This document shows, piece after piece, positions 1 to 64,000 of a DNA stretch of 64,000 bases (position 1 is its first letter; every line of letters begins with the position of its first letter). A model generated the notes under the pieces. That model was not told the DNA's origin, did no database searches, and worked only from the letters and a program-made list of their open reading frames with translations. The stretch covers positions 124,001 through 188,000 of the forward strand of contig CAJJBX010000005.1 in assembly GCA_905182555.1 (NCBI GenBank), written 5' to 3'. The translations under genes were made by a program, and so were the position numbers. This stretch comes from an uncultured Ilumatobacter sp. (GTDB lineage Bacteria > Actinomycetota > Acidimicrobiia > Acidimicrobiales > Ilumatobacteraceae).

Positions 1-729
1 GGCAACGGCGGTGCGTAGGCCAGCGAGATTAAAGGTCTTGCTCGCTGAGCCGAGGGTGACCAGGCGACCGACGAACCGCTCGTCGGTGGCGCCCAACGGA
101 ATGAATCCTGGCTGATGGGTCAGATCGCCCCAGATCTCGTCGGTGATCACGAGCAGGTCGTGTCGCTCGGCAACATCGGCTACGGCTGCAATTTCATCGT
201 CATCGAAGATGCGGCCCGTCGGGTTGTGCGGGTTGCAAAACAGGATGATCTTCGTCGTGTCGTCGATTGCTGCTTCGAATCGTTCGACGTCAAGCTTCCA
301 GCCGTCGGTGATCAGCGGCACCTCGATCCGTCGGCGGCCGCTGTTCGCAATCGCATCGAGGAACGGGTAATAGATCGGCGTGAACACGACAACACCGTCA
401 CCAGGATCGGTCGTGTTCCAGAGTGCGGTTTCCAAGGCGTGCAAGGCGCTCGTGAATGGGTGGATCTGTTCGATGTTGGGAGCCCACCCGTGTCGACGTT
501 CCTGCCAATCGGCGTACGCCGGAGCGAGGTCGACAGCAAACGGCCCATACCCGAGGTCGCCACGTTCGGTGTGGGCACGGATGGCCGTGATGACCGGTGC
601 CGGCGGGTCGAAGTCCATGTCGGCGACCCACGCCGCGAGCACATCAGGACCGTGCTTCGACCACTTGACTCCGACTCGCCCGCGTGCCCGTTCCTCGCTC
701 ACCGTGAGCAGCTCGTCGGGTGTGCCCAT
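1..729 (-). CDS. MalY/PatB-type PLP aminotransferase (cystathionine beta-lyase-like), 3' end outside window
   Basis: Fold-type I PLP enzyme of the MalY/PatB branch, whose members cleave cystathionine or related C-S bonds; the substrate here is not deducible. The frame stays open from ATG 729 to the window edge (243 codons), so the C-terminal third is missing. Visible motifs are WVADMDF (residues 34-40, typical of MalY/PatB), NPHNPTGR (166-173, substrate carboxylate/PLP region), TDEIWGD (196-202, Asp197 contacting the pyridine nitrogen) and SASKTFNLAG with Lys231 as the likely Schiff-base lysine. No frameshift is seen in the visible part. The next gene starts on the same strand 800 bp upstream and need not be cotranscribed. 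Confidence 0.88.
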   Translation of the reverse strand, partial: MGTPDELLTVSEERARGRVGVKWSKHGPDVLAAWVADMDFDPPAPVITAIRAHTERGDLGYGPFAVDLAPAYADWQERRHGWAPNIEQIHPFTSALHALETALWNTTDPGDGVVVFTPIYYPFLDAIANSGRRRIEVPLITDGWKLDVERFEAAIDDTTKIILFCNPHNPTGRIFDDDEIAAVADVAERHDLLVITDEIWGDLTHQPGFIPLGATDERFVGRLVTLGSASKTFNLAGLRTAVA

Positions 730-881
730 GTTCGAACGGTAGTCAGTCGAACCCGACGCCCGATCAGCGAGGCGTCGCGACAGTCACACGCTCCACGACG
801 AACTCGGAACGAAACGGAGCCGATTTCACCGCATACCGTCCCGAGAATCTGGTGGCCGGGTCCAGCCAAGCGGTACGAGGG

Positions 882-1541
882 TCAGGCCGGGCGAATCGGG
901 TTCTTGTACGTGTCGAGGTACACGATCTCGGCCACATCGTCGCGCTTGGCCGGCTTGAAATCGGTGCCCTTCGTATAGGCAACGGGTAGCAGCCCGGCCT
1001 GCGTCATGTGGTCGGGGATCCCGAGGATCTCGGCGGCTTCCTGTTCCTTGCCGAGGTGCAACGTGGTGAGGCAACTGCCGAGGCCACGACTGCGCAGTGC
1101 AAGCTGGAAGCTCCACATGGCCGGCATGATCGAACCCATCAGACCAGCAGCGGCGTTGGCGCTGTTGTCGGTCAGGCGACCGATGATCAGCGGGATCACG
1201 AGCACCGGCACTTCGCCGAGCTTCTGTGCCAGGAAGTTCGCCGAATCGATCACTCGACCCTGCTGAGTGCCCGTGTCAGCCTGATCGGCCGCCGCTGCGA
1301 GGTACTCGCCGCCGGCGTCGCGGTACAGCTTCGCGAGTGCTTCCTTTTTCTCAGCATCGCGGATGACCATCCAGCGCCAGCCCTGCTGGTTGGAACCAGT
1401 TGGGGCCTGCACCGCAAGCTGGAGGCACTCGAGAAGCACATCGTCGGGCACTTCCCGATCGAAGTCGAGGCGTTTACGCACTGCACGCGTTGTCGAAAGG
1501 AGTGCATCAGTTTGATCAAGATCGAAGTCCATACCGCCCAT
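882..1541 (-). CDS. Nitroreductase family FMN oxidoreductase
   Basis: 219-residue NAD(P)H:FMN oxidoreductase of the nitroreductase fold; physiological substrate unknown. The N-terminal RAVRKR and the [10 protein letters not shown] segment (about 47-56) are the usual FMN phosphate and isoalloxazine contacts, and a C-terminal [10 protein letters not shown] segment is the second flavin-binding stretch. The start could be ATG 1541 or ATG 1532; neither has a clear ribosome binding site. It is divergent from the luciferase-like oxidoreductase at 1648. A related but longer nitroreductase lies at 22248-23015. Confidence 0.85.
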
Positions 1542-1647
1542 GTTCGCCGAAGTCGGTGGAGTCAGATGTCATCGGCGGCGCAGCACTGGATCGTGGTGGG
1601 CGTCGCTCCACCGTGTCTCGCCGAAGCGAACCGGGCATGCTGGTGAC

Positions 1648-2643
1648 GTGACGACTCCGATCTCGATCCTTGACCTTGCGTTCATCGGTGCTGACGAAAC
1701 GGCTGCCGACGCGTTCCGGACGAGCGTGTCGATCGCGCAGCGCGCCGAACAGCGTGGATACGAGCGCATCTGGTACGCCGAGCATCACAACATGGCGTCG
1801 ATTGCGTCATCAGCGACCAGCGTGCTCATCGCCCACGTTGCTGCGCACACGTCGTCGATCCGTCTCGGTTCGGGTGGCATTATGTTGCCCAACCATTCGC
1901 CACTTGCGATCGCCGAGCAGTTCGGCACACTCGCCACGTTGCACCCCGAGCGAATCGACCTTGGGCTCGGTCGGGCGCCCGGCAGCGATCAGAACACAAT
2001 GCGCGCCATGCGCACCGACCCTCGTGCGTCTGACCGATTCCCCGACGACATCCGCGAGCTACAGGGCTACCTGGGCGCTGCGTCGATCGTTCCCGGCGTC
2101 ATTGCCGTACCGGGTGCCGGCACCAACGTGCCGCTCTACATCCTCGGGTCGTCACTCTTTGGCGCACGCCTGGCCGCGAGGTTTGGGCTGCCATATGCCT
2201 TCGCTTCACACTTTGCTCCGACGCATTTGGTCGATGCAATCGCGACGTATCGCAACGAGTTCCAACCGTCCGAGCAGCTGAGCGAGCCCCATGCCATGGC
2301 CGGCATCAACGTCATCGCATCGGAAACTGAAGACGATGCCGAACGACAACGAGTCGATGTGAGCCGCCGACGGATCGCCCGTTTCGTCACCCCGAGCCGC
2401 GAGCTCAGTCCTGCCGAGGCCGACGATCTCCTCTCGTCACCGCAGGGCCAACAGATCGCCCAGATGATGCACTACACCGCTGCCGGCACGGCCGAAACGG
2501 TGCATCGGTACCTCGAGAACTTCGCCGAAGCTGTCGGCGTCGACGAGTTGATGACCGTGCACCCGTCACCGACGATCAATGAGCGTCTCCGCTCCATTGA
2601 TCTGCTCGCAGACGCCCGAGACGCAGTTTCTGTCGCTGTCTGA
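1648..2643 (+). CDS. LLM-class flavin-dependent oxidoreductase
   Basis: 331-residue luciferase-like monooxygenase of the MsnO8/YhbW-like group, which has a TIM barrel using reduced FMN or F420; the substrate is unknown. The start is GTG 1648, where the family N-terminus ([12 protein letters not shown]) begins, although the frame is open from 1540. The strand motif WYAEHHN, the [19 protein letters not shown] segment (barrel strand and flavin-phosphate loop) and [12 protein letters not shown] are all characteristic. It is divergent from the nitroreductase with about 100 bp between them, so the two flavoenzymes may share a control region (inference). Confidence 0.85.
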
Positions 2644-2668
2644 CGCTGTCGGGCTCACAAGCTGTCTC

Positions 2669-2688
2669 ATTTGTGTGAACAATTGCGG
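2669..2688 (+). repeat. Degenerate copy of a dispersed 3'-end motif
   Basis: The 20 bases ATTTGTGTGAACAATTGCGG differ at four positions from the motif TTTTGTGTGAGCGATAGCGG seen at 24376-24395 (minus strand); a third near-identical copy is at 48429-48448. This copy lies between the convergent 3' ends of the LLM oxidoreductase and thioredoxin genes. Function unknown. The rest of 2644-2806 shows no gene. Confidence 0.35.
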
Positions 2689-2806
2689 CGTCGGTTTCCG
2701 CAACCGCTCACAGAAATCGCCGAAGGTCCGACACCATTGCGGTACCGGGTCCTCAGCTGGGCAGACTGGGGGAAGGAGCAGAGTGGTGGCGGGAGCCTTT
2801 GCCGCG

Positions 2807-3202
2807 TCAGTCGGTGTCGGTGTCGGTGTCGGTGTCGGAGCTGGCTGATTCTTTAACCATCTGTGCTCGCACTTCGTCCATATCAAGCGCCTTGACCTGA
2901 CCGATCAGGTCGTCGAGTGCGTGGCCGGGCAGCGCACCCGGCTGCGAAAAGACCTGGATGCCGTCACGGAAAATCATGAGCGTCGGGATCGAACGAATCT
3001 CAAGAGCGCCAGCAATTTCGTGCTCGGCCTCGGTGTCGATTTTCGCGAAGGTAATTTCGGGGTCCTTTTCGGACGCCGCTTCGAACGTCGGTCCAAAGGA
3101 CTTGCAGGGGCCGCACCATTCGGCCCAAAAATCAACGAGCACGATGCCGTCGGCTGTGACGGTCTGCTGAAACTGGTCACTGGTGAGATCGATTGTTGCC
3201 AT
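2807..3202 (-). CDS. trxA: Thioredoxin with an Asp-Thr repeat tail
   Basis: Cytosolic thiol-disulfide oxidoreductase of 131 residues. The redox motif WCGPCK is at residues 29-34, the cis-proline IPT near residue 75, and buried Asp24 is in VDFWAEWC. The start is ATG 3202, which has a good ribosome binding site (AGGAGAAC) and gives the normal thioredoxin N-terminus; the frame is open 44 codons further upstream without family similarity. After a normal C-terminal helix the protein ends in an extension finishing in repeated Asp-Thr, encoded by five hexamer repeats (2810-2839). No thioredoxin reductase is nearby. Confidence 0.93.
   Translation of the reverse strand: MATIDLTSDQFQQTVTADGIVLVDFWAEWCGPCKSFGPTFEAASEKDPEITFAKIDTEAEHEIAGALEIRSIPTLMIFRDGIQVFSQPGALPGHALDDLIGQVKALDMDEVRAQMVKESASSDTDTDTDTD
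2810..2839. repeat. Hexanucleotide tandem repeat (GTCGGT, about 5 units)
   Basis: Five consecutive copies of GTCGGT on the plus strand, directly before the thioredoxin stop codon. They encode the Asp-Thr tail on the minus strand. Such a repeat can change length by slipped-strand replication in whole codons pairs, so tail length may vary between strains (inference). Confidence 0.8.
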
Positions 3203-3343
3203 GAGCTGTTCTCCTTGTTCGGGGGCACCAACTTCAACCAACCGGGCAAGGCACCTATTCCATCGACGCCTCGTGGCAGAGTAATCAATGGAATACAGAA
3301 GACGCGATGGAGGCGGGGTCAGCAGGCCAAGCACTTCGCGTCA

Positions 3344-5206
3344 TTAAAGATCAAGCAGCGAGGCACCTGGTGGCGCCATGGGCGCGAACCGTTCTACCCG
3401 GAGCGTGCGCGCCGGGCGCCCATAGTGGTAGCCCTGCACAACTCGGATTCCGACCATCGCGACCGCGCGAGCCATCTCATCGTTTTCGACACCCTCTGCG
3501 ACGAGGCGGAGCCCGAGTCGATTGGCCAGCGCGACGACTGAGTCGACAAACGGGTCGTCGCGGCGCTGCCTGATCATGCGGGCGACAAACCGACGTTCGA
3601 TTTTGAGCTCGTCGACGTCGAAGAGGTCGAGCCGAGCCAAGGACGATGCCGCCTGTCCAAAATCGTCCAATGAAAGCGACACCCCAGTCGAACGGATTCG
3701 CTGCGCCGCTGGGACGGCGCCGTCTGTGCAGGCGTCGGCGGCATACTCGACCACCTCGAGCGTGAGTCGCCGTGGGTCAAACCCCGTCGTTGCGAGGAGG
3801 AACTCGACTTCTGCTCCGAAGTCCCTGCTTCGAATGTCGCGCAACGAGACGTTGACCGAGAGCCGAATGTGACCAGGCCACGAGATCGCCGCCTCAATTG
3901 AACGCCGCAGCATTGCCACCGAGAATTCATGCTGCTTACCAGCCAGCCTGACGTGCTCGAGCAGTTCCGCTGCGCCCACCACTCCGAGGCGGGGATGATC
4001 CCACCGAGCCAACGCTTCGCCACCAACAACTTCGCCGGTCAGAATGTCGATCTGCGGCTGGAACCATGGCCGAATGTGCCCCGACTCGATCGCGTCCACA
4101 AGCCCCTGCATGAGCATGATGCGCCGCTCCGTATGCGGGTTGTCTTCAGGTCGGTACCACGTGGGGCCGGCACCCTCTCGCTTGGCGCGATACATGGCAA
4201 TGTCGGCGTAACGCAGCAAAAGACGGGGAGGCGCGGCATACGTGTGCGCCAGACCAATCGACGCCCGGACCGCGAGAGAAACGCCGTGCACCCAGGTTGT
4301 TGGTTGCATGCAGCGGTCGATTGCTTCGGCAAACTCGTCCGCCCGAGCAACAGGTCCGGGAACGACGGCGGCGAACTCGTCACCGCCGAGGCGCACAACG
4401 AGAACTTCGTCGTCGATCCCGGCAAGCCGACGCGCCACCTCACGCAAGACGTGATCACCGACGTCGTGACCGAGGCTGTCGTTGATCTCTTTGAAGTGGT
4501 CAATGTCGAGCAGCAACAGCGCAACTGGCCGCGCCGTGTCGCCGCGGCCATCGAGAACGGCACGCAGAACACGCCGGTTCGGAAGCCCCGTGAGCGCGTC
4601 GTGGTCTGCCTCATACTGCGCTGCAGTCGCTACTTCTTCGGCATGGAGCAATGCGCCGCTGCGGTTCAACACAATATGACCAACGATAAACAACCCGGCG
4701 CCGATCACCATTGGTCCCGTATCCAAGCCGAAGATCAGCGCCGGCGCCACGAAGGTGAACATCGTGATCACGGCGAGGCCGCGAAGCCAACTTTGCGGAA
4801 CGTACGGACTGTTCGATGCGAGCGACCCGATGGCCACGATTGCAATTCCGAGGTAACCCGACGGAGCAACAAGAACGACGACGAGCATGAGGAGATGCTC
4901 GACGAATAGATAGCTCCCGAGTTCCTCGGTCACCGAGGCCTTCCGGCGCCGCACGACGACGGTGGCGATCAACTGAACGGCTGCGATCAGAAATGCCAGG
5001 GGGACCCGGTATGGCCCGAAGGGCAGCAGGATGACGAGCGCACAAATAGCGACCGTCAGCCCGACTCGCTGACTCAGAGGATCGGGGCGCCGCCACGGAA
5101 CCGGCACCTTGTATGGCCCGCTCGAAAGTGCCGCCATCCCATCGGAGGCCATGGATGACGACGCCACAATCAGCTCTTCGGTAGATTCTGAAAAATCTGA
5201 AGACAA
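3344..5206 (-). CDS. Membrane-bound GGDEF-EAL cyclic-di-GMP signalling protein
   Basis: 620 residues if started at TTG 5206; in-frame GTG and ATG codons at residues 14, 19 and 24 are alternatives, and none has a convincing ribosome binding site. Residues about 50-190 form several hydrophobic helices, a membrane sensor without a named domain. The GGDEF domain (about 195-355) has an intact GGDEF motif at 274-278 but no RxxD inhibitory site five residues before it. The EAL domain (about 370-610) keeps EAL (397-399), the Asn of VNVS, DDFG (514-517), the Lys of LKIE, the Glu of AEGVE and QGYH, although loop 6 is unusual (DDFGQAASSL). Both synthesis and hydrolysis of c-di-GMP are therefore possible; the actual direction is unknown. 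Confidence 0.9.
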   Translation of the reverse strand: MSSDFSESTEELIVASSSMASDGMAALSSGPYKVPVPWRRPDPLSQRVGLTVAICALVILLPFGPYRVPLAFLIAAVQLIATVVVRRRKASVTEELGSYLFVEHLLMLVVVLVAPSGYLGIAIVAIGSLASNSPYVPQSWLRGLAVITMFTFVAPALIFGLDTGPMVIGAGLFIVGHIVLNRSGALLHAEEVATAAQYEADHDALTGLPNRRVLRAVLDGRGDTARPVALLLLDIDHFKEINDSLGHDVGDHVLREVARRLAGIDDEVLVVRLGGDEFAAVVPGPVARADEFAEAIDRCMQPTTWVHGVSLAVRASIGLAHTYAAPPRLLLRYADIAMYRAKREGAGPTWYRPEDNPHTERRIMLMQGLVDAIESGHIRPWFQPQIDILTGEVVGGEALARWDHPRLGVVGAAELLEHVRLAGKQHEFSVAMLRRSIEAAISWPGHIRLSVNVSLRDIRSRDFGAEVEFLLATTGFDPRRLTLEVVEYAADACTDGAVPAAQRIRSTGVSLSLDDFGQAASSLARLDLFDVDELKIERRFVARMIRQRRDDPFVDSVVALANRLGLRLVAEGVENDEMARAVAMVGIRVVQGYHYGRPARTLRVERFAPMAPPGASLLDL

Positions 5207-5303
5207 AGCCGTTGGTACATACGAATCTCAGAAACTGTACAGCGTGCGCCATTTGTTGTTGCACGCCGGGGCCTGGCTCACCCGAAGGTCACGCCGCGCT
5301 CGA

Positions 5304-6262
5304 TCAGCCCTGTTCGATAGCGGGAAGCACTTCGAAAAGGTCGCCGATCACTGCGTAGTCGGCTTTGACGACCATGTTGGCTGCGGGGTCGATGTTGATG
5401 GCGAGAATCTTCTTCGCCGCCTTCGCTCCCAAACATCCTGGATCGCTCCGCTGATGCCGCAGGCGATATAGAGCTGCGGCGCAATGCGAGTACCCGTTTG
5501 GCCGACCTGATCGCTGTGCGGACGCCAACCGTTGTTCGTCACCGCACGGCTACATCCGACAACGCCGCCGAGGCGTGCTGCCAGCGCTTCGAGCACGTTG
5601 AAACCTTCAGCCGAACCGACGCCGCGGCCTCCACCGATCACGACAGGCGCGGTTGCCAACGTCAGGCCCTCCGACAAGACGACGCGATCTTGGATCACCG
5701 AACGGCTGACCCACTCGGGCAACTCCACGACGTGTTCGGTGATTGTCGCCGTCGCTCCGGCTGCGACTTCTTCGGCTTCAACGGCATGGTGTGCGACCGA
5801 GACGATCGGGAGACGCGACGCGAGCCGCGCCTCCTCGTTGAGCGAGCCCCCCCACTGCACCCGGGTCAACTCCCACACGTGGTCAGTCTTGACCGACACA
5901 CAGTTGGCAACAAACGGAAGGTCGAGCTCAGCAGCAGCCTGCGCGAGCACCTCGTTACCGCGGTCGGTTCCAGATGCCACGATGCCACTGGGGGACAGCC
6001 GCGCAGCGAGCAACGCCACGACCATGCCGTATGCCTCGGGACCGTAGTCGCCAACGGAGTGGCCAGCGATCGACGCGTGATGCGCAACAGCTGCGCCATG
6101 CGCCGAACAGATGTCGGCAAGTCCGACAGCGTCCGCTCCAATCAACAACGCTTCAACCGGCTCGCCGAGTTGCTCGGCTATCGATCGAGCGAAGGCAAAG
6201 GCCTCGAGTGACGCGTCGGCGAGCGTGCCCCGGTCATGTTCGACGACGACGAGCACACTCAT
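5304..6262 (-). CDS. etfA: Electron transfer flavoprotein alpha subunit (one-base frameshift)
   Basis: FAD-binding subunit of ETF, which with EtfB takes electrons from flavin dehydrogenases and passes them to quinone through ETF-QO. From ATG 6262 (overlapping the etfB stop as ATGA) the frame runs through GGGRGVGS and QTGTRIAPQLYIACGISG, then goes out of frame at 5431-5433. The next frame resumes exactly with KILAINIDPAANM and GDLFEVLPAIEQG and stops at 5304. Adding one base to the A run at 5431-5433 (T run on the coding strand) restores a 319-residue protein, the usual EtfA length. Third gene of the DMGDH-etfB-etfA operon. Confidence 0.9.
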
Positions 6263-7074
6263 GCCCCCACCTCCTGCTTGGTGCTTCCTTGCGACCAGAG
6301 GCCGAGTTCCTTCAGCAGTTCGATAACTGCGGGGGCAGCAGCGGCACCTTCGCCGAGAATGATCGTTTCCGACACTTGCTCCTCGGGACGGTTGAGGCGC
6401 ACCATGGTCTGACCGCCGGGGGCTGCCTCCGACGCACCGACGTCGACGGCAAGCTTTTTGGAAGCGAGACGGCCGCGCATCGTTGGGTAGCGCGGCCAGG
6501 TGATGCCTTCCTTCACTCCGATCGCGCACGGCATCGCAAGCTTGTAGACCTCCATGCCAGAGTCAGTCTCGCGCTGCGCTTCGAGCACCGTGTCAGCCCC
6601 ATCGATGCCAGCAGAGATGTTGACGCCTTTGATTGCATTGACCATCGGCCGGCCGAGCGCCTGAGCGACGCGAATCCCGACTTGGAAGCCACCCGTGTCG
6701 GCCGACTCGTTGCCGAAGATCATGACGTCGAATCCACCCTCGGCCGCTTCGATTGCACGGATGGCGTCGGTCATTGCCGATGCTGTTCGCTGCGGATCCC
6801 AGCCCTGCGTTCCGACGTCGACCAGCGTGGCCTTGTTGATGCCAATCGAGGCGGCCCAACGGCACTGCTCGTCGGCTGCTGCAACACCGAGTGTCAGCAC
6901 GTGCGACTCGCCGCCGTGCACCTCGACCAGCTGCACGGCCAGCTCAAGCCCGCATTCTTCGTGCGGGCTCATGGTGTGGCCAAGATTGGTGGCATCGACG
7001 GACTGGCCGTCATCGGTGATGTTGATCTTGGCGCCAGGTGCAGGTACCCGCTTCACGCAAACAAGGACTCTCAT
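6259..7074 (-). CDS. etfB: Electron transfer flavoprotein beta subunit
   Basis: 271 residues, starting MRVLVCVKRVPAPGAKI as is usual for EtfB. The AMP-binding side and the EtfB signature region (about residues 160-195, with VYKLAMPCAIGVKEG and the following PRYPTMRGRL) are clear. The start ATG overlaps the stop of the upstream dehydrogenase gene by four bases and its own stop overlaps the etfA start, so the three genes are almost certainly one transcriptional and translational unit. The partner dehydrogenase is probably the adjacent dimethylglycine dehydrogenase (inference from operon structure and known DMGDH-ETF biochemistry). Confidence 0.94.
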   Translation of the reverse strand: MRVLVCVKRVPAPGAKINITDDGQSVDATNLGHTMSPHEECGLELAVQLVEVHGGESHVLTLGVAAADEQCRWAASIGINKATLVDVGTQGWDPQRTASAMTDAIRAIEAAEGGFDVMIFGNESADTGGFQVGIRVAQALGRPMVNAIKGVNISAGIDGADTVLEAQRETDSGMEVYKLAMPCAIGVKEGITWPRYPTMRGRLASKKLAVDVGASEAAPGGQTMVRLNRPEEQVSETIILGEGAAAAPAVIELLKELGLWSQGSTKQEVGA

Positions 7075-9626
7075 GGTGTTCCTGATCCTCGGCCCTTCAG
7101 TCGTGTGTTTTCGGGGTCGAACGGGCCGTCGGTGCCGACGACGGTTACCGGGAAGTACTCGTTCATGTACATGACTTGAATCTTCGTGCCAGCCGTCGCC
7201 ATTTCCCGCGGGAGGTAGCCCATCAGCACCATCTTGGCAATCGATGGGGCGTAGCCAGCGGTGGTCACGCGTGAGACTCGCTGGTGGCTATCCATGATCG
7301 TGTTGCCATCGAGGTCACACAACGGCTCGTTGCCACCTTGCATCCAACGAGTACGGCCCTGCGAGTCGGTCTGGTCGTCGACGGTCATCGTGCACATCAA
7401 CACTTCCGGGTCACCGGCTTCGCGAGCAGCGAGATAGGCGTCCTTGCCGATGAAGTCGCCGACTTGACCTTGGGGCGGGCGAGGCCGGCTTCGAGCGGGT
7501 TGTACTCGCTTTCGAGCTCGGCGCCCTGTAGGCGGTAGCCCTTCTCAATGCGGCCTGACGTGCCGTATACCCCGCCGCCGGTGGCGCGGATGCCGAGGTC
7601 GGCACCTGCCTCCATGAGTGCGTCCCACAGCATCGGCGCCTTGTCCCATGCAACGTAGATCTCCCAGCCGGTGTCGCCGACGTAGGAGATACGGAACAGC
7701 GTGGCGTTGACCTCTTCGCCACCGAGGTTCAGCTTCACTTCGACGAGCGATCCGTACGACGAGCCCTCGTGTGAGAGGTCGGCATCGGTCAGCTTTGTGA
7801 GCGTGGCCGGAGCGTTCGGGCCCCAGAGGCCGAGTGTCGACACTTCGAGCGTGCGGTCGGTCAACGTGACCGAACCGTCCTTCGGCATGTACTTCTTCAT
7901 CCACGACAGGTCGCGCCCGCCATCAAACACGCCGGTGACGACGACAACGACGTCTTCTGCGGTCCGGTGCATGGTGAGGTCGGAATGGAACCCACCGTCA
8001 GGGGTGAGCCATGGGGTGTACGTCGCGCGGCCAACGGGGCCGATCTTGTTCACGCAGAGGTAGTCGGCGAACTCAACAGCACCGGGACCAGAGATCTCAA
8101 ACTCCTGAAATGCCGACAGGTCAATCAGGCCGACGTTGTCACGCATGTTGAGGTGCTCGCCGACCGTGATCGGGCTCCACCAGCGATTATCCCATTCGAC
8201 TTCGCGTTCCGCGACGTTGTAGCGCTCGGCGAGATCGGCGTTGCTGCCGTACCACTGCGGCCGTTCCCACGTACGGGCCTGGAAGAAGAAGGCGTCAAGC
8301 ACTTCTTGGCGTTCGAACAGCGGCGACACCTGCAGGTTGCGGCGGTTCTCCCACTGCTCGGCGGGATGCACAATGCCGTAGGTCTTGTTGAAGTGTTCTT
8401 CGGCGCGGCTCCAGATGTGCTCGTCGTTGCGCTCGTGGTCGTAGAAGCGGGCGATGTCGGCGCCGTGGGCGTCGATCACTCGCGGGTAGCCATAGGTCAT
8501 CCACTCGGCGACGACCTGGGCCATGCCCGGGCCTTCCTTGACCCAGACGGCGGCTGCCGACCAGAGGTTGCGGACTTCGGTGGTCTCGCCTAGGCACGGC
8601 ATGGCGTCAGGTGTGAGCGAGAGCAGGCCGTTGATGGCGTACTTGATTTCGGCGTCACCGAGCATGTCCATCAGCTCGATTGCTTCTTCCATCTGCTGGT
8701 CGAAGTCGTCGGGCGTGAACGGCATCTCGGTCGGGCTGAGCGCTGCCTCTTCGTTCGACGGGATGTCGTCGGGGTGGTGCAGGATCGGGCGGTGAGCGTA
8801 GGAGCCGACTTCCATCGAGCCCGAGGACTGCCGCTCGTAGCAGAACGTGTCCATGTCACGAACAATCGGGTAGCTGATCTCGCTCTGCGTCTCGGCGAGG
8901 ATGTCCATTGGACCGACGTCGGCCATCTGGTGGACGGCGGGCACGAGCGGGATGGTGGCGCCGGCCATGTTGGCAATACGGTTCGACCAGACGCCACAGG
9001 CGACAACGACGTACTCGGCTTCAATCCGGCCTTTGTCAGTCACCACGGCGGTGACCTTCTGGAGCCCGGTGCCGGGCTCATCCTCGGTCTCGACGTCGAG
9101 CACTTCAGTGTTGGCGAACACCTTGAGGCCGGTCTTTTCGATCGCCTCGTTGCGGAAAAGTGTGCCGGTGTCGAGGGAGTCGACGACGCTGACGCTGGGG
9201 CAACTGAAGCCACCGAGGATTACATTTTCATTGATGAACGGCACGAGCTCTTTGACCTGCGCCGGGGTCAGCAGTTCGGCCTCAACGCCCCACGCCTTCG
9301 CAGACGTCATCCGGCGCTGGAACTCGTCCATCCGCTCGGGTGTGCGGGCCACTTCGATGCCACCGGAGTCAACGCTGCGTTCGACGTCGCGGTACTGGTT
9401 GGCGCTCTGCACACCGAGCAGTGCCATCTCCTTGTTGTGATCGACCGGGAAGATGAAGTTCGATGCATGACCAGTCGAACCACCGGGGTTCGGGAGAGGG
9501 CCCTTGTCGATGAGCACCATGTCAGTCCAGCCAAGTCGGGCGAGAGTGGCCCACCAGGCAGTTGCCGACGATTCCGGCGCCAATGACGACGACCTTGGCG
9601 GTAGTGGGGAATTCTTGGTCACTCAT
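7071..9626 (-). CDS. Dimethylglycine/sarcosine dehydrogenase-type FAD-GcvT fusion (two frameshifts)
   Basis: Oxidative N-demethylase in which an N-terminal FAD (DAO-type) domain oxidises the methylamine and a C-terminal GcvT/AMT-like domain passes the methylene group to tetrahydrofolate. ATG 9626 begins MSDQEFPTTAKVVVIGAGIVGN, the Rossmann FAD motif. An extra base near 9542-9547 then shifts the frame, and NPGGSTGHASNF follows, its His matching the covalent FAD site of DMGDH/DMGO. A second, one-base-short shift lies near 7456-7460 between KVKSA and DFIGKDAYLAA. The rest ends at TGA 7071. Corrected length is about 851 residues, as expected. Substrate choice between dimethylglycine and sarcosine cannot be settled here. 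Confidence 0.85.
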
Positions 9627-9701
9627 GGAGGCGCTCGCTTCGGAAAGGCAAAGAGTTGCGAAAGGGGCCTGACCCCATACGTAACTATTCGAGGCTGACA
9701 G

Positions 9702-9717
9702 TGGTGATATATCAACA
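9702..9717. promoter_or_regulatory. Candidate GntR operator in the divergent GntR/DMGDH region
   Basis: TGGTGATATATCAACA contains the perfect 10-bp palindrome TGATATATCA, extended outward to TG.TGATATATCA.CA. It lies 5 bp before the GntR start codon and 85 bp upstream of the DMGDH start. Short AT-rich palindromes between a FCD-type GntR gene and its divergent target are the usual operator arrangement. Assignment is by position and symmetry only. Confidence 0.45.
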
Positions 9718-9721
9718 GAGT

Positions 9722-10402
9722 ATGACAGGCGTGTCAAGCCCCAAGTTGCAACCCCTCTCACTCGCCGAGCGTGCATACGACGAGATTCGGCGACTGATCA
9801 TCCGCCTCGACCTCGCACCCGGTGACGTCGTGCGCGAGGCCGACCTCCAAGCAACCCTCGACATGAGCCGCACCCCGATCCGTGAAGCACTCCAACGCCT
9901 CGCCCGCGACCACTTCGTCACCGTCATCCCGCGGCGCGGGATGTTCGTGAGCGCAATCGAATTCGACGAACTCGCGATGCTGTACGAGACACGAGCAACC
10001 TTGGAGCCCTATGCCGCGCGCCTCGCAACAAAGCGCGGCACCCAAGCCGACTGGGACGAGATGGCCGACGTCCTCGCCGACACAGCCCTGCCGGGCAAGA
10101 CCCCCGAAGAGCTTCTCGAACTCGATCGGCAGTGCCACGAAATCATCTGGCGCGCTTCGGGCAATCGCTTTCTCACCAACACGCTCGACACGCTTTACGC
10201 GCAGAGCGACCGGCTCTGGCATATGTACCTCGCTGACGTCCACGACATGGGCCATGCCGTCGACGATCACGCCGCAATCCACGACGCACTCCAATCCGGT
10301 GACGCCGAAACGGTGGCCAACTTGATTGAAGACCATGTCAACTCCTTCGATGCACAGGTCCGCGACGCGGTCACAACCAGGCTCGCTGCGCCGCTCGCCT
10401 GA
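9722..10402 (+). CDS. GntR-family transcriptional regulator (FadR/FCD subfamily)
   Basis: 226 residues from ATG 9722. The winged helix-turn-helix (about residues 15-80) includes LAERAYDEIRRLII and DLQATLDMSRTPIREALQRLA. The all-helical FCD ligand domain follows, with the metal/ligand residues in ELDRQCHEIIW and the later DDHAAIHDAL helix. It is divergent from the DMGDH-ETF operon, so it probably controls methylamine catabolism and itself through the palindrome at 9702-9717 (inference). The frame is open to 9656, but the upstream codons show no family similarity. Confidence 0.88.
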   Translation: MTGVSSPKLQPLSLAERAYDEIRRLIIRLDLAPGDVVREADLQATLDMSRTPIREALQRLARDHFVTVIPRRGMFVSAIEFDELAMLYETRATLEPYAARLATKRGTQADWDEMADVLADTALPGKTPEELLELDRQCHEIIWRASGNRFLTNTLDTLYAQSDRLWHMYLADVHDMGHAVDDHAAIHDALQSGDAETVANLIEDHVNSFDAQVRDAVTTRLAAPLA

Positions 10403-10522
10403 CGTTCGAACTTCGGCCCAAGCAGCAAAGCCATCCAGAGGAACCAGACCCATGGTCTTCGCGGTCACCTTGATCGCCAGCTCAGAGGCGGGAGTCGCCG
10501 AGCGTGCTGCGAGACTGTTGTC

Positions 10523-12142
10523 ATGACGGGGTTCGATTTCACAACCGACCACTGGTACGTCAACGATGTGCCCGGCGACCCAGAGCAGCGCAATGTGCGC
10601 CGCCAGGTCAACGGCGCCGGGTGGTCGCCAGTCGAACCAACTGCGACTGCCGGGCCCACGCTCATTGCCCATTCGCTCGAAGTCGCGGAGCAACTCGGCA
10701 TCAACGAAGACACCGTGGCATCGGATCGATTCGCGCGAGTGTTCAGCGGCAACGAACTGATCGACGGCATGCAACCCCACGCCATGAACTATGGCGGTCA
10801 CCAGTTCGGCAACTGGGCCGGCCAACTCGGCGACGGGCGCGCCATCGCGCTCGGCGAAATCGCCACCCCCGATGACGGCCATGCCGTACTGCAGCTCAAG
10901 GGGGCTGGCCCGACCCCGTACTCCCGCGGCGCCGACGGGCGGGCCGTTCTGCGCTCGTCGGTCCGCGAGTTCCTGTGCAGTGAGGCAATGCATCACCTCG
11001 GGGTGCCGACAACACGCGCCCTCAGCCTCACACTGACCGGCGACGATGTCATGCGCGACATGCTCTACGACGGCCATCCAGCCAACGAACAGGGTGCGGT
11101 TGTCTGCCGTGTCGCGCCGAGTTTCGTCCGGTTCGGCCATTTCGAACTCCCCGCGTCGCGCGGCGAGATCGACCTGCTGCGTTCGCTCGTGGAACACACG
11201 ATCCGCCGCCACTTCCCGCATCTCCTCACGGCTGACGGCCCAGACAACCCGAGCGTGACTGACGAGGCCATCGTTGCCTGGTTCCAGGAAGTCTCCAACC
11301 GGACCGCCGACCTGATGGTCGACTGGATGCGCGTCGGGTTCGTCCACGGCGTCATGAACACCGACAACCTTTCAATCCTCGGGCTGACGATCGACTACGG
11401 CCCGTACGGATGGCTCGAAGACTTCGATCCGGGCTGGACTCCGAACACGACCGATGCCGGTGGCAAACGTTACCGATACGGCAATCAACCACAGATCGGC
11501 CACTGGAACGTCAGCCGCCTCGGCGGAGCGCTGCACTCACTGACTCAAGACGCCGAGTCGTTGCAGGCAATCGTCGACAGCTACTCCGAACGCTTTGCGC
11601 AAGGCTGGGACCGTGCGCTCGCCGACAAGCTGGGCCTGGTCGATGCCAATGTCGTTCGCCGTCGCGAAGTCGCCGCCGAACTGCTCGACCTGCTCCCACT
11701 CACCGAAACCGACATGACGATCTTCTTCCGCACGCTCGGCGATATCGAAGTCGATGAAGTCGACCTCACCGTAGACGACACCACGTTGATCGAGCCGCTC
11801 ATCGGGTCCTACTACGCCCCAGCCGAACTGACCGGCGAACTCCTCGAGCGGACCGCCACGTGGTTCCGGTCGTACATCGAACTCAGCCGGACGACACACC
11901 AAACAGCCGACGCCCGGCGCAGCCGGATGCATGCGGTCAACCCGAAGTACGTCTTGCGGAACTACCTCGCCCAACTTGCGATCGACAAGGCCGAAGCCGG
12001 CGGCTACGACATGATTCCCGAGCTGCTCGATCTGCTGCGCCACCCGTACGACGAACAGCCAGGCCGCGAGGAATACGCAACACTCCGACCCGATTGGGCA
12101 CGGACACGCGTCGGCTGCTCGATGCTGTCTTGCTCATCCTGA
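10523..12142 (+). CDS. selO: Protein adenylyltransferase SelO (YdiU family)
   Basis: 539-residue pseudokinase-fold enzyme; family members transfer AMP from ATP to protein hydroxyls. The family signature YGGHQFGNWAGQLGDGRA is near residue 92, followed by LQLKGAGPTPYSRGADGR (nucleotide-binding Lys and loop), HGVMNTDNLSILG (catalytic-loop equivalent with metal-binding Asn) and IDYGPYGWLEDFDP (metal-binding Asp). The C-terminus ends SCSS, the bacterial form with Cys where some eukaryotic SelO proteins carry selenocysteine. The length is somewhat above the E. coli protein. The start is ATG 10523. Single gene, downstream of the GntR gene by 120 bp. Confidence 0.92.
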   Translation: MTGFDFTTDHWYVNDVPGDPEQRNVRRQVNGAGWSPVEPTATAGPTLIAHSLEVAEQLGINEDTVASDRFARVFSGNELIDGMQPHAMNYGGHQFGNWAGQLGDGRAIALGEIATPDDGHAVLQLKGAGPTPYSRGADGRAVLRSSVREFLCSEAMHHLGVPTTRALSLTLTGDDVMRDMLYDGHPANEQGAVVCRVAPSFVRFGHFELPASRGEIDLLRSLVEHTIRRHFPHLLTADGPDNPSVTDEAIVAWFQEVSNRTADLMVDWMRVGFVHGVMNTDNLSILGLTIDYGPYGWLEDFDPGWTPNTTDAGGKRYRYGNQPQIGHWNVSRLGGALHSLTQDAESLQAIVDSYSERFAQGWDRALADKLGLVDANVVRRREVAAELLDLLPLTETDMTIFFRTLGDIEVDEVDLTVDDTTLIEPLIGSYYAPAELTGELLERTATWFRSYIELSRTTHQTADARRSRMHAVNPKYVLRNYLAQLAIDKAEAGGYDMIPELLDLLRHPYDEQPGREEYATLRPDWARTRVGCSMLSCSS

Positions 12143-12247
12143 GCCTTTTCGAACCCCGACTCGCGACATTGAACACCCGACCTCTGATACAAACGCTCGA
12201 CCAGGAGCTGCATCTTTCTCGGGCCGTCGGCGTGACAAGCTCGAACG

Positions 12248-13381
12248 ATGACCAACGAGGGCAATCGCGACGCTGACCTCTGGGCCAACACCAGCCCGAC
12301 CCCACCGACCCCACCGACCACGCCGACCCCGCCGACCCCGCCGACCCCACCGACCGCCACCCGGCGAGGTGGCGGTGGTTCTGACATACCCCCCAGCGGT
12401 CAACCACCCGCTGCTGGTCGGTCTCAATGGGGCGGGCCGGCAGCAATCGGACTCCTCGTCGGCGGCGTCATCGCAGCGATCGTTGTTCTCGTCCTCACCC
12501 GTGGCGGTGACGACTCAGTGCAGACCGTCGACGAGTCGACCACGACCGCGTTGATCGACTCGACGATTCCCGCCGAAACGACGATTGATCCGCCCACAAC
12601 GGTCCTTGCGGAGCCGACCGCCCCTTCGTCTGATACGACAATCGGTCCGACAACCACCGAGGCGACAGAGACAACCACGACGCCGGCCACCACATCCGCG
12701 CCGGCCACGACCGCCACCTCGACAGGGCCAGCGCTGGCCTCTCCGGGCACCGTCCGTGTCGATGGCGTCGAGTATTCGATTGAGCGCTCCTGCTTCACGG
12801 TGCCACTCGCACCCAGCTACACCGACCTGCAGGTGTTCAGCCACCTGATCAACATCGATGGCACATCTGCGATCGTCGAGCAGTGGTTCGACGAGGGCGG
12901 CATCACCGGCGGCGCATTTTCGGTTCGCGGGTTCCCTGCCGAGACTGGCAAGTTCCTCGAACTCGATCAGGGATATGCCTTCGAAGCCCCTACGGGTTCT
13001 GGCAGCTTCAGCATCGTCGCGAATCCACCGAGCACAGGTTCAGACTGCGGCAGCGAACAGAGGATCCAGACGTTTGGCGCCAACGACAAGCCGCTGTACT
13101 TGCGAGCCCTGGTCGATGCGTGCTTCATCTCCAACAACGCGGGCGAGTCAACGGTGGTCGGCTACGGGTCTGACCTCGGCCGTGTCGAAATCACGAGCGA
13201 TGCCGATGGCAACTCCTTCATGACGTATACCGACCCTGCCATCCAGCTCGACCGCGCAGCTGCCGAGATCGTCGGTGACGGCGGTTCGGTCTCGTATCGA
13301 GCCCAGCTCGCCGATGGCTCTGTGCTCGTCACCACGCAAGACAGCCTCGTACGCGACTGCACAAGCGCCGACCTTGGATAA
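12248..13381 (+). CDS. Hypothetical membrane-anchored protein with Pro-Thr repeats and exported domain
   Basis: 377 residues, not matched to a named family. Residues about 14-38 form a proline-threonine repeat (TPPTPP units) from a CCGACCCCAC-type DNA repeat. A single hydrophobic helix at about 66-86 (GGPAAIGLLVGGVIAAIVVLV) is followed by a long Thr/Pro/Ala-rich linker (about 90-165) and a C-terminal globular domain (about 170-377) with four cysteines. Topology is probably N-in with the C-terminal domain outside. The linker resembles an actinobacterial cell-wall spacer that may be glycosylated (inference). Standing alone between selO and a convergent esterase gene. Confidence 0.75.
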   Translation: MTNEGNRDADLWANTSPTPPTPPTTPTPPTPPTPPTATRRGGGGSDIPPSGQPPAAGRSQWGGPAAIGLLVGGVIAAIVVLVLTRGGDDSVQTVDESTTTALIDSTIPAETTIDPPTTVLAEPTAPSSDTTIGPTTTEATETTTTPATTSAPATTATSTGPALASPGTVRVDGVEYSIERSCFTVPLAPSYTDLQVFSHLINIDGTSAIVEQWFDEGGITGGAFSVRGFPAETGKFLELDQGYAFEAPTGSGSFSIVANPPSTGSDCGSEQRIQTFGANDKPLYLRALVDACFISNNAGESTVVGYGSDLGRVEITSDADGNSFMTYTDPAIQLDRAAAEIVGDGGSVSYRAQLADGSVLVTTQDSLVRDCTSADLG

Positions 13382-13395
13382 GTCAGTCGGATAGG

Positions 13396-15063
13396 TCAGA
13401 TCAAAGGGTCAGCTACTGACTCAGAGGAAAGCAATTCCGTGAGCCAATCGATTCGCTCACGCATGATCTCGATCCCCGTGCTCGGCGGCACGGGGCCCAC
13501 TGCGGACCGGGGCCGATCGAACACCATGTGCTGCGGGTCGCCCTGGTCATAAGCAGGCCAGGTCTCGCGGCCAGGCGAATCCGGCACTCCGGTTGCTGCG
13601 AAGGCAAACCAGCGGTCACCCATCTCACGAATCGTCAGGTGCGCGTCGTCGGCAACGGGCACCAGCGGGAACGACGTATCGAAGACGTAGAAGATCTCCG
13701 CAGCGTGAAACGCACCTGCGGTCTGCTTCTTCGACGGCGGCGTCGCGGTGAAGTAGTAGCGGTACACCTGGTTGCCACTGGCCGCATGCTCGCGGGCCGC
13801 ATGCTCGACGTGCACACCAAATATATGGTCGCAGCCATGGTCGGCAACCGACGACCGTTCAGCAGTCGCGAGGCCTGGATAGGCGCCCATCAAGCGGTCG
13901 ACGTGGGATTGGCTCGGGTAGGAAACCGCAAACATCTCCTGCATGTCCTGCAGCGATACGGGTGGCAGATTCTCGACGCTGATGTCGCGATAGAACTCAC
14001 CGCCTGCCGGATGCATGAAGTCGACGAAAAGCGTGGTTTCGTCCGAGTTGTAACCGATCATCAGCGGGACCGACGCCTGCAGCTGCGCACTGAATGCCGA
14101 CATCGGCGCCATCGGCAAGATCTCGTCATCGACCGCCGGGTAAAAATGACGACCGAGCAACGGGAGCTTCTGGTAGTACTCGGTGAGCTCCTCGGGTCCC
14201 AGAGCACGCATTCGTTCGATCTGGCCTGGCTCGGAACCAACCACGGCCTTCGCAAACTCGACGCCGGCGTCTTCGGCTGGTAAGAAATCAAGCGCCGGCC
14301 GCCGAAGCTGTAACCACCGGCCGCTATCGCTCGGACTCTGCGCGATCGCACGGTGAAACAGGCCACGCGCCCGCGGGGTGGTCATCATGTTAAGAACGGC
14401 TTGGCCACCAGCCGACTCACCGAAAATCGTGACACATTCCGGATCGCCGCCGAAGCTGGCGATGTTGTCGCGCACCCATTCGAGTGCGGCAACCTGATCG
14501 AGTAAGCCGTAGTTACCAGACACCCGATCAGGTGACTCTTCGGCGAGTTCCGGGTGAGCCAGGAAGCCGAACATGCCGAGGCGGTAGTTGATTGTCACGA
14601 GCACACACCCGCGTTCGGGGAGTACGTCGCTGTTGTAATGCGGCTCGGTTCCGCTGCCGTCGGTGTGATCGCCACCGTGGATCCACACCATGACCGGCAG
14701 CTTCTCGGCGTGCGAAGGTGCATGAATATTCAGTTGTAGACAGTCTTCACTTTGCTTCAGGTTGGCGACTTTGAGGCTCGCAGCTAACGCCTTCTTGCGT
14801 GCCCGACCCAGCCCGAGCCCGTCGATAAGGGTGTTAAAGAACAACTCGAAGCCTGCTGCAAGCTGGTACGCATGCGGCCCAAACTTGGTACAGGTCAGCG
14901 TGCCACTCCATGGCTCAACTGGCTGCGGCGGCTGCCACCGGAGCGGGCCGACCGGTGGTGCCGCGAAAGGTATGCCCCGGAAGTGCAGCATCCGACCCTT
15001 GGACCCGACGGTTCCCTTGACCTTTCCGGCAAGAGTCGTTGCAGTCGTTGTCCGCGAAGTCAT
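13396..15063 (-). CDS. Type-B carboxylesterase
   Basis: Alpha/beta hydrolase of the carboxylesterase/cholinesterase family, 555 residues from ATG 15063 (an in-frame ATG at 15126 gives 576 but no family match and lacks the AAGGGTGG-type ribosome binding site). N-terminal RGIPFAAPPVGPLRWQPPQP, oxyanion loop WIHGGDHTDG and nucleophile elbow FGESAGG are clear. The acid is probably the Glu in NSDETT and the catalytic His that in FHAAEIFY. No signal peptide, so probably cytosolic. Substrate unknown. Convergent with the preceding membrane-protein gene, divergent from fhs. Confidence 0.9.
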   Translation of the reverse strand: MTSRTTTATTLAGKVKGTVGSKGRMLHFRGIPFAAPPVGPLRWQPPQPVEPWSGTLTCTKFGPHAYQLAAGFELFFNTLIDGLGLGRARKKALAASLKVANLKQSEDCLQLNIHAPSHAEKLPVMVWIHGGDHTDGSGTEPHYNSDVLPERGCVLVTINYRLGMFGFLAHPELAEESPDRVSGNYGLLDQVAALEWVRDNIASFGGDPECVTIFGESAGGQAVLNMMTTPRARGLFHRAIAQSPSDSGRWLQLRRPALDFLPAEDAGVEFAKAVVGSEPGQIERMRALGPEELTEYYQKLPLLGRHFYPAVDDEILPMAPMSAFSAQLQASVPLMIGYNSDETTLFVDFMHPAGGEFYRDISVENLPPVSLQDMQEMFAVSYPSQSHVDRLMGAYPGLATAERSSVADHGCDHIFGVHVEHAAREHAASGNQVYRYYFTATPPSKKQTAGAFHAAEIFYVFDTSFPLVPVADDAHLTIREMGDRWFAFAATGVPDSPGRETWPAYDQGDPQHMVFDRPRSAVGPVPPSTGIEIMRERIDWLTELLSSESVADPLI

Positions 15064-15133
15064 CCACCACCCTTGCACGTCGTGCCAATGCACGCCTCCT
15101 TCCGCGTATTCGTGAGGCCACCTCACATGACCA

Positions 15134-15176
15134 TTGACACACCCCTCAATTATTCTGTATCGTGGAACCGTTCCAC
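15134..15176 (+). promoter_or_regulatory. Candidate fhs promoter with operator-like palindrome
   Basis: TTGACA at 15134-15139 and TATCGT at 15158-15163 are separated by 18 bp, a plausible sigma-70-type promoter reading toward fhs. Over the -10 end lies a perfect inverted repeat GTGGAA-CCG-TTCCAC (15162-15176), a typical position for a repressor site. A seven-codon open frame (15178-15201) follows before the fhs start at 15304; I see no riboswitch-like fold that I can name. The regulator is unknown. Confidence 0.4.
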
Positions 15177-15303
15177 CATGCGGATTTATGCAGCGATGTA
15201 AGGCGAGCGCAGTCAGTGGTGGTCAGATCAATAGAAAGACTGCGCGGACTTCGATCCGGGCGGCGACTCGCATCCACTCAGGTCGGTGCAGAATGGACAC
15301 AAC

Positions 15304-16988
15304 ATGGGTTTCCCCTCCGACCTTGATATCGCCAGCAAGGCGACGCTCAAACCGCTCACCGAGGTCGCTGCTGAGTCTGGTATTCCGCTCGAGCACCTCG
15401 AGCCCTACGGTTCCGGCGCTGCAAAGATCCAGCTCGAAGCCATCGAGAAGATGCAAGACCGACCAAAAGCGAAGTACGTCGTGGTCTCCGCGATCACACC
15501 GACGCCCCTCGGCGAGGGCAAGACCACCACAACCGTCGGCCTGGGTATGGGATTCAGCCACATTGGCAAGCGCGGCGTCATTGCCATCCGCCAGCCCTCA
15601 ATGGGCCCGACGTTCGGCATCAAGGGCGGCGCTGCCGGCGGCGGCTACAGCCAGGTCGTGCCGATGGAGCTACTCAACCTGCACCTCACCGGCGACATGC
15701 ACGCCGTCACCGCAGCGCACAACATGTGCTCGGCTGCCCTCGACGCCCACCTCTTCCACGGCAACGACCTCGCGCTCGACATGCACAACATCACGTGGCG
15801 CCGAGTCATCGACGTCAACGATCGTGCGTTGCGCAACGGCGTCATCGGCCTCGGCGGCCGCCTCGACGGCGTACCGCGTGAAACAGGCTTCGACATCACC
15901 GCCGCCTCCGAAGTGATGGCGACCCTGGCACTCTGCACCTCGCTGCAGGATCTGCGCGAACGACTCGGCCGTATCGTCGTCGGCTACACCAAATCCGGTA
16001 CGCCCGTCACAGCCGAAGAGTTGAAGGTCGCCGGTTCAATGGCAGTCATCCTGCGTGAGGCCATCAAGCCCAACCTGATGCAGACCCTCCAAACTCTGCA
16101 CACCCAGCTGGGATGGTTCTTGATCGTCAGCAATGCTCTATCGTCGCCGACCGCATCGGCATCCACATGGGCGACTACCTGATCACCGAGGCTGGCTTCG
16201 GCGCCGACATGGGCGCCGAACGCTTCTTCAACATCAAGTGCCGCGCGTCCGGCCTCAAGCCCAGCTGCGCCGTGCTCCTCGCCACGGTGCGAGGGCTCAA
16301 GGCACACTCAGGCAAGCACACGATCGTCGCCGGCAAGCCACTACCCGAAGACCTCCTCAAGGAGAACCCGGACGAAGTGCACCAGGGTGGCGACAACCTC
16401 CGCAAACAGCTCGAGAACATGCGGATCCACGGCTGCACGCCGGTCGTGGCAATCAACGTTTTCCCCGGCGACCACGACGCAGACATCAACGCGATCAAGG
16501 AAATCGCCGAGGAGTTCAACGCTCGTTCGGCAGTCTCGATGCACTTCACCGAAGGCGGCGCCGGCGCCACCGACCTGGCCCACGCTGTCGCCGAAGCCGC
16601 CGAAGAAGAGTCGAACTTCCAGGTGCTTTACCCAGACGAGATGAGCCTGCGCGACAAGATCACCACCGTTGCCCAGAAGGTGTCCTCCGCAACTGCGCCG
16701 AGTTCTCGGCCGCCGACCGTACGCCCCAAAGACAACTACGAAGCAAACGGCTTCGGCAACCTGCCGGTGTGCATCGCCAAATCTCACCTGTCGCTCTCCC
16801 ACGACCCCAACCTCAAGGGTGCGCCCACCGGCTGGACTCTTCCTGTGCGCGAGGTTCGCGCCTCGGTCGGTGCTGGTTTCGTCTACCCAATCTGCGGCGA
16901 CATGCGCACCATGCCAGGCCTTGGTAAAACGCCAGCGCTGCAGACCATCGACATTGACGCCGACGGCAACATCGTCGGCCTCAGCTAA
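15304..16988 (+). CDS. fhs: Formate-tetrahydrofolate ligase (damaged reading frame)
   Basis: ATP-dependent formation of 10-formyl-THF from formate and THF. ATG 15304 begins the family N-terminus. The P-loop region TPTPLGEGKTTTTVGL, RQPSMGPTFGIKGGAAGG and the DMHAVTAAHN segment are intact. Near 16085-16140 the conserved family segment GPFANIAHG is unreadable in any frame, and the frame shifts before SIVADRIGIHMGDYLITEAG. From about 16684 to 16730 the sequence reads better in another frame (NCAEFSAADR), then returns for EANGFGNLP. The C-terminus (APTGWTLPVREVRASVGAG) is normal. Whether the gene is really broken or poorly sequenced cannot be decided here. MetF-like gene follows after 32 bp. Confidence 0.85.
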
Positions 16989-17020
16989 CAGCTCTTCAAA
17001 CGAACAACGGAGGAACAACG

Positions 17021-17829
17021 ATGTCTGCCGAAGCAAAAGAATTGCCTGCCATGGCCGCCAACCGGCGGCGCCGCGGGCTTCGACGGCCCCTCCTCCTGCC
17101 CGGGGCGTCACCGCTCCGATCGGTGATCGAAAACGCCAAGGTCGAGCTCATTCCAATGAAGAGCCTCGAGCGTGCAATCTCGGAACTCGCACCGGCGTCG
17201 CACATCTCCATGACTTGCTCGCCGGCGAAAACTATCGAGACGACCCTCGACGAAACTGCGGCACTCGTGGCAGCCGGCCACTCGGTCACGCCCCATATCT
17301 CGGCGCGCATGGTGCAAACCCACGATCATCTCAGGCAGATCCTGGATCGACTCGCCGTAATCGGCACGCGAGAGATTTTTGTCGTCGGCGGCGACGCCGA
17401 CCCACCCGGCTGCTTCTTCGACGCCATCGAGTTCATCGCAGCGCTCATCGCACTCGACGAACGCGAACGCGCCCCGTCGTCGACCACATTGGCTACACGT
17501 CGTACCCTGACACTCACCCCTTCATCACCAATGAGCAGCTCCACGATGCGTTGCATGTCAAACAGAAAATGATTCTCGAATCCGGCCGGACCGCACACGT
17601 GTCGACGCAAATGTGTTTCTCGTCTGACCAGATCCGCGACTGGCTGCGACGGGAACGAGCCGCTGGTTTGACCATCCCGGTGCACCTCGGCGTTCCGGGC
17701 GTGATCGACAAGGCGAAGCTGATGACCATGGGCGTCCGCCTGGGCGTGGGTACATCGCTGCGCTACCTGTCCAAGAACAAGAAGGCCCTCGGCAAGATGA
17801 TGACACAGCGCGCATTCGAACCCGATCAA
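17021..17829 (+). CDS. Methylenetetrahydrofolate reductase-like protein, frameshifted and 3'-truncated
   Basis: TIM-barrel enzyme of the MTHFR superfamily; would reduce 5,10-methylene-THF to 5-methyl-THF. ATG 17021 has a strong GGAGG ribosome binding site and follows fhs by 32 bp, so the two are probably one operon. Recognisable parts are HISMTCSPAKTIETTLDE, GHSVTPHISARMV and EIFVVGGDADPPGCFFDA. A base is missing from the C run at 17472-17475; adding it joins the frame to DHIGYTSYPDTHPFI and VHLGVPGVIDKAKL. After FEPDQL (17830) the expected C-terminal 50 or so residues are absent and a topoisomerase I-like fragment follows. Codons 14-30 (RRRRGLRRP) may also be out of frame, since another frame there reads more naturally. 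Confidence 0.7.
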
Positions 17830-17921
17830 CTACTCAAGTCTTATCAAACGCCTCGAAGAACTTGGCATTGGCCGTCCCTCAACCTATGCCAGCATTCTGC
17901 AACCGCCTCGAGAACCGCAAC
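17825..17921 (+). pseudogene. topA: Fragment of DNA topoisomerase I (topA) fused to the metF-like 3' end
   Basis: In the frame starting at 17825 the DNA reads SSLIKRLEELGIGRPSTYAS followed by ILQ, which carries the near-invariant bacterial topoisomerase I sequence LEE.GIGRPSTYA. With a one-base shift at 17903 it continues RLENRN (17904-17921), as expected for the next topA residues. No other part of topA is present on either side. The 26 in-frame codons (17825-17902) are 47% G+C by my count, with 13 of 26 ending in G or C, visibly poorer than neighbouring genes. It abuts the metF-like gene on the left and an 11-bp tandem repeat on the right. Confidence 0.75.
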
Positions 17922-17983
17922 CCCGCCTCAACCCCGCCTCAACCCCGCCTCAACCCCGCCTCAACCCCGCCTGATTAGTTCGG
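17921..17983. repeat. 11-bp tandem repeat (CCCCGCCTCAA, five units plus a partial)
   Basis: Five perfect copies of CCCCGCCTCAA from 17921 to 17975, then CCCCGCCT. It sits between the topA fragment and the convergent 3' end of the MFS gene, whose stop codon it overlaps. An unrelated 11-bp repeat lies at the thpR stop codon (21560-21614). Confidence 0.9.
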
Positions 17984-19405
17984 GTCGTGGTGTTCGTGGC
18001 GGCGCGACACCACGGATCGGCCGACCGTTTTGGTGGCCTTGACCGGCAGAACGACGAGGCGGATTGCCATGTTCGAGGCACGCGCCGGGAACGGCACGAA
18101 CTTGGTTTGACGTTCACTCGGTAGCGCCTCCTTGAAGGCGATCCGATAGGCGACGAAAGCAAAAATCACCGAGAACGCCGCGCTCATCGTGAAGAAGAAC
18201 GCGTCGTCGCCGAACCATGACATCAGTGAGGCAGCGACGAGTGGTCCGACCAGGGCACCCGAGCCGTTAATCCGCACCAATGTGCCCGCTGCACCTACCG
18301 TCTTTTCGACCGGTGTCCAGTCGAGCGTGTACGAGACCACGAGTGAGTACAGCGGGAACATCGTGCCACCGATACCGAACATGATGAGCAGCATGAGCGC
18401 GCTGTCTGGCCGAACTGTCGAAGCAATCACGGACAAGGCTGCTGCTGCGATCACGACGCCAAAGATCACGTTGCGCCGCGACACCCGGTCGGAAAGGCGA
18501 CCAACCGGCCACTGGAGGACAATGGCGCCGATCGTCGGGGCGATCAGGAACGCCGCTGTGCGATGGACCGACAAGCCGCTCCTCGTGGCGTAGAGCGCCG
18601 CGAGGCCGAGCAACACACCGGCCGAAGCACCACTCATGAACGATCCAACAACGCCCGTCGGGACGTAGCCGATCAACTCTCGGATAGAGACTTTCTCAAT
18701 CGGGCGACTCGGCGGCACCTTCGCTGCAGCCGCAAGCGTCACGGGGACGAGCGCCAGTGAAACAAGTACCGATGAGACAATGAACAGGCGAAAGCCATTG
18801 GGGTCAGCGACGGCAATGAGGTACTGGCCGATGCCCAGCCCGGCCATCGAGACAATCATGTAGACAGCAAGCGTTCGTCCCCGATTCGCCGGAGTCGAGA
18901 GTTCGGCTAGCCACGACTCGATCACGATGTACAGCCCGGCGAAGCAAAAGCCGAACACAAAGCGCATTGCAGTCCACGTCACCGGCAAAACCGACAGGGC
19001 GTGAATCAGGACCGCACTCGACGCCAACGACGCCAGTCCGGCGAAGACACGGATGTGACCAACGGACGCGATCATTTTCACAACAAGACTTGGCGCAATC
19101 AGGAACCCAGCGAAGTAGCCCGCCATGATCACGCCGGTGACAACGACGCTGAAGCCCTCACTGCCCGAGCGGACGCCAATCACTGCACCGTTCAGCCCGT
19201 TGCCAATCATCAGCAAGCCGAGGCCGAGAAATAGCGCCCAGAGACCAGCAGCAGAATCGCCCTCCGGCTCAGCTGCGAGGTCCTCGTACTGGGTCCGCTG
19301 ATAGCCAGCGTGGCTCGACCCACCGTCGCGAGACGCGTCGATTCCACCGTTCGCCGCTGGGATCTCTGCGTCCTCAGCAGGATTGGGCTGTTCCACGATG
19401 GGCAA
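17975..19405 (-). CDS. MFS transporter (YcaD/TetA-like)
   Basis: 476 residues. A hydrophilic N-terminal extension of about 50 residues precedes twelve predicted membrane helices (about 55-435), then a basic tail of about 40 residues. The second-to-third helix loop and the FCFAGLYIVIESWLAELSTPANRGRTLAVY segment resemble the YcaD/YfkF branch of major facilitators. GRLSDRVSRRNVIFG is the second-half copy of the MFS loop motif. Substrate unknown. The 3' end overlaps the tandem repeat at 17921-17983. Confidence 0.85.
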   Translation of the reverse strand: MPIVEQPNPAEDAEIPAANGGIDASRDGGSSHAGYQRTQYEDLAAEPEGDSAAGLWALFLGLGLLMIGNGLNGAVIGVRSGSEGFSVVVTGVIMAGYFAGFLIAPSLVVKMIASVGHIRVFAGLASLASSAVLIHALSVLPVTWTAMRFVFGFCFAGLYIVIESWLAELSTPANRGRTLAVYMIVSMAGLGIGQYLIAVADPNGFRLFIVSSVLVSLALVPVTLAAAAKVPPSRPIEKVSIRELIGYVPTGVVGSFMSGASAGVLLGLAALYATRSGLSVHRTAAFLIAPTIGAIVLQWPVGRLSDRVSRRNVIFGVVIAAAALSVIASTVRPDSALMLLIMFGIGGTMFPLYSLVVSYTLDWTPVEKTVGAAGTLVRINGSGALVGPLVAASLMSWFGDDAFFFTMSAAFSVIFAFVAYRIAFKEALPSERQTKFVPFPARASNMAIRLVVLPVKATKTVGRSVVSRRHEHHDPN

Positions 19406-19475
19406 GCCGCAGAAATCTAGCCGCCTGGGCCCCTTCGAATTTCAAGTTGACAAGTTTGCGAGAGAGTCACCGAGC

Positions 19476-19865
19476 TCAGCGGTGGCGACCGCGGAGCTTG
19501 TCGAGTTGCCGCCGGTCTCGCTTGGTCGGTCGACCAGCGCCGCGATCTCGTTCGAAGATCGGCGGGGACAGCGGATCGCGTTCAGGCGGTGGCGGACTGT
19601 GATCAACGAAGCAACTGACCGCGACCGGTGCGCCGACACGCTTGGCAACAACTGTGACCACATCGACAATTCGTTCCCGCTGGTTCAGGCGCGCCTCGAT
19701 TCGATCACCGACCTTGACAGCAGACGAGGGCTTCGCTGGTTTGCCATTAATCTTGATGTGCCCCGCCCGGCATGCTCCGGCGGCGTCGGAGCGCGTCTTG
19801 GTGAGTCGAACCGACCACAGCCACTGATCAACTCGCGCGCTCTCCACACCTCCATCTTGCACCAC
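19476..19865 (-). CDS. S4-domain RNA-binding protein (Hsp15-like)
   Basis: 129 residues with an N-terminal S4 domain (about 9-70): RVDQWLWSVRLTKTRSDAA and GHIKINGKPAKPSSAVKVGD match the helix-helix-strand core of Hsp15/HslR-type ribosome-rescue proteins. The C-terminal tail is basic (KRDRRQLDKLRGRHR), fitting RNA or ribosome binding. A role in handling stalled 50S subunits is known for Hsp15 in E. coli and is only inferred here. Divergent from the acyl-ACP desaturase gene with 61 bp between starts. Confidence 0.85.
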   Translation of the reverse strand: MVQDGGVESARVDQWLWSVRLTKTRSDAAGACRAGHIKINGKPAKPSSAVKVGDRIEARLNQRERIVDVVTVVAKRVGAPVAVSCFVDHSPPPPERDPLSPPIFERDRGAGRPTKRDRRQLDKLRGRHR

Positions 19866-19926
19866 AAATTGGCCATATGTCGCGCCCGGCTCGCATGGCT
19901 ACCTACTGGTCGGTAGGCTGCATGTT

Positions 19927-20847
19927 GTGAACGAGCAGGAAATCCTCCACGCCATCACTCCCGACGTCGAGCAGTTGCTCGAACGGCATCTGGAGACCAC
20001 CAAAGAGTGGTTCCCGCATGAGTATGTGCCGTACAGCCGCGGTCGGGACCACATGGAGGGGCATCAGTGGACCCCCGCCGATGCCGATCTCGCCGGTGCG
20101 CAACTTTCTGAAGAGGTCCGCAGCGCGCTGCTCGTCAACCTCCTCACCGAAGACAACTTGCCGTATTACTTCCGGTCGGTCGAGCGGATGTTCGGTAAAG
20201 ACGGCGCCTGGGGCGAATGGGCCCGCCGCTGGACTGCCGAAGAAGGTCGTCACTCGATGGCGATCTATGGCTACATCACCGTCACGCGGGCGATCGACCC
20301 AATCGAGCTGGAGCGGAGCCGAATGGTACAGGTCAGCAAGGGCGAGACGCCTGACCCCGAGACCACCCACGATGGTTTCATTTACCTTGCTTTGCAGGAA
20401 CTCGCCACGCGAATCTCGCACCGCAACACCGGTGCCCAACTCGGTGACGACGTCGGCTTCAACCTGCTCAAGCGAGTGTGCAGCGACGAAAATCTGCACC
20501 AGCTTTTTTATCGCGATCTCGCAGCAGCGGCCATCAAGGCCGACCCGAACACGATGATGATCGCAATGGAAAAGCAGGTCCGTTCGTTCGCGATGCCGGG
20601 TACTGGTATTCCTGACTTCGAGCGGCATGCCAAGGCCATTGCCCGTGCCGGCATCTACGACCTACAGATCCACCACGAACAGATTCTGGCCCCCGTGGTC
20701 CTGCGCCAGTGGGACGCTGCGAACATCACAGGCCTCTCCGGCGAGGGTGCCGCAGCGCAGGAACGCTTGATGAAGCGGATGGCAACCAGCGCACGTGTTG
20801 CAAAGCGGTACGCCGAAAAGCGCGATGCCCAAATGCAACCGGCCTAA
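19927..20847 (+). CDS. Acyl-ACP desaturase (DesA-type, fatty acid desaturase type 2)
   Basis: Soluble di-iron enzyme that introduces a double bond into ACP-bound fatty acids using O2 and ferredoxin; 306 residues, start GTG 19927. Di-iron ligands are visible as Glu in TEDNLPYY, the EExxH motif in EEGRH, Glu in LQELATRISHR and the ExxH motif in DENLH, spaced as in the family. Actinobacterial DesA1/DesA2 are the nearest known types; position specificity cannot be read from sequence. Monocistronic by arrangement. Confidence 0.92.
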   Translation: MNEQEILHAITPDVEQLLERHLETTKEWFPHEYVPYSRGRDHMEGHQWTPADADLAGAQLSEEVRSALLVNLLTEDNLPYYFRSVERMFGKDGAWGEWARRWTAEEGRHSMAIYGYITVTRAIDPIELERSRMVQVSKGETPDPETTHDGFIYLALQELATRISHRNTGAQLGDDVGFNLLKRVCSDENLHQLFYRDLAAAAIKADPNTMMIAMEKQVRSFAMPGTGIPDFERHAKAIARAGIYDLQIHHEQILAPVVLRQWDAANITGLSGEGAAAQERLMKRMATSARVAKRYAEKRDAQMQPA

Positions 20848-20867
20848 CCCACAGCCGGTTGTCGCAG

Positions 20868-20963
20868 CTAGGCGAACGCCGTTCCCGCCACCATGGCGAC
20901 AATGAGCACCATCAGCCCGAACAACACGAGGCGGCGCTTCATGTCTGAATGCTGTGATTTCAT
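20868..20963 (-). CDS. Possible small single-pass membrane protein (31 aa)
   Basis: Minus-strand frame from ATG 20963 to TAG 20868 encoding 31 residues: a short charged N-terminus with MKRR, then an uninterrupted hydrophobic helix (LVLFGLMVLIVAMVAGTAFA). An inner ATG at 20942 would leave 24 residues, essentially KRR plus the helix. The basic-then-hydrophobic order is typical of genuine small membrane proteins, but there is no clear ribosome binding site and no comparison available. It fills the gap between desaturase and thpR. Confidence 0.35.
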   Translation of the reverse strand: MKSQHSDMKRRLVLFGLMVLIVAMVAGTAFA

Positions 20964-21065
20964 GAGTCAATTGTCGCCCGTTTCGACGAGAAGCGTCCAG
21001 ACACCCTGCTGGACCCGAGCGGAGTCTGGGTTGAGAACACCCCGCCGCCTGCAACCCTGCTCGTG

Positions 21066-21563
21066 ATGAGTCGACTGTTTCTTGCCGTCTGGCCAACGGC
21101 CAACGTTGTCGAAATGCTCACCGAGTTACCCCGCAAAGACCAGCAGGGAGTGCGCTTCGTCGCACCAGAGAACTGGCATGCCACGCTCCGCTTTCTCGGC
21201 GAGGCCGACATTGACAACGTGTGTGAAGCAATGAATCGCGCTGAACTGCCAGCGGCAGTCGCGCGAGTCGGCCCGGCCATCGACATGCTCGGAACGCATT
21301 CGGCAATGGCACCGGTCAACGGGATCGATGCACTTTCTGCCGCCGTGGTAGAGGCAACAGCCGGTATCGGCAGTCTCGATCCGCGGCCGACGTTCACCGG
21401 CCACATCACCATCGCTCGAGTCAAGCGTGGTGCCATCGTGCGCAAGGTCGTTGGCATGCTGTGCCAGGCAGAGTTTGACGTTGATGAGGTTGCCCTCGTA
21501 GAGAGCCGCCTGCACCCAGGCGGCGCTCGCTATGCAACTGTTGCTACTTGGCCCACCCGCTGA
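21066..21563 (+). CDS. thpR: RNA 2',3'-cyclic phosphodiesterase (2H/LigT family)
   Basis: 165-residue 2H phosphoesterase. The two HxTx motifs that define the active site are HATL (in NWHATLRFLGE) and HITI (in FTGHITIARVK). The N-terminus SRLFLAVWP is typical for ThpR. The start is ATG 21066, directly after a GTG that could also serve. ThpR opens 2',3'-cyclic phosphates of RNA ends; the physiological RNA is unknown. The stop codon is the first part of an 11-bp tandem repeat. Confidence 0.9.
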   Translation: MSRLFLAVWPTANVVEMLTELPRKDQQGVRFVAPENWHATLRFLGEADIDNVCEAMNRAELPAAVARVGPAIDMLGTHSAMAPVNGIDALSAAVVEATAGIGSLDPRPTFTGHITIARVKRGAIVRKVVGMLCQAEFDVDEVALVESRLHPGGARYATVATWPTR

Positions 21564-21614
21564 CTCTGTGCTGACTCTGTGCTGACTCTGTGCTGACTCT
21601 GTGCTGACTCTTTG
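21560..21614. repeat. 11-bp tandem repeat (CTGACTCTGTG, five units) at the thpR stop
   Basis: Four perfect units and a fifth with one change (CTGACTCTTTG), beginning one base before the TGA of thpR so that every unit carries TGA. No inverted symmetry or T-run, so not an ordinary terminator. Confidence 0.9.
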
Positions 21615-21676
21615 CTGATCCGCCCGCTGACCCGACTTGAGAACTCGACCTGCCAAGCCAGCACTACTGTCGGGAC

Positions 21677-22240
21677 ATGACCGATGGCGCTGACGACCGG
21701 CTTCCCACGCGCGTCCAGACACCCCGACTACTCCTGCGGTGTTGGCAGCACGACGAAGCCTCGATACTCGGCGACCTCGTCGAGGGCAACGTTGAGCATC
21801 TCCGACCGTGGATGCCCTGGATCAAATTTGAACCACAAACGGTCACCGAACGCGTCGCGTTGATCGAAACGTGGACTCGCCAGTGCGAGGAAGGCGGCGA
21901 CGTCGTGTTCGGCACGTTCTTTGACGGCATCGCGATCGGGAGCTGTGGGCTCCACCGTCGCGTTGGCGCCGGCGCACTCGACATCGGCTACTGGATCGCT
22001 GATGACCATACGCGGCGCGGATTCGCCACAGAGATCACCTCGGCGTTGACAACCACGGCGTTCGGCGTCGCTGGCATCGAACGCGTCGAGGTCCACACCG
22101 ATGAGGCCAACGAGGCAAGCGCTGGCGTTCCCGCCAAGCTTGGCTTCCACCGCGACCGAGTCATCGAAAAAGAGCCAACAGCAGTTGCGGAGTCTGGGCG
22201 GTCGGTTATCTGGACGATGGCCCAAGCCGACTGGTGCTAA
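21677..22240 (+). CDS. GNAT acetyltransferase (RimJ/RimL-like)
   Basis: 187 residues from ATG 21677. TPRLLLRCWQHDEA is the characteristic first strand and helix of the RimJ/RimL-type group; GYWIADDHTRRGFATEITSA is the acetyl-CoA pyrophosphate-binding loop (Q/RxxGxG/A region) and EVHTDEANEASAGVPAKLGF the C-terminal strand-helix, where an Asn is usual at the position read as Gly-Val (a slight deviation). Substrate may be a protein N-terminus, an antibiotic or a small amine. Convergent with the nitroreductase gene, stops 8 bp apart. Confidence 0.85.
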   Translation: MTDGADDRLPTRVQTPRLLLRCWQHDEASILGDLVEGNVEHLRPWMPWIKFEPQTVTERVALIETWTRQCEEGGDVVFGTFFDGIAIGSCGLHRRVGAGALDIGYWIADDHTRRGFATEITSALTTTAFGVAGIERVEVHTDEANEASAGVPAKLGFHRDRVIEKEPTAVAESGRSVIWTMAQADWC

Positions 22241-22247
22241 GTCTCCA

Positions 22248-23015
22248 CTACGACCAAGCGTTCCCGAACGTGTCGCGGAAGGCAAGCTGGCTCGGGGCCT
22301 GGCGTGAAATTGGGCCGTGACCCTTACCGACCGGATACCCGATCGGGACAAGGGCTGCGGTTGCCCAGCCCTCGGGAATTTTGAGGAGTTCCATCACTTC
22401 AGCCTCGCGAAGGCAGTGGAGCGTTGTCAGTGTGCAGCCCAACCCCTCGGCAACGCAGGCAAGCATCGCGTTCTGTACCGCCGGATAAATCGACCCGCCA
22501 CCGACCACACTGACCCGATCGAGCTTGGCATCGGTGATCGCCATCATCTTCGGGTTGCCACAGAACAGCAACAACGCTGGCGCCTCGTCGAGGTGGTCGG
22601 CAAGGTAGTCGCCGGCCGCAGCAACGCGTTCCCACGGTGCGAGCTGTTCGGGCGGCAGGCCTTCCATCATCTTCATAAAGCCGCCAACGTATTTGGCCCA
22701 CTCCGGCGCATAGATCTCTTTCATCGAGGCCTTGACCTCGGGATCAGTGATGACCACGACACGCCACGGCTGCGTGTTGCCTCCTGTCGGCGCCCAGCAC
22801 GCTGCCTGGAGCACGCGCTCCAGCACGTCGTCGGGAATCGGGTCGGGCCGCAACTTACGGACAGCCCGCAGCGTGCTCATCGATGCATAGAGGCCAGCGG
22901 TTTCGGAGTCGTCAGTCACCAGCCCAGCGTGCCACAACCACAACGGCGGCAGCCGCCTGGACAACATCGCTGCGTTCTTCAGCTCGTCGATCGATGGGTC
23001 ACGGTGGGTAGCCAT
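22248..23015 (-). CDS. Nitroreductase family FMN oxidoreductase
   Basis: 255 residues. SMSTLRAVRKLRPDPIPDDV and APTGGNTQPWRVVVI are the FMN-binding segments; GLGCTLTTLH is the C-terminal flavin contact. It shares these with the nitroreductase at 882-1541 but has an insertion with MKEIYAPEWAKYVGGFMKMMEGLPP between the first and second half, as in larger members acting on nitroaromatics or enones. Physiological substrate unknown. ATG 23015 is used; an unusual 40-residue lead precedes the conserved core, so a later start at the GTG or ATG near residue 33-46 is possible. Confidence 0.85.
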   Translation of the reverse strand: MATHRDPSIDELKNAAMLSRRLPPLWLWHAGLVTDDSETAGLYASMSTLRAVRKLRPDPIPDDVLERVLQAACWAPTGGNTQPWRVVVITDPEVKASMKEIYAPEWAKYVGGFMKMMEGLPPEQLAPWERVAAAGDYLADHLDEAPALLLFCGNPKMMAITDAKLDRVSVVGGGSIYPAVQNAMLACVAEGLGCTLTTLHCLREAEVMELLKIPEGWATAALVPIGYPVGKGHGPISRQAPSQLAFRDTFGNAWS

Positions 23016-23548
23016 TGTTGCTCAGGCCTCGTCCGGATCAACCTGCACAGATACGTCGCGGCTACCGGCGTCTGACTTGAGATTCGGGGCATCTCACAGA
23101 ACTCTGTGACAGTCCATCGTGACTGTGGTTGTTACCGACTTCCCCGATTGATCTCGCGATAGGAGCAAAACTGGGGAAGTTCAACCCAGATGGTGCCTTC
23201 GCATTGGCGCGATCAGTCGTGCTCGACCGAGTATCGCGAGCCGAGCTGTCGGATGCATCACGTTCGATTCTGGTGAGAGCATCAGTGACGGAGCCGATCT
23301 TGCCAATCATCTGCCCGTGTGTGAGCGACACCACCATCTCGTTCACCAGGGCGGTTGGGCGGTTGGGCGGTCACGATGACGCCGGATCGGGTGGCAACTT
23401 GGACCAGTCCAGACGGATCGAGGAACTGGACTGGCAGCACCAGTGATCGCGTCCCCGGTCTCAATCGCGAGTTCGACAGGCGACCTGTTGGTGGCACGCT
23501 GCCAATGCTGTGCTGAAACGTTGGCGGGTCGACGGTCGGTATTGGTTG
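23016..23548. other. 533-bp region without a convincing gene
   Basis: Short frames exist on both strands (for example minus 23062-23346 and plus 23129-23446) but neither has a recognisable domain, a clear ribosome binding site or consistent codon choice. The minus frame starting at 23346 (MNEMVVSLTHGQMIGKIG) is the least implausible and might be a remnant of a larger gene. A short duplicated stretch (GGTTGGGCGG twice) lies at about 23352-23371. No RNA gene or terminator seen. Confidence 0.5.
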
Positions 23549-24277
23549 CTACGAGCCGTAAATCAGGTTCGGGAGTTCGGCGAGGTTGTTGACCATGTGA
23601 TTGATATCGGCAGCGTTTTCCGGCAGCGGCTCGCCGGAAGGGTTGTACCAGCAGGTCGCGCAGCCAGCGTTTGCACCGCCGGCGATGTCTGAGCTCAGGC
23701 TGTCCCCGACAACCAGCACCGTCGCCGGGTCTGGATTGCCGAGCTGACCGAGCGCGACGTCGAAGAATGCTTGGCCCGGCTTGGCGTAGCCGATCTCACT
23801 CGAGACAGTGATCGATTCGAAGTAGTGCGCCAACTCGAACCGTTCGAGCCGTGGCCGCTGCACTTCGGCGTACCCATTGGTGATCATGCCCATTCGAACG
23901 CTGCCGTGGAGTGCTTGGAGTAGCTCGACGGCGCCCGGAATTAATCGTCCACTCTTGCTCAACCATCCGAGATACTCAGCTGCGAGAACGGACGGGTCGA
24001 CGTCGATGTCGGTGTGCTCGATCAGGAGTCGAAAGCGTTCGTCATTGAGCGTGTCGAGCGTCAGGGTTCCAGCTTCTATCTGCTTCCAAAGCGGTTCGGC
24101 GAGGCGCTTGAAGGCCCCCAGGTAGCTCTCGGCTTCGGCGACTCCATGCGCTGCCAGTAGCCCGGGGAATGCTTCTGTTTGGGCCGAGGTGAAGTCCGAG
24201 AGCGTGTTGTCCAGGTCGAACAGGACGACCGGGTAACGGGGCGACGATGGAACTGAAGCAGTCGGCAAGTCGTTCAC
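23549..24277 (-). CDS. HAD-superfamily phosphatase (YjjG-like nucleotidase)
   Basis: 242 residues from GTG 24277; the frame is open to 24322 without further similarity. HAD motifs are present in order: motif I FDLDNTLSD (nucleophile Asp), motif II MITNGYAE (Ser/Thr position), motif III Lys in EIGYAKPGQAFFD, motif IV VVGDSLSSDI. The helical cap lies between motifs I and II. NDERFRLLIEH and the GDSLSSDI form resemble YjjG-type 5'-nucleotidases acting on non-canonical pyrimidines, but substrate assignment is tentative. Confidence 0.85.
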   Translation of the reverse strand: MNDLPTASVPSSPRYPVVLFDLDNTLSDFTSAQTEAFPGLLAAHGVAEAESYLGAFKRLAEPLWKQIEAGTLTLDTLNDERFRLLIEHTDIDVDPSVLAAEYLGWLSKSGRLIPGAVELLQALHGSVRMGMITNGYAEVQRPRLERFELAHYFESITVSSEIGYAKPGQAFFDVALGQLGNPDPATVLVVGDSLSSDIAGGANAGCATCWYNPSGEPLPENAADINHMVNNLAELPNLIYGS

Positions 24278-24375
24278 AATGGCAGAGTATCGAGCGAGGA
24301 TCTCGAGCACGCCAACCAGCACGTCATCGGGCCCCGGCAGCTCAATCTTTGTGTAAGCCGAAGCAGTCTCGGTTG

Positions 24376-24395
24376 CCGCTATCGCTCACACAAAA
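24376..24395 (-). repeat. Dispersed 3'-end motif downstream of nuoN
   Basis: On the minus strand TTTTGTGTGAGCGATAGCGG, identical for 16 bases to 48429-48444. It lies about 80 bp after the nuoN stop. With TTTGTGTAAGC on the plus strand at about 24351-24361 it can form an 11-bp imperfect stem (one mismatch) with a 20-odd base loop, so it could be a transcript-end hairpin of the nuo operon (inference). Confidence 0.45.
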
Positions 24396-24400
24396 CCACA

Positions 24401-24426
24401 GCCCAAGAATTGCGCCCAAGAATTGC
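24401..24426. repeat. 13-bp direct repeat (GCCCAAGAATTGC, two units)
   Basis: Two perfect adjacent copies, followed by GCGCAAGG, in the 150-bp gap between nuoN and the HAD gene. Nothing else is seen in that gap apart from the hairpin-like motif at 24343-24395. Confidence 0.8.
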
Positions 24427-24475
24427 GCGCAAGGTTTAAGGATCCAATGACGGGATCAAATTGGTCTGTGGGTCG

Positions 24476-26047
24476 TCAGCGAGCGATGATCGAAACAGTT
24501 TGGGCCGCGTCGATCAGCCAACCAGGGAAGACCCCGACGAACAGTGTGAAGGCTGCGGCACCGAAGATCGCGACACCAGCCGAGAACGGAATCGTCACGG
24601 GTTCGGCATCGTCACCACCATCGGAATCAGCGAGCCACATGTTGACCATGATTCGCAGGTAAAGGAACGCAGCGACGACGGCAGCGACCATGGCAATGAC
24701 CGCAATGACATAGCTCTCTTCTTCGACAGCGGCCTGGATGACACCAAACTTCGCAATGAAGCCGGAGGTGAGCGGCACGCCAGCCTGCGCAAGCAAGAAG
24801 ACCGTGAATGCAAGTGCCAGGGTCGGACGACGCTTGGCGAGGCCCTTAAACGAGTCGAGCGACGAGTCGCCGTCTTCGTCGCCTGACGCCTTCGACACGA
24901 CGGTGACGACACCGAACGAACCAATCACGAGCACTGAATAGAGCATCAGGTACAGCGCCACTGAGGCAATGCCATCGCCCGGCAGAGCTTCGCCCGCCGT
25001 GTTGCGAGCAGCCTCGACACCCACCAGCAGGAAGCCAGCGTGACTCACCGACGAGTAGGCAAGCATGCGCTTGACGTTCGTCTGCACGACGGCCAGGAAT
25101 GAACCAACGACCAGCGAAAGAACTGCAAGCGCCCAGATGACCGGGCCCCAGTCATCACGGAAGAACGGCAGTGCGGTGACCAGTACACGAATCATTGCGG
25201 CGAAGGCGGCGGCTTTGCCGACTGATGCCATGAATGCAGTGACTGGCGACGGCGCCCCTTCGTAGACGTCGGGCGTCCACACGTGGAACGGAGCTGCCGC
25301 GACCTTAAAGCCAAGCCCGACGATCAACATCGCGATGCCGGCGAGCGCCAACGGGTCGGAGTTGTCGAGGTCGACACCATTGCGGAAGGCGATGACCATC
25401 TCGGTGATGTTGGTGGTGCCAGATGCTCCGTACAGGAGCGCGATGCCGTAGAGGAAGAACGCCGACGCAAAGCCGCCGAGCACGAAATACTTGATGCCGG
25501 ACTCGGCCGACTTGAGCGAACGACGATTCGAGGCGGCAAGCACGTAGAGCGCAAGCGACAGCGTCTCGAGGCCGAGGAACAGCACGATGAGGTCGTTGGC
25601 CGACGCCATGACGATGCCACCAATGGCAGCAACCATGTACAGCGCGTAGATCTCGGGGCCTTCGTTTGGCGTCCCACGCAGGAACGAGTCGGTCAAGAGC
25701 GACACGAGCAGCAAACTCATACAGATCGTGATTGTCAAGAACATCGCGAACGTGTCGAAGGCGACGACACCGCCAACGAGCGTCTGCACGCCAGTGTCGG
25801 TGATGTCGTCCCACTGAACCATTGCCAACGCACCGGCGGTACCGGCGGTGAATGCAGACACGAATGCGTACAGGCCCTTGGGCCACTGCGGGGTCATTGC
25901 GCCCACGACCATGATGCCCAGGGCCCCGGCAAGTAGCGCCAGCATCGGCGACAGTGCAAACCAGTTGACCTCGGGGCCCTGGAATGCCTGGGCGGGAAGC
26001 TGTGCCGGGAAGCTGCCAGCGAACGAAGAAGCGAGCTCAGAGATCAT
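24476..26047 (-). CDS. nuoN: NADH-quinone oxidoreductase subunit N
   Basis: Membrane-arm antiporter-like subunit of complex I, 523 residues with about 14 helices. The conserved TM5 Glu region (LFLGLETLSLALYVLAA), the TM7/8 region (KVAAAPFHVWTPDVYEGAPSPVTAFMASVGKAAAF) with its proton-channel Lys residues and VKRMLAYSSVSHAGFLLVG are all present. The start ATG overlaps the nuoM stop (ATGA). Last gene of the nuo operon; followed by a possible hairpin at 24343-24395. Confidence 0.95.
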   Translation of the reverse strand: MISELASSFAGSFPAQLPAQAFQGPEVNWFALSPMLALLAGALGIMVVGAMTPQWPKGLYAFVSAFTAGTAGALAMVQWDDITDTGVQTLVGGVVAFDTFAMFLTITICMSLLLVSLLTDSFLRGTPNEGPEIYALYMVAAIGGIVMASANDLIVLFLGLETLSLALYVLAASNRRSLKSAESGIKYFVLGGFASAFFLYGIALLYGASGTTNITEMVIAFRNGVDLDNSDPLALAGIAMLIVGLGFKVAAAPFHVWTPDVYEGAPSPVTAFMASVGKAAAFAAMIRVLVTALPFFRDDWGPVIWALAVLSLVVGSFLAVVQTNVKRMLAYSSVSHAGFLLVGVEAARNTAGEALPGDGIASVALYLMLYSVLVIGSFGVVTVVSKASGDEDGDSSLDSFKGLAKRRPTLALAFTVFLLAQAGVPLTSGFIAKFGVIQAAVEEESYVIAVIAMVAAVVAAFLYLRIMVNMWLADSDGGDDAEPVTIPFSAGVAIFGAAAFTLFVGVFPGWLIDAAQTVSIIAR

Positions 26048-27803
26048 TCGCCGGGCTCCTCTCCCTCGTCGCTTTGACTCTCGGAATCGTCGTGAGACTC
26101 ATCGTCACCACTGTTATGGGACTCATCGTCTCCGCTCTCACAACCATTGCTCTCGTCACCGTGCGCTTCGGCGCCCGCGTCTGCTTCGACACCTGCTTCG
26201 GCGTGTTCGACTTCGAACGTGCCGCACTGCTGGCCAGGCTCAGGAATATTGAAGGCACTGTTGTCGGCCACATGGGTGACGAGCGCCTCGACGCTCGGCT
26301 CGATGCGATCGAGGAGCGGCTTGGGGTACACACCGGTGAAGACGATGGCGACGATGAACGGCAGGAGGACCATGGCTTCCTTTGCACGCAGTTCGGGGAA
26401 CGCAGCGTTGGCTTCGTCAGGCTCGCCGTGGAAGACACGTTGGTACGCCCAGAGCAAGTACAACGCAGCGAGAATCACACCGCCCGTAGCAACCACGGTC
26501 CACCATCGCGCGGTCTGGAACGATCCGAGCAGAATCAGGTACTCACCAATGAAACCGTTCAAACCTGGCACGCCGATCGACGACAGCATCACGATCATGA
26601 AACCGGCTGCAAAGATCGGGGCGACTTGCCGGAGGTTGATCTTGCGGTGATGGCGGGTCTTGCGACGCTCGTAGATCATGCCGACGAGGAGGAAGAGCGC
26701 GCCGCGAGCGACGTACGCCTGCTGACCATTTGCAGCACCGAGCCCGAGATCGCCTGCGTCGTGAAAGCGAACGTGCCGAGAATGATGAAGCCGAGGTGCG
26801 CTACTGATGAGTAGGCAACGAGTCGCTTGAGGTCTTTCTGCATCGTCGCGGCAATGGCGCCGTAGATGATGCCGATGACAGCGAGCGTGAGCCACAGTGA
26901 CCGGCTCCATACCGCTGCCTCAGGGAAAAGGTAGAGGCCGAAACGCAAGAAGCCGTACGTACCGAGCTTGAGCATGACGCCAGCCAGAACGACCGAACCA
27001 GCGGTCGGGGCCTGCGTGTGAGCGTCAGGCAACCAGGTGTGCAACGGGAAGATTGGAACCTTGACGGCGAACGCGATGGCAATCGAGAAGAACAGCCAGC
27101 GGCCAACGTTTGCGCTGAAGTTGGCGTTCTCGGCGATTTCGACCAGGTCGAATGTGAGGTAGCCGACGTCTTGGCGGGCGAGCATCGCTGTGGCGATGAT
27201 TCCGACGAGCATGAAGGCCGAACCAAACATCGTGTAGAGGAAAAACTTCGTCGCCGCGTAGACGCGGTTTTCATAACCCCAGCCACCGATGAGGAAGTAC
27301 ATCGGCACGAGCACGATCTCGAAGAAGATGAAGAACAGGAAAAGGTCGAGCGACAGGAACGAGCCCATCACGCCGGCCTGCAGCATCAGCAACCAAGCGA
27401 GATATGGCTTCTCGTCATGGTGGGCATCGATGCCCACAATCGCCAACGGGAACAGAACGCCGGTCAACACGATGAGGAACAGCGAGATGCCGTCAACACC
27501 AAGGTGCCAGCCAATGCCCCACTGCTCAATCCAAGCGTGCTTCGATGAGAACTGGAAGCCAGCCTCGCCCTGCTCGAAGGCAAACAGCAGCCAGATCGAA
27601 AGAGCGCCTGTACCGACCGACGCCATCAGGGCAATGAGCTTGGTGATCTCGGGACGCGACTTCGCAGTCAATGCAACAGCGACCGCACCGATAAACGGCA
27701 CGAGGATGAGCATGGTGAGAATCGGGAACGACACCGCAGCACCGGACGATTCCTCGGCCGCGAGCATGCCGCCAGCGGGCAGAAGAGCGAATAAACCAGA
27801 CAT
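26044..27803 (-). CDS. nuoM: NADH-quinone oxidoreductase subunit M (frameshift)
   Basis: Antiporter-like proton channel subunit of complex I. ATG 27803 has a GAGG ribosome binding site and overlaps the nuoL stop by one base (TAATG). The frame runs through VGTGALSIW, LGVDGISLFLIVLTG and KDLKRLVAYSSVAHLGFIILG to SGSVLQMV, then breaks at about 26710-26735 where family members read NHGLSTGALFLL; the next frame resumes with GALFLLVGMIYERRKTR. The net change is one missing base, but several bases in the patch look wrong. Corrected length is about 586 residues, longer than usual because of an acidic Asp/Glu/Ser/His-rich tail of roughly 55 residues after the last helix. Confidence 0.9.
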
Positions 27804-29848
27804 TAAAGAATTCCTCGAATCACCACGAACCAACCGAGGAGCAAGACGACACCGATGCCGATCACCCCGGCATATTGACGCAAATAACCGGTCTGAACCT
27901 TGCGGACCTGGTTCGACGTTTCACGAACCAACGTGGCAACGCCATTGACTGCACCATCGACCACCTTGGTATCGAATTCAGCAACACCGTCAAAGCCCTT
28001 GCGACCCGGGTTGCCCATGAACCAGCTGATCATGTTGTCGTAGTTCCAGCCGTCGGCAAACAGCTTCGGCTCGATGGGCTTGGCCATCTTCTTTTGGTAC
28101 ACAGCAAACGCACCGGCGATACCAATCAGCGCACAGGCAACAGCGATAGCAATCAAGATCGTCTTGTTGTCATATGCCCACGTGCCCTTGATGACCGCTT
28201 CACCGATTCCACGGTCTTCGGCGCCTTCGCCGAATTCGACGATCGGGTGAAGCCAGTCGAGCAGCTTGTGCTGGGCGCCCTTTGGAATGATGCCGAGCGA
28301 CGGCAGCTGAATGATGCCGCCAACCATCGAAAGGCCAGCAAGAACCACGAGCGGGATGAGCATGGTCGGGGGCGACTCATGCGGCTTGAACTCGCCGTGG
28401 GCGCCGTGCGTCTCCACCGGTGCGGGCGCTTCGGCAGACGCCGCTGCGTCGTACTTGCCTTCATCAGCGGCAGCGGACTCGAGGTGCGCTGCTTCTTCGG
28501 CGTTCGCGAGCGAGCCCCACTTCTGCTCACCGAAGAAGGTCATGACGACCTGGCGAGTCATATAGAACGCGGTAAGGATCGCTGTGACGATGCCGATCAC
28601 GTAAAGGACCGGGCTCTCAGCGAGAGCGAACAGCAAGATCTCGTCCTTCGACCAGAACCCAGCAAACGGCGGCACACCGGCAATGGCAAGCCAGCCAATG
28701 ATGAATGTCGATGCGGTGATCGGCATGAACTTGAACAGCTTGCCCATCTTGCGCATGTCTTGCTCGTCGTGCATGCCATGGATGACCGAGCCCGAACCGA
28801 GGAAGAGCAGAGCCTTGAAGAAAGCGTGCGTGACCATGTGGAAGATGGCTGCCACATACGCGCCGGTGCCGACCGCAAGGAACATGTAGCCGAGCTGCGA
28901 CACCGTCGAGTATGCCAACACCTTCTTGATGTCGTTCTGCGCGAGGGCAATCGTGGCCGCAAACAGCGCGGTGATCGCTCCGGTGTAGGCAATAAGTGTC
29001 GGGACCCAGTCGGCAGCCGCGCCGAGAACCGGATTGATGCGGACCATCAGGAACACGCCGGCAGTGACCATCGTTGCTGCGTGGATGAGCGCCGACACGG
29101 GGGTCGGGCCGGCCATAGCGTCAGGTAGCCACACATAGAGCGGGAGCTGAGCAGACTTGCCCACAGCACCGAGGAACAACAGCGCGGCGATGCCGGTTGC
29201 AGTTGCCTGGGTCAGCGTCCCAGCAAGGGCGCTCTCGTTGATCACGGCGTAGTCAATCGAGCCGACCGCGCCGAAGGCGAGGAACATCGCGAGCATCACG
29301 CCGAAGTCACCAATGCGGTTGGTGACGAAGGCCTTCTTGCCTGCTGAAGCGTTCGCATCCTTGGTGTGCCAGAAGGAGATGAGGAAGTACGAGCACGTAC
29401 CGACGCCTTCCCAACCAAGGAAGGTGACCAGCAGGTTCGAGCCGAGCACCAGCAACGTCATCGAGAGAACGAAGAGGTTGAGGTACAGGAAAAACTTGGA
29501 GAACTTCGGGTCGCCGTGCATATAGCCCACCGAATACAGGTGGATGAGCGAGCCAATACCTGTAACGAAGAGCAGCATCGTGCTGCTCAGCGGATCGACG
29601 AGGAAGGCCATGTCGATTTTCAGATCGCCCACCGGCACCCAGGAGAAGAGGGTCACGATTTCGGAGCGATCAGCAGCATCTCGCGACAGCAGGTCAAAGA
29701 AGATGCCAACGGCAGCAGCGAACGACAGCAGCACCATCGTGGTGGCGAAGTGGCCAGCTTTCGGCTCACCGAGCTTGCGGCCTCCGATGAGGATCGTCAG
29801 AAAACCGACGAGCGGGAAGAATGGCACCAGCCAAACAAGGTCAATCAT
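27803..29848 (-). CDS. nuoL: NADH-quinone oxidoreductase subunit L
   Basis: 681-residue distal antiporter-like subunit of complex I with the long lateral helix. Key channel segments are visible: LGWEGVGTCSYFLISFW (TM5 Glu), GAVGKSAQLPLYVWLPDAMAGPTPVSALIHAATMVTAG (TM7/8 with Lys and His residues) and NDIKKVLAYSTVSQLGYMFL. Between about residues 440 and 500 there is an Ala/Glu-rich hydrophilic loop (EEAAHLESAAADEGKYDAAA) that may be lineage-specific. Overlaps nuoM at its 3' end; two bases separate it from nuoK. Confidence 0.95.
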   Translation of the reverse strand: MIDLVWLVPFFPLVGFLTILIGGRKLGEPKAGHFATTMVLLSFAAAVGIFFDLLSRDAADRSEIVTLFSWVPVGDLKIDMAFLVDPLSSTMLLFVTGIGSLIHLYSVGYMHGDPKFSKFFLYLNLFVLSMTLLVLGSNLLVTFLGWEGVGTCSYFLISFWHTKDANASAGKKAFVTNRIGDFGVMLAMFLAFGAVGSIDYAVINESALAGTLTQATATGIAALLFLGAVGKSAQLPLYVWLPDAMAGPTPVSALIHAATMVTAGVFLMVRINPVLGAAADWVPTLIAYTGAITALFAATIALAQNDIKKVLAYSTVSQLGYMFLAVGTGAYVAAIFHMVTHAFFKALLFLGSGSVIHGMHDEQDMRKMGKLFKFMPITASTFIIGWLAIAGVPPFAGFWSKDEILLFALAESPVLYVIGIVTAILTAFYMTRQVVMTFFGEQKWGSLANAEEAAHLESAAADEGKYDAAASAEAPAPVETHGAHGEFKPHESPPTMLIPLVVLAGLSMVGGIIQLPSLGIIPKGAQHKLLDWLHPIVEFGEGAEDRGIGEAVIKGTWAYDNKTILIAIAVACALIGIAGAFAVYQKKMAKPIEPKLFADGWNYDNMISWFMGNPGRKGFDGVAEFDTKVVDGAVNGVATLVRETSNQVRKVQTGYLRQYAGVIGIGVVLLLGWFVVIRGIL

Positions 29849-29850
29849 GA

Positions 29851-30162
29851 CTAGCCCTTCAATTCCGCGAGGTCGTCAGCGGTGGCGCCAGGCTTGCGTC
29901 GCAAGATCGACACGATAATGCTGAGGCCAACCACGACTTCGGCAGCCGCAACGACCATCACGAAGAACACGGCGGTCTGGCCGTTGATGTCGCCCAGCTT
30001 GATGGCGAGCGCAACAAAGGTCAGGTTGGCGGCATTGAGCATCAGCTCAATGCACATGAACATCACCAACGGGTTGCGGCGGATTAAGAGGCCGACCGCG
30101 CCGACGCTGAAGAGCATCGCCGCAAGAATGAGGTACCAGGACGGTTCGATGGCAGCAATCAC
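29851..30162 (-). CDS. nuoK: NADH-quinone oxidoreductase subunit K
   Basis: 103 residues, three membrane helices (WYLILAAMLFSVGAVGLLI, FMCIELMLNAANLTFVAL, FFVMVVAAAEVVVGLSIIV). Glu in MCIELMLNA and Glu in AAAEVVVGL are the two membrane carboxylates of the complex I proton pathway. Its ATG overlaps the nuoJ stop by four bases. Confidence 0.95.
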   Translation of the reverse strand: MIAAIEPSWYLILAAMLFSVGAVGLLIRRNPLVMFMCIELMLNAANLTFVALAIKLGDINGQTAVFFVMVVAAAEVVVGLSIIVSILRRKPGATADDLAELKG

Positions 30163-30767
30163 TTGGACGTTCCCGACGTATTCGAGGATTTGGCATCGGC
30201 ATCAGCAATTTCCTGGTTGCGCGGCCACTTGCGCGTCAGCACGACCGTGCCGGCGACGGCGACGATCAGCAAGACCGACGTGAGTTCGAACGCGAAAATG
30301 TGGTCCCCGTAGAGGTTCTCGGCCAACTGCTTGATGTTGCTGTCGCTGTCACCAGTGACCGTGGCAATGTCGAGGCCGTCACCAAGGGCATCGGGGAGCA
30401 CCGTGGCACTGTCAGCCTTGACAATTGCAGCCGTGAGGAGCGCCACGAGCCCGAGGCCCATGATCGCAGCGAGCGGACGCTGCACCTTGATTGGTTCGAT
30501 CGAGAGGTCCATTGCATTGTCGACACCGAGCAGCATGATGACAAAGAGGAAGAGCACGACAATCGCGCCCGCATAGACGATGATCTGGACCGCTGCGAGG
30601 AAGTGCGCTTCCTGGGCAACGAACTGCACCGCAATACCGAAGAGCGTGAGCACCAAGCCGAGCGCAGCGTGGACAGGGTTCTTCAGCGTGATGACGCCGA
30701 TGGCGCCGCCAAGCACCATCGCGGCGGCCGCGAAGAAGACGAGATATTCAAGAAAGGTCGTGTCCAT
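30159..30767 (-). CDS. nuoJ: NADH-quinone oxidoreductase subunit J
   Basis: 202 residues with five predicted helices, including the conserved third-helix region QIIVYAGAIVVLFLFVIMLLG, where the helix unwinding important for coupling occurs. A hydrophilic loop between about residues 120 and 150 is longer than in E. coli. Stops inside the nuoK start codon; 4 bp after nuoI. Confidence 0.94.
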   Translation of the reverse strand: MDTTFLEYLVFFAAAAMVLGGAIGVITLKNPVHAALGLVLTLFGIAVQFVAQEAHFLAAVQIIVYAGAIVVLFLFVIMLLGVDNAMDLSIEPIKVQRPLAAIMGLGLVALLTAAIVKADSATVLPDALGDGLDIATVTGDSDSNIKQLAENLYGDHIFAFELTSVLLIVAVAGTVVLTRKWPRNQEIADADAKSSNTSGTSK

Positions 30768-30771
30768 GTGG

Positions 30772-31473
30772 TCAGCGCTTCACCGTTCGGATTCCAGACA
30801 ACGTCGCGGGATACTCAGAAGTATCACGCTCGGCCTGCTTGGGCTCAGGAGCACGCAGACCGTAGCCGAGTTCGTTGCTCCAACCGACCTCCCCTTCGAA
30901 GGCGGCGTCGCCTGACGGTGACGTGGCGCGCATCCAGCCGGACGTGTTGTCGTCTTCACCCTCGCGCCAATCCTCCCAGGGGAGGCGTTGGGCCTTGCCC
31001 TCGTCGTCGACAACGAGTTCAGTCTTGGTGTAAATCGCGTCCTGCCGATTGGTGAACGAGAACTCAAACATCTTCGACTCGGTGATGGCCTCGGTCGGGC
31101 ATGCCTCGACACAGAGGTCACAGTGGATGCAGCGCAAGTAGTTGATCTCGTAGATCCAGCCGAAACGCTCGCCAGGAGAAGTGGGGTTCTCGGCGTCGTT
31201 GTCAGCACCACGAACGTGAATGCAGTTAGCAGGGCAGACGCCGGCGCACAGTTCGCAGCCAATGCACTTCTCCATGCCGTCTTCATAACGGTTCAGGACG
31301 TGACGGCCATGCAGCCGCTCAGGCTTCGGGATTTTCTCGTCGCCCTGTGACGTCGAGGTGAAGTCGCCCTTCTTCTTCGCGCGACGACCGCCGGAGTACT
31401 GCGTGGTCACCTGCTTGCCTCCAAAGAGGCGATGCTGGCGAAGTGGAATGAGAAATCCTTCGAAGTAACCCAT
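30772..31473 (-). CDS. nuoI: NADH-quinone oxidoreductase subunit I
   Basis: 233-residue peripheral-arm ferredoxin of complex I carrying clusters N6a and N6b: [12 protein letters not shown] and [12 protein letters not shown] with the distal Cys-Pro residues of each. A C-terminal extension of about 70 residues rich in Glu/Asp and Trp follows the second cluster motif. The start overlaps the nuoH stop (TGATG). Confidence 0.95.
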
Positions 31474-32810
31474 CAGTTCGAGCCCTTTCCGGAGCCGGCT
31501 GTCGTTGAGTCAGCCGTCGTTGATTGAGAGGGCACTGGCGCAAGTGTGCTGTTTGCCTCACGATTCTTGCGGCTGACGCTGAGCGCCGCCATGAACAAAC
31601 TCATCGCTGCAGCTCCGATCACCAGTGAGATACCGACGACCTGAAGGCTGGCAACACGATCGCCATTGGCGAACTCGCGCAGTGCTGCGAGGAGCAGGAA
31701 CCAGCCAAGTGAAATTGGGATCAGCACTTTCCAGCCGAGGTCCATCAACTGGTCGTAACGCAGGCGTGGCAACGTCGCACGGAACCAGACGTACATGTAG
31801 AGGAACAGCAGCAGCTTGAGAATGAACCAGACGGAACCTTCGATCCAACCCGGGATGATCGGGATGTCGAAGAGACCCTGCGGTCCACCGAGGAACAGCG
31901 TGACCATCACGCCGGACATCGTGATGACGTTCATGAACTCAGCGAGGAAGAAAAGGGCGAAACGAATGCCCGAGTACTCGGTGTTGAAGCCACCGACCAG
32001 TTCCTGTTCGGCCTCAACGAGGTCGAACGGCGGACGGTTGAGTTCGGCCGTGGTGGCGATGACGAACACGAAGAACGGCAGCAAGCCGGTGGTGATCAGA
32101 TTCCAGTCGACGAAACGATCCTGACTCGCAACGATGCCTGACGTCGACAGTGTGCGTGACGACAGCAGCACCGCTGCAAGGCTCAACCCGAGTGCTGCTT
32201 CGTACGAAATCATCTGCGCGGTGGCACGGACCGAACCCAGCAGCGGGTACTTCGACCCAGAAGCCCAGCCAGCGAGCATGATGCCGTAGACGGCAATGGA
32301 ACTCAACGCGAGGACGAGCAAGATGCCGACCGGCGGGTCAGCGAGCTGCAGGCGCGTGGTCTGACCGAAGATTTCGACCGTGCCGTTGTTGAACGTTCCA
32401 TCGGCATTTTGGGAGAAGTCGCCGCCGAGCGGGATGACTGCCCAAACGAGAAATGCCGGTACGAAGGCGAGGAACGGCGCCAGACGGAACACGATTCGGT
32501 CGGCACGGTTCGGGAGGAGGTCCTCTTTGAAGAAGAGCTTGAGGCCGTCAGCAAGAGTTTGGAGCAAGCCAGCCGGGCCGGCTTTGTTCGGCCCAACACG
32601 GTTCTGCATGCCCGAGACAACCTTGCGCTCGAACCAAACCATCAGCATCGTGCCAACGAGGCCGAGCACGAAAATGACCAGCACCTTGACGAGGATGATC
32701 AGCAGCGGAGTCCACAAAAGACCGCCCTCGGTGACGGGGTCGATGGCGACCAAGCCATTAACGACCAAGCCATTGGCCACGGATCCGTTGACAAGTTGCG
32801 AGGTGAGCAT
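31473..32810 (-). CDS. nuoH: NADH-quinone oxidoreductase subunit H
   Basis: 445 residues from ATG 32810, which overlaps the nuoG stop by one base. Eight-helix heel subunit forming the quinone entry site: [21 protein letters not shown], the Glu/Asp-rich loop [23 protein letters not shown] and the C-terminal [18 protein letters not shown] are highly conserved. The N-terminus carries a small repeat ([13 protein letters not shown]) before the first helix. The C-terminal tail is Thr/Ser-rich. Confidence 0.95.
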
Positions 32811-35248
32811 CAGATCCGCTCGATTCGAACGTCGGTGTTGGCAGCAGTGGCGTCGATGATGTCTTCGATACTGCCAGTCCCAGGCTGGTTGAACGGCGCC
32901 CATACAACGCCGCGGGGGACGTTGTTGTTGCCAACGACCGGCAGCACTGCAGTTGCCTTAGCGCTGATCAGCTTCACTTCTGTGCCTTCGGTGACGCCGA
33001 TGCCGTCGAGATCGAGCGGATGAACGTGCGCCGCTGCACCCGGTGCGAGGTTGACGAGCGAACGCGACATCGCCGTACCAATAGCCCCGTCGTACAACTT
33101 GCGGTTGACCACCAGCCTGTAGTCGTAGCTGTTGCGTCCTGCCACCGCGACCGACACAGCCGGAAGCAACGCAGTGGGCTGCGCCGACATCACTCCGTTG
33201 GGATCGCCCGCAAGCGCCTGGCGAGTGACCATCGCGAAGAGCGGTGCGGTTGCCGAAATTGCATCGGTGACATCGTTGACTGACGCAACGTCGGCCAGCG
33301 GGTGGTCGGCGCCGAACGAGTTGTCGCCGAGCGACATGCCCAGTTCAACAGCGATCATCCAGTCGGGACGGGCGGTCCCTACGACGGTGACCTTCTGAGC
33401 AAGTGTTGTGACGCGCCCCTCGAGATTCGTCGTAGTGCCCGACTTCTCGCCGTAGGCAGCAGCGGCAAGCACGACGTCAGCAAGCTTTGTCGACTCAGAC
33501 GGATGCGTATCGATCGAGATGATGCGACGAGCGCCGGCCAACGCACGACGTGCGAGGTCGGTGTCGGGACAGTCGCTGAGCGGGTCGGCGCCAACCAAGA
33601 TCAGCAGATCGATCTTGCCCTCGGCAGCTGCGGTCAACGCGTCGATCGCGTCGCCGCGGTCACCGACCGGGCCGGTCGGTGCCATGCCGAGCGATAGCGC
33701 GCCCACAACGTTGCCGCGGCGGAGTGCCGGGAGCACTTTGGCCCCCGGCGCAGCGTTGAGCATTGCCTGCAGCGCTGCGACGGTGGCGTCGGATGACTCG
33801 GCCAGGTTTGGCCGGCCGGCGACGATGACAACGTCGCCACTTGCGAGCTGCGCCGCAATATCGGCATCAGCAATGGCAGATTCCACAGCGTCGGTCTGAT
33901 TGCCGGGCTCATGACGCACGCTCTTCCATGCGTACCGACTGAGGCCGGTATCGGTCGCGGAGAACTCGATGATTTTGCTGCGCTTCTTCTCTGCTGCATC
34001 GCGAAGTCGGAGGTAAAGAACCGGCAGTTCTTCCTTCAGGTCGGGCCCCAGCAGCACGATCGTCGAGGCGTTGGCCGCTTCGTCGATGGTCGCCCGGTTG
34101 AGGCCGAGGAGCTCGCCAGGCAGGCCGTCACCCAGCTGCGCATCACGGTACGGGGTGTCGATCGCGTCGGCGAGCTGACCCCAGGCGAATGCATCTTCGT
34201 TGGAGCCGCGGGCACCACCGAGGATGGCAATGCGCGCAGGACCGCCGTTGGCGAGGGTCTCGCGGATGAGGCCGCTGGCGGACGCCATGGCGCCACTCCA
34301 ACTGGCTTCGATCAGGCCAGCTTCGGTCCGGATCATCGGCTGAGTGAGACGGTGCTCAGAGTTGACGGCTTCGAAGTTGAAGCGCCCGCGGTCGCACAGC
34401 CAGCCGTGGTTAACCGGGTCGGAGTCGACGCCCTGGTATCGGAGCAGTTCGTCACGGCTCGACTGGACAACGGTGCGGCAGCCGACCGAGCATGTTGTAC
34501 AAGTCGATTCTTGTTGTTCAAGATCCCACGGTCGCGCCTTAAAGCGGTACGGCTCCGCGGTCAGTGCCCCAACCGGGCAGATCTGAACGGTGTTGCCCGA
34601 GAAGTACGAAGCAAACGGCTCGTCCGGGAAGGTCATCACCTGCGTGTTGTTGCCGCGCTCTGTGAAGACAATCAGCTTGTCGCCAGCCACCTCGTCGGCG
34701 AAGCGCGTGCAACGGTCACAGAGGATGCAACGCTCTCGGTCGAGCAACACGAGGTCGCTGATCGGGATCGGCTTTTCATAGTGACGCTTCTCTTCGACGT
34801 ACCGGCTCTCACCGGGCCCAACGGCGTACGACTGATCTTGGAGCGGGCATTCGCCGCCCTTGTCGCAGACCGGGCAATCGAGCGGATGGTTAGCGAGCAG
34901 CAACTCGATCATGCCCTCTTGGGCACGCTTCGCGGTCGGCGACTCGGTGTCGATCTTCATGTCGGGTGACACGGTGATCATGCACGACGGCTGAAGCTGC
35001 ATGCCGCGGCCCGTATCGACCTCGACGAGGCACTGGCGGCACATGCCGACCGAGCTCATTCGGGGGTGATAACAGAAGTGCGGCACAGCAGCGCCGTTGC
35101 CTTCGGCAACCGCGATGACGAGGTCGCCTTTCTGCGCGGTGACCGCGCTGCCGTTCAGGGTGACCTGCACGGCGTTGGGGTCGGGCTCCGGTTCAGAAAT
35201 TTCTTCGATTGCGGGTTCTTCGGCAACCTCGGTGGGGACATCGGTCAT
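32810..35248 (-). CDS. nuoG: NADH-quinone oxidoreductase subunit G
   Basis: 812 residues. The N-terminal acidic stretch of about 27 residues precedes the [2Fe-2S] motif (CYHPRMSSVGMCRQC plus a distal Cys). Then come the His-ligated N5 cluster (HPLDCPVCDKGGECP), the N4 motif (CILCDRCTRF with distal CPVGAL), and a further CTTCSVGC with distal Cys in GWLCDRGR, so the extra N7 cluster found in some bacteria is probably present. The C-terminal molybdopterin-oxidoreductase-like part is divergent, as usual for NuoG. Overlaps nuoF by ATGA. Confidence 0.95.
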   Translation of the reverse strand: MTDVPTEVAEEPAIEEISEPEPDPNAVQVTLNGSAVTAQKGDLVIAVAEGNGAAVPHFCYHPRMSSVGMCRQCLVEVDTGRGMQLQPSCMITVSPDMKIDTESPTAKRAQEGMIELLLANHPLDCPVCDKGGECPLQDQSYAVGPGESRYVEEKRHYEKPIPISDLVLLDRERCILCDRCTRFADEVAGDKLIVFTERGNNTQVMTFPDEPFASYFSGNTVQICPVGALTAEPYRFKARPWDLEQQESTCTTCSVGCRTVVQSSRDELLRYQGVDSDPVNHGWLCDRGRFNFEAVNSEHRLTQPMIRTEAGLIEASWSGAMASASGLIRETLANGGPARIAILGGARGSNEDAFAWGQLADAIDTPYRDAQLGDGLPGELLGLNRATIDEAANASTIVLLGPDLKEELPVLYLRLRDAAEKKRSKIIEFSATDTGLSRYAWKSVRHEPGNQTDAVESAIADADIAAQLASGDVVIVAGRPNLAESSDATVAALQAMLNAAPGAKVLPALRRGNVVGALSLGMAPTGPVGDRGDAIDALTAAAEGKIDLLILVGADPLSDCPDTDLARRALAGARRIISIDTHPSESTKLADVVLAAAAYGEKSGTTTNLEGRVTTLAQKVTVVGTARPDWMIAVELGMSLGDNSFGADHPLADVASVNDVTDAISATAPLFAMVTRQALAGDPNGVMSAQPTALLPAVSVAVAGRNSYDYRLVVNRKLYDGAIGTAMSRSLVNLAPGAAAHVHPLDLDGIGVTEGTEVKLISAKATAVLPVVGNNNVPRGVVWAPFNQPGTGSIEDIIDATAANTDVRIERI

Positions 35249-36681
35249 GCGTCAGCTCCTGAGAGTGCGGTGACGGGAATGGAGACTCGCTTGGGCACCT
35301 TGGTAACGCGAGCTTCGAACTCTTCGGGGAACAGCGTGAGAGCCGAATGCAGCGGCGCCCAGGCGGAGGGTCCAACGAAGCAGATCGTGGTCATCTTGTA
35401 GGGGAACGGCACCGCTTCGAGGCCGAGGCGCTCGCTCGATGCATGCGGCATATCACCGGGGCAAATCGTCTGGCCGACTTCACGCATTTGGTCGAGGTCG
35501 GCATCGGTGCCATGACCAGCGATCACTCGTTCGAGCATCCGCATCAGCCAGGTGCCGCCTTCGCGGCACGGCGTGCATTTTCCACACGACTCGTGGGCGT
35601 AGAACTTCGTGAGTGTGTACGCAGCGGCGGGTATGTCGGTTGTGGCGTCCATCACCATGATGGCGCCCGATCCAAGCATCGAACCGGCAGCGCTGGCTTC
35701 CTTGCCTTCGAATGGGATGTCGAGTTGATCCTCCACGAACCATGGCGCCGAACCACCACCGGGCACGAAGGCTTTGATGTCGTTGCCGTCGCGGATGCCC
35801 TGGCTGAACTCATCGCCGTAAATGATGTCGCGGAACGTCGTCGAGCCATTGACGATCTCATACACGCCGGGCCGCTTGACGTGCCCTGACACAGCAACCA
35901 TGCGGGTGCCGGGCGAGGTGGGCGTGCCAATCGCTGTGTAGGCCGCCGACCCGTTTATCGCGACGAACGGAAGGTTGGCAAGCGTCTCGACGTTGTTGAC
36001 GATGGTCGGCTTGCCGTAGAGGCCAACAGCTGCGGGGAAGAATGGCGGCTTCAGGCGAGGCATCCCGCGCTCGCCTTCAAGCGACTCAATCAGTGCTGTC
36101 TCTTCGCCGACGACGTAGGCACCTGCACCCCAGTGCAGCACGATGTCGACGGAGAAGTCCGTGCCGAGGATGTTCTTGCCGATGTAGCCAGCCGCGTATG
36201 CGTCGTTGAGGGCCGCAGCAATGCGCTCTTGCGCAACGGCCATCTCGCCGCGGACGTACAGGAAGCACTGTGACAGACCGGCGGCGTAGCAGGCGATCAG
36301 ACAGCCTTCGATGAGCTGGTGCGGATCGCGTTCCATCAGGAGACGGTCCTTATAGGTGCCCGGCTCCGACTCGTCACCGTTGACAACGAGGTAGCGCGGC
36401 CACACGCCCTGCGGGGTGAAGCCCCATTTGACGCCCGCCGGGAAGCCAGCGCCGCCACGGCCGAGCACGGTGGAGTTGCGGACTTCGTCGTGCATTTCCT
36501 GCGGCGACATTGTCAGGCACTTCTTGAGGCCTTCGTAGCCGTCGGTTGCGAGAAACCGTTCGAGCGTGTGACTGTCTTCGTACTCGAAGCGCGAGGTGAC
36601 GACTTTCGGGCGATCGCCGATGTAGAAGCCCGCAATATAGTCGTGCGTCTCGGCGCCCTGGGAGTTCGTGTGGTGGCTCAC
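35245..36681 (-). CDS. nuoF: NADH-quinone oxidoreductase subunit F
   Basis: 478-residue NADH- and FMN-binding subunit. LGRGGAGFPAGVKWGF is the NADH-binding glycine loop, NGDESEPGTYKDR the FMN site, and ESCGKCTPCREG with a distal Cys is the N3 [4Fe-4S] ligand set. The start overlaps the nuoE stop by four bases. Confidence 0.96.
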   Translation of the reverse strand: MSHHTNSQGAETHDYIAGFYIGDRPKVVTSRFEYEDSHTLERFLATDGYEGLKKCLTMSPQEMHDEVRNSTVLGRGGAGFPAGVKWGFTPQGVWPRYLVVNGDESEPGTYKDRLLMERDPHQLIEGCLIACYAAGLSQCFLYVRGEMAVAQERIAAALNDAYAAGYIGKNILGTDFSVDIVLHWGAGAYVVGEETALIESLEGERGMPRLKPPFFPAAVGLYGKPTIVNNVETLANLPFVAINGSAAYTAIGTPTSPGTRMVAVSGHVKRPGVYEIVNGSTTFRDIIYGDEFSQGIRDGNDIKAFVPGGGSAPWFVEDQLDIPFEGKEASAAGSMLGSGAIMVMDATTDIPAAAYTLTKFYAHESCGKCTPCREGGTWLMRMLERVIAGHGTDADLDQMREVGQTICPGDMPHASSERLGLEAVPFPYKMTTICFVGPSAWAPLHSALTLFPEEFEARVTKVPKRVSIPVTALSGADA

Positions 36682-37313
36682 TTGGATGCCCCTTCAGTAT
36701 CTGGCTCGACGGCGACGGGGATCCACACCGGACCACCGACGACGTCGTCGGGATGCACTGCACCCACGCCCTTGTCGTCAGGAATGTGTTGGCGTTGCAT
36801 GCCGAGCGTGCCATGCGCCGGAATCTCGGATTCGAGCTTTCCGGATCGGAGGTCATCGACCATCTGGTCGAAATCGTCATGGGTGACGCGGTACTTATGG
36901 CGGTAGTTCACCTGCAGGCACGGGGCCTCGGTGCATGCCGCCTGGCACTCTGCTGGCTCGAGCGTGATCAGCCCGTCAGCGGTGGTGCCGCCGGCCTTGA
37001 CGCCGAGCTTCTCTTCGGCGTGGTGCAGGAGTTCGCCGGCGCCGAGCAGTGCACATGACAACGTCGTACACACGTTGACGACGTACTTGCCGACGGGTTC
37101 GAACTTGAACATCTCGTAGAACGATGCAGTACCCAGCACCTCGGCCGGCGTGACGTTCACCAGTTCGGCAATATGTCGCATCGCATCTTTGGTGACGTAA
37201 CCGTTCTGCTCTTGGCTGAGATGAACGAGCGGGATCAGCGCCGATTTTTGCTTCGGGTAGTGCCCGATGATCTCTTTGGCAATGGCCACGTTGTGGTCGG
37301 ACAAACGGCTCAT
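36678..37313 (-). CDS. nuoE: NADH-quinone oxidoreductase subunit E
   Basis: 211 residues from ATG 37313, which has an AGGAG ribosome binding site; the frame extends upstream without similarity. Thioredoxin-like [2Fe-2S] protein: Cys ligands in VCTTLSCALLG and in PAECQAACTEAPCLQVN. About 30 residues after the core are a hydrophilic extension. Lies 40 bp after the nuoD stop. Confidence 0.95.
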   Translation of the reverse strand: MSRLSDHNVAIAKEIIGHYPKQKSALIPLVHLSQEQNGYVTKDAMRHIAELVNVTPAEVLGTASFYEMFKFEPVGKYVVNVCTTLSCALLGAGELLHHAEEKLGVKAGGTTADGLITLEPAECQAACTEAPCLQVNYRHKYRVTHDDFDQMVDDLRSGKLESEIPAHGTLGMQRQHIPDDKGVGAVHPDDVVGGPVWIPVAVEPDTEGASK

Positions 37314-37353
37314 GCGCCAGCTCCTGTAAACGAAATCATGTCGACGGAGTTCG

Positions 37354-38808
37354 TCATCGGTCGACACCGCCAAGTACTGGATCCACCGAGGAAATGATCG
37401 CCACGGCATCAGCAACAAGGCCGCCACGCATCATGTGTGGCAGGCACTGGATGTTGACGAAGGACGAATCGCGCATATGTAGGCGGTACGGGTTAGGGCC
37501 GCCATCGGATGCGATATAGCAACCGATCTCGCCACGGGGGCTCTCGATCCCGACGTAGACCTCGCCCTCTGGGACCTTGAAACCTTCGGTGAAGATCTTG
37601 AAGTGGTGGATGAGCGCTTCCATCGACTCGTCGATACGAGCACGTGGCGGCGGGGTGACCTTCTTGTCCTGAATGCGATAGTCGCCCTCGGGGATCCGTT
37701 CGAGAATCTGGCGGACCAAGACCATCGACTCCCGGATTTCAGCGAGGCGGATTGCGTACCGATCAAACGCATCGCCGTAAGAGCCGACCACTACGTCGAA
37801 CTCGAGTTCGTCGTAGTGCATGTAGGGCTGGTCGCGACGGAGATCCCACTCGACACCGGTCGAACGAAGAATGGGGCCGGTGGCGCCGAGAGCAAGTGCT
37901 TCGCCGGGTGTGATCACACCAACACCCTGCAGACGCTCGCGCCAGATCGGCTGACCGGTCATCAAGATGTCGTACTCGTCGAGGCGCGGCGGGAGGAGGT
38001 CGAGAATACGCAGCACACCATCGCGCCATCCGGCAGGCAGGTCAGCTGCCAGGCCGCCAGGCCGGATGTAGTTGTGATTCATCCTGAGGCCAGTGACCTC
38101 TTGGAAGAACCGCAGTACCTCTTCGCGCTCACGCCAGCCATAGATCATCATCGATACGGCGCCGAGGTCCATACCGTTGGTCGCCATGAACAGCAGGTGG
38201 CTCGACATGCGGTTGAGCTCAGAGAGCAGCATCCGAATCCACACGGCCCGGTCGGGGATGTCGCCGTCGATGCCGAGAAGTTTCTCGGTGGCCATCGAGA
38301 AGACCAACTCGTTGTTGAGTGGGCTCAGGTAGTCCATGCGGGTGACATTGGTGCCGCCCTGCATGAAGGTGAGCTGCTCGGCAGTCTTCTCCATGCCGGT
38401 GTGGAGATAGCCAATAATCGGCTTACAGCGCAGGACTGTCTCACCTTGGAGCTCAAGCATCAGTCGGAGCACGCCATGGGTGGACGGATGCTGGGGCCCC
38501 ATGTTGATGATCATCGTCTGATCTTCTTCGGGGTCGTCAGGAAGCTCGCCCAAGTTGGCAGCATCGGCTTCGGACATGCGCAGAACGGAGCCGACTTCGC
38601 GAAGCAGCTCACGCGCCGTCGTCTGGCTGCGCGGCTTGAGCTTCTGATCGCCTTCGTCGGTGCCGGCAACGAACAGGTGATAGTTCCTACCAAGGTCGTC
38701 GGTGCTGGCAACCTTGTTCACCGAGGGATCGAGAACTTCGTCGACCGCGTCTCCCGTTTGGGTGTTGTCGGCCTGCTGGCCAGTCAGCTTCTCTTCTGTG
38801 GTGCTCAT
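37354..38808 (-). CDS. nuoD: NADH-quinone oxidoreductase subunit D
   Basis: 484-residue 49-kDa subunit lining the quinone pocket. GPQHPSTHGVLRL carries the pocket His, GYLHTGMEK and NRMSSHLLF follow, and ESPRGEIGCY and the end SVDPVLGGVDR complete the family. The first 95 residues are a hydrophilic extension not present in short NuoD proteins. Start overlaps the nuoC stop (ATGA). Confidence 0.96.
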   Translation of the reverse strand: MSTTEEKLTGQQADNTQTGDAVDEVLDPSVNKVASTDDLGRNYHLFVAGTDEGDQKLKPRSQTTARELLREVGSVLRMSEADAANLGELPDDPEEDQTMIINMGPQHPSTHGVLRLMLELQGETVLRCKPIIGYLHTGMEKTAEQLTFMQGGTNVTRMDYLSPLNNELVFSMATEKLLGIDGDIPDRAVWIRMLLSELNRMSSHLLFMATNGMDLGAVSMMIYGWREREEVLRFFQEVTGLRMNHNYIRPGGLAADLPAGWRDGVLRILDLLPPRLDEYDILMTGQPIWRERLQGVGVITPGEALALGATGPILRSTGVEWDLRRDQPYMHYDELEFDVVVGSYGDAFDRYAIRLAEIRESMVLVRQILERIPEGDYRIQDKKVTPPPRARIDESMEALIHHFKIFTEGFKVPEGEVYVGIESPRGEIGCYIASDGGPNPYRLHMRDSSFVNIQCLPHMMRGGLVADAVAIISSVDPVLGGVDR

Positions 38809-39329
38809 GCATTGGCTCCCTTGAACTGAACTGGAATGCGGCCCACGTCGTAGTCCTTACGGAGCGGGTGGCCCTCCCAGTCCTCGGGCATCAGGATGCG
38901 CGTGAGGTCGGGGTGGTCAGCAAACAAGATGCCGAACATGTCATATGCCTCGCGCTCCATTGCTTCGGTGCCAGGGTAAATCTCGAACAACGATGCGACC
39001 GTCGGGTCCGCCTCGGGCACCTGGACACGGAGCCGTGTGCGACGCCGGTGCGCCATGTCGAGAAGGTTAATGACGACTTCAAAACGCTGCGGCTCGATGT
39101 CGTCGGGAAGCGCACGATCCATAAATTCGAGATAGTCAATACCACACAAGTCGACACACATGATGTAGCCCTCGTCGGCGAGGGCTTTCACGACGTCGAG
39201 GTACTGCTCGACGCTGGCGTGGATGACTTCCTGGCCATTCGAATCTGTCACCGGGCAGCCGTGGATGGCCGGTGCAACGGACTCGGCTACTTCGGCTTGT
39301 TCTTGGGCGGTGCTGGCGTCGTCGCTCAT
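38805..39329 (-). CDS. nuoC: NADH-quinone oxidoreductase subunit C
   Basis: 174 residues. The 30-kDa subunit signature [36 protein letters not shown] is clear at the C-terminal half. Separate from NuoD (not the fused NuoCD form). Overlaps nuoB and nuoD by four bases each. Confidence 0.95.
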
Positions 39330-39910
39330 GACTTCATCCCAAGAAGCACCGGTGTCGAGGTCGCATCGATGTGCTCAACATGAATATTTGCCCCCGCCCC
39401 CGATGCGGAGCGACGCTTCAAGATTTCTTCGTTCTCGATGAGGCCGTGCAACGTCTCGATGGCGTGGATCAGCGTCTCAGGAGTGGGTGGGCAACCTGGT
39501 GCATACACATCGACCGGGACGATCTGATCGACACCCTGCACGATGGCGTAGTTATTGAACATCCCGCCAGAACTGGCGCACACGCCCATCGAAATGACCC
39601 ACTTGGGCTCCATCATCTGGTCGTACACCTGGCGCAGGACCGGGGCCATCTTCTGGCTGACGCGACCCGCCACAATCATGATGTCGGCCTGGCGTGGTGA
39701 CGCGCGAAACACTTCCATGCCAAAGCGCGAGATGTCGTAGTGCGCAGCACCCGTGGCCATCATTTCGATCGCGCAGCATGCGAGACCAAATGACGCTGGC
39801 CATGACGAGCGGGAACGTGACCAGTTGACGAGATCTTCCAGCTTGGCGGTGATGACGTTGTGCGCGATCCCACCGATTCCGTCGTCGAGCACATCGTTGA
39901 CGATGCCCAT
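39326..39910 (-). CDS. nuoB: NADH-quinone oxidoreductase subunit B
   Basis: 194 residues from ATG 39910 (ribosome binding site AGGAG seven bases upstream); the frame is open farther upstream only as a shadow of nuoA. N2-cluster subunit: the tandem Cys pair in [10 protein letters not shown] and further Cys in [10 protein letters not shown] and PGCPPTPE are the ligands, with the quinone-loop segment [18 protein letters not shown]. About 55 bp after nuoA. Confidence 0.95.
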
Positions 39911-39965
39911 GTTGAGACTCCTGTGGCTTTCGGGGGTGTTCGGACTGCCGCGACCGCGATGCGGC

Positions 39966-40457
39966 CTATGCCGAAGCGCGCCCGGATGGTGCGTCGCTGC
40001 TTGGCAGACGACCTTCGCTACCGACGCGACGGACGGTTGACGACATCGTGCGTTCGGGAGAGAAGATTGCTGCCTCGGCTTCGAGGTTCCGGTACTTGTG
40101 CAGCGGACCCCAGTCAAGGCCTCCGCGGGCCACTTCGTACACGAACGTGAGGAAGAAGATGACCGAGAAGGCGAGGACCGCCCAGAAGCCGTAGAACCCG
40201 AGTGAGTCGCGACCAACCGCATACGGATACAAGAAGATGATCTCGATGTCGAACATGATGAACAACATCGCGACAATGTAGAAGCTGACCGGGAAACGCT
40301 CGGGAAGGTCTCGTGTGGGGACGATGCCGCACTCGTAGGGCGCTTCCTTGGCCGTTGATGGCCGGCTTGGCGCAAGCACTCGCGACGCCACGAAGCTGAT
40401 GCCACCGAAGGCAATGGCCAGGAACATCAAGAAAATGATCGGGAGATATTGCGCCAT
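39966..40457 (-). CDS. nuoA: NADH-quinone oxidoreductase subunit A
   Basis: 163 residues with three membrane helices and the conserved loop [20 protein letters not shown] and [13 protein letters not shown]. The 45-residue C-terminal tail is longer than in most NuoA proteins. First nuo gene; it follows a bc-cluster membrane-protein gene by 11 bp, so complex I and the bc-type complex are probably cotranscribed. Confidence 0.95.
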
Positions 40458-40468
40458 AGGAGCCTGAC

Positions 40469-41284
40469 CTATGCCGTGGCGACGGCGCTGGAGAGGTTGT
40501 CCTGCAAGATGCGCTCACGGCGATGCAGGAGGTAGCAGAGCGCAAGGAAGATCGCGCCTCCACCAATAGTCAGAACCACTGCCGGCTGGCGTTTCGCTCC
40601 GAGGTCGCGAACCATGTACACGTATTGGCGCTGCCCTGCTTCGTCAATCTCGGCCGCGGCAGGCGCTCGGCCTGGCTCAGTCCGAACGGGAATTAAGGGG
40701 GAGACCTCAACAACGGTGTAATGCGGCTTGTGGAAGAAGGCAAAGAAGTCCAAGGACTGGTTATTGCCAATCAACGGATAGCGCTCGCCGCCAGTGTCGA
40801 AAACCTCAGTAACTTCGTACTGGCCTGCTGAGAGGGCACCATCGAGTTCGATGTTCTCGCTCGCAGCAGCCTGAGCCTGGCCGTATGCCGGGTTGCCAGT
40901 GGAGATCTTGATGTAGCCCTCTTCTAAGAACTGCTGCTCGACAAGCTTGTGCACTTCCGTCGCGGGTGCGTCCTCGTGACCGTCCGGAAGGCTTTCAAGA
41001 GCACCAGCACTGCGCAGCGCAGGAACGTCTTGAATGATTGTTTGGCCCGGAATTGCGGCCCATGACGGCTCGGGACCCTTGAGGCCAATTCCGTAGATCC
41101 ACCAGGTGGCGCCCATCAAGGCCATCCAGCCCATCAGCCCGGTCAGGGTGACGAGGAACGAAAGGCGCGAGCCCATGTTCGTTGCCATGATCATGTAGAT
41201 ACTGCCCATCAGGACGACAACGCCGATGATGACCGTGAGGAGACCGCGTAGTTCGGGTTCCCATCCAATTGCCAACAATGACAT
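40469..41284 (-). CDS. Membrane protein of unknown function between the bc cluster and nuoA
   Basis: 271 residues from ATG 41284. Two N-terminal helices (LLTVIIGVVVLMGSIYMIM and FLVTLTGLMGWMALMGATWWIYGI), a hydrophilic domain of about 160 residues and a third helix near the C-terminus (PAVVLTIGGGAIFLALCYLL). No cofactor motif: only one Cys, in the last helix. Starts 5 bp after the cytochrome c stop and ends 11 bp before nuoA, so probably an accessory subunit of one of the two complexes, or a linker between them (inference). I do not recognise the family. Confidence 0.85.
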   Translation of the reverse strand: MSLLAIGWEPELRGLLTVIIGVVVLMGSIYMIMATNMGSRLSFLVTLTGLMGWMALMGATWWIYGIGLKGPEPSWAAIPGQTIIQDVPALRSAGALESLPDGHEDAPATEVHKLVEQQFLEEGYIKISTGNPAYGQAQAAASENIELDGALSAGQYEVTEVFDTGGERYPLIGNNQSLDFFAFFHKPHYTVVEVSPLIPVRTEPGRAPAAAEIDEAGQRQYVYMVRDLGAKRQPAVVLTIGGGAIFLALCYLLHRRERILQDNLSSAVATA

Positions 41285-41289
41285 GCTGT

Positions 41290-42373
41290 TCACAAACTCC
41301 GTACGTATTCGACGACTGCTTCGATTTGCTCGTCAGTCAGCATCGCACCAAAACCAGGCATACGACCACTGCCCTGACCTTGATTACCGTAGACCTTGCC
41401 GAACTCAGAACCGTTCTTCAAGAATGCGACCATGTCGGCTTCGTTATTGAAGTGGCTGTTCGTTGCGCCACCAGTGAGGTTCCAACCATAGGCGCCCTGG
41501 CCGGTTTGACCCGGGTTTCCGTAACTCCAACCTTGTGTGTGGCAACGAGCGCAGCTGTACGCGCCACTACCGAGTTCGAGGTTGAAGACGGCCTCGCCAA
41601 CGCTGGCTGCTTCGCCAGAGGCGATCGCGCCATCGATTGAGGCCGCAATGTCACTCGCGATGTTTTCGGGAACGGAACCGCTCTGGCAGAGTTCTTGGCC
41701 GTAGAAGCTGAAGGCTTCGACTTCGCCGGCGCCGCAGTTGTCACGCGGGAGCTGGATCGACTTGAGGTACTCGAGAACGTTGTCGATCTGCTGGCTGTTC
41801 ATCGGGCCACCGCCGACGAGACCCCACGGCGACATCGGCGAGAACGGGCGGCCGTAGTTCAGAATAAATCTGACCTCAGACTCATCAAAACGATAGTAAA
41901 TAGTGTTGATCGCTGGTGCTTTCCAGTTGACCGCGGTGATCTCGCCAGTCAGCTTGTCGGTAACGGTGAACGGCGCTTCGCCGCCCACGCCACCCATGCC
42001 GCCCCGGCTAGATCGCACAATTGAAGCCGCCCTCTGCGGTCGGAGCAAAGAGCTGCGACCCCCAGCTGGCAAAACGGTTGTTCCAGCCCTCTTCGGCGCC
42101 AGCTTGACGGCTGGGCTCGAACACCCAGTACGCAGGCAACATCACCACAATCAGGGCAAGGAGCAGCACACCAAAGAGTTGCACACGCTCGAGGCGCGAG
42201 CCTTCGAGCGTCTCGTCGTCGTAATATTCTTTGCGGTTGGCAGCGAGCTCGATCTCCGAACCGACCTCCTTGCGGCCTGCCACGACATTAAAAATGCCGT
42301 AAACAACCCAACCGATCGCAATGAAAACGACGCTGATGACAGCGATTGTTCCCGTCGTTGAGGCCAAAATCAT
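41290..42373 (-). CDS. Membrane-anchored diheme-type cytochrome c of the bc cluster (frameshift at first heme site)
   Basis: Two helices at the N-terminus (VISVVFIAIGWVVYGIFNVV and GVLLLALIVVMLPAYWVF) anchor a periplasm-facing domain. The frame hits TAG at 42008 just after GGFNCAI; the neighbouring frame resumes with GGMGGVGGEAPF about 15 bp on. The expected CxxCH of a first heme is thus garbled at 42005-42022, while a second, intact CARCH lies near the C-terminus with GRMPGFG supplying a Met ligand. Corrected length is about 360 residues. By position (after the Rieske gene) it is probably the electron-accepting cytochrome c of the bc-type complex, analogous to QcrC; homology to QcrC is not established. 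Confidence 0.8.
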
Positions 42374-43254
42374 CAGTGTTCGTCTCCACCCGTGCAGTGC
42401 GGGCCTTCAGCTTCTTGACCGGTGGTATTCACACCGATCGCGGGCCCGGTCACGTTCGTGCCGGTATCGATCGAGACATCGCCGGTTGGCGAGATCACAG
42501 CGGGGAATCGGTCCATACCGCGAGGTGCGGGGCCGCCCTTCTTTTCGCCGACACGGTTGTACTGGGAACCGTGACACTGGCACTCGAACCACTGGCTCGT
42601 TTTACACTCGGGCACACGGCAGCCGAGGTGTGGGCACTTCTGGCTCAGCACAACAATGCCAGCTTCCATGCCAACCAGGATGTTGTCGGTGTAGATCGTG
42701 CGTGCGGCAGGCAGCGCTTCGACCGGGTACGCAGTAATCCATGACTTGGCTTCGGGGACATAAAAGAAGCCGCCCCCCTGCTTGATTCCTGCCTTAATCG
42801 CGTCGAGCTTGCCGACAGCGACGCTGCCGCCGAAGCCGCCCGTGCCCGAGGGCCACAAAAATGCCACGAAAGAGGCCGCTGCAAACGATGCGATACCAGC
42901 GCTCATCAGTGTGACGGTCGCGCGGTTGAAGAACTGCCGCCGTGACACGCCGATGGCTTCGGGATCCGGTGGGGTCCACGGGATCAGCGTCGAATCCTCA
43001 GCGCCAACTTGGACCAGTTCTTTACTTCGGGCTTGCACGCCTTCAGCTTCGGCATCGGCACCGGTACGAGTCGAAGCTGCTGCTTCGGCCTCGACATCTG
43101 CGGCACTGCGGCCGGCTTTGTCGCGCTTGACTGCTTCGCTGGACAGGGCGCCGGCACCACGCACATCACTCTTGCGAGCAAGCGTGGCGAACGAGATGGC
43201 GCCAAGAACAACGACGACGCCGATTGCTAGGGCGATGACTGCTGCGGTACTCAT
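42373..43254 (-). CDS. qcrA: Rieske [2Fe-2S] protein of the bc-type complex
   Basis: 293 residues. An N-terminal helix (VIALAIGVVVVLGAISFATL), an Ala/Glu-rich linker with SRRQFFNRA and a second helix precede the Rieske domain. Cluster ligands are in CPHLGC and CQCHGS, the latter followed by QYNRVG; the two outer Cys of these motifs would form the disulfide. AAAGGAG ribosome binding site upstream of ATG 43254. Overlaps the cytochrome c start (TGATG). It transfers electrons from quinol at the Qo site to cytochrome c. Confidence 0.92.
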   Translation of the reverse strand: MSTAAVIALAIGVVVVLGAISFATLARKSDVRGAGALSSEAVKRDKAGRSAADVEAEAAASTRTGADAEAEGVQARSKELVQVGAEDSTLIPWTPPDPEAIGVSRRQFFNRATVTLMSAGIASFAAASFVAFLWPSGTGGFGGSVAVGKLDAIKAGIKQGGGFFYVPEAKSWITAYPVEALPAARTIYTDNILVGMEAGIVVLSQKCPHLGCRVPECKTSQWFECQCHGSQYNRVGEKKGGPAPRGMDRFPAVISPTGDVSIDTGTNVTGPAIGVNTTGQEAEGPHCTGGDEH

Positions 43255-43308
43255 GGGGGGAACTCCTTTACGATCTTTACTACGTACTCAAATGGGCTGT
43301 GAGTTGAC

Positions 43309-44100
43309 TCAGAGCTCGAAGAACAGGCCGTCGACCCAGGGCAACACGAAGTTGAAACCGGGGCCACGGAAGAACGAACCGATCATGACGAGGACAGCCC
43401 AGAACATGAGGTGCACCGTCATGAGCGATGTGGCGAACTTGCGATCTTCGGGCTTGTTCGACGGATTGCGATCCACGAATGGGGCGAGAATCAAGAAGAT
43501 CACGCCAACGCCGGGAAGGGTCACGCCCGCCACCATTGGGTGGAACATCGTGAGCAATTCCTGCAGACCAAGGAAGTACCAGGGGGCCTTCGAGGGGTTC
43601 GGTGTCGCGTTGGTGTTGGCGAGCTGCAGCAGCGGAGCGTTAACGAACACCGAGAAGATGAATGTGAACGCCGTCATGGCCAGGGCGGCAACGAACTCGG
43701 CTGCGAGGAGGTGCGGCCAGGTGTGGACCTTGTCGACCGGGGTGGCCTTGACGTCTTGAATCGAACCGGACTTGACGACCGTCAGTAGACGCTGGGTATG
43801 ACCGCCCGGGCCTGCGCCGACGGGGATGCCACCGCTGGCAGGGGCGGCCGCGACTATGGCGCCGACCTTGTCGGCAACCGCAACGCCTCCGCCTCGCGAG
43901 GCTTCAGCGGTCGGGGCGTCACCCTTTGATGCCTTGGCAGCCTGGCTGCGTTTCAGCAGCGCTTCGGGAATGCGCGAATCGCCTGCTGGCGCTGCAGATT
44001 CGCTGCTGGCCGCTGCTGGTTCGGCAGCAGAAGCGGCGTCTGCGGACTTCTCACGGGCGGCTTGCGCCCGCTTCAGCAGATGTTCTGGGATCTCGGTCAT
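43309..44100 (-). CDS. Cytochrome b C-terminal subunit (subunit IV-like) with repeated N-terminal tag
   Basis: 263 residues. The last 140 contain three helices and KAPWYFLGLQELL, the Qo-loop equivalent of the PEWY region, so this is the C-terminal half of a split cytochrome b, as in b6f-type complexes. The first 100 residues are Ala/Ser-rich and carry TEIPEHLLKRAQAA (2-15) and a second copy, RIPEALLKRSQAA (about 43-55). The same tag begins the cytochrome c at 46165. AAGGGG ribosome binding site; 84 bp after the N-terminal cytochrome b gene. Confidence 0.9.
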   Translation of the reverse strand: MTEIPEHLLKRAQAAREKSADAASAAEPAAASSESAAPAGDSRIPEALLKRSQAAKASKGDAPTAEASRGGGVAVADKVGAIVAAAPASGGIPVGAGPGGHTQRLLTVVKSGSIQDVKATPVDKVHTWPHLLAAEFVAALAMTAFTFIFSVFVNAPLLQLANTNATPNPSKAPWYFLGLQELLTMFHPMVAGVTLPGVGVIFLILAPFVDRNPSNKPEDRKFATSLMTVHLMFWAVLVMIGSFFRGPGFNFVLPWVDGLFFEL

Positions 44101-44184
44101 GAGTTCGCCCCTTCATCTTTCCGTCCCTGGTTCTCAGGGACACGTCCATTCAACATCAGAATACTTACGGAGGTCATATCCAGA

Positions 44185-44970
44185 TCACAACGGACCGGAA
44201 ATACCGCCATCTTTCCGCACTCGCCAGAAGTGGATTGCCATGAAGATAACGATGATGAACGGTAGGAACAAGACGTGGAGCACATACCAGCGCAGCAAAG
44301 TCTCGGAGCCAATCTCGGCACCACCCAGCAAGACAAATCTGACCTCGTTACCGAACACGGGTGTATAGCCCATCATGTTGGTACCCACAGTCACCGCCCA
44401 CAGCGCGAGCTGATCCCACGGGAGCAGATACCCGGTGAAGGACAGCAGCAGGGTGAGGGTCAGAAGGATCACGCCAATCACCCAGTTGAACTCACGGGGC
44501 GGCTTGTAGGCGCCGTGGTAGAAGACTCGAGCCATGTGCAAGAACACGGCGAGCACCATCAAGTGGGCCCCCCATCTGTGCATATTTCTGACCAGCAAAC
44601 CAAAGGTGACCGAAGTCTGGAGGTTCTGAATGTCATTCCAGGCTGCGGTTGCTTCGGGCCGATAGAAGAACATCAAGAAGATGCCGGTCACGGTCAGCAG
44701 GATGAACAAGAAAAAGCTGAGACCGCCGAGGCAGAGGGTGTATGACACCTTCACTGCGTGACGCTTCACCTTGACCGGGTGCAAGTGGTACAGCACCGAG
44801 TTCATGATGACGTACGAGCGGTTGCGCGGGCTGTCGGTGTAGCCCTTGCGGAAGATCGAACCAGGCCGGAAGATCGAGCTCCAGGCCTGGCTGCCCTGAG
44901 TCGCGTCAACCGCCTGGTTCACGCGGTCTTTCACGCTCGGGCGTGGTTTGTCGTCAATCGTCTTAGACAT
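44185..44970 (-). CDS. qcrB: Cytochrome b N-terminal subunit (cytochrome b6-like)
   Basis: 261 residues with four core helices. Heme b ligands are visible as paired His in NMHRWGAHLMVLAVFLHMAR and in LHVLFLPFIIVIFMAIHFWR. YLLPWDQLALWAVTVGTN is the Qo-site region typical of cytochrome b6/b. The protein ends after the fourth helix, the rest of cytochrome b being encoded by the next gene. An N-terminal extension of about 60 residues is hydrophilic. Confidence 0.93.
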   Translation of the reverse strand: MSKTIDDKPRPSVKDRVNQAVDATQGSQAWSSIFRPGSIFRKGYTDSPRNRSYVIMNSVLYHLHPVKVKRHAVKVSYTLCLGGLSFFLFILLTVTGIFLMFFYRPEATAAWNDIQNLQTSVTFGLLVRNMHRWGAHLMVLAVFLHMARVFYHGAYKPPREFNWVIGVILLTLTLLLSFTGYLLPWDQLALWAVTVGTNMMGYTPVFGNEVRFVLLGGAEIGSETLLRWYVLHVLFLPFIIVIFMAIHFWRVRKDGGISGPL

Positions 44971-44979
44971 GAATCTCTC

Positions 44980-45393
44980 TCAGAGCCTCATCCCATAGCC
45001 GTAGCCATGGTTGTTGGTACGCATGTGATAATCGCCGGCCGCCGTGGCGGAGCCGGCCTTGCCGAGGATGATGACCCCGGTCGGGCAGCGGTCGACACAC
45101 AATGCACAACGTGTGCAGATGTCGTCGTCAATCGTGAACATGAAGGCATCTGACGGGTCAGTGCCTGGCTGTTCGGTGCCAATGGCCTCGGTCACCGCAG
45201 ACGTGCTCACCATGTGGATGCACTTCCACGGACAAATGTCCACGCAGCCCTCGCAAGCAATGCATTCGGACTGATCGATGTGGATGAACTGCTTCGGCTT
45301 GACAGCCTTGCTCAGGTAGTCAGCGTCGACTTCCACCAACGTGTAATCGTCGGTGAACGGCATCATCGGGGGGTTTGCGTCGGTCTTGGCCAT
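44980..45393 (-). CDS. Two-cluster 4Fe-4S ferredoxin in the bc operon
   Basis: 137 residues with CIACEGCVDICPWKC and CTRCALCVDRCP, each a CxxCxxC...CP motif, so two [4Fe-4S] clusters. The spacer between them (about 35 residues) is longer than in small bacterial ferredoxins. Position between a membrane protein and cytochrome b, 9 bp before the latter, suggests a dedicated role as a subunit or electron donor/acceptor of the complex (inference); bc complexes normally lack such a subunit. Confidence 0.9.
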   Translation of the reverse strand: MAKTDANPPMMPFTDDYTLVEVDADYLSKAVKPKQFIHIDQSECIACEGCVDICPWKCIHMVSTSAVTEAIGTEQPGTDPSDAFMFTIDDDICTRCALCVDRCPTGVIILGKAGSATAAGDYHMRTNNHGYGYGMRL

Positions 45394-45399
45394 ATCAGA

Positions 45400-45876
45400 T
45401 CAGGCTTTCTTCACCAGAGGACGACCGTACGAGGACACGGGAAGTTCCTTCTGGACTTCCTTGCCACGGTTCTGCCACCAGATCACCACGAAGACGTTGA
45501 GGCCAAAGAAGACGGCGTGAATCAAGACAACAATGATGTCGCGAAGCGCTTCGTACTGCAACGTGATGGGGTTCCACCCTCCGAGCGACTGCGGCTTGAG
45601 GATCTGGCCCGGCCCCAGCATCAGCTTGTCTTTTGACCAGCCAAGGTTTTTGTCAGCATGGTCAATCCACTGGTGGGGAACGACGCCATAGGTCAGAAAC
45701 AAGACGCCGAACGCGTAGGTGCTGGCAAGCATTGCTTCGCCCCAGGTGAAAGTCTGGCCTTTTTTCCGTCGCTGGCCGTACGGAATGACGGCAAGCGTCA
45801 GAAGTACGGCTGCCACGAAAGACACAATGAACGCCTGGTTGACACCAGGCCACTTCAAGACATCGATTGCGATCAT
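45400..45876 (-). CDS. First gene of the bc operon: membrane protein of unknown function
   Basis: 158 residues. Helices at about 17-33 (FIVSFVAAVLLTLAVIP), 46-66 and 110-133 (IIVVLIHAVFFGLNVFVVIWW). No Cys and no heme-binding motif. Ends 6 bp before the ferredoxin start and begins the 21-kb minus-strand respiratory block. Family not recognised. Confidence 0.82.
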   Translation of the reverse strand: MIAIDVLKWPGVNQAFIVSFVAAVLLTLAVIPYGQRRKKGQTFTWGEAMLASTYAFGVLFLTYGVVPHQWIDHADKNLGWSKDKLMLGPGQILKPQSLGGWNPITLQYEALRDIIVVLIHAVFFGLNVFVVIWWQNRGKEVQKELPVSSYGRPLVKKA

Positions 45877-45957
45877 CGTTGGTGGTGAGTCCTCTGAGTT
45901 GCTTTCGTACTGCGGAGTTGTTTGTTGTTCGATCGTGCCGCCAATGGCAGATCACTC

Positions 45958-45971
45958 GTGATTTCAATCAC
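45958..45971. promoter_or_regulatory. Palindrome in the divergent promoter region of the respiratory block
   Basis: GTGATT-TC-AATCAC, a perfect 6+6 bp inverted repeat with a 2-bp spacer, 82 bp upstream of the bc-operon start codon and about 195 bp upstream of the cytochrome c start. Possible operator for a respiratory regulator; no match to a named consensus claimed. The rest of 45877-46164 shows no gene. Confidence 0.35.
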
Positions 45972-46164
45972 TAAGTGTACTCATGGCTTCGGGACGAACG
46001 AAGTCTGGCACGCAAGTGTGACGCGCGCGCCAGGTTGTGCGAAAGTGCATGGGCGTTCCCTTGAAATATCGGAGCGCCTGCTCAAAGCAGTGTGACGGGT
46101 TCCAGCGAAATTGTCACTCTCTAAGATTCACGCGACCGCTCGTTCACCATCTATCCTCTGCCCA

Positions 46165-47019
46165 GTGACTGAGATCCCCGAACACCTCCTGAAGCGGTCG
46201 CGCGAACGGCGCTCCGCAATCGGCCAGGGCGGCGACGACGCCTCCGCCGCGACACCTGCTGGTGGGGCCGTCGAGAAGGCTCCAAACGCAACTCCCGCCG
46301 CTGCAGCTCCGCCTCCGAGTGGACCCGCTGGGCGCACCGCGGCTGCCGAGCCTTCGGCTCCGCAGCCGCCGAAGCCCGACCCGCATTACGTCACTGCCTA
46401 CAAGGAACGGCGCAAGGTGCCGTTTTGGGCAATGGCGACGCTGTCGCTGATGCCCGTGTGGGGCTTCATGTACGTGCGTGCATTGACCGATGGCGGCGAA
46501 GTCTCTGCCGGCCCAATCGGCGAAGGCGCAGAGGTCTACAACAACTGCGCCAGCTGCCACGGCGCTGGCGGTGGCGGCGGTGTGGGCTATGCCTTCACCG
46601 AAGGCGAAGTCCTCAAGACTTTCCCGAACATCGAAGACCAAATCCGCTACGTCTACTACGGCACCGAGCAGTACAACATCGCTGGTGTCGAGGTGTACGG
46701 CAACCCGGACCGCGACGGCGGAGCCCACCAAACAGGTGTCAAAGGCGTCATGCCCGGCTTTGGTGGCCAGCTCAGCGACGAGGAGATCGTCGCTGTGATT
46801 TGCCACGAGCGCTACACACTTGCTGGGGCCGATCCCACCAGTGAAGAATACGAAACCGAATTCGAGACGTGGTGCTCAGAAGAATCGGTACTGTTCGAAG
46901 AGGTCGCAACCGGTGCGGTCGTTCTTGCCTCCGACAATGCAATCGAGCCGGTCCCGGTCGGTGAATCGATGATTGAAGTCACGCGGATCGGTTCCGCACC
47001 GATCCCTGGCCGTAGCTGA
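46165..47019 (+). CDS. Membrane-anchored monoheme cytochrome c with IPEHLLKRS tag
   Basis: 284 residues from GTG 46165. The N-terminus VTEIPEHLLKRSRERRSA matches that of the cytochrome b C-terminal subunit. An Ala/Pro-rich linker follows, then one helix at about 91-111 (PFWAMATLSLMPVWGFMYV) and an exported cytochrome domain with CASCH (about residue 129) and Met in KGVMPGFGGQLSDEE. Divergent from the bc-nuo block, with a 288-bp spacer. Probably carries electrons from the bc complex to an oxidase located elsewhere (inference). Confidence 0.88.
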   Translation: MTEIPEHLLKRSRERRSAIGQGGDDASAATPAGGAVEKAPNATPAAAAPPPSGPAGRTAAAEPSAPQPPKPDPHYVTAYKERRKVPFWAMATLSLMPVWGFMYVRALTDGGEVSAGPIGEGAEVYNNCASCHGAGGGGGVGYAFTEGEVLKTFPNIEDQIRYVYYGTEQYNIAGVEVYGNPDRDGGAHQTGVKGVMPGFGGQLSDEEIVAVICHERYTLAGADPTSEEYETEFETWCSEESVLFEEVATGAVVLASDNAIEPVPVGESMIEVTRIGSAPIPGRS

Positions 47020-47044
47020 CCCGGCCGACGCATCGCCGGATTCG

Positions 47045-47092
47045 CCTCTCTCAACCCTCGCCTCTCTCAACCCTCGCCTCTCTCAACCCTCG
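47045..47092. repeat. 16-bp tandem repeat (CCTCTCTCAACCCTCG, three units)
   Basis: Three perfect units between the cytochrome c stop and the first recognisable codons of the flavoprotein gene. They lie where its ribosome binding site and start codon should be. Confidence 0.9.
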
Positions 47093-47100
47093 CCTTCCCC

Positions 47101-48347
47101 CGTGTCCTCGTCGTCGGCGGCGGTCCAAGCGGATCGAGCATCGCTGCACGGTTGGCTCGTGCCGGCCACCACGTCACTGTCGTCGAGAAGCGCAGCGGTC
47201 CGCGCCACAAGGCGTGCGGCGACATCCTGTCGCCACGTGCGGTCGCCGAACTTTCCAGCATCCAAGTTGACCCGACGCAGATCGGCGGACATCTTGTGCA
47301 GGGCGTCCGGATGACGCACGGCCGCCACGCCGTCGAATCGCCGTGGCCAGAACATCCCGACTTCCCGCAACACGGCATCGTGGTACGCCGTGATCGGCTC
47401 GATGAGCATCTACGCGATCGTGCCGTTGCTGCGGGCGCCTCCTTATTGATGGGCCATGAGGCCGTTTCACCAATTGCCGAGCGTGGATTCGTTCGTGGTG
47501 CCACGGTCCAACTTGTCAGCGACGCGGGTGAGGTCACCGAAACTCGCGACATCCGCGCACGATTCATCGTGGTCGCCGACGGGGCGAACAGCCGGTTCGG
47601 GCGTGGGCTCGGTACGAGCCGCGAACGTAAGTGGCCCTACGCGATTGCTGCGCGCACCTACTTTGCGTCGCCACGCGCTCGCGAAACCTGGGTGGAGACT
47701 TCGCTCGGTCTCTCCGACCCGAACGGCCAGCCCGTGGCGGGATACGGCTGGATTGCACCGATGGGCGACGGCAACGTGAACGTCGGCGTGGGCGTACTGT
47801 CAAGCCACCGGAATATTAAGAGCCTGAACACGCTGAAGCTCCTGACGGCCTTTAGCGCGTCGATCGCCGACAACTGGGGAATCGATCCCGAAGCCGGGCT
47901 CAAGGCGCCGACCCGGTTGCGGCTCCGTTTTGGGTCCCTTTTGGCACCCAAGATGGGTCCAAAAACCCCGCCGCCGGCGACGCCGCCGGCGCCGCCAATC
48001 CGTTCAACGGCGACGGCCTCGAGGCAGCCTTCTTGGGTGGCCGACTGGCGGCCGATGTTCTCAACGAGGCCTTGACCACCGGCAACTCAACCTCACTCCA
48101 GCGGTACCCGGTCCTGCTCAATGAGGAACTCGGTCGATATCGCAAGGTCGGCCGCCTCTCTGCTCGTTTCCTCGGCCGTCCCGCGATCCTGAAGCCAGCG
48201 CTCCGTGTGGCCTCACGCAACGACGCTGCGATGGGCGCCGTCTTACGGATCGCCACGAATGAGATGCGCAACGACGCCAGCGCCGGTGGCGCCGAACGCG
48301 CCTACCGCGTTGCCTCCATCATCTCCCGCTTCGCCCCCAGCTGGTAG
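47101..48347 (+). CDS. Geranylgeranyl reductase-family FAD oxidoreductase (start unclear, frameshift)
   Basis: About 415 residues. The first recognisable codons (47101) read RVLVVGGGPSGSSIAARLAR, the FAD Rossmann motif, yet no ATG, GTG or TTG lies in frame between the stop at 47017 and this point; the 16-bp repeat occupies the space. The sequence continues with EKRSGPRHKACGDILSPRAV (family Cys-Gly motif) and VADGANSRFGR. One base is missing near 47968-47975; the next frame gives AGDAAGAANPFNGDGLEAAF, the second FAD motif, and runs to TAG 48347. The family reduces isoprenoid double bonds (for example of menaquinone side chains or lipids); the substrate here is unknown. Confidence 0.8.
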
Positions 48348-48394
48348 CGGGCGCCGCGGCCACCCGCGCATCCAGATCCCTGCCTTGCCTGCTC

Positions 48395-48421
48395 GGCCTG
48401 CCCGGCCTGCCCGGCCTGCCC
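48395..48421. repeat. 9-bp tandem repeat (GGCCTGCCC, three units)
   Basis: Three perfect units preceded by a degenerate stretch, in the 140-bp gap between the convergent 3' ends of the reductase and trkH genes. Confidence 0.85.
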
Positions 48422-48428
48422 GAATTTG

Positions 48429-48448
48429 TTTTGTGTGAGCGATAACGG
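48429..48448 (+). repeat. Dispersed 3'-end motif between reductase and trkH
   Basis: TTTTGTGTGAGCGATAACGG; 16 of its bases are identical with the minus-strand copy at 24376-24395. It lies about 80 bp after the reductase stop codon, as the other copy lies about 80 bp after nuoN. No clear inverted partner is seen at this copy. Confidence 0.45.
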
Positions 48449-48489
48449 GGTTCTCATCTCGCCGCAGACGTGCGGGCTGTGAGTGTGGG

Positions 48490-50076
48490 TCAGTGGCCGC
48501 GGCGACGCGGGAGGAGTCTCTTGGGGAGCCGGAGGGTGACGACCGAGAGGGCTAAAATCACCGGGTAGATCTCGAGGCGCCCGAGGAGCATCTGCAACGT
48601 CGCAATCCACCGGCCCGCCCTCGGAATCACTGTGAAATCGCCCGTGTGGTCCAGAAGCCCGAGGCCGGGACCAACGTTGCCAAGCGCGGTCGCCGACGCA
48701 GAGAACGAGGTGATCAAGTCGGGGCCTGTCGCAGCGATGGCAAACGATCCGCCGCCGAAGATCACCAACGCCAGCAGCAAAAATCCAACAACCTTGCCCG
48801 CAACGTCATCTGACAATGACGCATTGCCGACGCGGACTGGTCGAACCAGCTTGGGATGAAGATGCTTCAGCGCCTCGCGGTGGGCGAAACTCGACACTGC
48901 CATCACCCGCAGCAACTTGATGCCACCCGCAGTTGAGCCGGCCATGGCGCCGAGTGGCAGCGCGATCAGCAGCAACGATTGCGCCGTCTGGCTCCACAGG
49001 CCGTATTCGGTCGCCACATAGCCAGTCGTGGTGACCGTCGACGCGGTGGTGAAAAGCGCATCACGGAATCCAGTCGACTGACCGCCGTTGTTGCCCGCAG
49101 TCACGAACGCCCAGAGCGTGATGGCGCTCACGAACGCGAGGTAGACGTGGAACTCAGTCGAGCGCAGAAGCGGCTTCACGTTGCCCCGCAGAGCGCGCCA
49201 GTACAGCGTGAAGCTGCCGCCAGCCAGCAGCATGCCGACGATGCAAATCCATTCGAGTAGAGCTGATTCGAAGTGGCCGAACGAGGCCTGGTACGGAGAG
49301 AAGCCCCCCGTCGAGACCGTCGTGAAGGAGTGACTCACCGCGTCGTAAATGCTCATCCCGGCTACGAAGTACGCGACCGCCATCAGCGCGGTGAAGCCGA
49401 CGTAGACCGCCCAGAGCCGGCGCGCGGTTTCGCGCACGCGAGGGGTGAGCCGCTCGCCAGTGGGGCCCGGCGCTTCCGCTTCGAGCAGGCTCATTCCGCC
49501 CGATCCAACCGTCGGCAGCACGGCGACAACGAGCACGATGACGCCCATCCCGCCCATCCACTGCGTCATTGACCGCCAGAAGAGCAAGCCTTTTGACGTG
49601 GATTCGATGTCGGGGGTGACCGTTGCACCGGTGGTCGTAAACCCAGACATGGCTTCGAACAGCGCATCGTCAACGCGGGTGAAGTGTCCCGTCACCAGGT
49701 ATGGAATGGCACCGACCGCGGCAATGGTCACCCACGCGATGGTGACGGTAGTGAACACGTCGAGCACGCGAATTTGCTGTGGAGCGACGGTGCCCTGCCA
49801 CATGACCGCACCGACGATCGCTGTGATGATTCCAGTAATCAGCAGCGCGACGACATCGGGACCGCCATCGATGACGTCAACAATGCCGGAAATGGCAATG
49901 CCGACTCCGACAACGGTGAGCGTCAGGCCGACGACGTTCAGCAGGAGCGAAGGTCGTCGCTTCTGGGCAAACAGTCGCTCGCCACGGTCACCAAAGACCG
50001 ACACTCGCGGGTTCAGCAGCGCGTGGGTGTCAGGCCGGTGAAGCCGATGCGAACCATGCGGTTCGAGGTTGCTCAC
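48490..50076 (-). CDS. trkH: Trk potassium uptake channel subunit TrkH
   Basis: 528 residues with about ten helices after a 40-residue hydrophilic N-terminus. Four selectivity-filter segments can be placed: SGFTTTGAT, TTVSTGGFS, STVTTTGYV and ATALGNVGPG, as in the TrkH/KtrB fold. The C-terminus is basic. Translationally coupled to trkA (ATGA overlap). Moves K+ inward, controlled by the cytosolic TrkA ring. Confidence 0.93.
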   Translation of the reverse strand: MSNLEPHGSHRLHRPDTHALLNPRVSVFGDRGERLFAQKRRPSLLLNVVGLTLTVVGVGIAISGIVDVIDGGPDVVALLITGIITAIVGAVMWQGTVAPQQIRVLDVFTTVTIAWVTIAAVGAIPYLVTGHFTRVDDALFEAMSGFTTTGATVTPDIESTSKGLLFWRSMTQWMGGMGVIVLVVAVLPTVGSGGMSLLEAEAPGPTGERLTPRVRETARRLWAVYVGFTALMAVAYFVAGMSIYDAVSHSFTTVSTGGFSPYQASFGHFESALLEWICIVGMLLAGGSFTLYWRALRGNVKPLLRSTEFHVYLAFVSAITLWAFVTAGNNGGQSTGFRDALFTTASTVTTTGYVATEYGLWSQTAQSLLLIALPLGAMAGSTAGGIKLLRVMAVSSFAHREALKHLHPKLVRPVRVGNASLSDDVAGKVVGFLLLALVIFGGGSFAIAATGPDLITSFSASATALGNVGPGLGLLDHTGDFTVIPRAGRWIATLQMLLGRLEIYPVILALSVVTLRLPKRLLPRRRGH

Positions 50077-51437
50077 CGATGGTCCGCCCCACAGGTGAAT
50101 GCCTTGCGCAGCGCTGGCAGCGAATCGGGGCGGGCAAAAACCACGACGTTGTCGCCCGCATGAAGAACGGTGTTGCCGCGCACAATGCGACCGGCTTCTC
50201 CGGGGCGGATGACGGCGCCGAGTACGATCGAGTGCGGCAGATGCAACTCGGCAACGACGGCACCGTCTGCCTCAGAGTTTGCTTCGATCTCGATCTCGTC
50301 GACTTCAATGTCGCTCTCGAGGAAGGTCGCCACCGACGCGGTTCCGCCGCGCACGTGACGCAGCACTGCGTTGGCCGATGCGGTGCGTGGGCTCAGCGCT
50401 GCGTCGATGCCGAATTGGCGAACGAGCGGGAGCAGGCTGAGCCGATGAATCACAGCAACGGTGAACGTGTTTCGACCGGTCGCGGCAAAGGCACAAGCGA
50501 GCACGTTGGCTGCGTCGTCACCTGTGGCCGCGATCACGAGGTCCTTGTCGGTGACCGACTCCTCGCTCAGCATGTCGGTGTCTTCGATGTCGCCTTGCAC
50601 CACCGTGACGCGCGGCAATTTCTCGCTCAGCACGCGTGCTCGTTCGATGTCGTGTTCGACGAGAACGACATCGGCTCCGTCAGCTTCGAGTCGCTCGGCA
50701 ACGCGGGTGCCAACGGCGCCGCCGCCGAGCACCATCACGCGCTTGGCGTTCTGGTGTGAAGCGCCGAGCAATTCAAGGATCTCGTTACGGCTCTGGCGGT
50801 TGGTGAGTACTCGAACGTGGTCGCCGGCTTCGAGGCGTTGATCTCCTCGAGGGATGACGGTCTCTCCATCACGCGTCAGCGCGCCGAACAGGAAGCGCCA
50901 GTCGGGCTCGAACGATGCGCCGATTTCTGCGAGCGTGCTTCCGGCCAACGCTGCGCCCTCGCCGATCGTGCAGCCAAGGACGAGTAGATCGCCACCGGAC
51001 ATCTGGTACACCTCGTCGGCGCCCGATGCCTGGGTGAGTGCCATGATCTCGTCGGCGGTGTCAGCGTCGGGATCGATGACCACGTCAGCCCGCATGATCT
51101 CACGGAGCCGTGCGCCGGCCTCATCGCGGAGTTCTTCGGTCTGAATGCGGACAACGGTCTGTCGGACACCCGCTTCTTTCGCCAAGAGCGATGCGATGAG
51201 ATTGACCTCGTCGTTCTGCGTGACTCCGGCCAGGAGGTCAGCGCGATCAATCCGTGCGGCCTTCATCGTCGACGGCAATGTCGCGTTGCCGACGACAACC
51301 TGGACGTCGAGCTGAGCACTGATTGCCGACGCGATCGCCTTGTTCTGCTCGATGACGACAACGTCGTGGCCCTCGGCCCCGAGACGTTGTGCGAGATACC
51401 AGCCGACTTCGCCAGCGCCAACGATCACGACATGCAT
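50073..51437 (-). CDS. trkA: Trk potassium uptake regulator TrkA
   Basis: 454 residues: two tandem RCK units, each an NAD-binding Rossmann domain (MHVVIVGAGEVGWYLAQRL at 1-19 and VMVLGGGAVGTRVAERL at about 233) followed by a TrkA-C domain. The full double-RCK length matches E. coli TrkA rather than the single-RCK KtrA. Overlaps trkH; 74 bp after the DUF1499 gene on the other side but on the same strand. Confidence 0.94.
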   Translation of the reverse strand: MHVVIVGAGEVGWYLAQRLGAEGHDVVVIEQNKAIASAISAQLDVQVVVGNATLPSTMKAARIDRADLLAGVTQNDEVNLIASLLAKEAGVRQTVVRIQTEELRDEAGARLREIMRADVVIDPDADTADEIMALTQASGADEVYQMSGGDLLVLGCTIGEGAALAGSTLAEIGASFEPDWRFLFGALTRDGETVIPRGDQRLEAGDHVRVLTNRQSRNEILELLGASHQNAKRVMVLGGGAVGTRVAERLEADGADVVLVEHDIERARVLSEKLPRVTVVQGDIEDTDMLSEESVTDKDLVIAATGDDAANVLACAFAATGRNTFTVAVIHRLSLLPLVRQFGIDAALSPRTASANAVLRHVRGGTASVATFLESDIEVDEIEIEANSEADGAVVAELHLPHSIVLGAVIRPGEAGRIVRGNTVLHAGDNVVVFARPDSLPALRKAFTCGADHR

Positions 51438-51511
51438 TTCGTCAGCCTGCCTGATCGCGAGCGTCAGCGCGTGACATTCGCGCGAATCGTTCGGTTCAGA
51501 TCAACATTAAG

Positions 51512-51979
51512 TCAGCTACTGAGCTGACCGAGCCACGCCTCGACGCGCTTCTTATTGACCCCAAGATCGCTCTTGCCGAGGCGCGATCGGGAAAAGATTG
51601 CCAGCGTGCTGTTGGCGGCATCGATCTCGATGAACTTCACCGACACGTAGTCCGGAAAGCCGAAGAGGCCACTGGTTTGCACATAGGTCACATGGCCCTC
51701 GGCTACCGAGCCGCCAACGACTGCAGTGCCAGCGCCGCGAGCGATGGCGTCGAAGTTGACTGCCAGATCCGCAGCAGACAGCGCGAAGGTCGCTGCCATT
51801 GCGTCCGCTTCCGTCGTGCCGTCGGGCCCAACTCGATACGAGTTCGGTGTGCTCGGCTTCGCGGCAACGAGCGGATCGACGTGCCAGACCGCCGCATCGT
51901 GGTCGAGACGGCGAATCATGATTGCCGCGACCGCGATGACGGTGACAAGGAGGCCGACGATGATGAGGACGATTCGCAT
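51512..51979 (-). CDS. DUF1499-family membrane-anchored protein
   Basis: 155 residues from ATG 51979. A single N-terminal helix (RIVLIIVGLLVTVIAVAAIMI) is followed by a DUF1499-like domain ending in DYVSVKFIEIDAANSTLAIFSRSRLGKSDLGVNKKR, the family's most conserved stretch. The frame is open upstream without similarity. No experimental function is known to me for this family. Divergent from clpC. Confidence 0.85.
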   Translation of the reverse strand: MRIVLIIVGLLVTVIAVAAIMIRRLDHDAAVWHVDPLVAAKPSTPNSYRVGPDGTTEADAMAATFALSAADLAVNFDAIARGAGTAVVGGSVAEGHVTYVQTSGLFGFPDYVSVKFIEIDAANSTLAIFSRSRLGKSDLGVNKKRVEAWLGQLSS

Positions 51980-52093
51980 AGGCCGATCATGCCCGATTTT
52001 CGTGCAGAGCGGCTCACCCGCGCCTGTCTCGCCTCGGGCTGCGATGCGCACTACGTAATCAACGCCCGCTTGTATTCCTCGAACTTGTGGAAA

Positions 52094-52129
52094 ACCTGTC
52101 ACGGGGCTCGATCTGGCACCGTGACAGGT
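52094..52129. promoter_or_regulatory. 11-bp inverted repeat upstream of clpC
   Basis: ACCTGTCACGG (52094-52104) and CCGTGACAGGT (52119-52129) are perfect reverse complements with a 14-bp spacer, 91 bp before the clpC start and 115 bp from the divergent DUF1499 start. It could be a repressor/activator site or a leader hairpin. It does not look like the CIRCE, HAIR or CtsR consensus. Confidence 0.5.
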
Positions 52130-52219
52130 CGCCGGTAGAGTTAGCTCACTGGTTCCGAGCGCTGTTTCGCATCCCGCAGACGGCGCTCATTGAGGGGCCC
52201 CTGAACGAAAGGGCAGCAG

Positions 52220-54828
<2,609 letters not shown>

Positions 54829-54844
54829 TCTCAGCGTTCTGCTG

Positions 54845-54888
54845 AGCGAACGCCCCGACGGTCAGCCGTCGGGGCGTTCGCTGTTTTC
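54845..54888 (+). terminator. Rho-independent terminator of clpC
   Basis: A perfect 16-bp stem (left arm 54845-54860, loop TCAG, right arm 54865-54880), G+C-rich, followed by TGTTTTCGG. It starts 17 bp after the clpC stop. Confidence 0.9.
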
Positions 54889-54937
54889 GGTTCGTGGTCC
54901 AGCACTTGCCACCTTTCCGGCGCCACCGCGCGACATA

Positions 54938-55747
54938 ATGGCGAATGTGATTCGGCGGCTGATGGCTTTTCTGACGCTTGCCGTCGCGCTGACTGCATGC
55001 CAACTCGACGTGACTGTTGACGTAGTCGTTGATCCCGACGGGACGGGCCAGATCGCGGTGACCATCGTGGCCGACCAAGAGATCCTCGATCAGATTCCAA
55101 CGCTTGCCGATGATCTGGTCCTCAACGACGTGATCGAAGCCGGGTGGTCCATCGACGGGCCGCGCGCCCCGGGCGATGGATCAGGCGGGCTCTTCCTCCA
55201 GATGACACACCCCTTCCGCTCACAGGGCGAGGCAACGAACCTGCTGCAGTCCCTCGGCCCGCCCTTCACTCAAATGGAAGTTGGTCGCGGCCTCAACGGT
55301 GACGTCACCACCAACCAGCTCCGAGGTCGACTCGTGCTCGTCGACGGATTCGACGCGTTCGCCGACGCCGACCTTGTCGCTGCAGTCGGATCACAGCCGT
55401 TCGCCGCGCAGATTGCCGCCGCCGGCGCAACGCCAGAAGAGAACATGTCGGTCACTGTCCGAGCCTCGCTGCCTGGCGTTTTAGAGAGCGACACAACGAA
55501 CGTCGAGCCGAACCAAGCCGGCATCCTCGAGTGGGCGGTCCCGCTCGACGGCACGGCACTCCAGTGGCAAGCCGAAACCACGCAGCAACCCGGCGAGGGT
55601 CAGCGTTGGGCACGCCCGCTGTCGATCGCTGCGCTCGTCGCTTTCATTGGCTGGGTCGCATTCATGGGGCTGTTCATCATCTACGTGGCCTTCGCCCGCT
55701 CCCGACGAGCTCGCGCCTACAAGCATCGCCACCTTGGCCGCCTCTGA
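54938..55747 (+). CDS. LppM-like lipoprotein with C-terminal membrane helix
   Basis: 269 residues. The signal peptide ends in a lipobox LTAC with Cys21 as lipidation site. The exported domain begins DVTVDVVVDPDGTGQIAVTI, as in LppM/DUF3153-type proteins, and runs to about residue 215; a C-terminal helix (LSIAALVAFIGWVAFMGLFIIYV) and a basic tail follow. LppM in mycobacteria is an envelope lipoprotein linked to phagosome interaction; no such role can be assumed here. Start ATG 54938, or GTG 54947. Confidence 0.85.
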   Translation: MANVIRRLMAFLTLAVALTACQLDVTVDVVVDPDGTGQIAVTIVADQEILDQIPTLADDLVLNDVIEAGWSIDGPRAPGDGSGGLFLQMTHPFRSQGEATNLLQSLGPPFTQMEVGRGLNGDVTTNQLRGRLVLVDGFDAFADADLVAAVGSQPFAAQIAAAGATPEENMSVTVRASLPGVLESDTTNVEPNQAGILEWAVPLDGTALQWQAETTQQPGEGQRWARPLSIAALVAFIGWVAFMGLFIIYVAFARSRRARAYKHRHLGRL

Positions 55748-55803
55748 ATTTCGGCCCGAGATTTCGTTTCACAACTTCCCGAGCCGGGCAACCAGCACAG
55801 AAG

Positions 55804-56804
55804 TCACGACCGTTTTGGCAAGGGCTTCACGACATACCCTGAAGGTAATTCCTCGGACGAGTCGATCACACTGAAGCGGGTGAGATGTTGTGCGTGCTCC
55901 GACAGCGCCTTGTGGTGCGCTCGTAGGTGGGCCCGAAGTTCTGGCAGTGCGGGCACCACGGCGCGTAGAACTCGACGACCGGGATCGCCCGAAGTTCGTT
56001 AGACAGGTTTGGCGTGCCGCCGTGCCATGCCCGCACGTCACGGATTTGCACGGTGCCCGCAGGCGCTGGACACACCGTGCTGAGGCGCATCCACTCGGGC
56101 TCTTCGTCGAGTGTCGGAATCGGCGCGCGCGAGTGCTGCGAGCCGGGGATTTGACGGGTCGGCCCGTTCAGCACGGTTTGATCAAACGGCAGGAAGTTGA
56201 CGCACACATACGGACATGGAATGTCGCGAATCGTGTGGGACCCGCGGGGATCGTGGAAGGAACTGAAAGGAGTGCTTCCGTCTGGTTCGAAATCACGGAT
56301 ATCAGAATGCAGCGGCTGGTAGCCGACGGCGCCAGGCAGACAGAAGTCGCCGCTGGCCGAGCGAAGCATGTAGTCCGACGACTCGAAGATGGCCGTGACA
56401 ATAGGCGTCACGGTCGCCAGGTCGATCAGCATCTGCCACTCGGGCCGGTGCAACATGCTGCGAGTGACGCTGGAGCCGCCGAACGAGTACCGATGCGAAC
56501 CGCGGTTGCCGCCGCGCTGCTCGTCGAGCGCAACGATGTCATCAACGACCTCGACTACCCCCTTACGGAGGAACGCTGTCTGATCCGCATCGAGCGCGTC
56601 GCGGACGAGGACAAATCCATCACGACGGAAGATCTTGACGGCTCGGTCGATCTCTGACGGGTCGAGAATCTCGACATCTCGCAACCCGCCGTTGGCCTGG
56701 AGGTATTCGCGCTGCTGCACGATCTCCGGCGCGTTTCGATCGAGGCCGTGCCACCCAAGGTCGGCGTGGCGTTCTGTTGATCCGGCTTCACTGGTCGTTG
56801 ACAC
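55804..56804 (-). CDS. Phytanoyl-CoA dioxygenase (PhyH)-family oxygenase (probable frameshift)
   Basis: Fe(II)/2-oxoglutarate oxygenase. Fe ligands are HSD (in PLHSDIRDF) and the distal His in VRAWHGGTPN; Arg in NELRAIPVVEF is the 2-oxoglutarate anchor. From ATG 56804 the first frame stops at 55866 after WCPHCQNFGPTYERTTRRC. A shift at about 55929-55936 (one base short) gives AHLRAHHKALSEHAQHL and TRFSVIDSSEEL, which matches how I remember PhyH proteins of this type ending, and stops at 55804. Starts 27 bp after the aldo/keto reductase stop, so probably one operon with it. Substrate unknown. Confidence 0.8.
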
Positions 56805-56831
56805 AGATATCTCCTTCGTCTCTTCCGATTA

Positions 56832-57800
56832 TCACCATGCGTACGCCTCCGGCGCTGGCCCCGGACCAGGAAAGATTGCATCGATCCGATCGAGTACATC
56901 ACTTGACAAGTGGATCGACGTGGCGTGAATGGCCCCATCGAGTTGGGCAATGGTTCTTGGGCCAACGATCGGCGAAGTCACCGCAGGCTGGTGCAACAAC
57001 CACGCCACGCCGACATCGCTCGGCCGTTCGCCGAGGTCATCACACAGGGTTTCCCACTGTATGAGTTGCGGGCGGATCGACTCGACGCGTCGGGCCATCT
57101 CGGCGCTCGATCGACGGCCCGTTGCTTCGACTGACAACACGCCGGCGAGGAGGCCGCCGCCCAGCGGACTCCACGGCAGCAGACCCAATCCGTACGATTC
57201 GCAGGCCGGAATGACTTCGAGCTCGATCGTTCGCTCGGTCAGGTTGTAGAGACTCTGCTCCGATACGAGCCCGAGAAAATGGCGGGAACGCGCTGCCTCG
57301 TTGGCCTGCGCGACAGTCCAGCCAGCAAAGTTGCTCGACCCAACGTAGGTGATCTTGCCCTGCGCCACCAGCGTCTCCATGGCCTGCCACACCTCGTCCC
57401 ACGGAGCTGTGCGGTCGATGTGATGCATCTGGTACAGGTCAATGTGGTCGGTCTGGAGCCGCCGCAGGCTGGCGTCGCAGGCAAGCCGGATGTTGCGCGC
57501 TGACAATCCACGATCGTTCGGTCGATCCGACATCGGCTCGTACAACTTGGTGGCCAACACGATCTGCTCGCGGCGGTCACCACCCTGCGCGAGCCAGTTG
57601 CCGATGATTGTCTCGGTGGCCCCCACGCCCGCACTTGCGCCATATTGATTGGCCGTGTCGACGAAGTTGATGTCGTGTTCGAGGGCCCGATCGAGAATCG
57701 CGTACGACTCATCCTCGGACGTTGCCGGTCCGAAGTTCATGGTGCCAAGGCACAACTCGCTGACGCGTAGTGCGGTCCGGCCCAAATGGTGATGTTGCAT
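56832..57800 (-). CDS. Aldo/keto reductase
   Basis: 322-residue NADPH-dependent oxidoreductase with a TIM barrel. Catalytic tetrad: Asp in FVDTANQYG, Tyr of the same motif, Lys in IVLATKLYEP and His in LYQMHHID. The NADPH-binding C-terminal segment is SPIVGPRTIAQLDGAI. Sequence style is that of the YdhF/TAS-like group. Lies between a TetR gene (76 bp upstream) and PhyH (27 bp downstream), all on the minus strand. Confidence 0.92.
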   Translation of the reverse strand: MQHHHLGRTALRVSELCLGTMNFGPATSEDESYAILDRALEHDINFVDTANQYGASAGVGATETIIGNWLAQGGDRREQIVLATKLYEPMSDRPNDRGLSARNIRLACDASLRRLQTDHIDLYQMHHIDRTAPWDEVWQAMETLVAQGKITYVGSSNFAGWTVAQANEAARSRHFLGLVSEQSLYNLTERTIELEVIPACESYGLGLLPWSPLGGGLLAGVLSVEATGRRSSAEMARRVESIRPQLIQWETLCDDLGERPSDVGVAWLLHQPAVTSPIVGPRTIAQLDGAIHATSIHLSSDVLDRIDAIFPGPGPAPEAYAW

Positions 57801-57836
57801 GGTTGCTCTCCACGTGGCGCTGCCACTTCAACAGTC

Positions 57837-57883
57837 GAACGTAGAACGTAGAACGTCGACACTATTGACAGAATATCTAATAG
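57837..57883. repeat. Heptamer direct repeats and inverted repeat upstream of the aldo/keto reductase
   Basis: GAACGTA, GAACGTA and GAACGTC occur in tandem at 57837-57857; CTATT and AATAG form an inverted repeat at 57862-57883 that reaches into the TetR stop region. Together they are a candidate regulatory stretch for the aldo/keto reductase-phyH pair. CTATTGACA occurs again at 58572-58580 upstream of the TetR gene. Confidence 0.4.
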
Positions 57884-58524
57884 CGTTCTGCAGCGAGCAA
57901 TTGGTCGAGAGCAGAACCGCACATGAGGAAGAACACATCTTCGATGGCCGATCGAGATGCCTGATCGTGTGCAAGCAAGCTCCACATCACTTGGCTCGGG
58001 GCATTGGCGAGCGCCGAGAACACCAGGGCCCGCTCCCGCTCAACACCCATCGCCTCGACGAGTCGAGCCCACCACTCAAGGTTGTCGCGCTCCACACGCT
58101 TGCGCACCTCCGCAACCGACGATTCGAGCACGGGTTCGAGTTGCAGCCGATGGAACAGCAGGCCGCTGGACTCAACCTGGTCAAGAAACCAGCGCGTATT
58201 CGACATAACGCGTTGGTCAAACAACTGACGCAGTGACTGCGAACCAGGGATCTCCTCGTACAATGGCATTGCCTCGACGTCCCAGAGACCAGAGACTTCA
58301 TCCCACAACTCGTGCACGAGGCCAGTCCTGTTCGCGAAGTAGGCGTAGATCAGACTGCGCGATACCCCCGCCTCGGCGGCAACCGATTCCATCGACAGCG
58401 CACCAACTCCACGTTCTTCGACAATCATGCGCGCCACTGCGAGCAGATGTTGGCGTCGTTCCTCCGGCGATAGACGCGGCCCTACCGCTTCCGAAGCCGC
58501 AGAAAATGGTGAGTCATCTTTCAC
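57877..58524 (-). CDS. TetR-family transcriptional regulator
   Basis: 215 residues. The N-terminal helix-turn-helix (about 20-70) includes RRQHLLAVARMIVEERGVGALSMESVAAEAGVSRSLIYAYF, the typical TetR form; the C-terminal two thirds are all-helical and unclassified. Divergent from the ABC sugar transporter (283 bp between start codons) and upstream of the aldo/keto reductase-phyH pair, so either or both may be targets (inference). Confidence 0.9.
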   Translation of the reverse strand: MKDDSPFSAASEAVGPRLSPEERRQHLLAVARMIVEERGVGALSMESVAAEAGVSRSLIYAYFANRTGLVHELWDEVSGLWDVEAMPLYEEIPGSQSLRQLFDQRVMSNTRWFLDQVESSGLLFHRLQLEPVLESSVAEVRKRVERDNLEWWARLVEAMGVERERALVFSALANAPSQVMWSLLAHDQASRSAIEDVFFLMCGSALDQLLAAERY

Positions 58525-58574
58525 ATCACCAAGTCTGCCTCATTGACCAATGCTGACGAGGTACGCAAGCGCTA

Positions 58575-58602
58575 TTGACACTGTGTACAAGAAGAGTAAT
58601 GA
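58575..58602 (+). promoter_or_regulatory. Candidate promoter of the ABC transporter operon
   Basis: TTGACA (58575-58580), 16 bp, then TAATGA (58597-58602). Between them is ACACTGTGT, a 9-bp palindrome that could be a regulator half of the spacer. The leader to the GTG start at 58808 is about 200 bp and shows no further gene. Confidence 0.4.
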
Positions 58603-58807
58603 TGTCCCAGTTGCGCACTGGCTGACGGGACGAAGGGAGACTTCCGACGGCCGCCAAAGATGGCTCGCCCGAGCGCGCTGAGGTTCACACCTCGATGCAA
58701 CTTGGCGCGCAATCAATGGTAATGGTGCAAGAGAATACCGGGCTCGCGATCGCGAGCAGGGGGAGAAGCGGTGGCAGCAATTGCCACCATCACTGAAGGA
58801 GCACACT

Positions 58808-60179
58808 GTGCAAAGAATACGAAAGATCGCATCCGCGACGGTTGCCTTGTCACTGGTCGCCGCTGCGTGCGGCGGCAGCGATGACGCTGCCGACGAATCC
58901 GCCACCACCGACGCGCCGGCAGCCGACGCGCCGGCAGCCGACGAACCCGCCGCGAGCGGCGAAAAGGTCACGATCCGCTGGCGCACCCGGCCAGACAACG
59001 ACGCCGAGGCCGAGGTCTACGGAACGATCAGCGACTCAATCGACGCCGAAAATGGCGACGCAGTCTCACTGACCTACGAGCCCGGCACCACCGACGGCGC
59101 CAACTACCAGGACCAGCTCATCACCGAGATCGCCAACGGCACCGCCCCTGACGTGTTCTGGATCCCGGGAACTGACATCGCTCGTTTCCAGAGCGCTGGT
59201 CTCATCCTCGACCTGGCCCCGATCGCGGCCGAAGACGGCTTCGACACCGGCGAGTTCTACCCCGAGCCCATGTACCACTTGACCTTCGACCCCGACGCAG
59301 GCGCCCCGGGCGACAAGCTGTGGGGTCTGCCCCGCGACGTATCAACGTTCGCCATGTACCTCAACAACGACCTCATCGCTGAGGCCGGTGCTGACGACCC
59401 CAGAGCCCTCGCCGAAGCCGGCGAATGGGACTGGGCGGCCTTCGCCGAAGTCGCTACTGCGGTGAGCGCGCTCGGTGGCGAAAACAAGGGCTTTGCAATG
59501 GACGCCTGGTGGGGGCCTATTGGTTACTTCATCCAGGCAGCTGGCGGTAGCTTCCTCAACGAAGACGGCACTGAGTGCACGGTCGATTCGCCGGAAGCCA
59601 TTGCGGGTCTGACCCAAATGAAGGCGGTTTACGACGGCGGTCTTGCAGTCGCTTATGGCGAAAGTGGAGAGGCTCCGTGGAAGGCCGGCACCGTCGGTAT
59701 GTTCATGAACGGCCGCTGGGCAACGCCCGGCGCACGCGCCGACGCCAACTTCAACTGGGACGTCGTCCAGCTGCCCACCGGCCCCGGTGGCACACAGGGC
59801 AACTGGCTGTTCTGGGGCGCATACGTCGTCAACGCGAACACGGAAAGCCCGTCCGAGGCATTCGACCTCGTGCAGTCGCTGACCACTGCTGACACCCAGG
59901 CATCGATCAGCGAACTCGGAGCCAACTTTGGGCAGGCGCCAGAGCGCCGCTGCAGCCGAGGCCTTCCTTGGCTTCACCCCGCCGGAAAACGCGCAAGCGT
60001 TCCTCAACGGTCTTGCTGACTCGCCGACAGCTGAAGGTCCTCTCTGGACCGGTAGCCGCACCGAGTTCGACAATGTCGTGGGTGCTGCGGTGACCGCAGT
60101 GATCAACGGTGAGCGCACGATCGAGGACTTCGCTGCGAACATTTGTGCCGAGGCTGAGATCGCCACATTCGGCGGCTGA
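58808..60179 (+). CDS. Carbohydrate ABC transporter substrate-binding lipoprotein (one-base frameshift)
   Basis: Family 1 extracellular binding protein, about 456 residues corrected. GTG 58808 has a GGAG ribosome binding site. The signal peptide has lipobox AAAC (Cys21) followed by GGSDD and an Ala/Asp-rich linker containing a repeated APAADAPAADEPA stretch. The core includes APDVFWIPGTDIARF and GLPRDVSTFAMYLNNDL, typical of maltose/glycerol-phosphate-type binding proteins. An extra T at 59927-59929 breaks the frame; the next frame gives AAAAEAFLGFTPPENAQAF to TGA 60179. Substrate unknown. First gene of the transporter operon. Confidence 0.9.
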
Positions 60180-60188
60180 TTACTTCCT

Positions 60189-60227
60189 GACCGTTCCATC
60201 TTGTGCCTCACACCAGATGGAACGGTC
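60189..60227 (+). promoter_or_regulatory. Intercistronic stem-loop between binding protein and permease genes
   Basis: GACCGTTCCATCT (60189-60201) and AGATGGAACGGTC (60215-60227) pair perfectly over 13 bp; inside the loop TGTG and CACA can extend the stem. No T-run follows, so full termination is unlikely. Such hairpins commonly protect the upstream binding-protein mRNA or reduce read-through into permease genes. Confidence 0.7.
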
Positions 60228-60277
60228 GGGGCTTCGCCCGTTCGCTCGGGACACCGACCATCACACCTGGGGGACTT

Positions 60278-61987
60278 GTGTCGGACACGATCACTACGGA
60301 CACCGCCGACAGCGCCGACGCTGAGGCCGAGCCTCGCAACGCGCTCGGCACCGGGCTTGGCCGACAGCTGAAGCTGCTGAGCCTGTGGCACCTCGTCGGT
60401 GCCGCTGTGAGCGTCGTGGGCATTCTGCTGGCTCGTCGCGGTGGCGATATCGAACTGCCGTGGATGCCGCGCTACGCGCTGCAGGGCTTCTTCAGCTTTG
60501 CTTTCGTTGCTCACATGGCGAGCGCCTACGGCATTGGTGCCCGCGCACGTTGGGTCCGCCCGTTGTCTCTCGCTGTTAACTATCTCCTCACTCTCGTTGC
60601 CGCCGCGGCAACCTTGCATCTTTTTAACGCCTTTCGGGCCCTCGGCGACCTCGGCGAAGGCTTGTACAAGGCATTCATCCCATTCGGCGTCATCTGTGTC
60701 GGACTGCTTTGGGTACTTCTGAGCGGCCAGATGTTGACCAACCGGCCAACGGCAGTCGGGCCGCAGCGCCTGCGCACAGCTGGTTGGAGCGTCGCCGGGC
60801 TGGCCAGTGTCTGGTTTGTACTCAAAGCAGACCCCTCCGGCCTGATTTTGTCCATCGGCGACTCGCTCACTCGACCGCTTGCGCTTGGCGCTATTGCCTT
60901 GACCGTTGGCGCCGCGCTCGCGACACGGCTCATGTGGTCGCGTGCCGCAGCCAAGCACTTCGGCTCCACTCGAGCGACCGACGAAGCACTGAGCGGCCTC
61001 GCCTTTCTGTCGCCCAACCTGCTCGGGTTCCTCATCTTCTTCGCGTTCCCGCTCCTGTTCTCACTCTGGGTCAGCTTCTTCGACTGGGATACCACTAACA
61101 CGACCCGTGATTTCATCGGGCTGGAGAACTACATCCGAGCGTTGTCGATCGACTTCGCTCACTCGTCGCAGAGCAACTCCGGCACCGAGGTGCTGAAAGG
61201 CGGCTATCAGGTACTGGCCAACCTCGACTGGTTCGGCCAACACTGGGTCATCGGCGCACGCGACGTCGAGTTCTGGCTGTCGTTGAAGAACATCATGGTC
61301 TTCCTCTTGCTGGCCGTACCTCTCGCTGTACTGCCAGCCCTCGTGCTGTCCAGCGTGCTCGCCTCGAAGCTGCCCGGAATGAAGATCTTCCGAACCATTT
61401 ACTTCATCCCCTCGGTGGCGGGGGTGATCGGCGTCGCGATCGTGTGGGGCCAAATGTTCGACGCCACAATCGGCTGGATCAACTACCTCCTCGACCTGCT
61501 CGGCGTGTCCGAAGCGGGCCAAGGCCAGGGCTGGCTCACCCAGCCGGACACAGCCTTGCTCGCAATGGTCATCGTCTTCGCCTGGATGAGTTTCGGATTC
61601 AATACGGTGCTGTATCTGGCTGGACACCAGGCCATTCCGAAGGAGTTGTATGAGGCAGCTGAAATCGACGGCGCAAACACCTGGCAGATCTTTCGGCGGA
61701 TCACGGTGCCGCAACTCCGCAACACGACGTTCTATGTGGTCATCACAACGTCGATCCTCGCCTTGCAGCTTTTCGACATCGTCTGGATCCTTGCGCGACC
61801 GATTGCAGGCGGACCGAACTTCGCCACGCAGACACCCGTGCTGACCTTGTACCAGGAGGCGTTCACCAACAACCGCCAGGGCTACGCCTCGTCGCTGGCC
61901 TGGGTGCTGTTCATCATCATCTTCAGCTTCACCTCGTTCCAGTTCCGACGACAACGTGATGAAGCCACTTCGGGAGGCGTGTCATGA
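60278..61987 (+). CDS. Carbohydrate ABC transporter permease with extra N-terminal membrane domain (MalF-like)
   Basis: 569 residues from GTG 60278 (ribosome binding site GGGGGA). The C-terminal 330 residues are a normal MalF/UgpA-type permease starting LSPNLLGFLIFFAFPLLFSLW, with the EAA loop EAAEIDGANTWQIFRRITVP that docks on the ATPase. Before it lie about 220 residues with five or six further helices, not part of ordinary MalF-type permeases in this form. The 3' end overlaps permease 2 by four bases (ATGA). Confidence 0.88.
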   Translation: MSDTITTDTADSADAEAEPRNALGTGLGRQLKLLSLWHLVGAAVSVVGILLARRGGDIELPWMPRYALQGFFSFAFVAHMASAYGIGARARWVRPLSLAVNYLLTLVAAAATLHLFNAFRALGDLGEGLYKAFIPFGVICVGLLWVLLSGQMLTNRPTAVGPQRLRTAGWSVAGLASVWFVLKADPSGLILSIGDSLTRPLALGAIALTVGAALATRLMWSRAAAKHFGSTRATDEALSGLAFLSPNLLGFLIFFAFPLLFSLWVSFFDWDTTNTTRDFIGLENYIRALSIDFAHSSQSNSGTEVLKGGYQVLANLDWFGQHWVIGARDVEFWLSLKNIMVFLLLAVPLAVLPALVLSSVLASKLPGMKIFRTIYFIPSVAGVIGVAIVWGQMFDATIGWINYLLDLLGVSEAGQGQGWLTQPDTALLAMVIVFAWMSFGFNTVLYLAGHQAIPKELYEAAEIDGANTWQIFRRITVPQLRNTTFYVVITTSILALQLFDIVWILARPIAGGPNFATQTPVLTLYQEAFTNNRQGYASSLAWVLFIIIFSFTSFQFRRQRDEATSGGVS

Positions 61988-63203
61988 GTGTCCGTCGAAA
62001 GGGGCCACGGGCGACCATCGTTCGCGTCTTCACCTACCTGTCTCTTGTCTCGGTTGCAGTCGTTGTCATCTTTCCCTTCGTCGTCGCCTTCGCGACGTCG
62101 CAGAAGCCACCGACGTGGAGCTGCTCCGTTGAACCCTTATTCCTCAAGAACCCCAAACCGTTGACGCCACCGAGTTGTTGCTCCCCGATGACGTCGATGT
62201 AAGTGATGAATCGCTTCCCCTTTTCACATTCCCGGATTCCAGCACGCGTTTTGCACTCGTCGACAACGACATCTCGGTCGCTGAGTTCCGACCCCTCGAC
62301 GACATTGATCGAATCATCCGATTGGACGTGTCGTCAGGCGACAAGACAGGAGACGTCGTCACCATCGACGGTGACGAAGAAGACGTCTTCGCCATTGAGG
62401 TCGACGGCACCACCATCGAGGCATATCGATCGCGGCTCACGTCCGGTGGCCGATTCGTGTCGCTGGATGACCCAGCCGACGAGCGCGTCGAACTGGTCAA
62501 CTTGGTCGAACCCGTGCAGCAGTTCGGCCCGCGGCTCGAGAACTTCGAAGAGGTCCTCATCGACAAAAATCTCGGCCGCTCACTGACCAACACAGTGTTG
62601 GTGACGATCGTTGTCGTGTCCGGCCAGATTGTGACGTCGATCCTCGGCGGCTACGCATTCGCTCGGATCAAGTTCAAGGGACGCGGGCCATTGTTTCTGC
62701 TGTACCTCGGCTCGGTCATGGTGCCGTTCGTCGTGCTCATCATTCCGCTCTTCCAGCTCATGCTCCAGGTGGGTTGGCTCGACAATCTTTCGGCGCTGAT
62801 CATTCCGTTCATGTTCAGCGCCTATGGCACGTTCTTGATGCGACAGTTTTTCATCAGCATTCCCGTCGAGATCGAGGAAGCCGCGCTGCTCGACAATGCC
62901 TCACGCTGGAAGATCCTGTGGCGCATCATGGTGCCGCTCGCTCGCCCGGCTATCGCCACGCTTGCGACGTTCGGATTCCTCTATGCCTGGAACTCGTTCT
63001 TCTGGCCACTGGTCATCATCAACTCTGGCAACCCCGACGGCCGTGTGTTGTCGCTTGCTCTGTCAACATTGGGCGGCCGATCGAGCACCGATCTCAACCT
63101 CGTGTTTGCTGGCGCGATGATCGCTATGACCCCACCCATCCTCGTGTTCCTGTTCGCCCAGCGCTATTTCGTCGAGAACTCCGCTTCCAGCGGGCTCAAG
63201 TAG
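61984..63203 (+). CDS. Carbohydrate ABC transporter permease (MalG-like) with long insert (frameshift)
   Basis: About 406 residues corrected. TM1 ([22 protein letters not shown]) is in the first frame, which stops at 62202; the rest (62175-63203) is in another. Between 62100 and 62165 no single frame reads through (fragments DVELLR, LNPYSS and [11 protein letters not shown] lie in different frames), net one base short. About 140 mostly acidic residues then precede the [18 protein letters not shown] segment where normal MalG-type permeases resume within a few dozen residues of TM1. The EAA loop is [21 protein letters not shown]. The insert should lie outside the membrane. Confidence 0.85.
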
Positions 63204-63213
63204 GGAGTTACCC

Positions 63214-64000
63214 ATGGCAGAAGTCACCTTCCGCTCCGTCAGCAAGCAGTACGACGGCGATGGCCCAAAGGCCGTCGACTCGCTCGACCTCGACATCAAG
63301 GACGGTGAATTCATGGTACTTGTCGGGCCCTCGGGCTGCGGCAAGTCGACCGCGTTGCGCATGATTGCTGGGCTCGAAGAAGTAACCGACGGAGAATTGC
63401 TGATCGGCGATCGCCTCGTTAACGACGTCCCACCGGGCGACCGCGACATCGCAATGGTGTTCCAAAACTACGCGTTGTACCCGCATATGACCGTTCGCGA
63501 GAACATCAGTTTCGCGCTGGAAGTTGCCAAGGTCAAGAAGGCCGAGATCAAGGCACGCACCGAGGAGGCCGCTGAGATGCTCGGCCTGATGGACTATCTC
63601 GACCGTTTGCCGAAAGCACTTTCCGGTGGCCAGCGTCAACGCGTCGCCATGGGTCGCGCAATCGTGCGCAGCCCACAGGTGTTCCTGATGGACGAGCCGC
63701 TCTCGAACCTCGACGCCAAGCTGCGCGTTCAGATGCGCTCGGAGATCATCCAAATTCAGAGACGGCTCGACACCACCATGGTGTATGTGACCCACGATCA
63801 GATCGAGGCCATGACGATGGGGCACCGCGTCGCTGTCATGCGCCTCGGCGTCCTCCAGCAAGTCGCCGACCCGCAAGAGCTGTATCAGCGACCAGCCAAC
63901 TTGTTCGTCGCCGCATTCATTGGCAGCCCGGCAATGAATCTGATCAACGTGACGCTCGGCGGGACAGCGGAACGGCCCACGGCAAGCTTCGCCGGCCATA
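63214..64000 (+). CDS. Carbohydrate ABC transporter ATPase (MalK/UgpC-type), cut by window end
   Basis: The first 262 codons are present. Walker [10 protein letters not shown] (about 39-47), Q-loop [12 protein letters not shown], signature [16 protein letters not shown], Walker [17 protein letters not shown], and H-loop [13 protein letters not shown] are intact. The MalK-type regulatory C-terminal domain starts near the window end ([12 protein letters not shown]). GGGAG ribosome binding site 10 bp after the permease 2 stop. Energises the transporter encoded just upstream. Confidence 0.95.

Follow-up and report, generated by a model that had tools for sequence, protein, structure and literature searches.

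The end of the metF-like gene in this uncultured Ilumatobacter is occupied by 68 bp identical to topA of an alphaproteobacterium, UBA4588. We consider it very probable that the substitution is an assembly error, namely a similarity-guided mis-correction or mis-filling with the sequence of a co-assembled organism. The window (the whole stretch of 64,000 nucleotides that was analyzed) sits on contig 5 of a metagenome-assembled genome (MAG; G000) of 2.56 Mb, which comprises 26 contigs and is 72.7% complete. A tRNA scan of the whole window found none. The features discussed below are collected in Table 1.

Table 1. Features of the fhs–metF region and of the rpoB/rpoC stretch (window positions unless stated otherwise)
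Feature	Position	Strand	Basis or remark
Second unrelated patch, in fhs	16093..16137	+	alignments; edges approximate
MTHFR-like (metF) body, frame broken at about 17460-17472	17021..17838	+	tblastn with G004 ORF
topA patch, 68 bp	17835..17902	+	sequence comparison; identical to UBA4588 topA (DGJU01000033.1, L033:2065-2132)
CAAG at left junction, common to metF side and topA side	17835..17838	+	alignments with G004 and donor
21-bp core, 19/21 to G004 metF tail, 2 bases out of register	17851..17871	+	comparison with G004
15 bp between patch and repeats	17903..17917	+	differs from donor topA
Five perfect copies of CAACCCCGCCT	17918..17972	+	Tandem Repeats Finder, 100% matches
TGA aligned with metF stop codon of G004	17972..17974	+	alignments with G004
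rpoB and rpoC, indel-rich stretch	G000 contig 5: 68062-75505 (L044 8062-15505)		indel comparison with G006 and G008

An earlier reading of this DNA, made without database searches (the sequence-only reading), had recognized a topoisomerase I fragment behind the metF-like frame and had regarded a chance match as very unlikely. The fragment is indeed there and is also matched by the PF01131 profile (G000:C5:141819-141902, E 5.3e-5), although the match stays below the family cut-off (22.7 bits against 35.1) and spans 28 of 411 profile positions. It resembles bacterial topoisomerase I (TopA) in matching part of a genuine topA exactly over 68 bases, but differs in being a scrap of only about 22 codons. 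Since all 68 bases equal those of one alphaproteobacterial topA, from the MAG UBA4588 (DGJU01000033.1), chance is excluded. The suggestion that the piece came from foreign topA DNA therefore holds, with UBA4588 as the donor lineage. When a degenerate pattern of the fragment's protein was run against genome_contigs, it recovered two stretches, both in Alphaproteobacteria UBA4588 MAGs. A second UBA4588 record, L032, differs from the patch at several sites. A donor-family search covering 61 genomes returned matches in 25 at a threshold of E 1e-3; one was perfect, and the runner-up reached 90% over 83 bases. A literature search for UBA4588 returned nothing.

The sequence-only reading had also proposed comparing the fragment with topA of this genome and of other phyla. 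The topA of the host differs in sequence, has no DNA match to the fragment and was rejected as donor; the exact match lies in alphaproteobacterial UBA4588. A phage or plasmid origin was rejected as well, as searches of plasmid and phage collections at E 1e-3 were negative and viral contigs contained no exact 32-base match. The MAG's own topA (L002, contig 11, downstream of 48508) changes frame after an open frame of 623 codons, and its C-terminal repeats carry on in another frame. The patch occurs once in the whole G000 assembly, and the 8-kb donor locus has a single match there, which is the patch itself. Within the genus it was found in one of ten genomes, its own, the other match being 42 bases at 83% in G005. 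Its G+C content is 50.0%, compared with 61.5% across the window; the 47% given in the sequence-only reading refers to a slightly different piece.

The metF gene itself is damaged. With the metF ORF of the sister genome G004 as query, tblastn recovered the window gene in two frames (89.6% and 96.7% amino acid identity). The MTHFR profile PF02219 matches the G004 protein at E 4.7e-8 (profile positions 38-276 of 287); in the window it matches the second half of the gene below the cut-off (E 5.8e-4) and gives no match in the first half. An unbroken gene with a C-terminal segment of the HLYTFN type, as expected for this family, is therefore not what the window holds: the frame is split in two and the tail is gone. 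The loss of the gene's end had been noted from the sequence; the last 35 or so codons are missing, and the topA patch and the repeats stand in their place; in G004, 84 bases separate the position of the left junction from the last metF codons. The similarity to metF had been thought to end at 17825, but the resemblance to G004 continues to 17838 (CTCAAG).

Relatives retain this end. In 15 loci from relatives, most of them picked for DNA resemblance to the window at metF, a single alignment reached the TFN-type C-terminal end in 14 of 14 metF matches; the locus without such a match is that of G006, brought in through a neighboring transporter gene. Six of the remaining nine genomes in the genus show the metF end (G001, G003, G004, G007, G008 and G009), and none was seen in G002, G005 and G006. 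A normally continuing metF in a related genome had been named as a sign of an assembly artefact, and this is what the relatives have, but a real event private to this genome predicts the same.

The sequence around the patch is unreliable. Across ten gene intervals compared with G004, there are nine frame-breaking gaps: three in fhs, which lies upstream of metF, six in metF and none in the other eight intervals. Four of the six metF gaps are pieces of the patch and the array, which leaves five independent gaps. Further gaps lie outside the compared intervals, for example at 13380, 19419, 20848, 21559 and 21652. In addition, about 45 bases of fhs bear no relation to the corresponding positions of G004 and G008; a search for their source gave only the sequence itself in its own genome and no match among plasmids.

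Another damaged stretch lies on the same contig. There, rpoB is recovered in 13 pieces that overlap in part and rpoC in eight, and several of these matches contain stops. Over the 7.6 kb of this stretch, intergenic sequence included, 76 indels are private to G000; 72 of them are frame-breaking, and 56 of the 76 are single bases; the corresponding numbers are six (four frame-breaking) for G006 and seven (five frame-breaking) for G008. A living cell needs both genes, and the assembly therefore holds error-filled stretches. Thus, errors incompatible with a living cell are found on the contig of the patch (rpoB/rpoC), and errors incompatible with a working gene right beside it (fhs and metF). Since dnaE is intact in G000 while rpoB and rpoC are broken, the errors come in stretches. 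A lookup in G000 of 25 G008 genes, represented by ORFs picked by length alone, gave seven internal frame breaks, and the reciprocal lookup of 25 genes gave none; one or more of the seven (b1 is a case) may reflect natural variation at the end of a gene.

Short tandem arrays are another feature of this assembly. The five 11-bp repeats reported behind the fragment are present, and near-perfect arrays also lie in the window at 12296-12361, 21559-21618 and 47042-47095, with others on further contigs. Arrays with a period of 8-30 and at least 95% matches make up 45 rows, some of which overlap one another, across about 442 kb of G000; the counts are two for about 242 kb of G008 and six for 180 kb of G006. 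Such arrays may be under-counted in fragmented short-read assemblies. At all three arrays that could be compared (12296, 17918 and 21559), G004 lacks the expansion.

We next consider why this particular piece of topA is found at this particular place. The 21-bp core resembles the metF tail because LEELGIG is encoded at this point in both genes. No site but the core, across the donor's 8-kb locus, agrees with the tail of G004 metF at 16 or more of 21 positions. When 64-base pieces were drawn at random 20,000 times from eleven loci of the donor family, which include the motif itself, six draws reached 19 matches. Because the core matches at 19 of 21 positions, lies nearly in register and has no rival site in the donor's 8 kb, sequence comparison identifies the fragment as the donor's look-alike of the metF tail rather than a random scrap. 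The idea that the patch is symmetric about this core proved wrong, as 16 bases lie to its left and 31 to its right. At the right edge CAA may be shared, but the repeat unit also starts with CAA, and the sharing hinges on the native sequence there. The residues RLENRN had been read as a continuation of topA; they fall outside the identical donor stretch, which stops at 17902. Beyond that point the window reads CCGCCTCGAGAACCG and the donor GTTCTTGAGAAGCG, whereas L032 reads CCTCGAGAAGCG, slightly nearer to the window than DGJU01000033.1. The 15 bases at 17903-17917 may stem from altered topA, from the junction or from the original end of metF.

The sequence-only reading had proposed three origins, of which the chimeric or assembly option is the best supported, given the broken frames of metF and fhs and the unreadable rpoB and rpoC. 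According to the model we favor, the assembly would mix accurate sequence with stretches rich in one-base indels, fhs–metF being one of them. During correction, polishing or gap filling, the end of metF would have been swapped for UBA4588-like alphaproteobacterial sequence from the same data, which presupposes that the donor occurred in the same sample. The donor's topA would have been picked because its LEELGIG codons resemble those in the metF tail. The overall pattern suggests noisy long-read sequence, possibly in a hybrid data set, in a partly corrected assembly. Parts of PMC11552494 describe long-read and hybrid metagenome assemblies in which genes are fractured by indels, and note that wrong sequence can arise where the alignment of reads to conserved regions is ambiguous. 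The present case is like those errors in both respects, but the case in those parts of PMC11552494 concerns different strains, whereas the patch in metF originates in another phylum and its likeness to the site extends only over a short motif.

Several observations count against an artefact. The patch shows no mismatch over its 68 bp, and short shared bases, CAAG at the left edge and perhaps CAA at the right, would also be produced by short-patch illegitimate recombination. No second exact UBA4588 piece turned up in the regions compared: none was found in window positions 14000-22000 against G060 and G061, and none in rpoB/rpoC, where G061 matched at 68-77% and G060 gave no match. Nor is the noise everywhere, as the intact dnaE and the eight of ten intervals without a frame-breaking gap indicate.

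The main alternative, which we regard as unlikely, is that metF was truncated in the living actinobacterium by natural cross-phylum recombination, either short-patch double illegitimate recombination (SPDIR) or a homology-facilitated form. An extracellular piece of topA would have annealed at the 21-bp look-alike, and about 84 native bases would have given way to about 64 (64-68) foreign ones. SPDIR leaves short shared bases at both junctions. Harms et al. 2016 is reportedly the primary paper on it. The patch is like an SPDIR product in being a short foreign segment that stands in for native DNA and can be traced to a donor, the topA of UBA4588, at 68 of 68 bases; it also has a few common bases at one edge, CAAG at the left junction, and a similar core almost in register. 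Moreover, the window rejoins the G004 sequence at the stop codon of metF. Both short-patch double illegitimate and homology-facilitated illegitimate recombination are described processes, as set out in parts of PMC7192050. On the other hand, metF sits amid further frame breaks, the RNA polymerase genes of its contig are unreadable, and the patch is private to one of the ten genomes of the genus, so that no second genome carries it.

A physically chimeric read or library molecule, formed in the same DNA pool and entering a low-coverage stretch of the assembly, is less probable still: it would be in keeping with the short shared junction bases, the foreign donor and the locally poor sequence, but random ligation is not expected to hit the donor's one near-register look-alike site. 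That the fragment was captured and is functionally tied to the 11-bp repeat, for example as part of a repeat-associated element, is a suggestion that we can practically dismiss: patch and repeat lie only 15 bases apart, but the patch occurs only once in the assembly, it gave no match in plasmid and phage collections at E 1e-3 and no exact 32-base match in viral contigs, and near-perfect arrays are frequent elsewhere, the one at 21559 having clean G004-aligned flanks with no foreign patch.

Under the preferred reading of an assembly error, a foreign motif can be perfect, lie within a gene and still stem from assembly. Given the frame-breaking indels in rpoB and rpoC, gene calls from the G000 MAG are to be treated with care. 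Checking whether the contig in question has readable essential genes, rpoB and rpoC for instance, helps to tell assembly errors from rare recombination, and mining MAGs for short-patch gene transfer would need a filter of this kind. If the recombination were real after all, the patch would represent a rare case of cross-phylum short-patch exchange in the wild.
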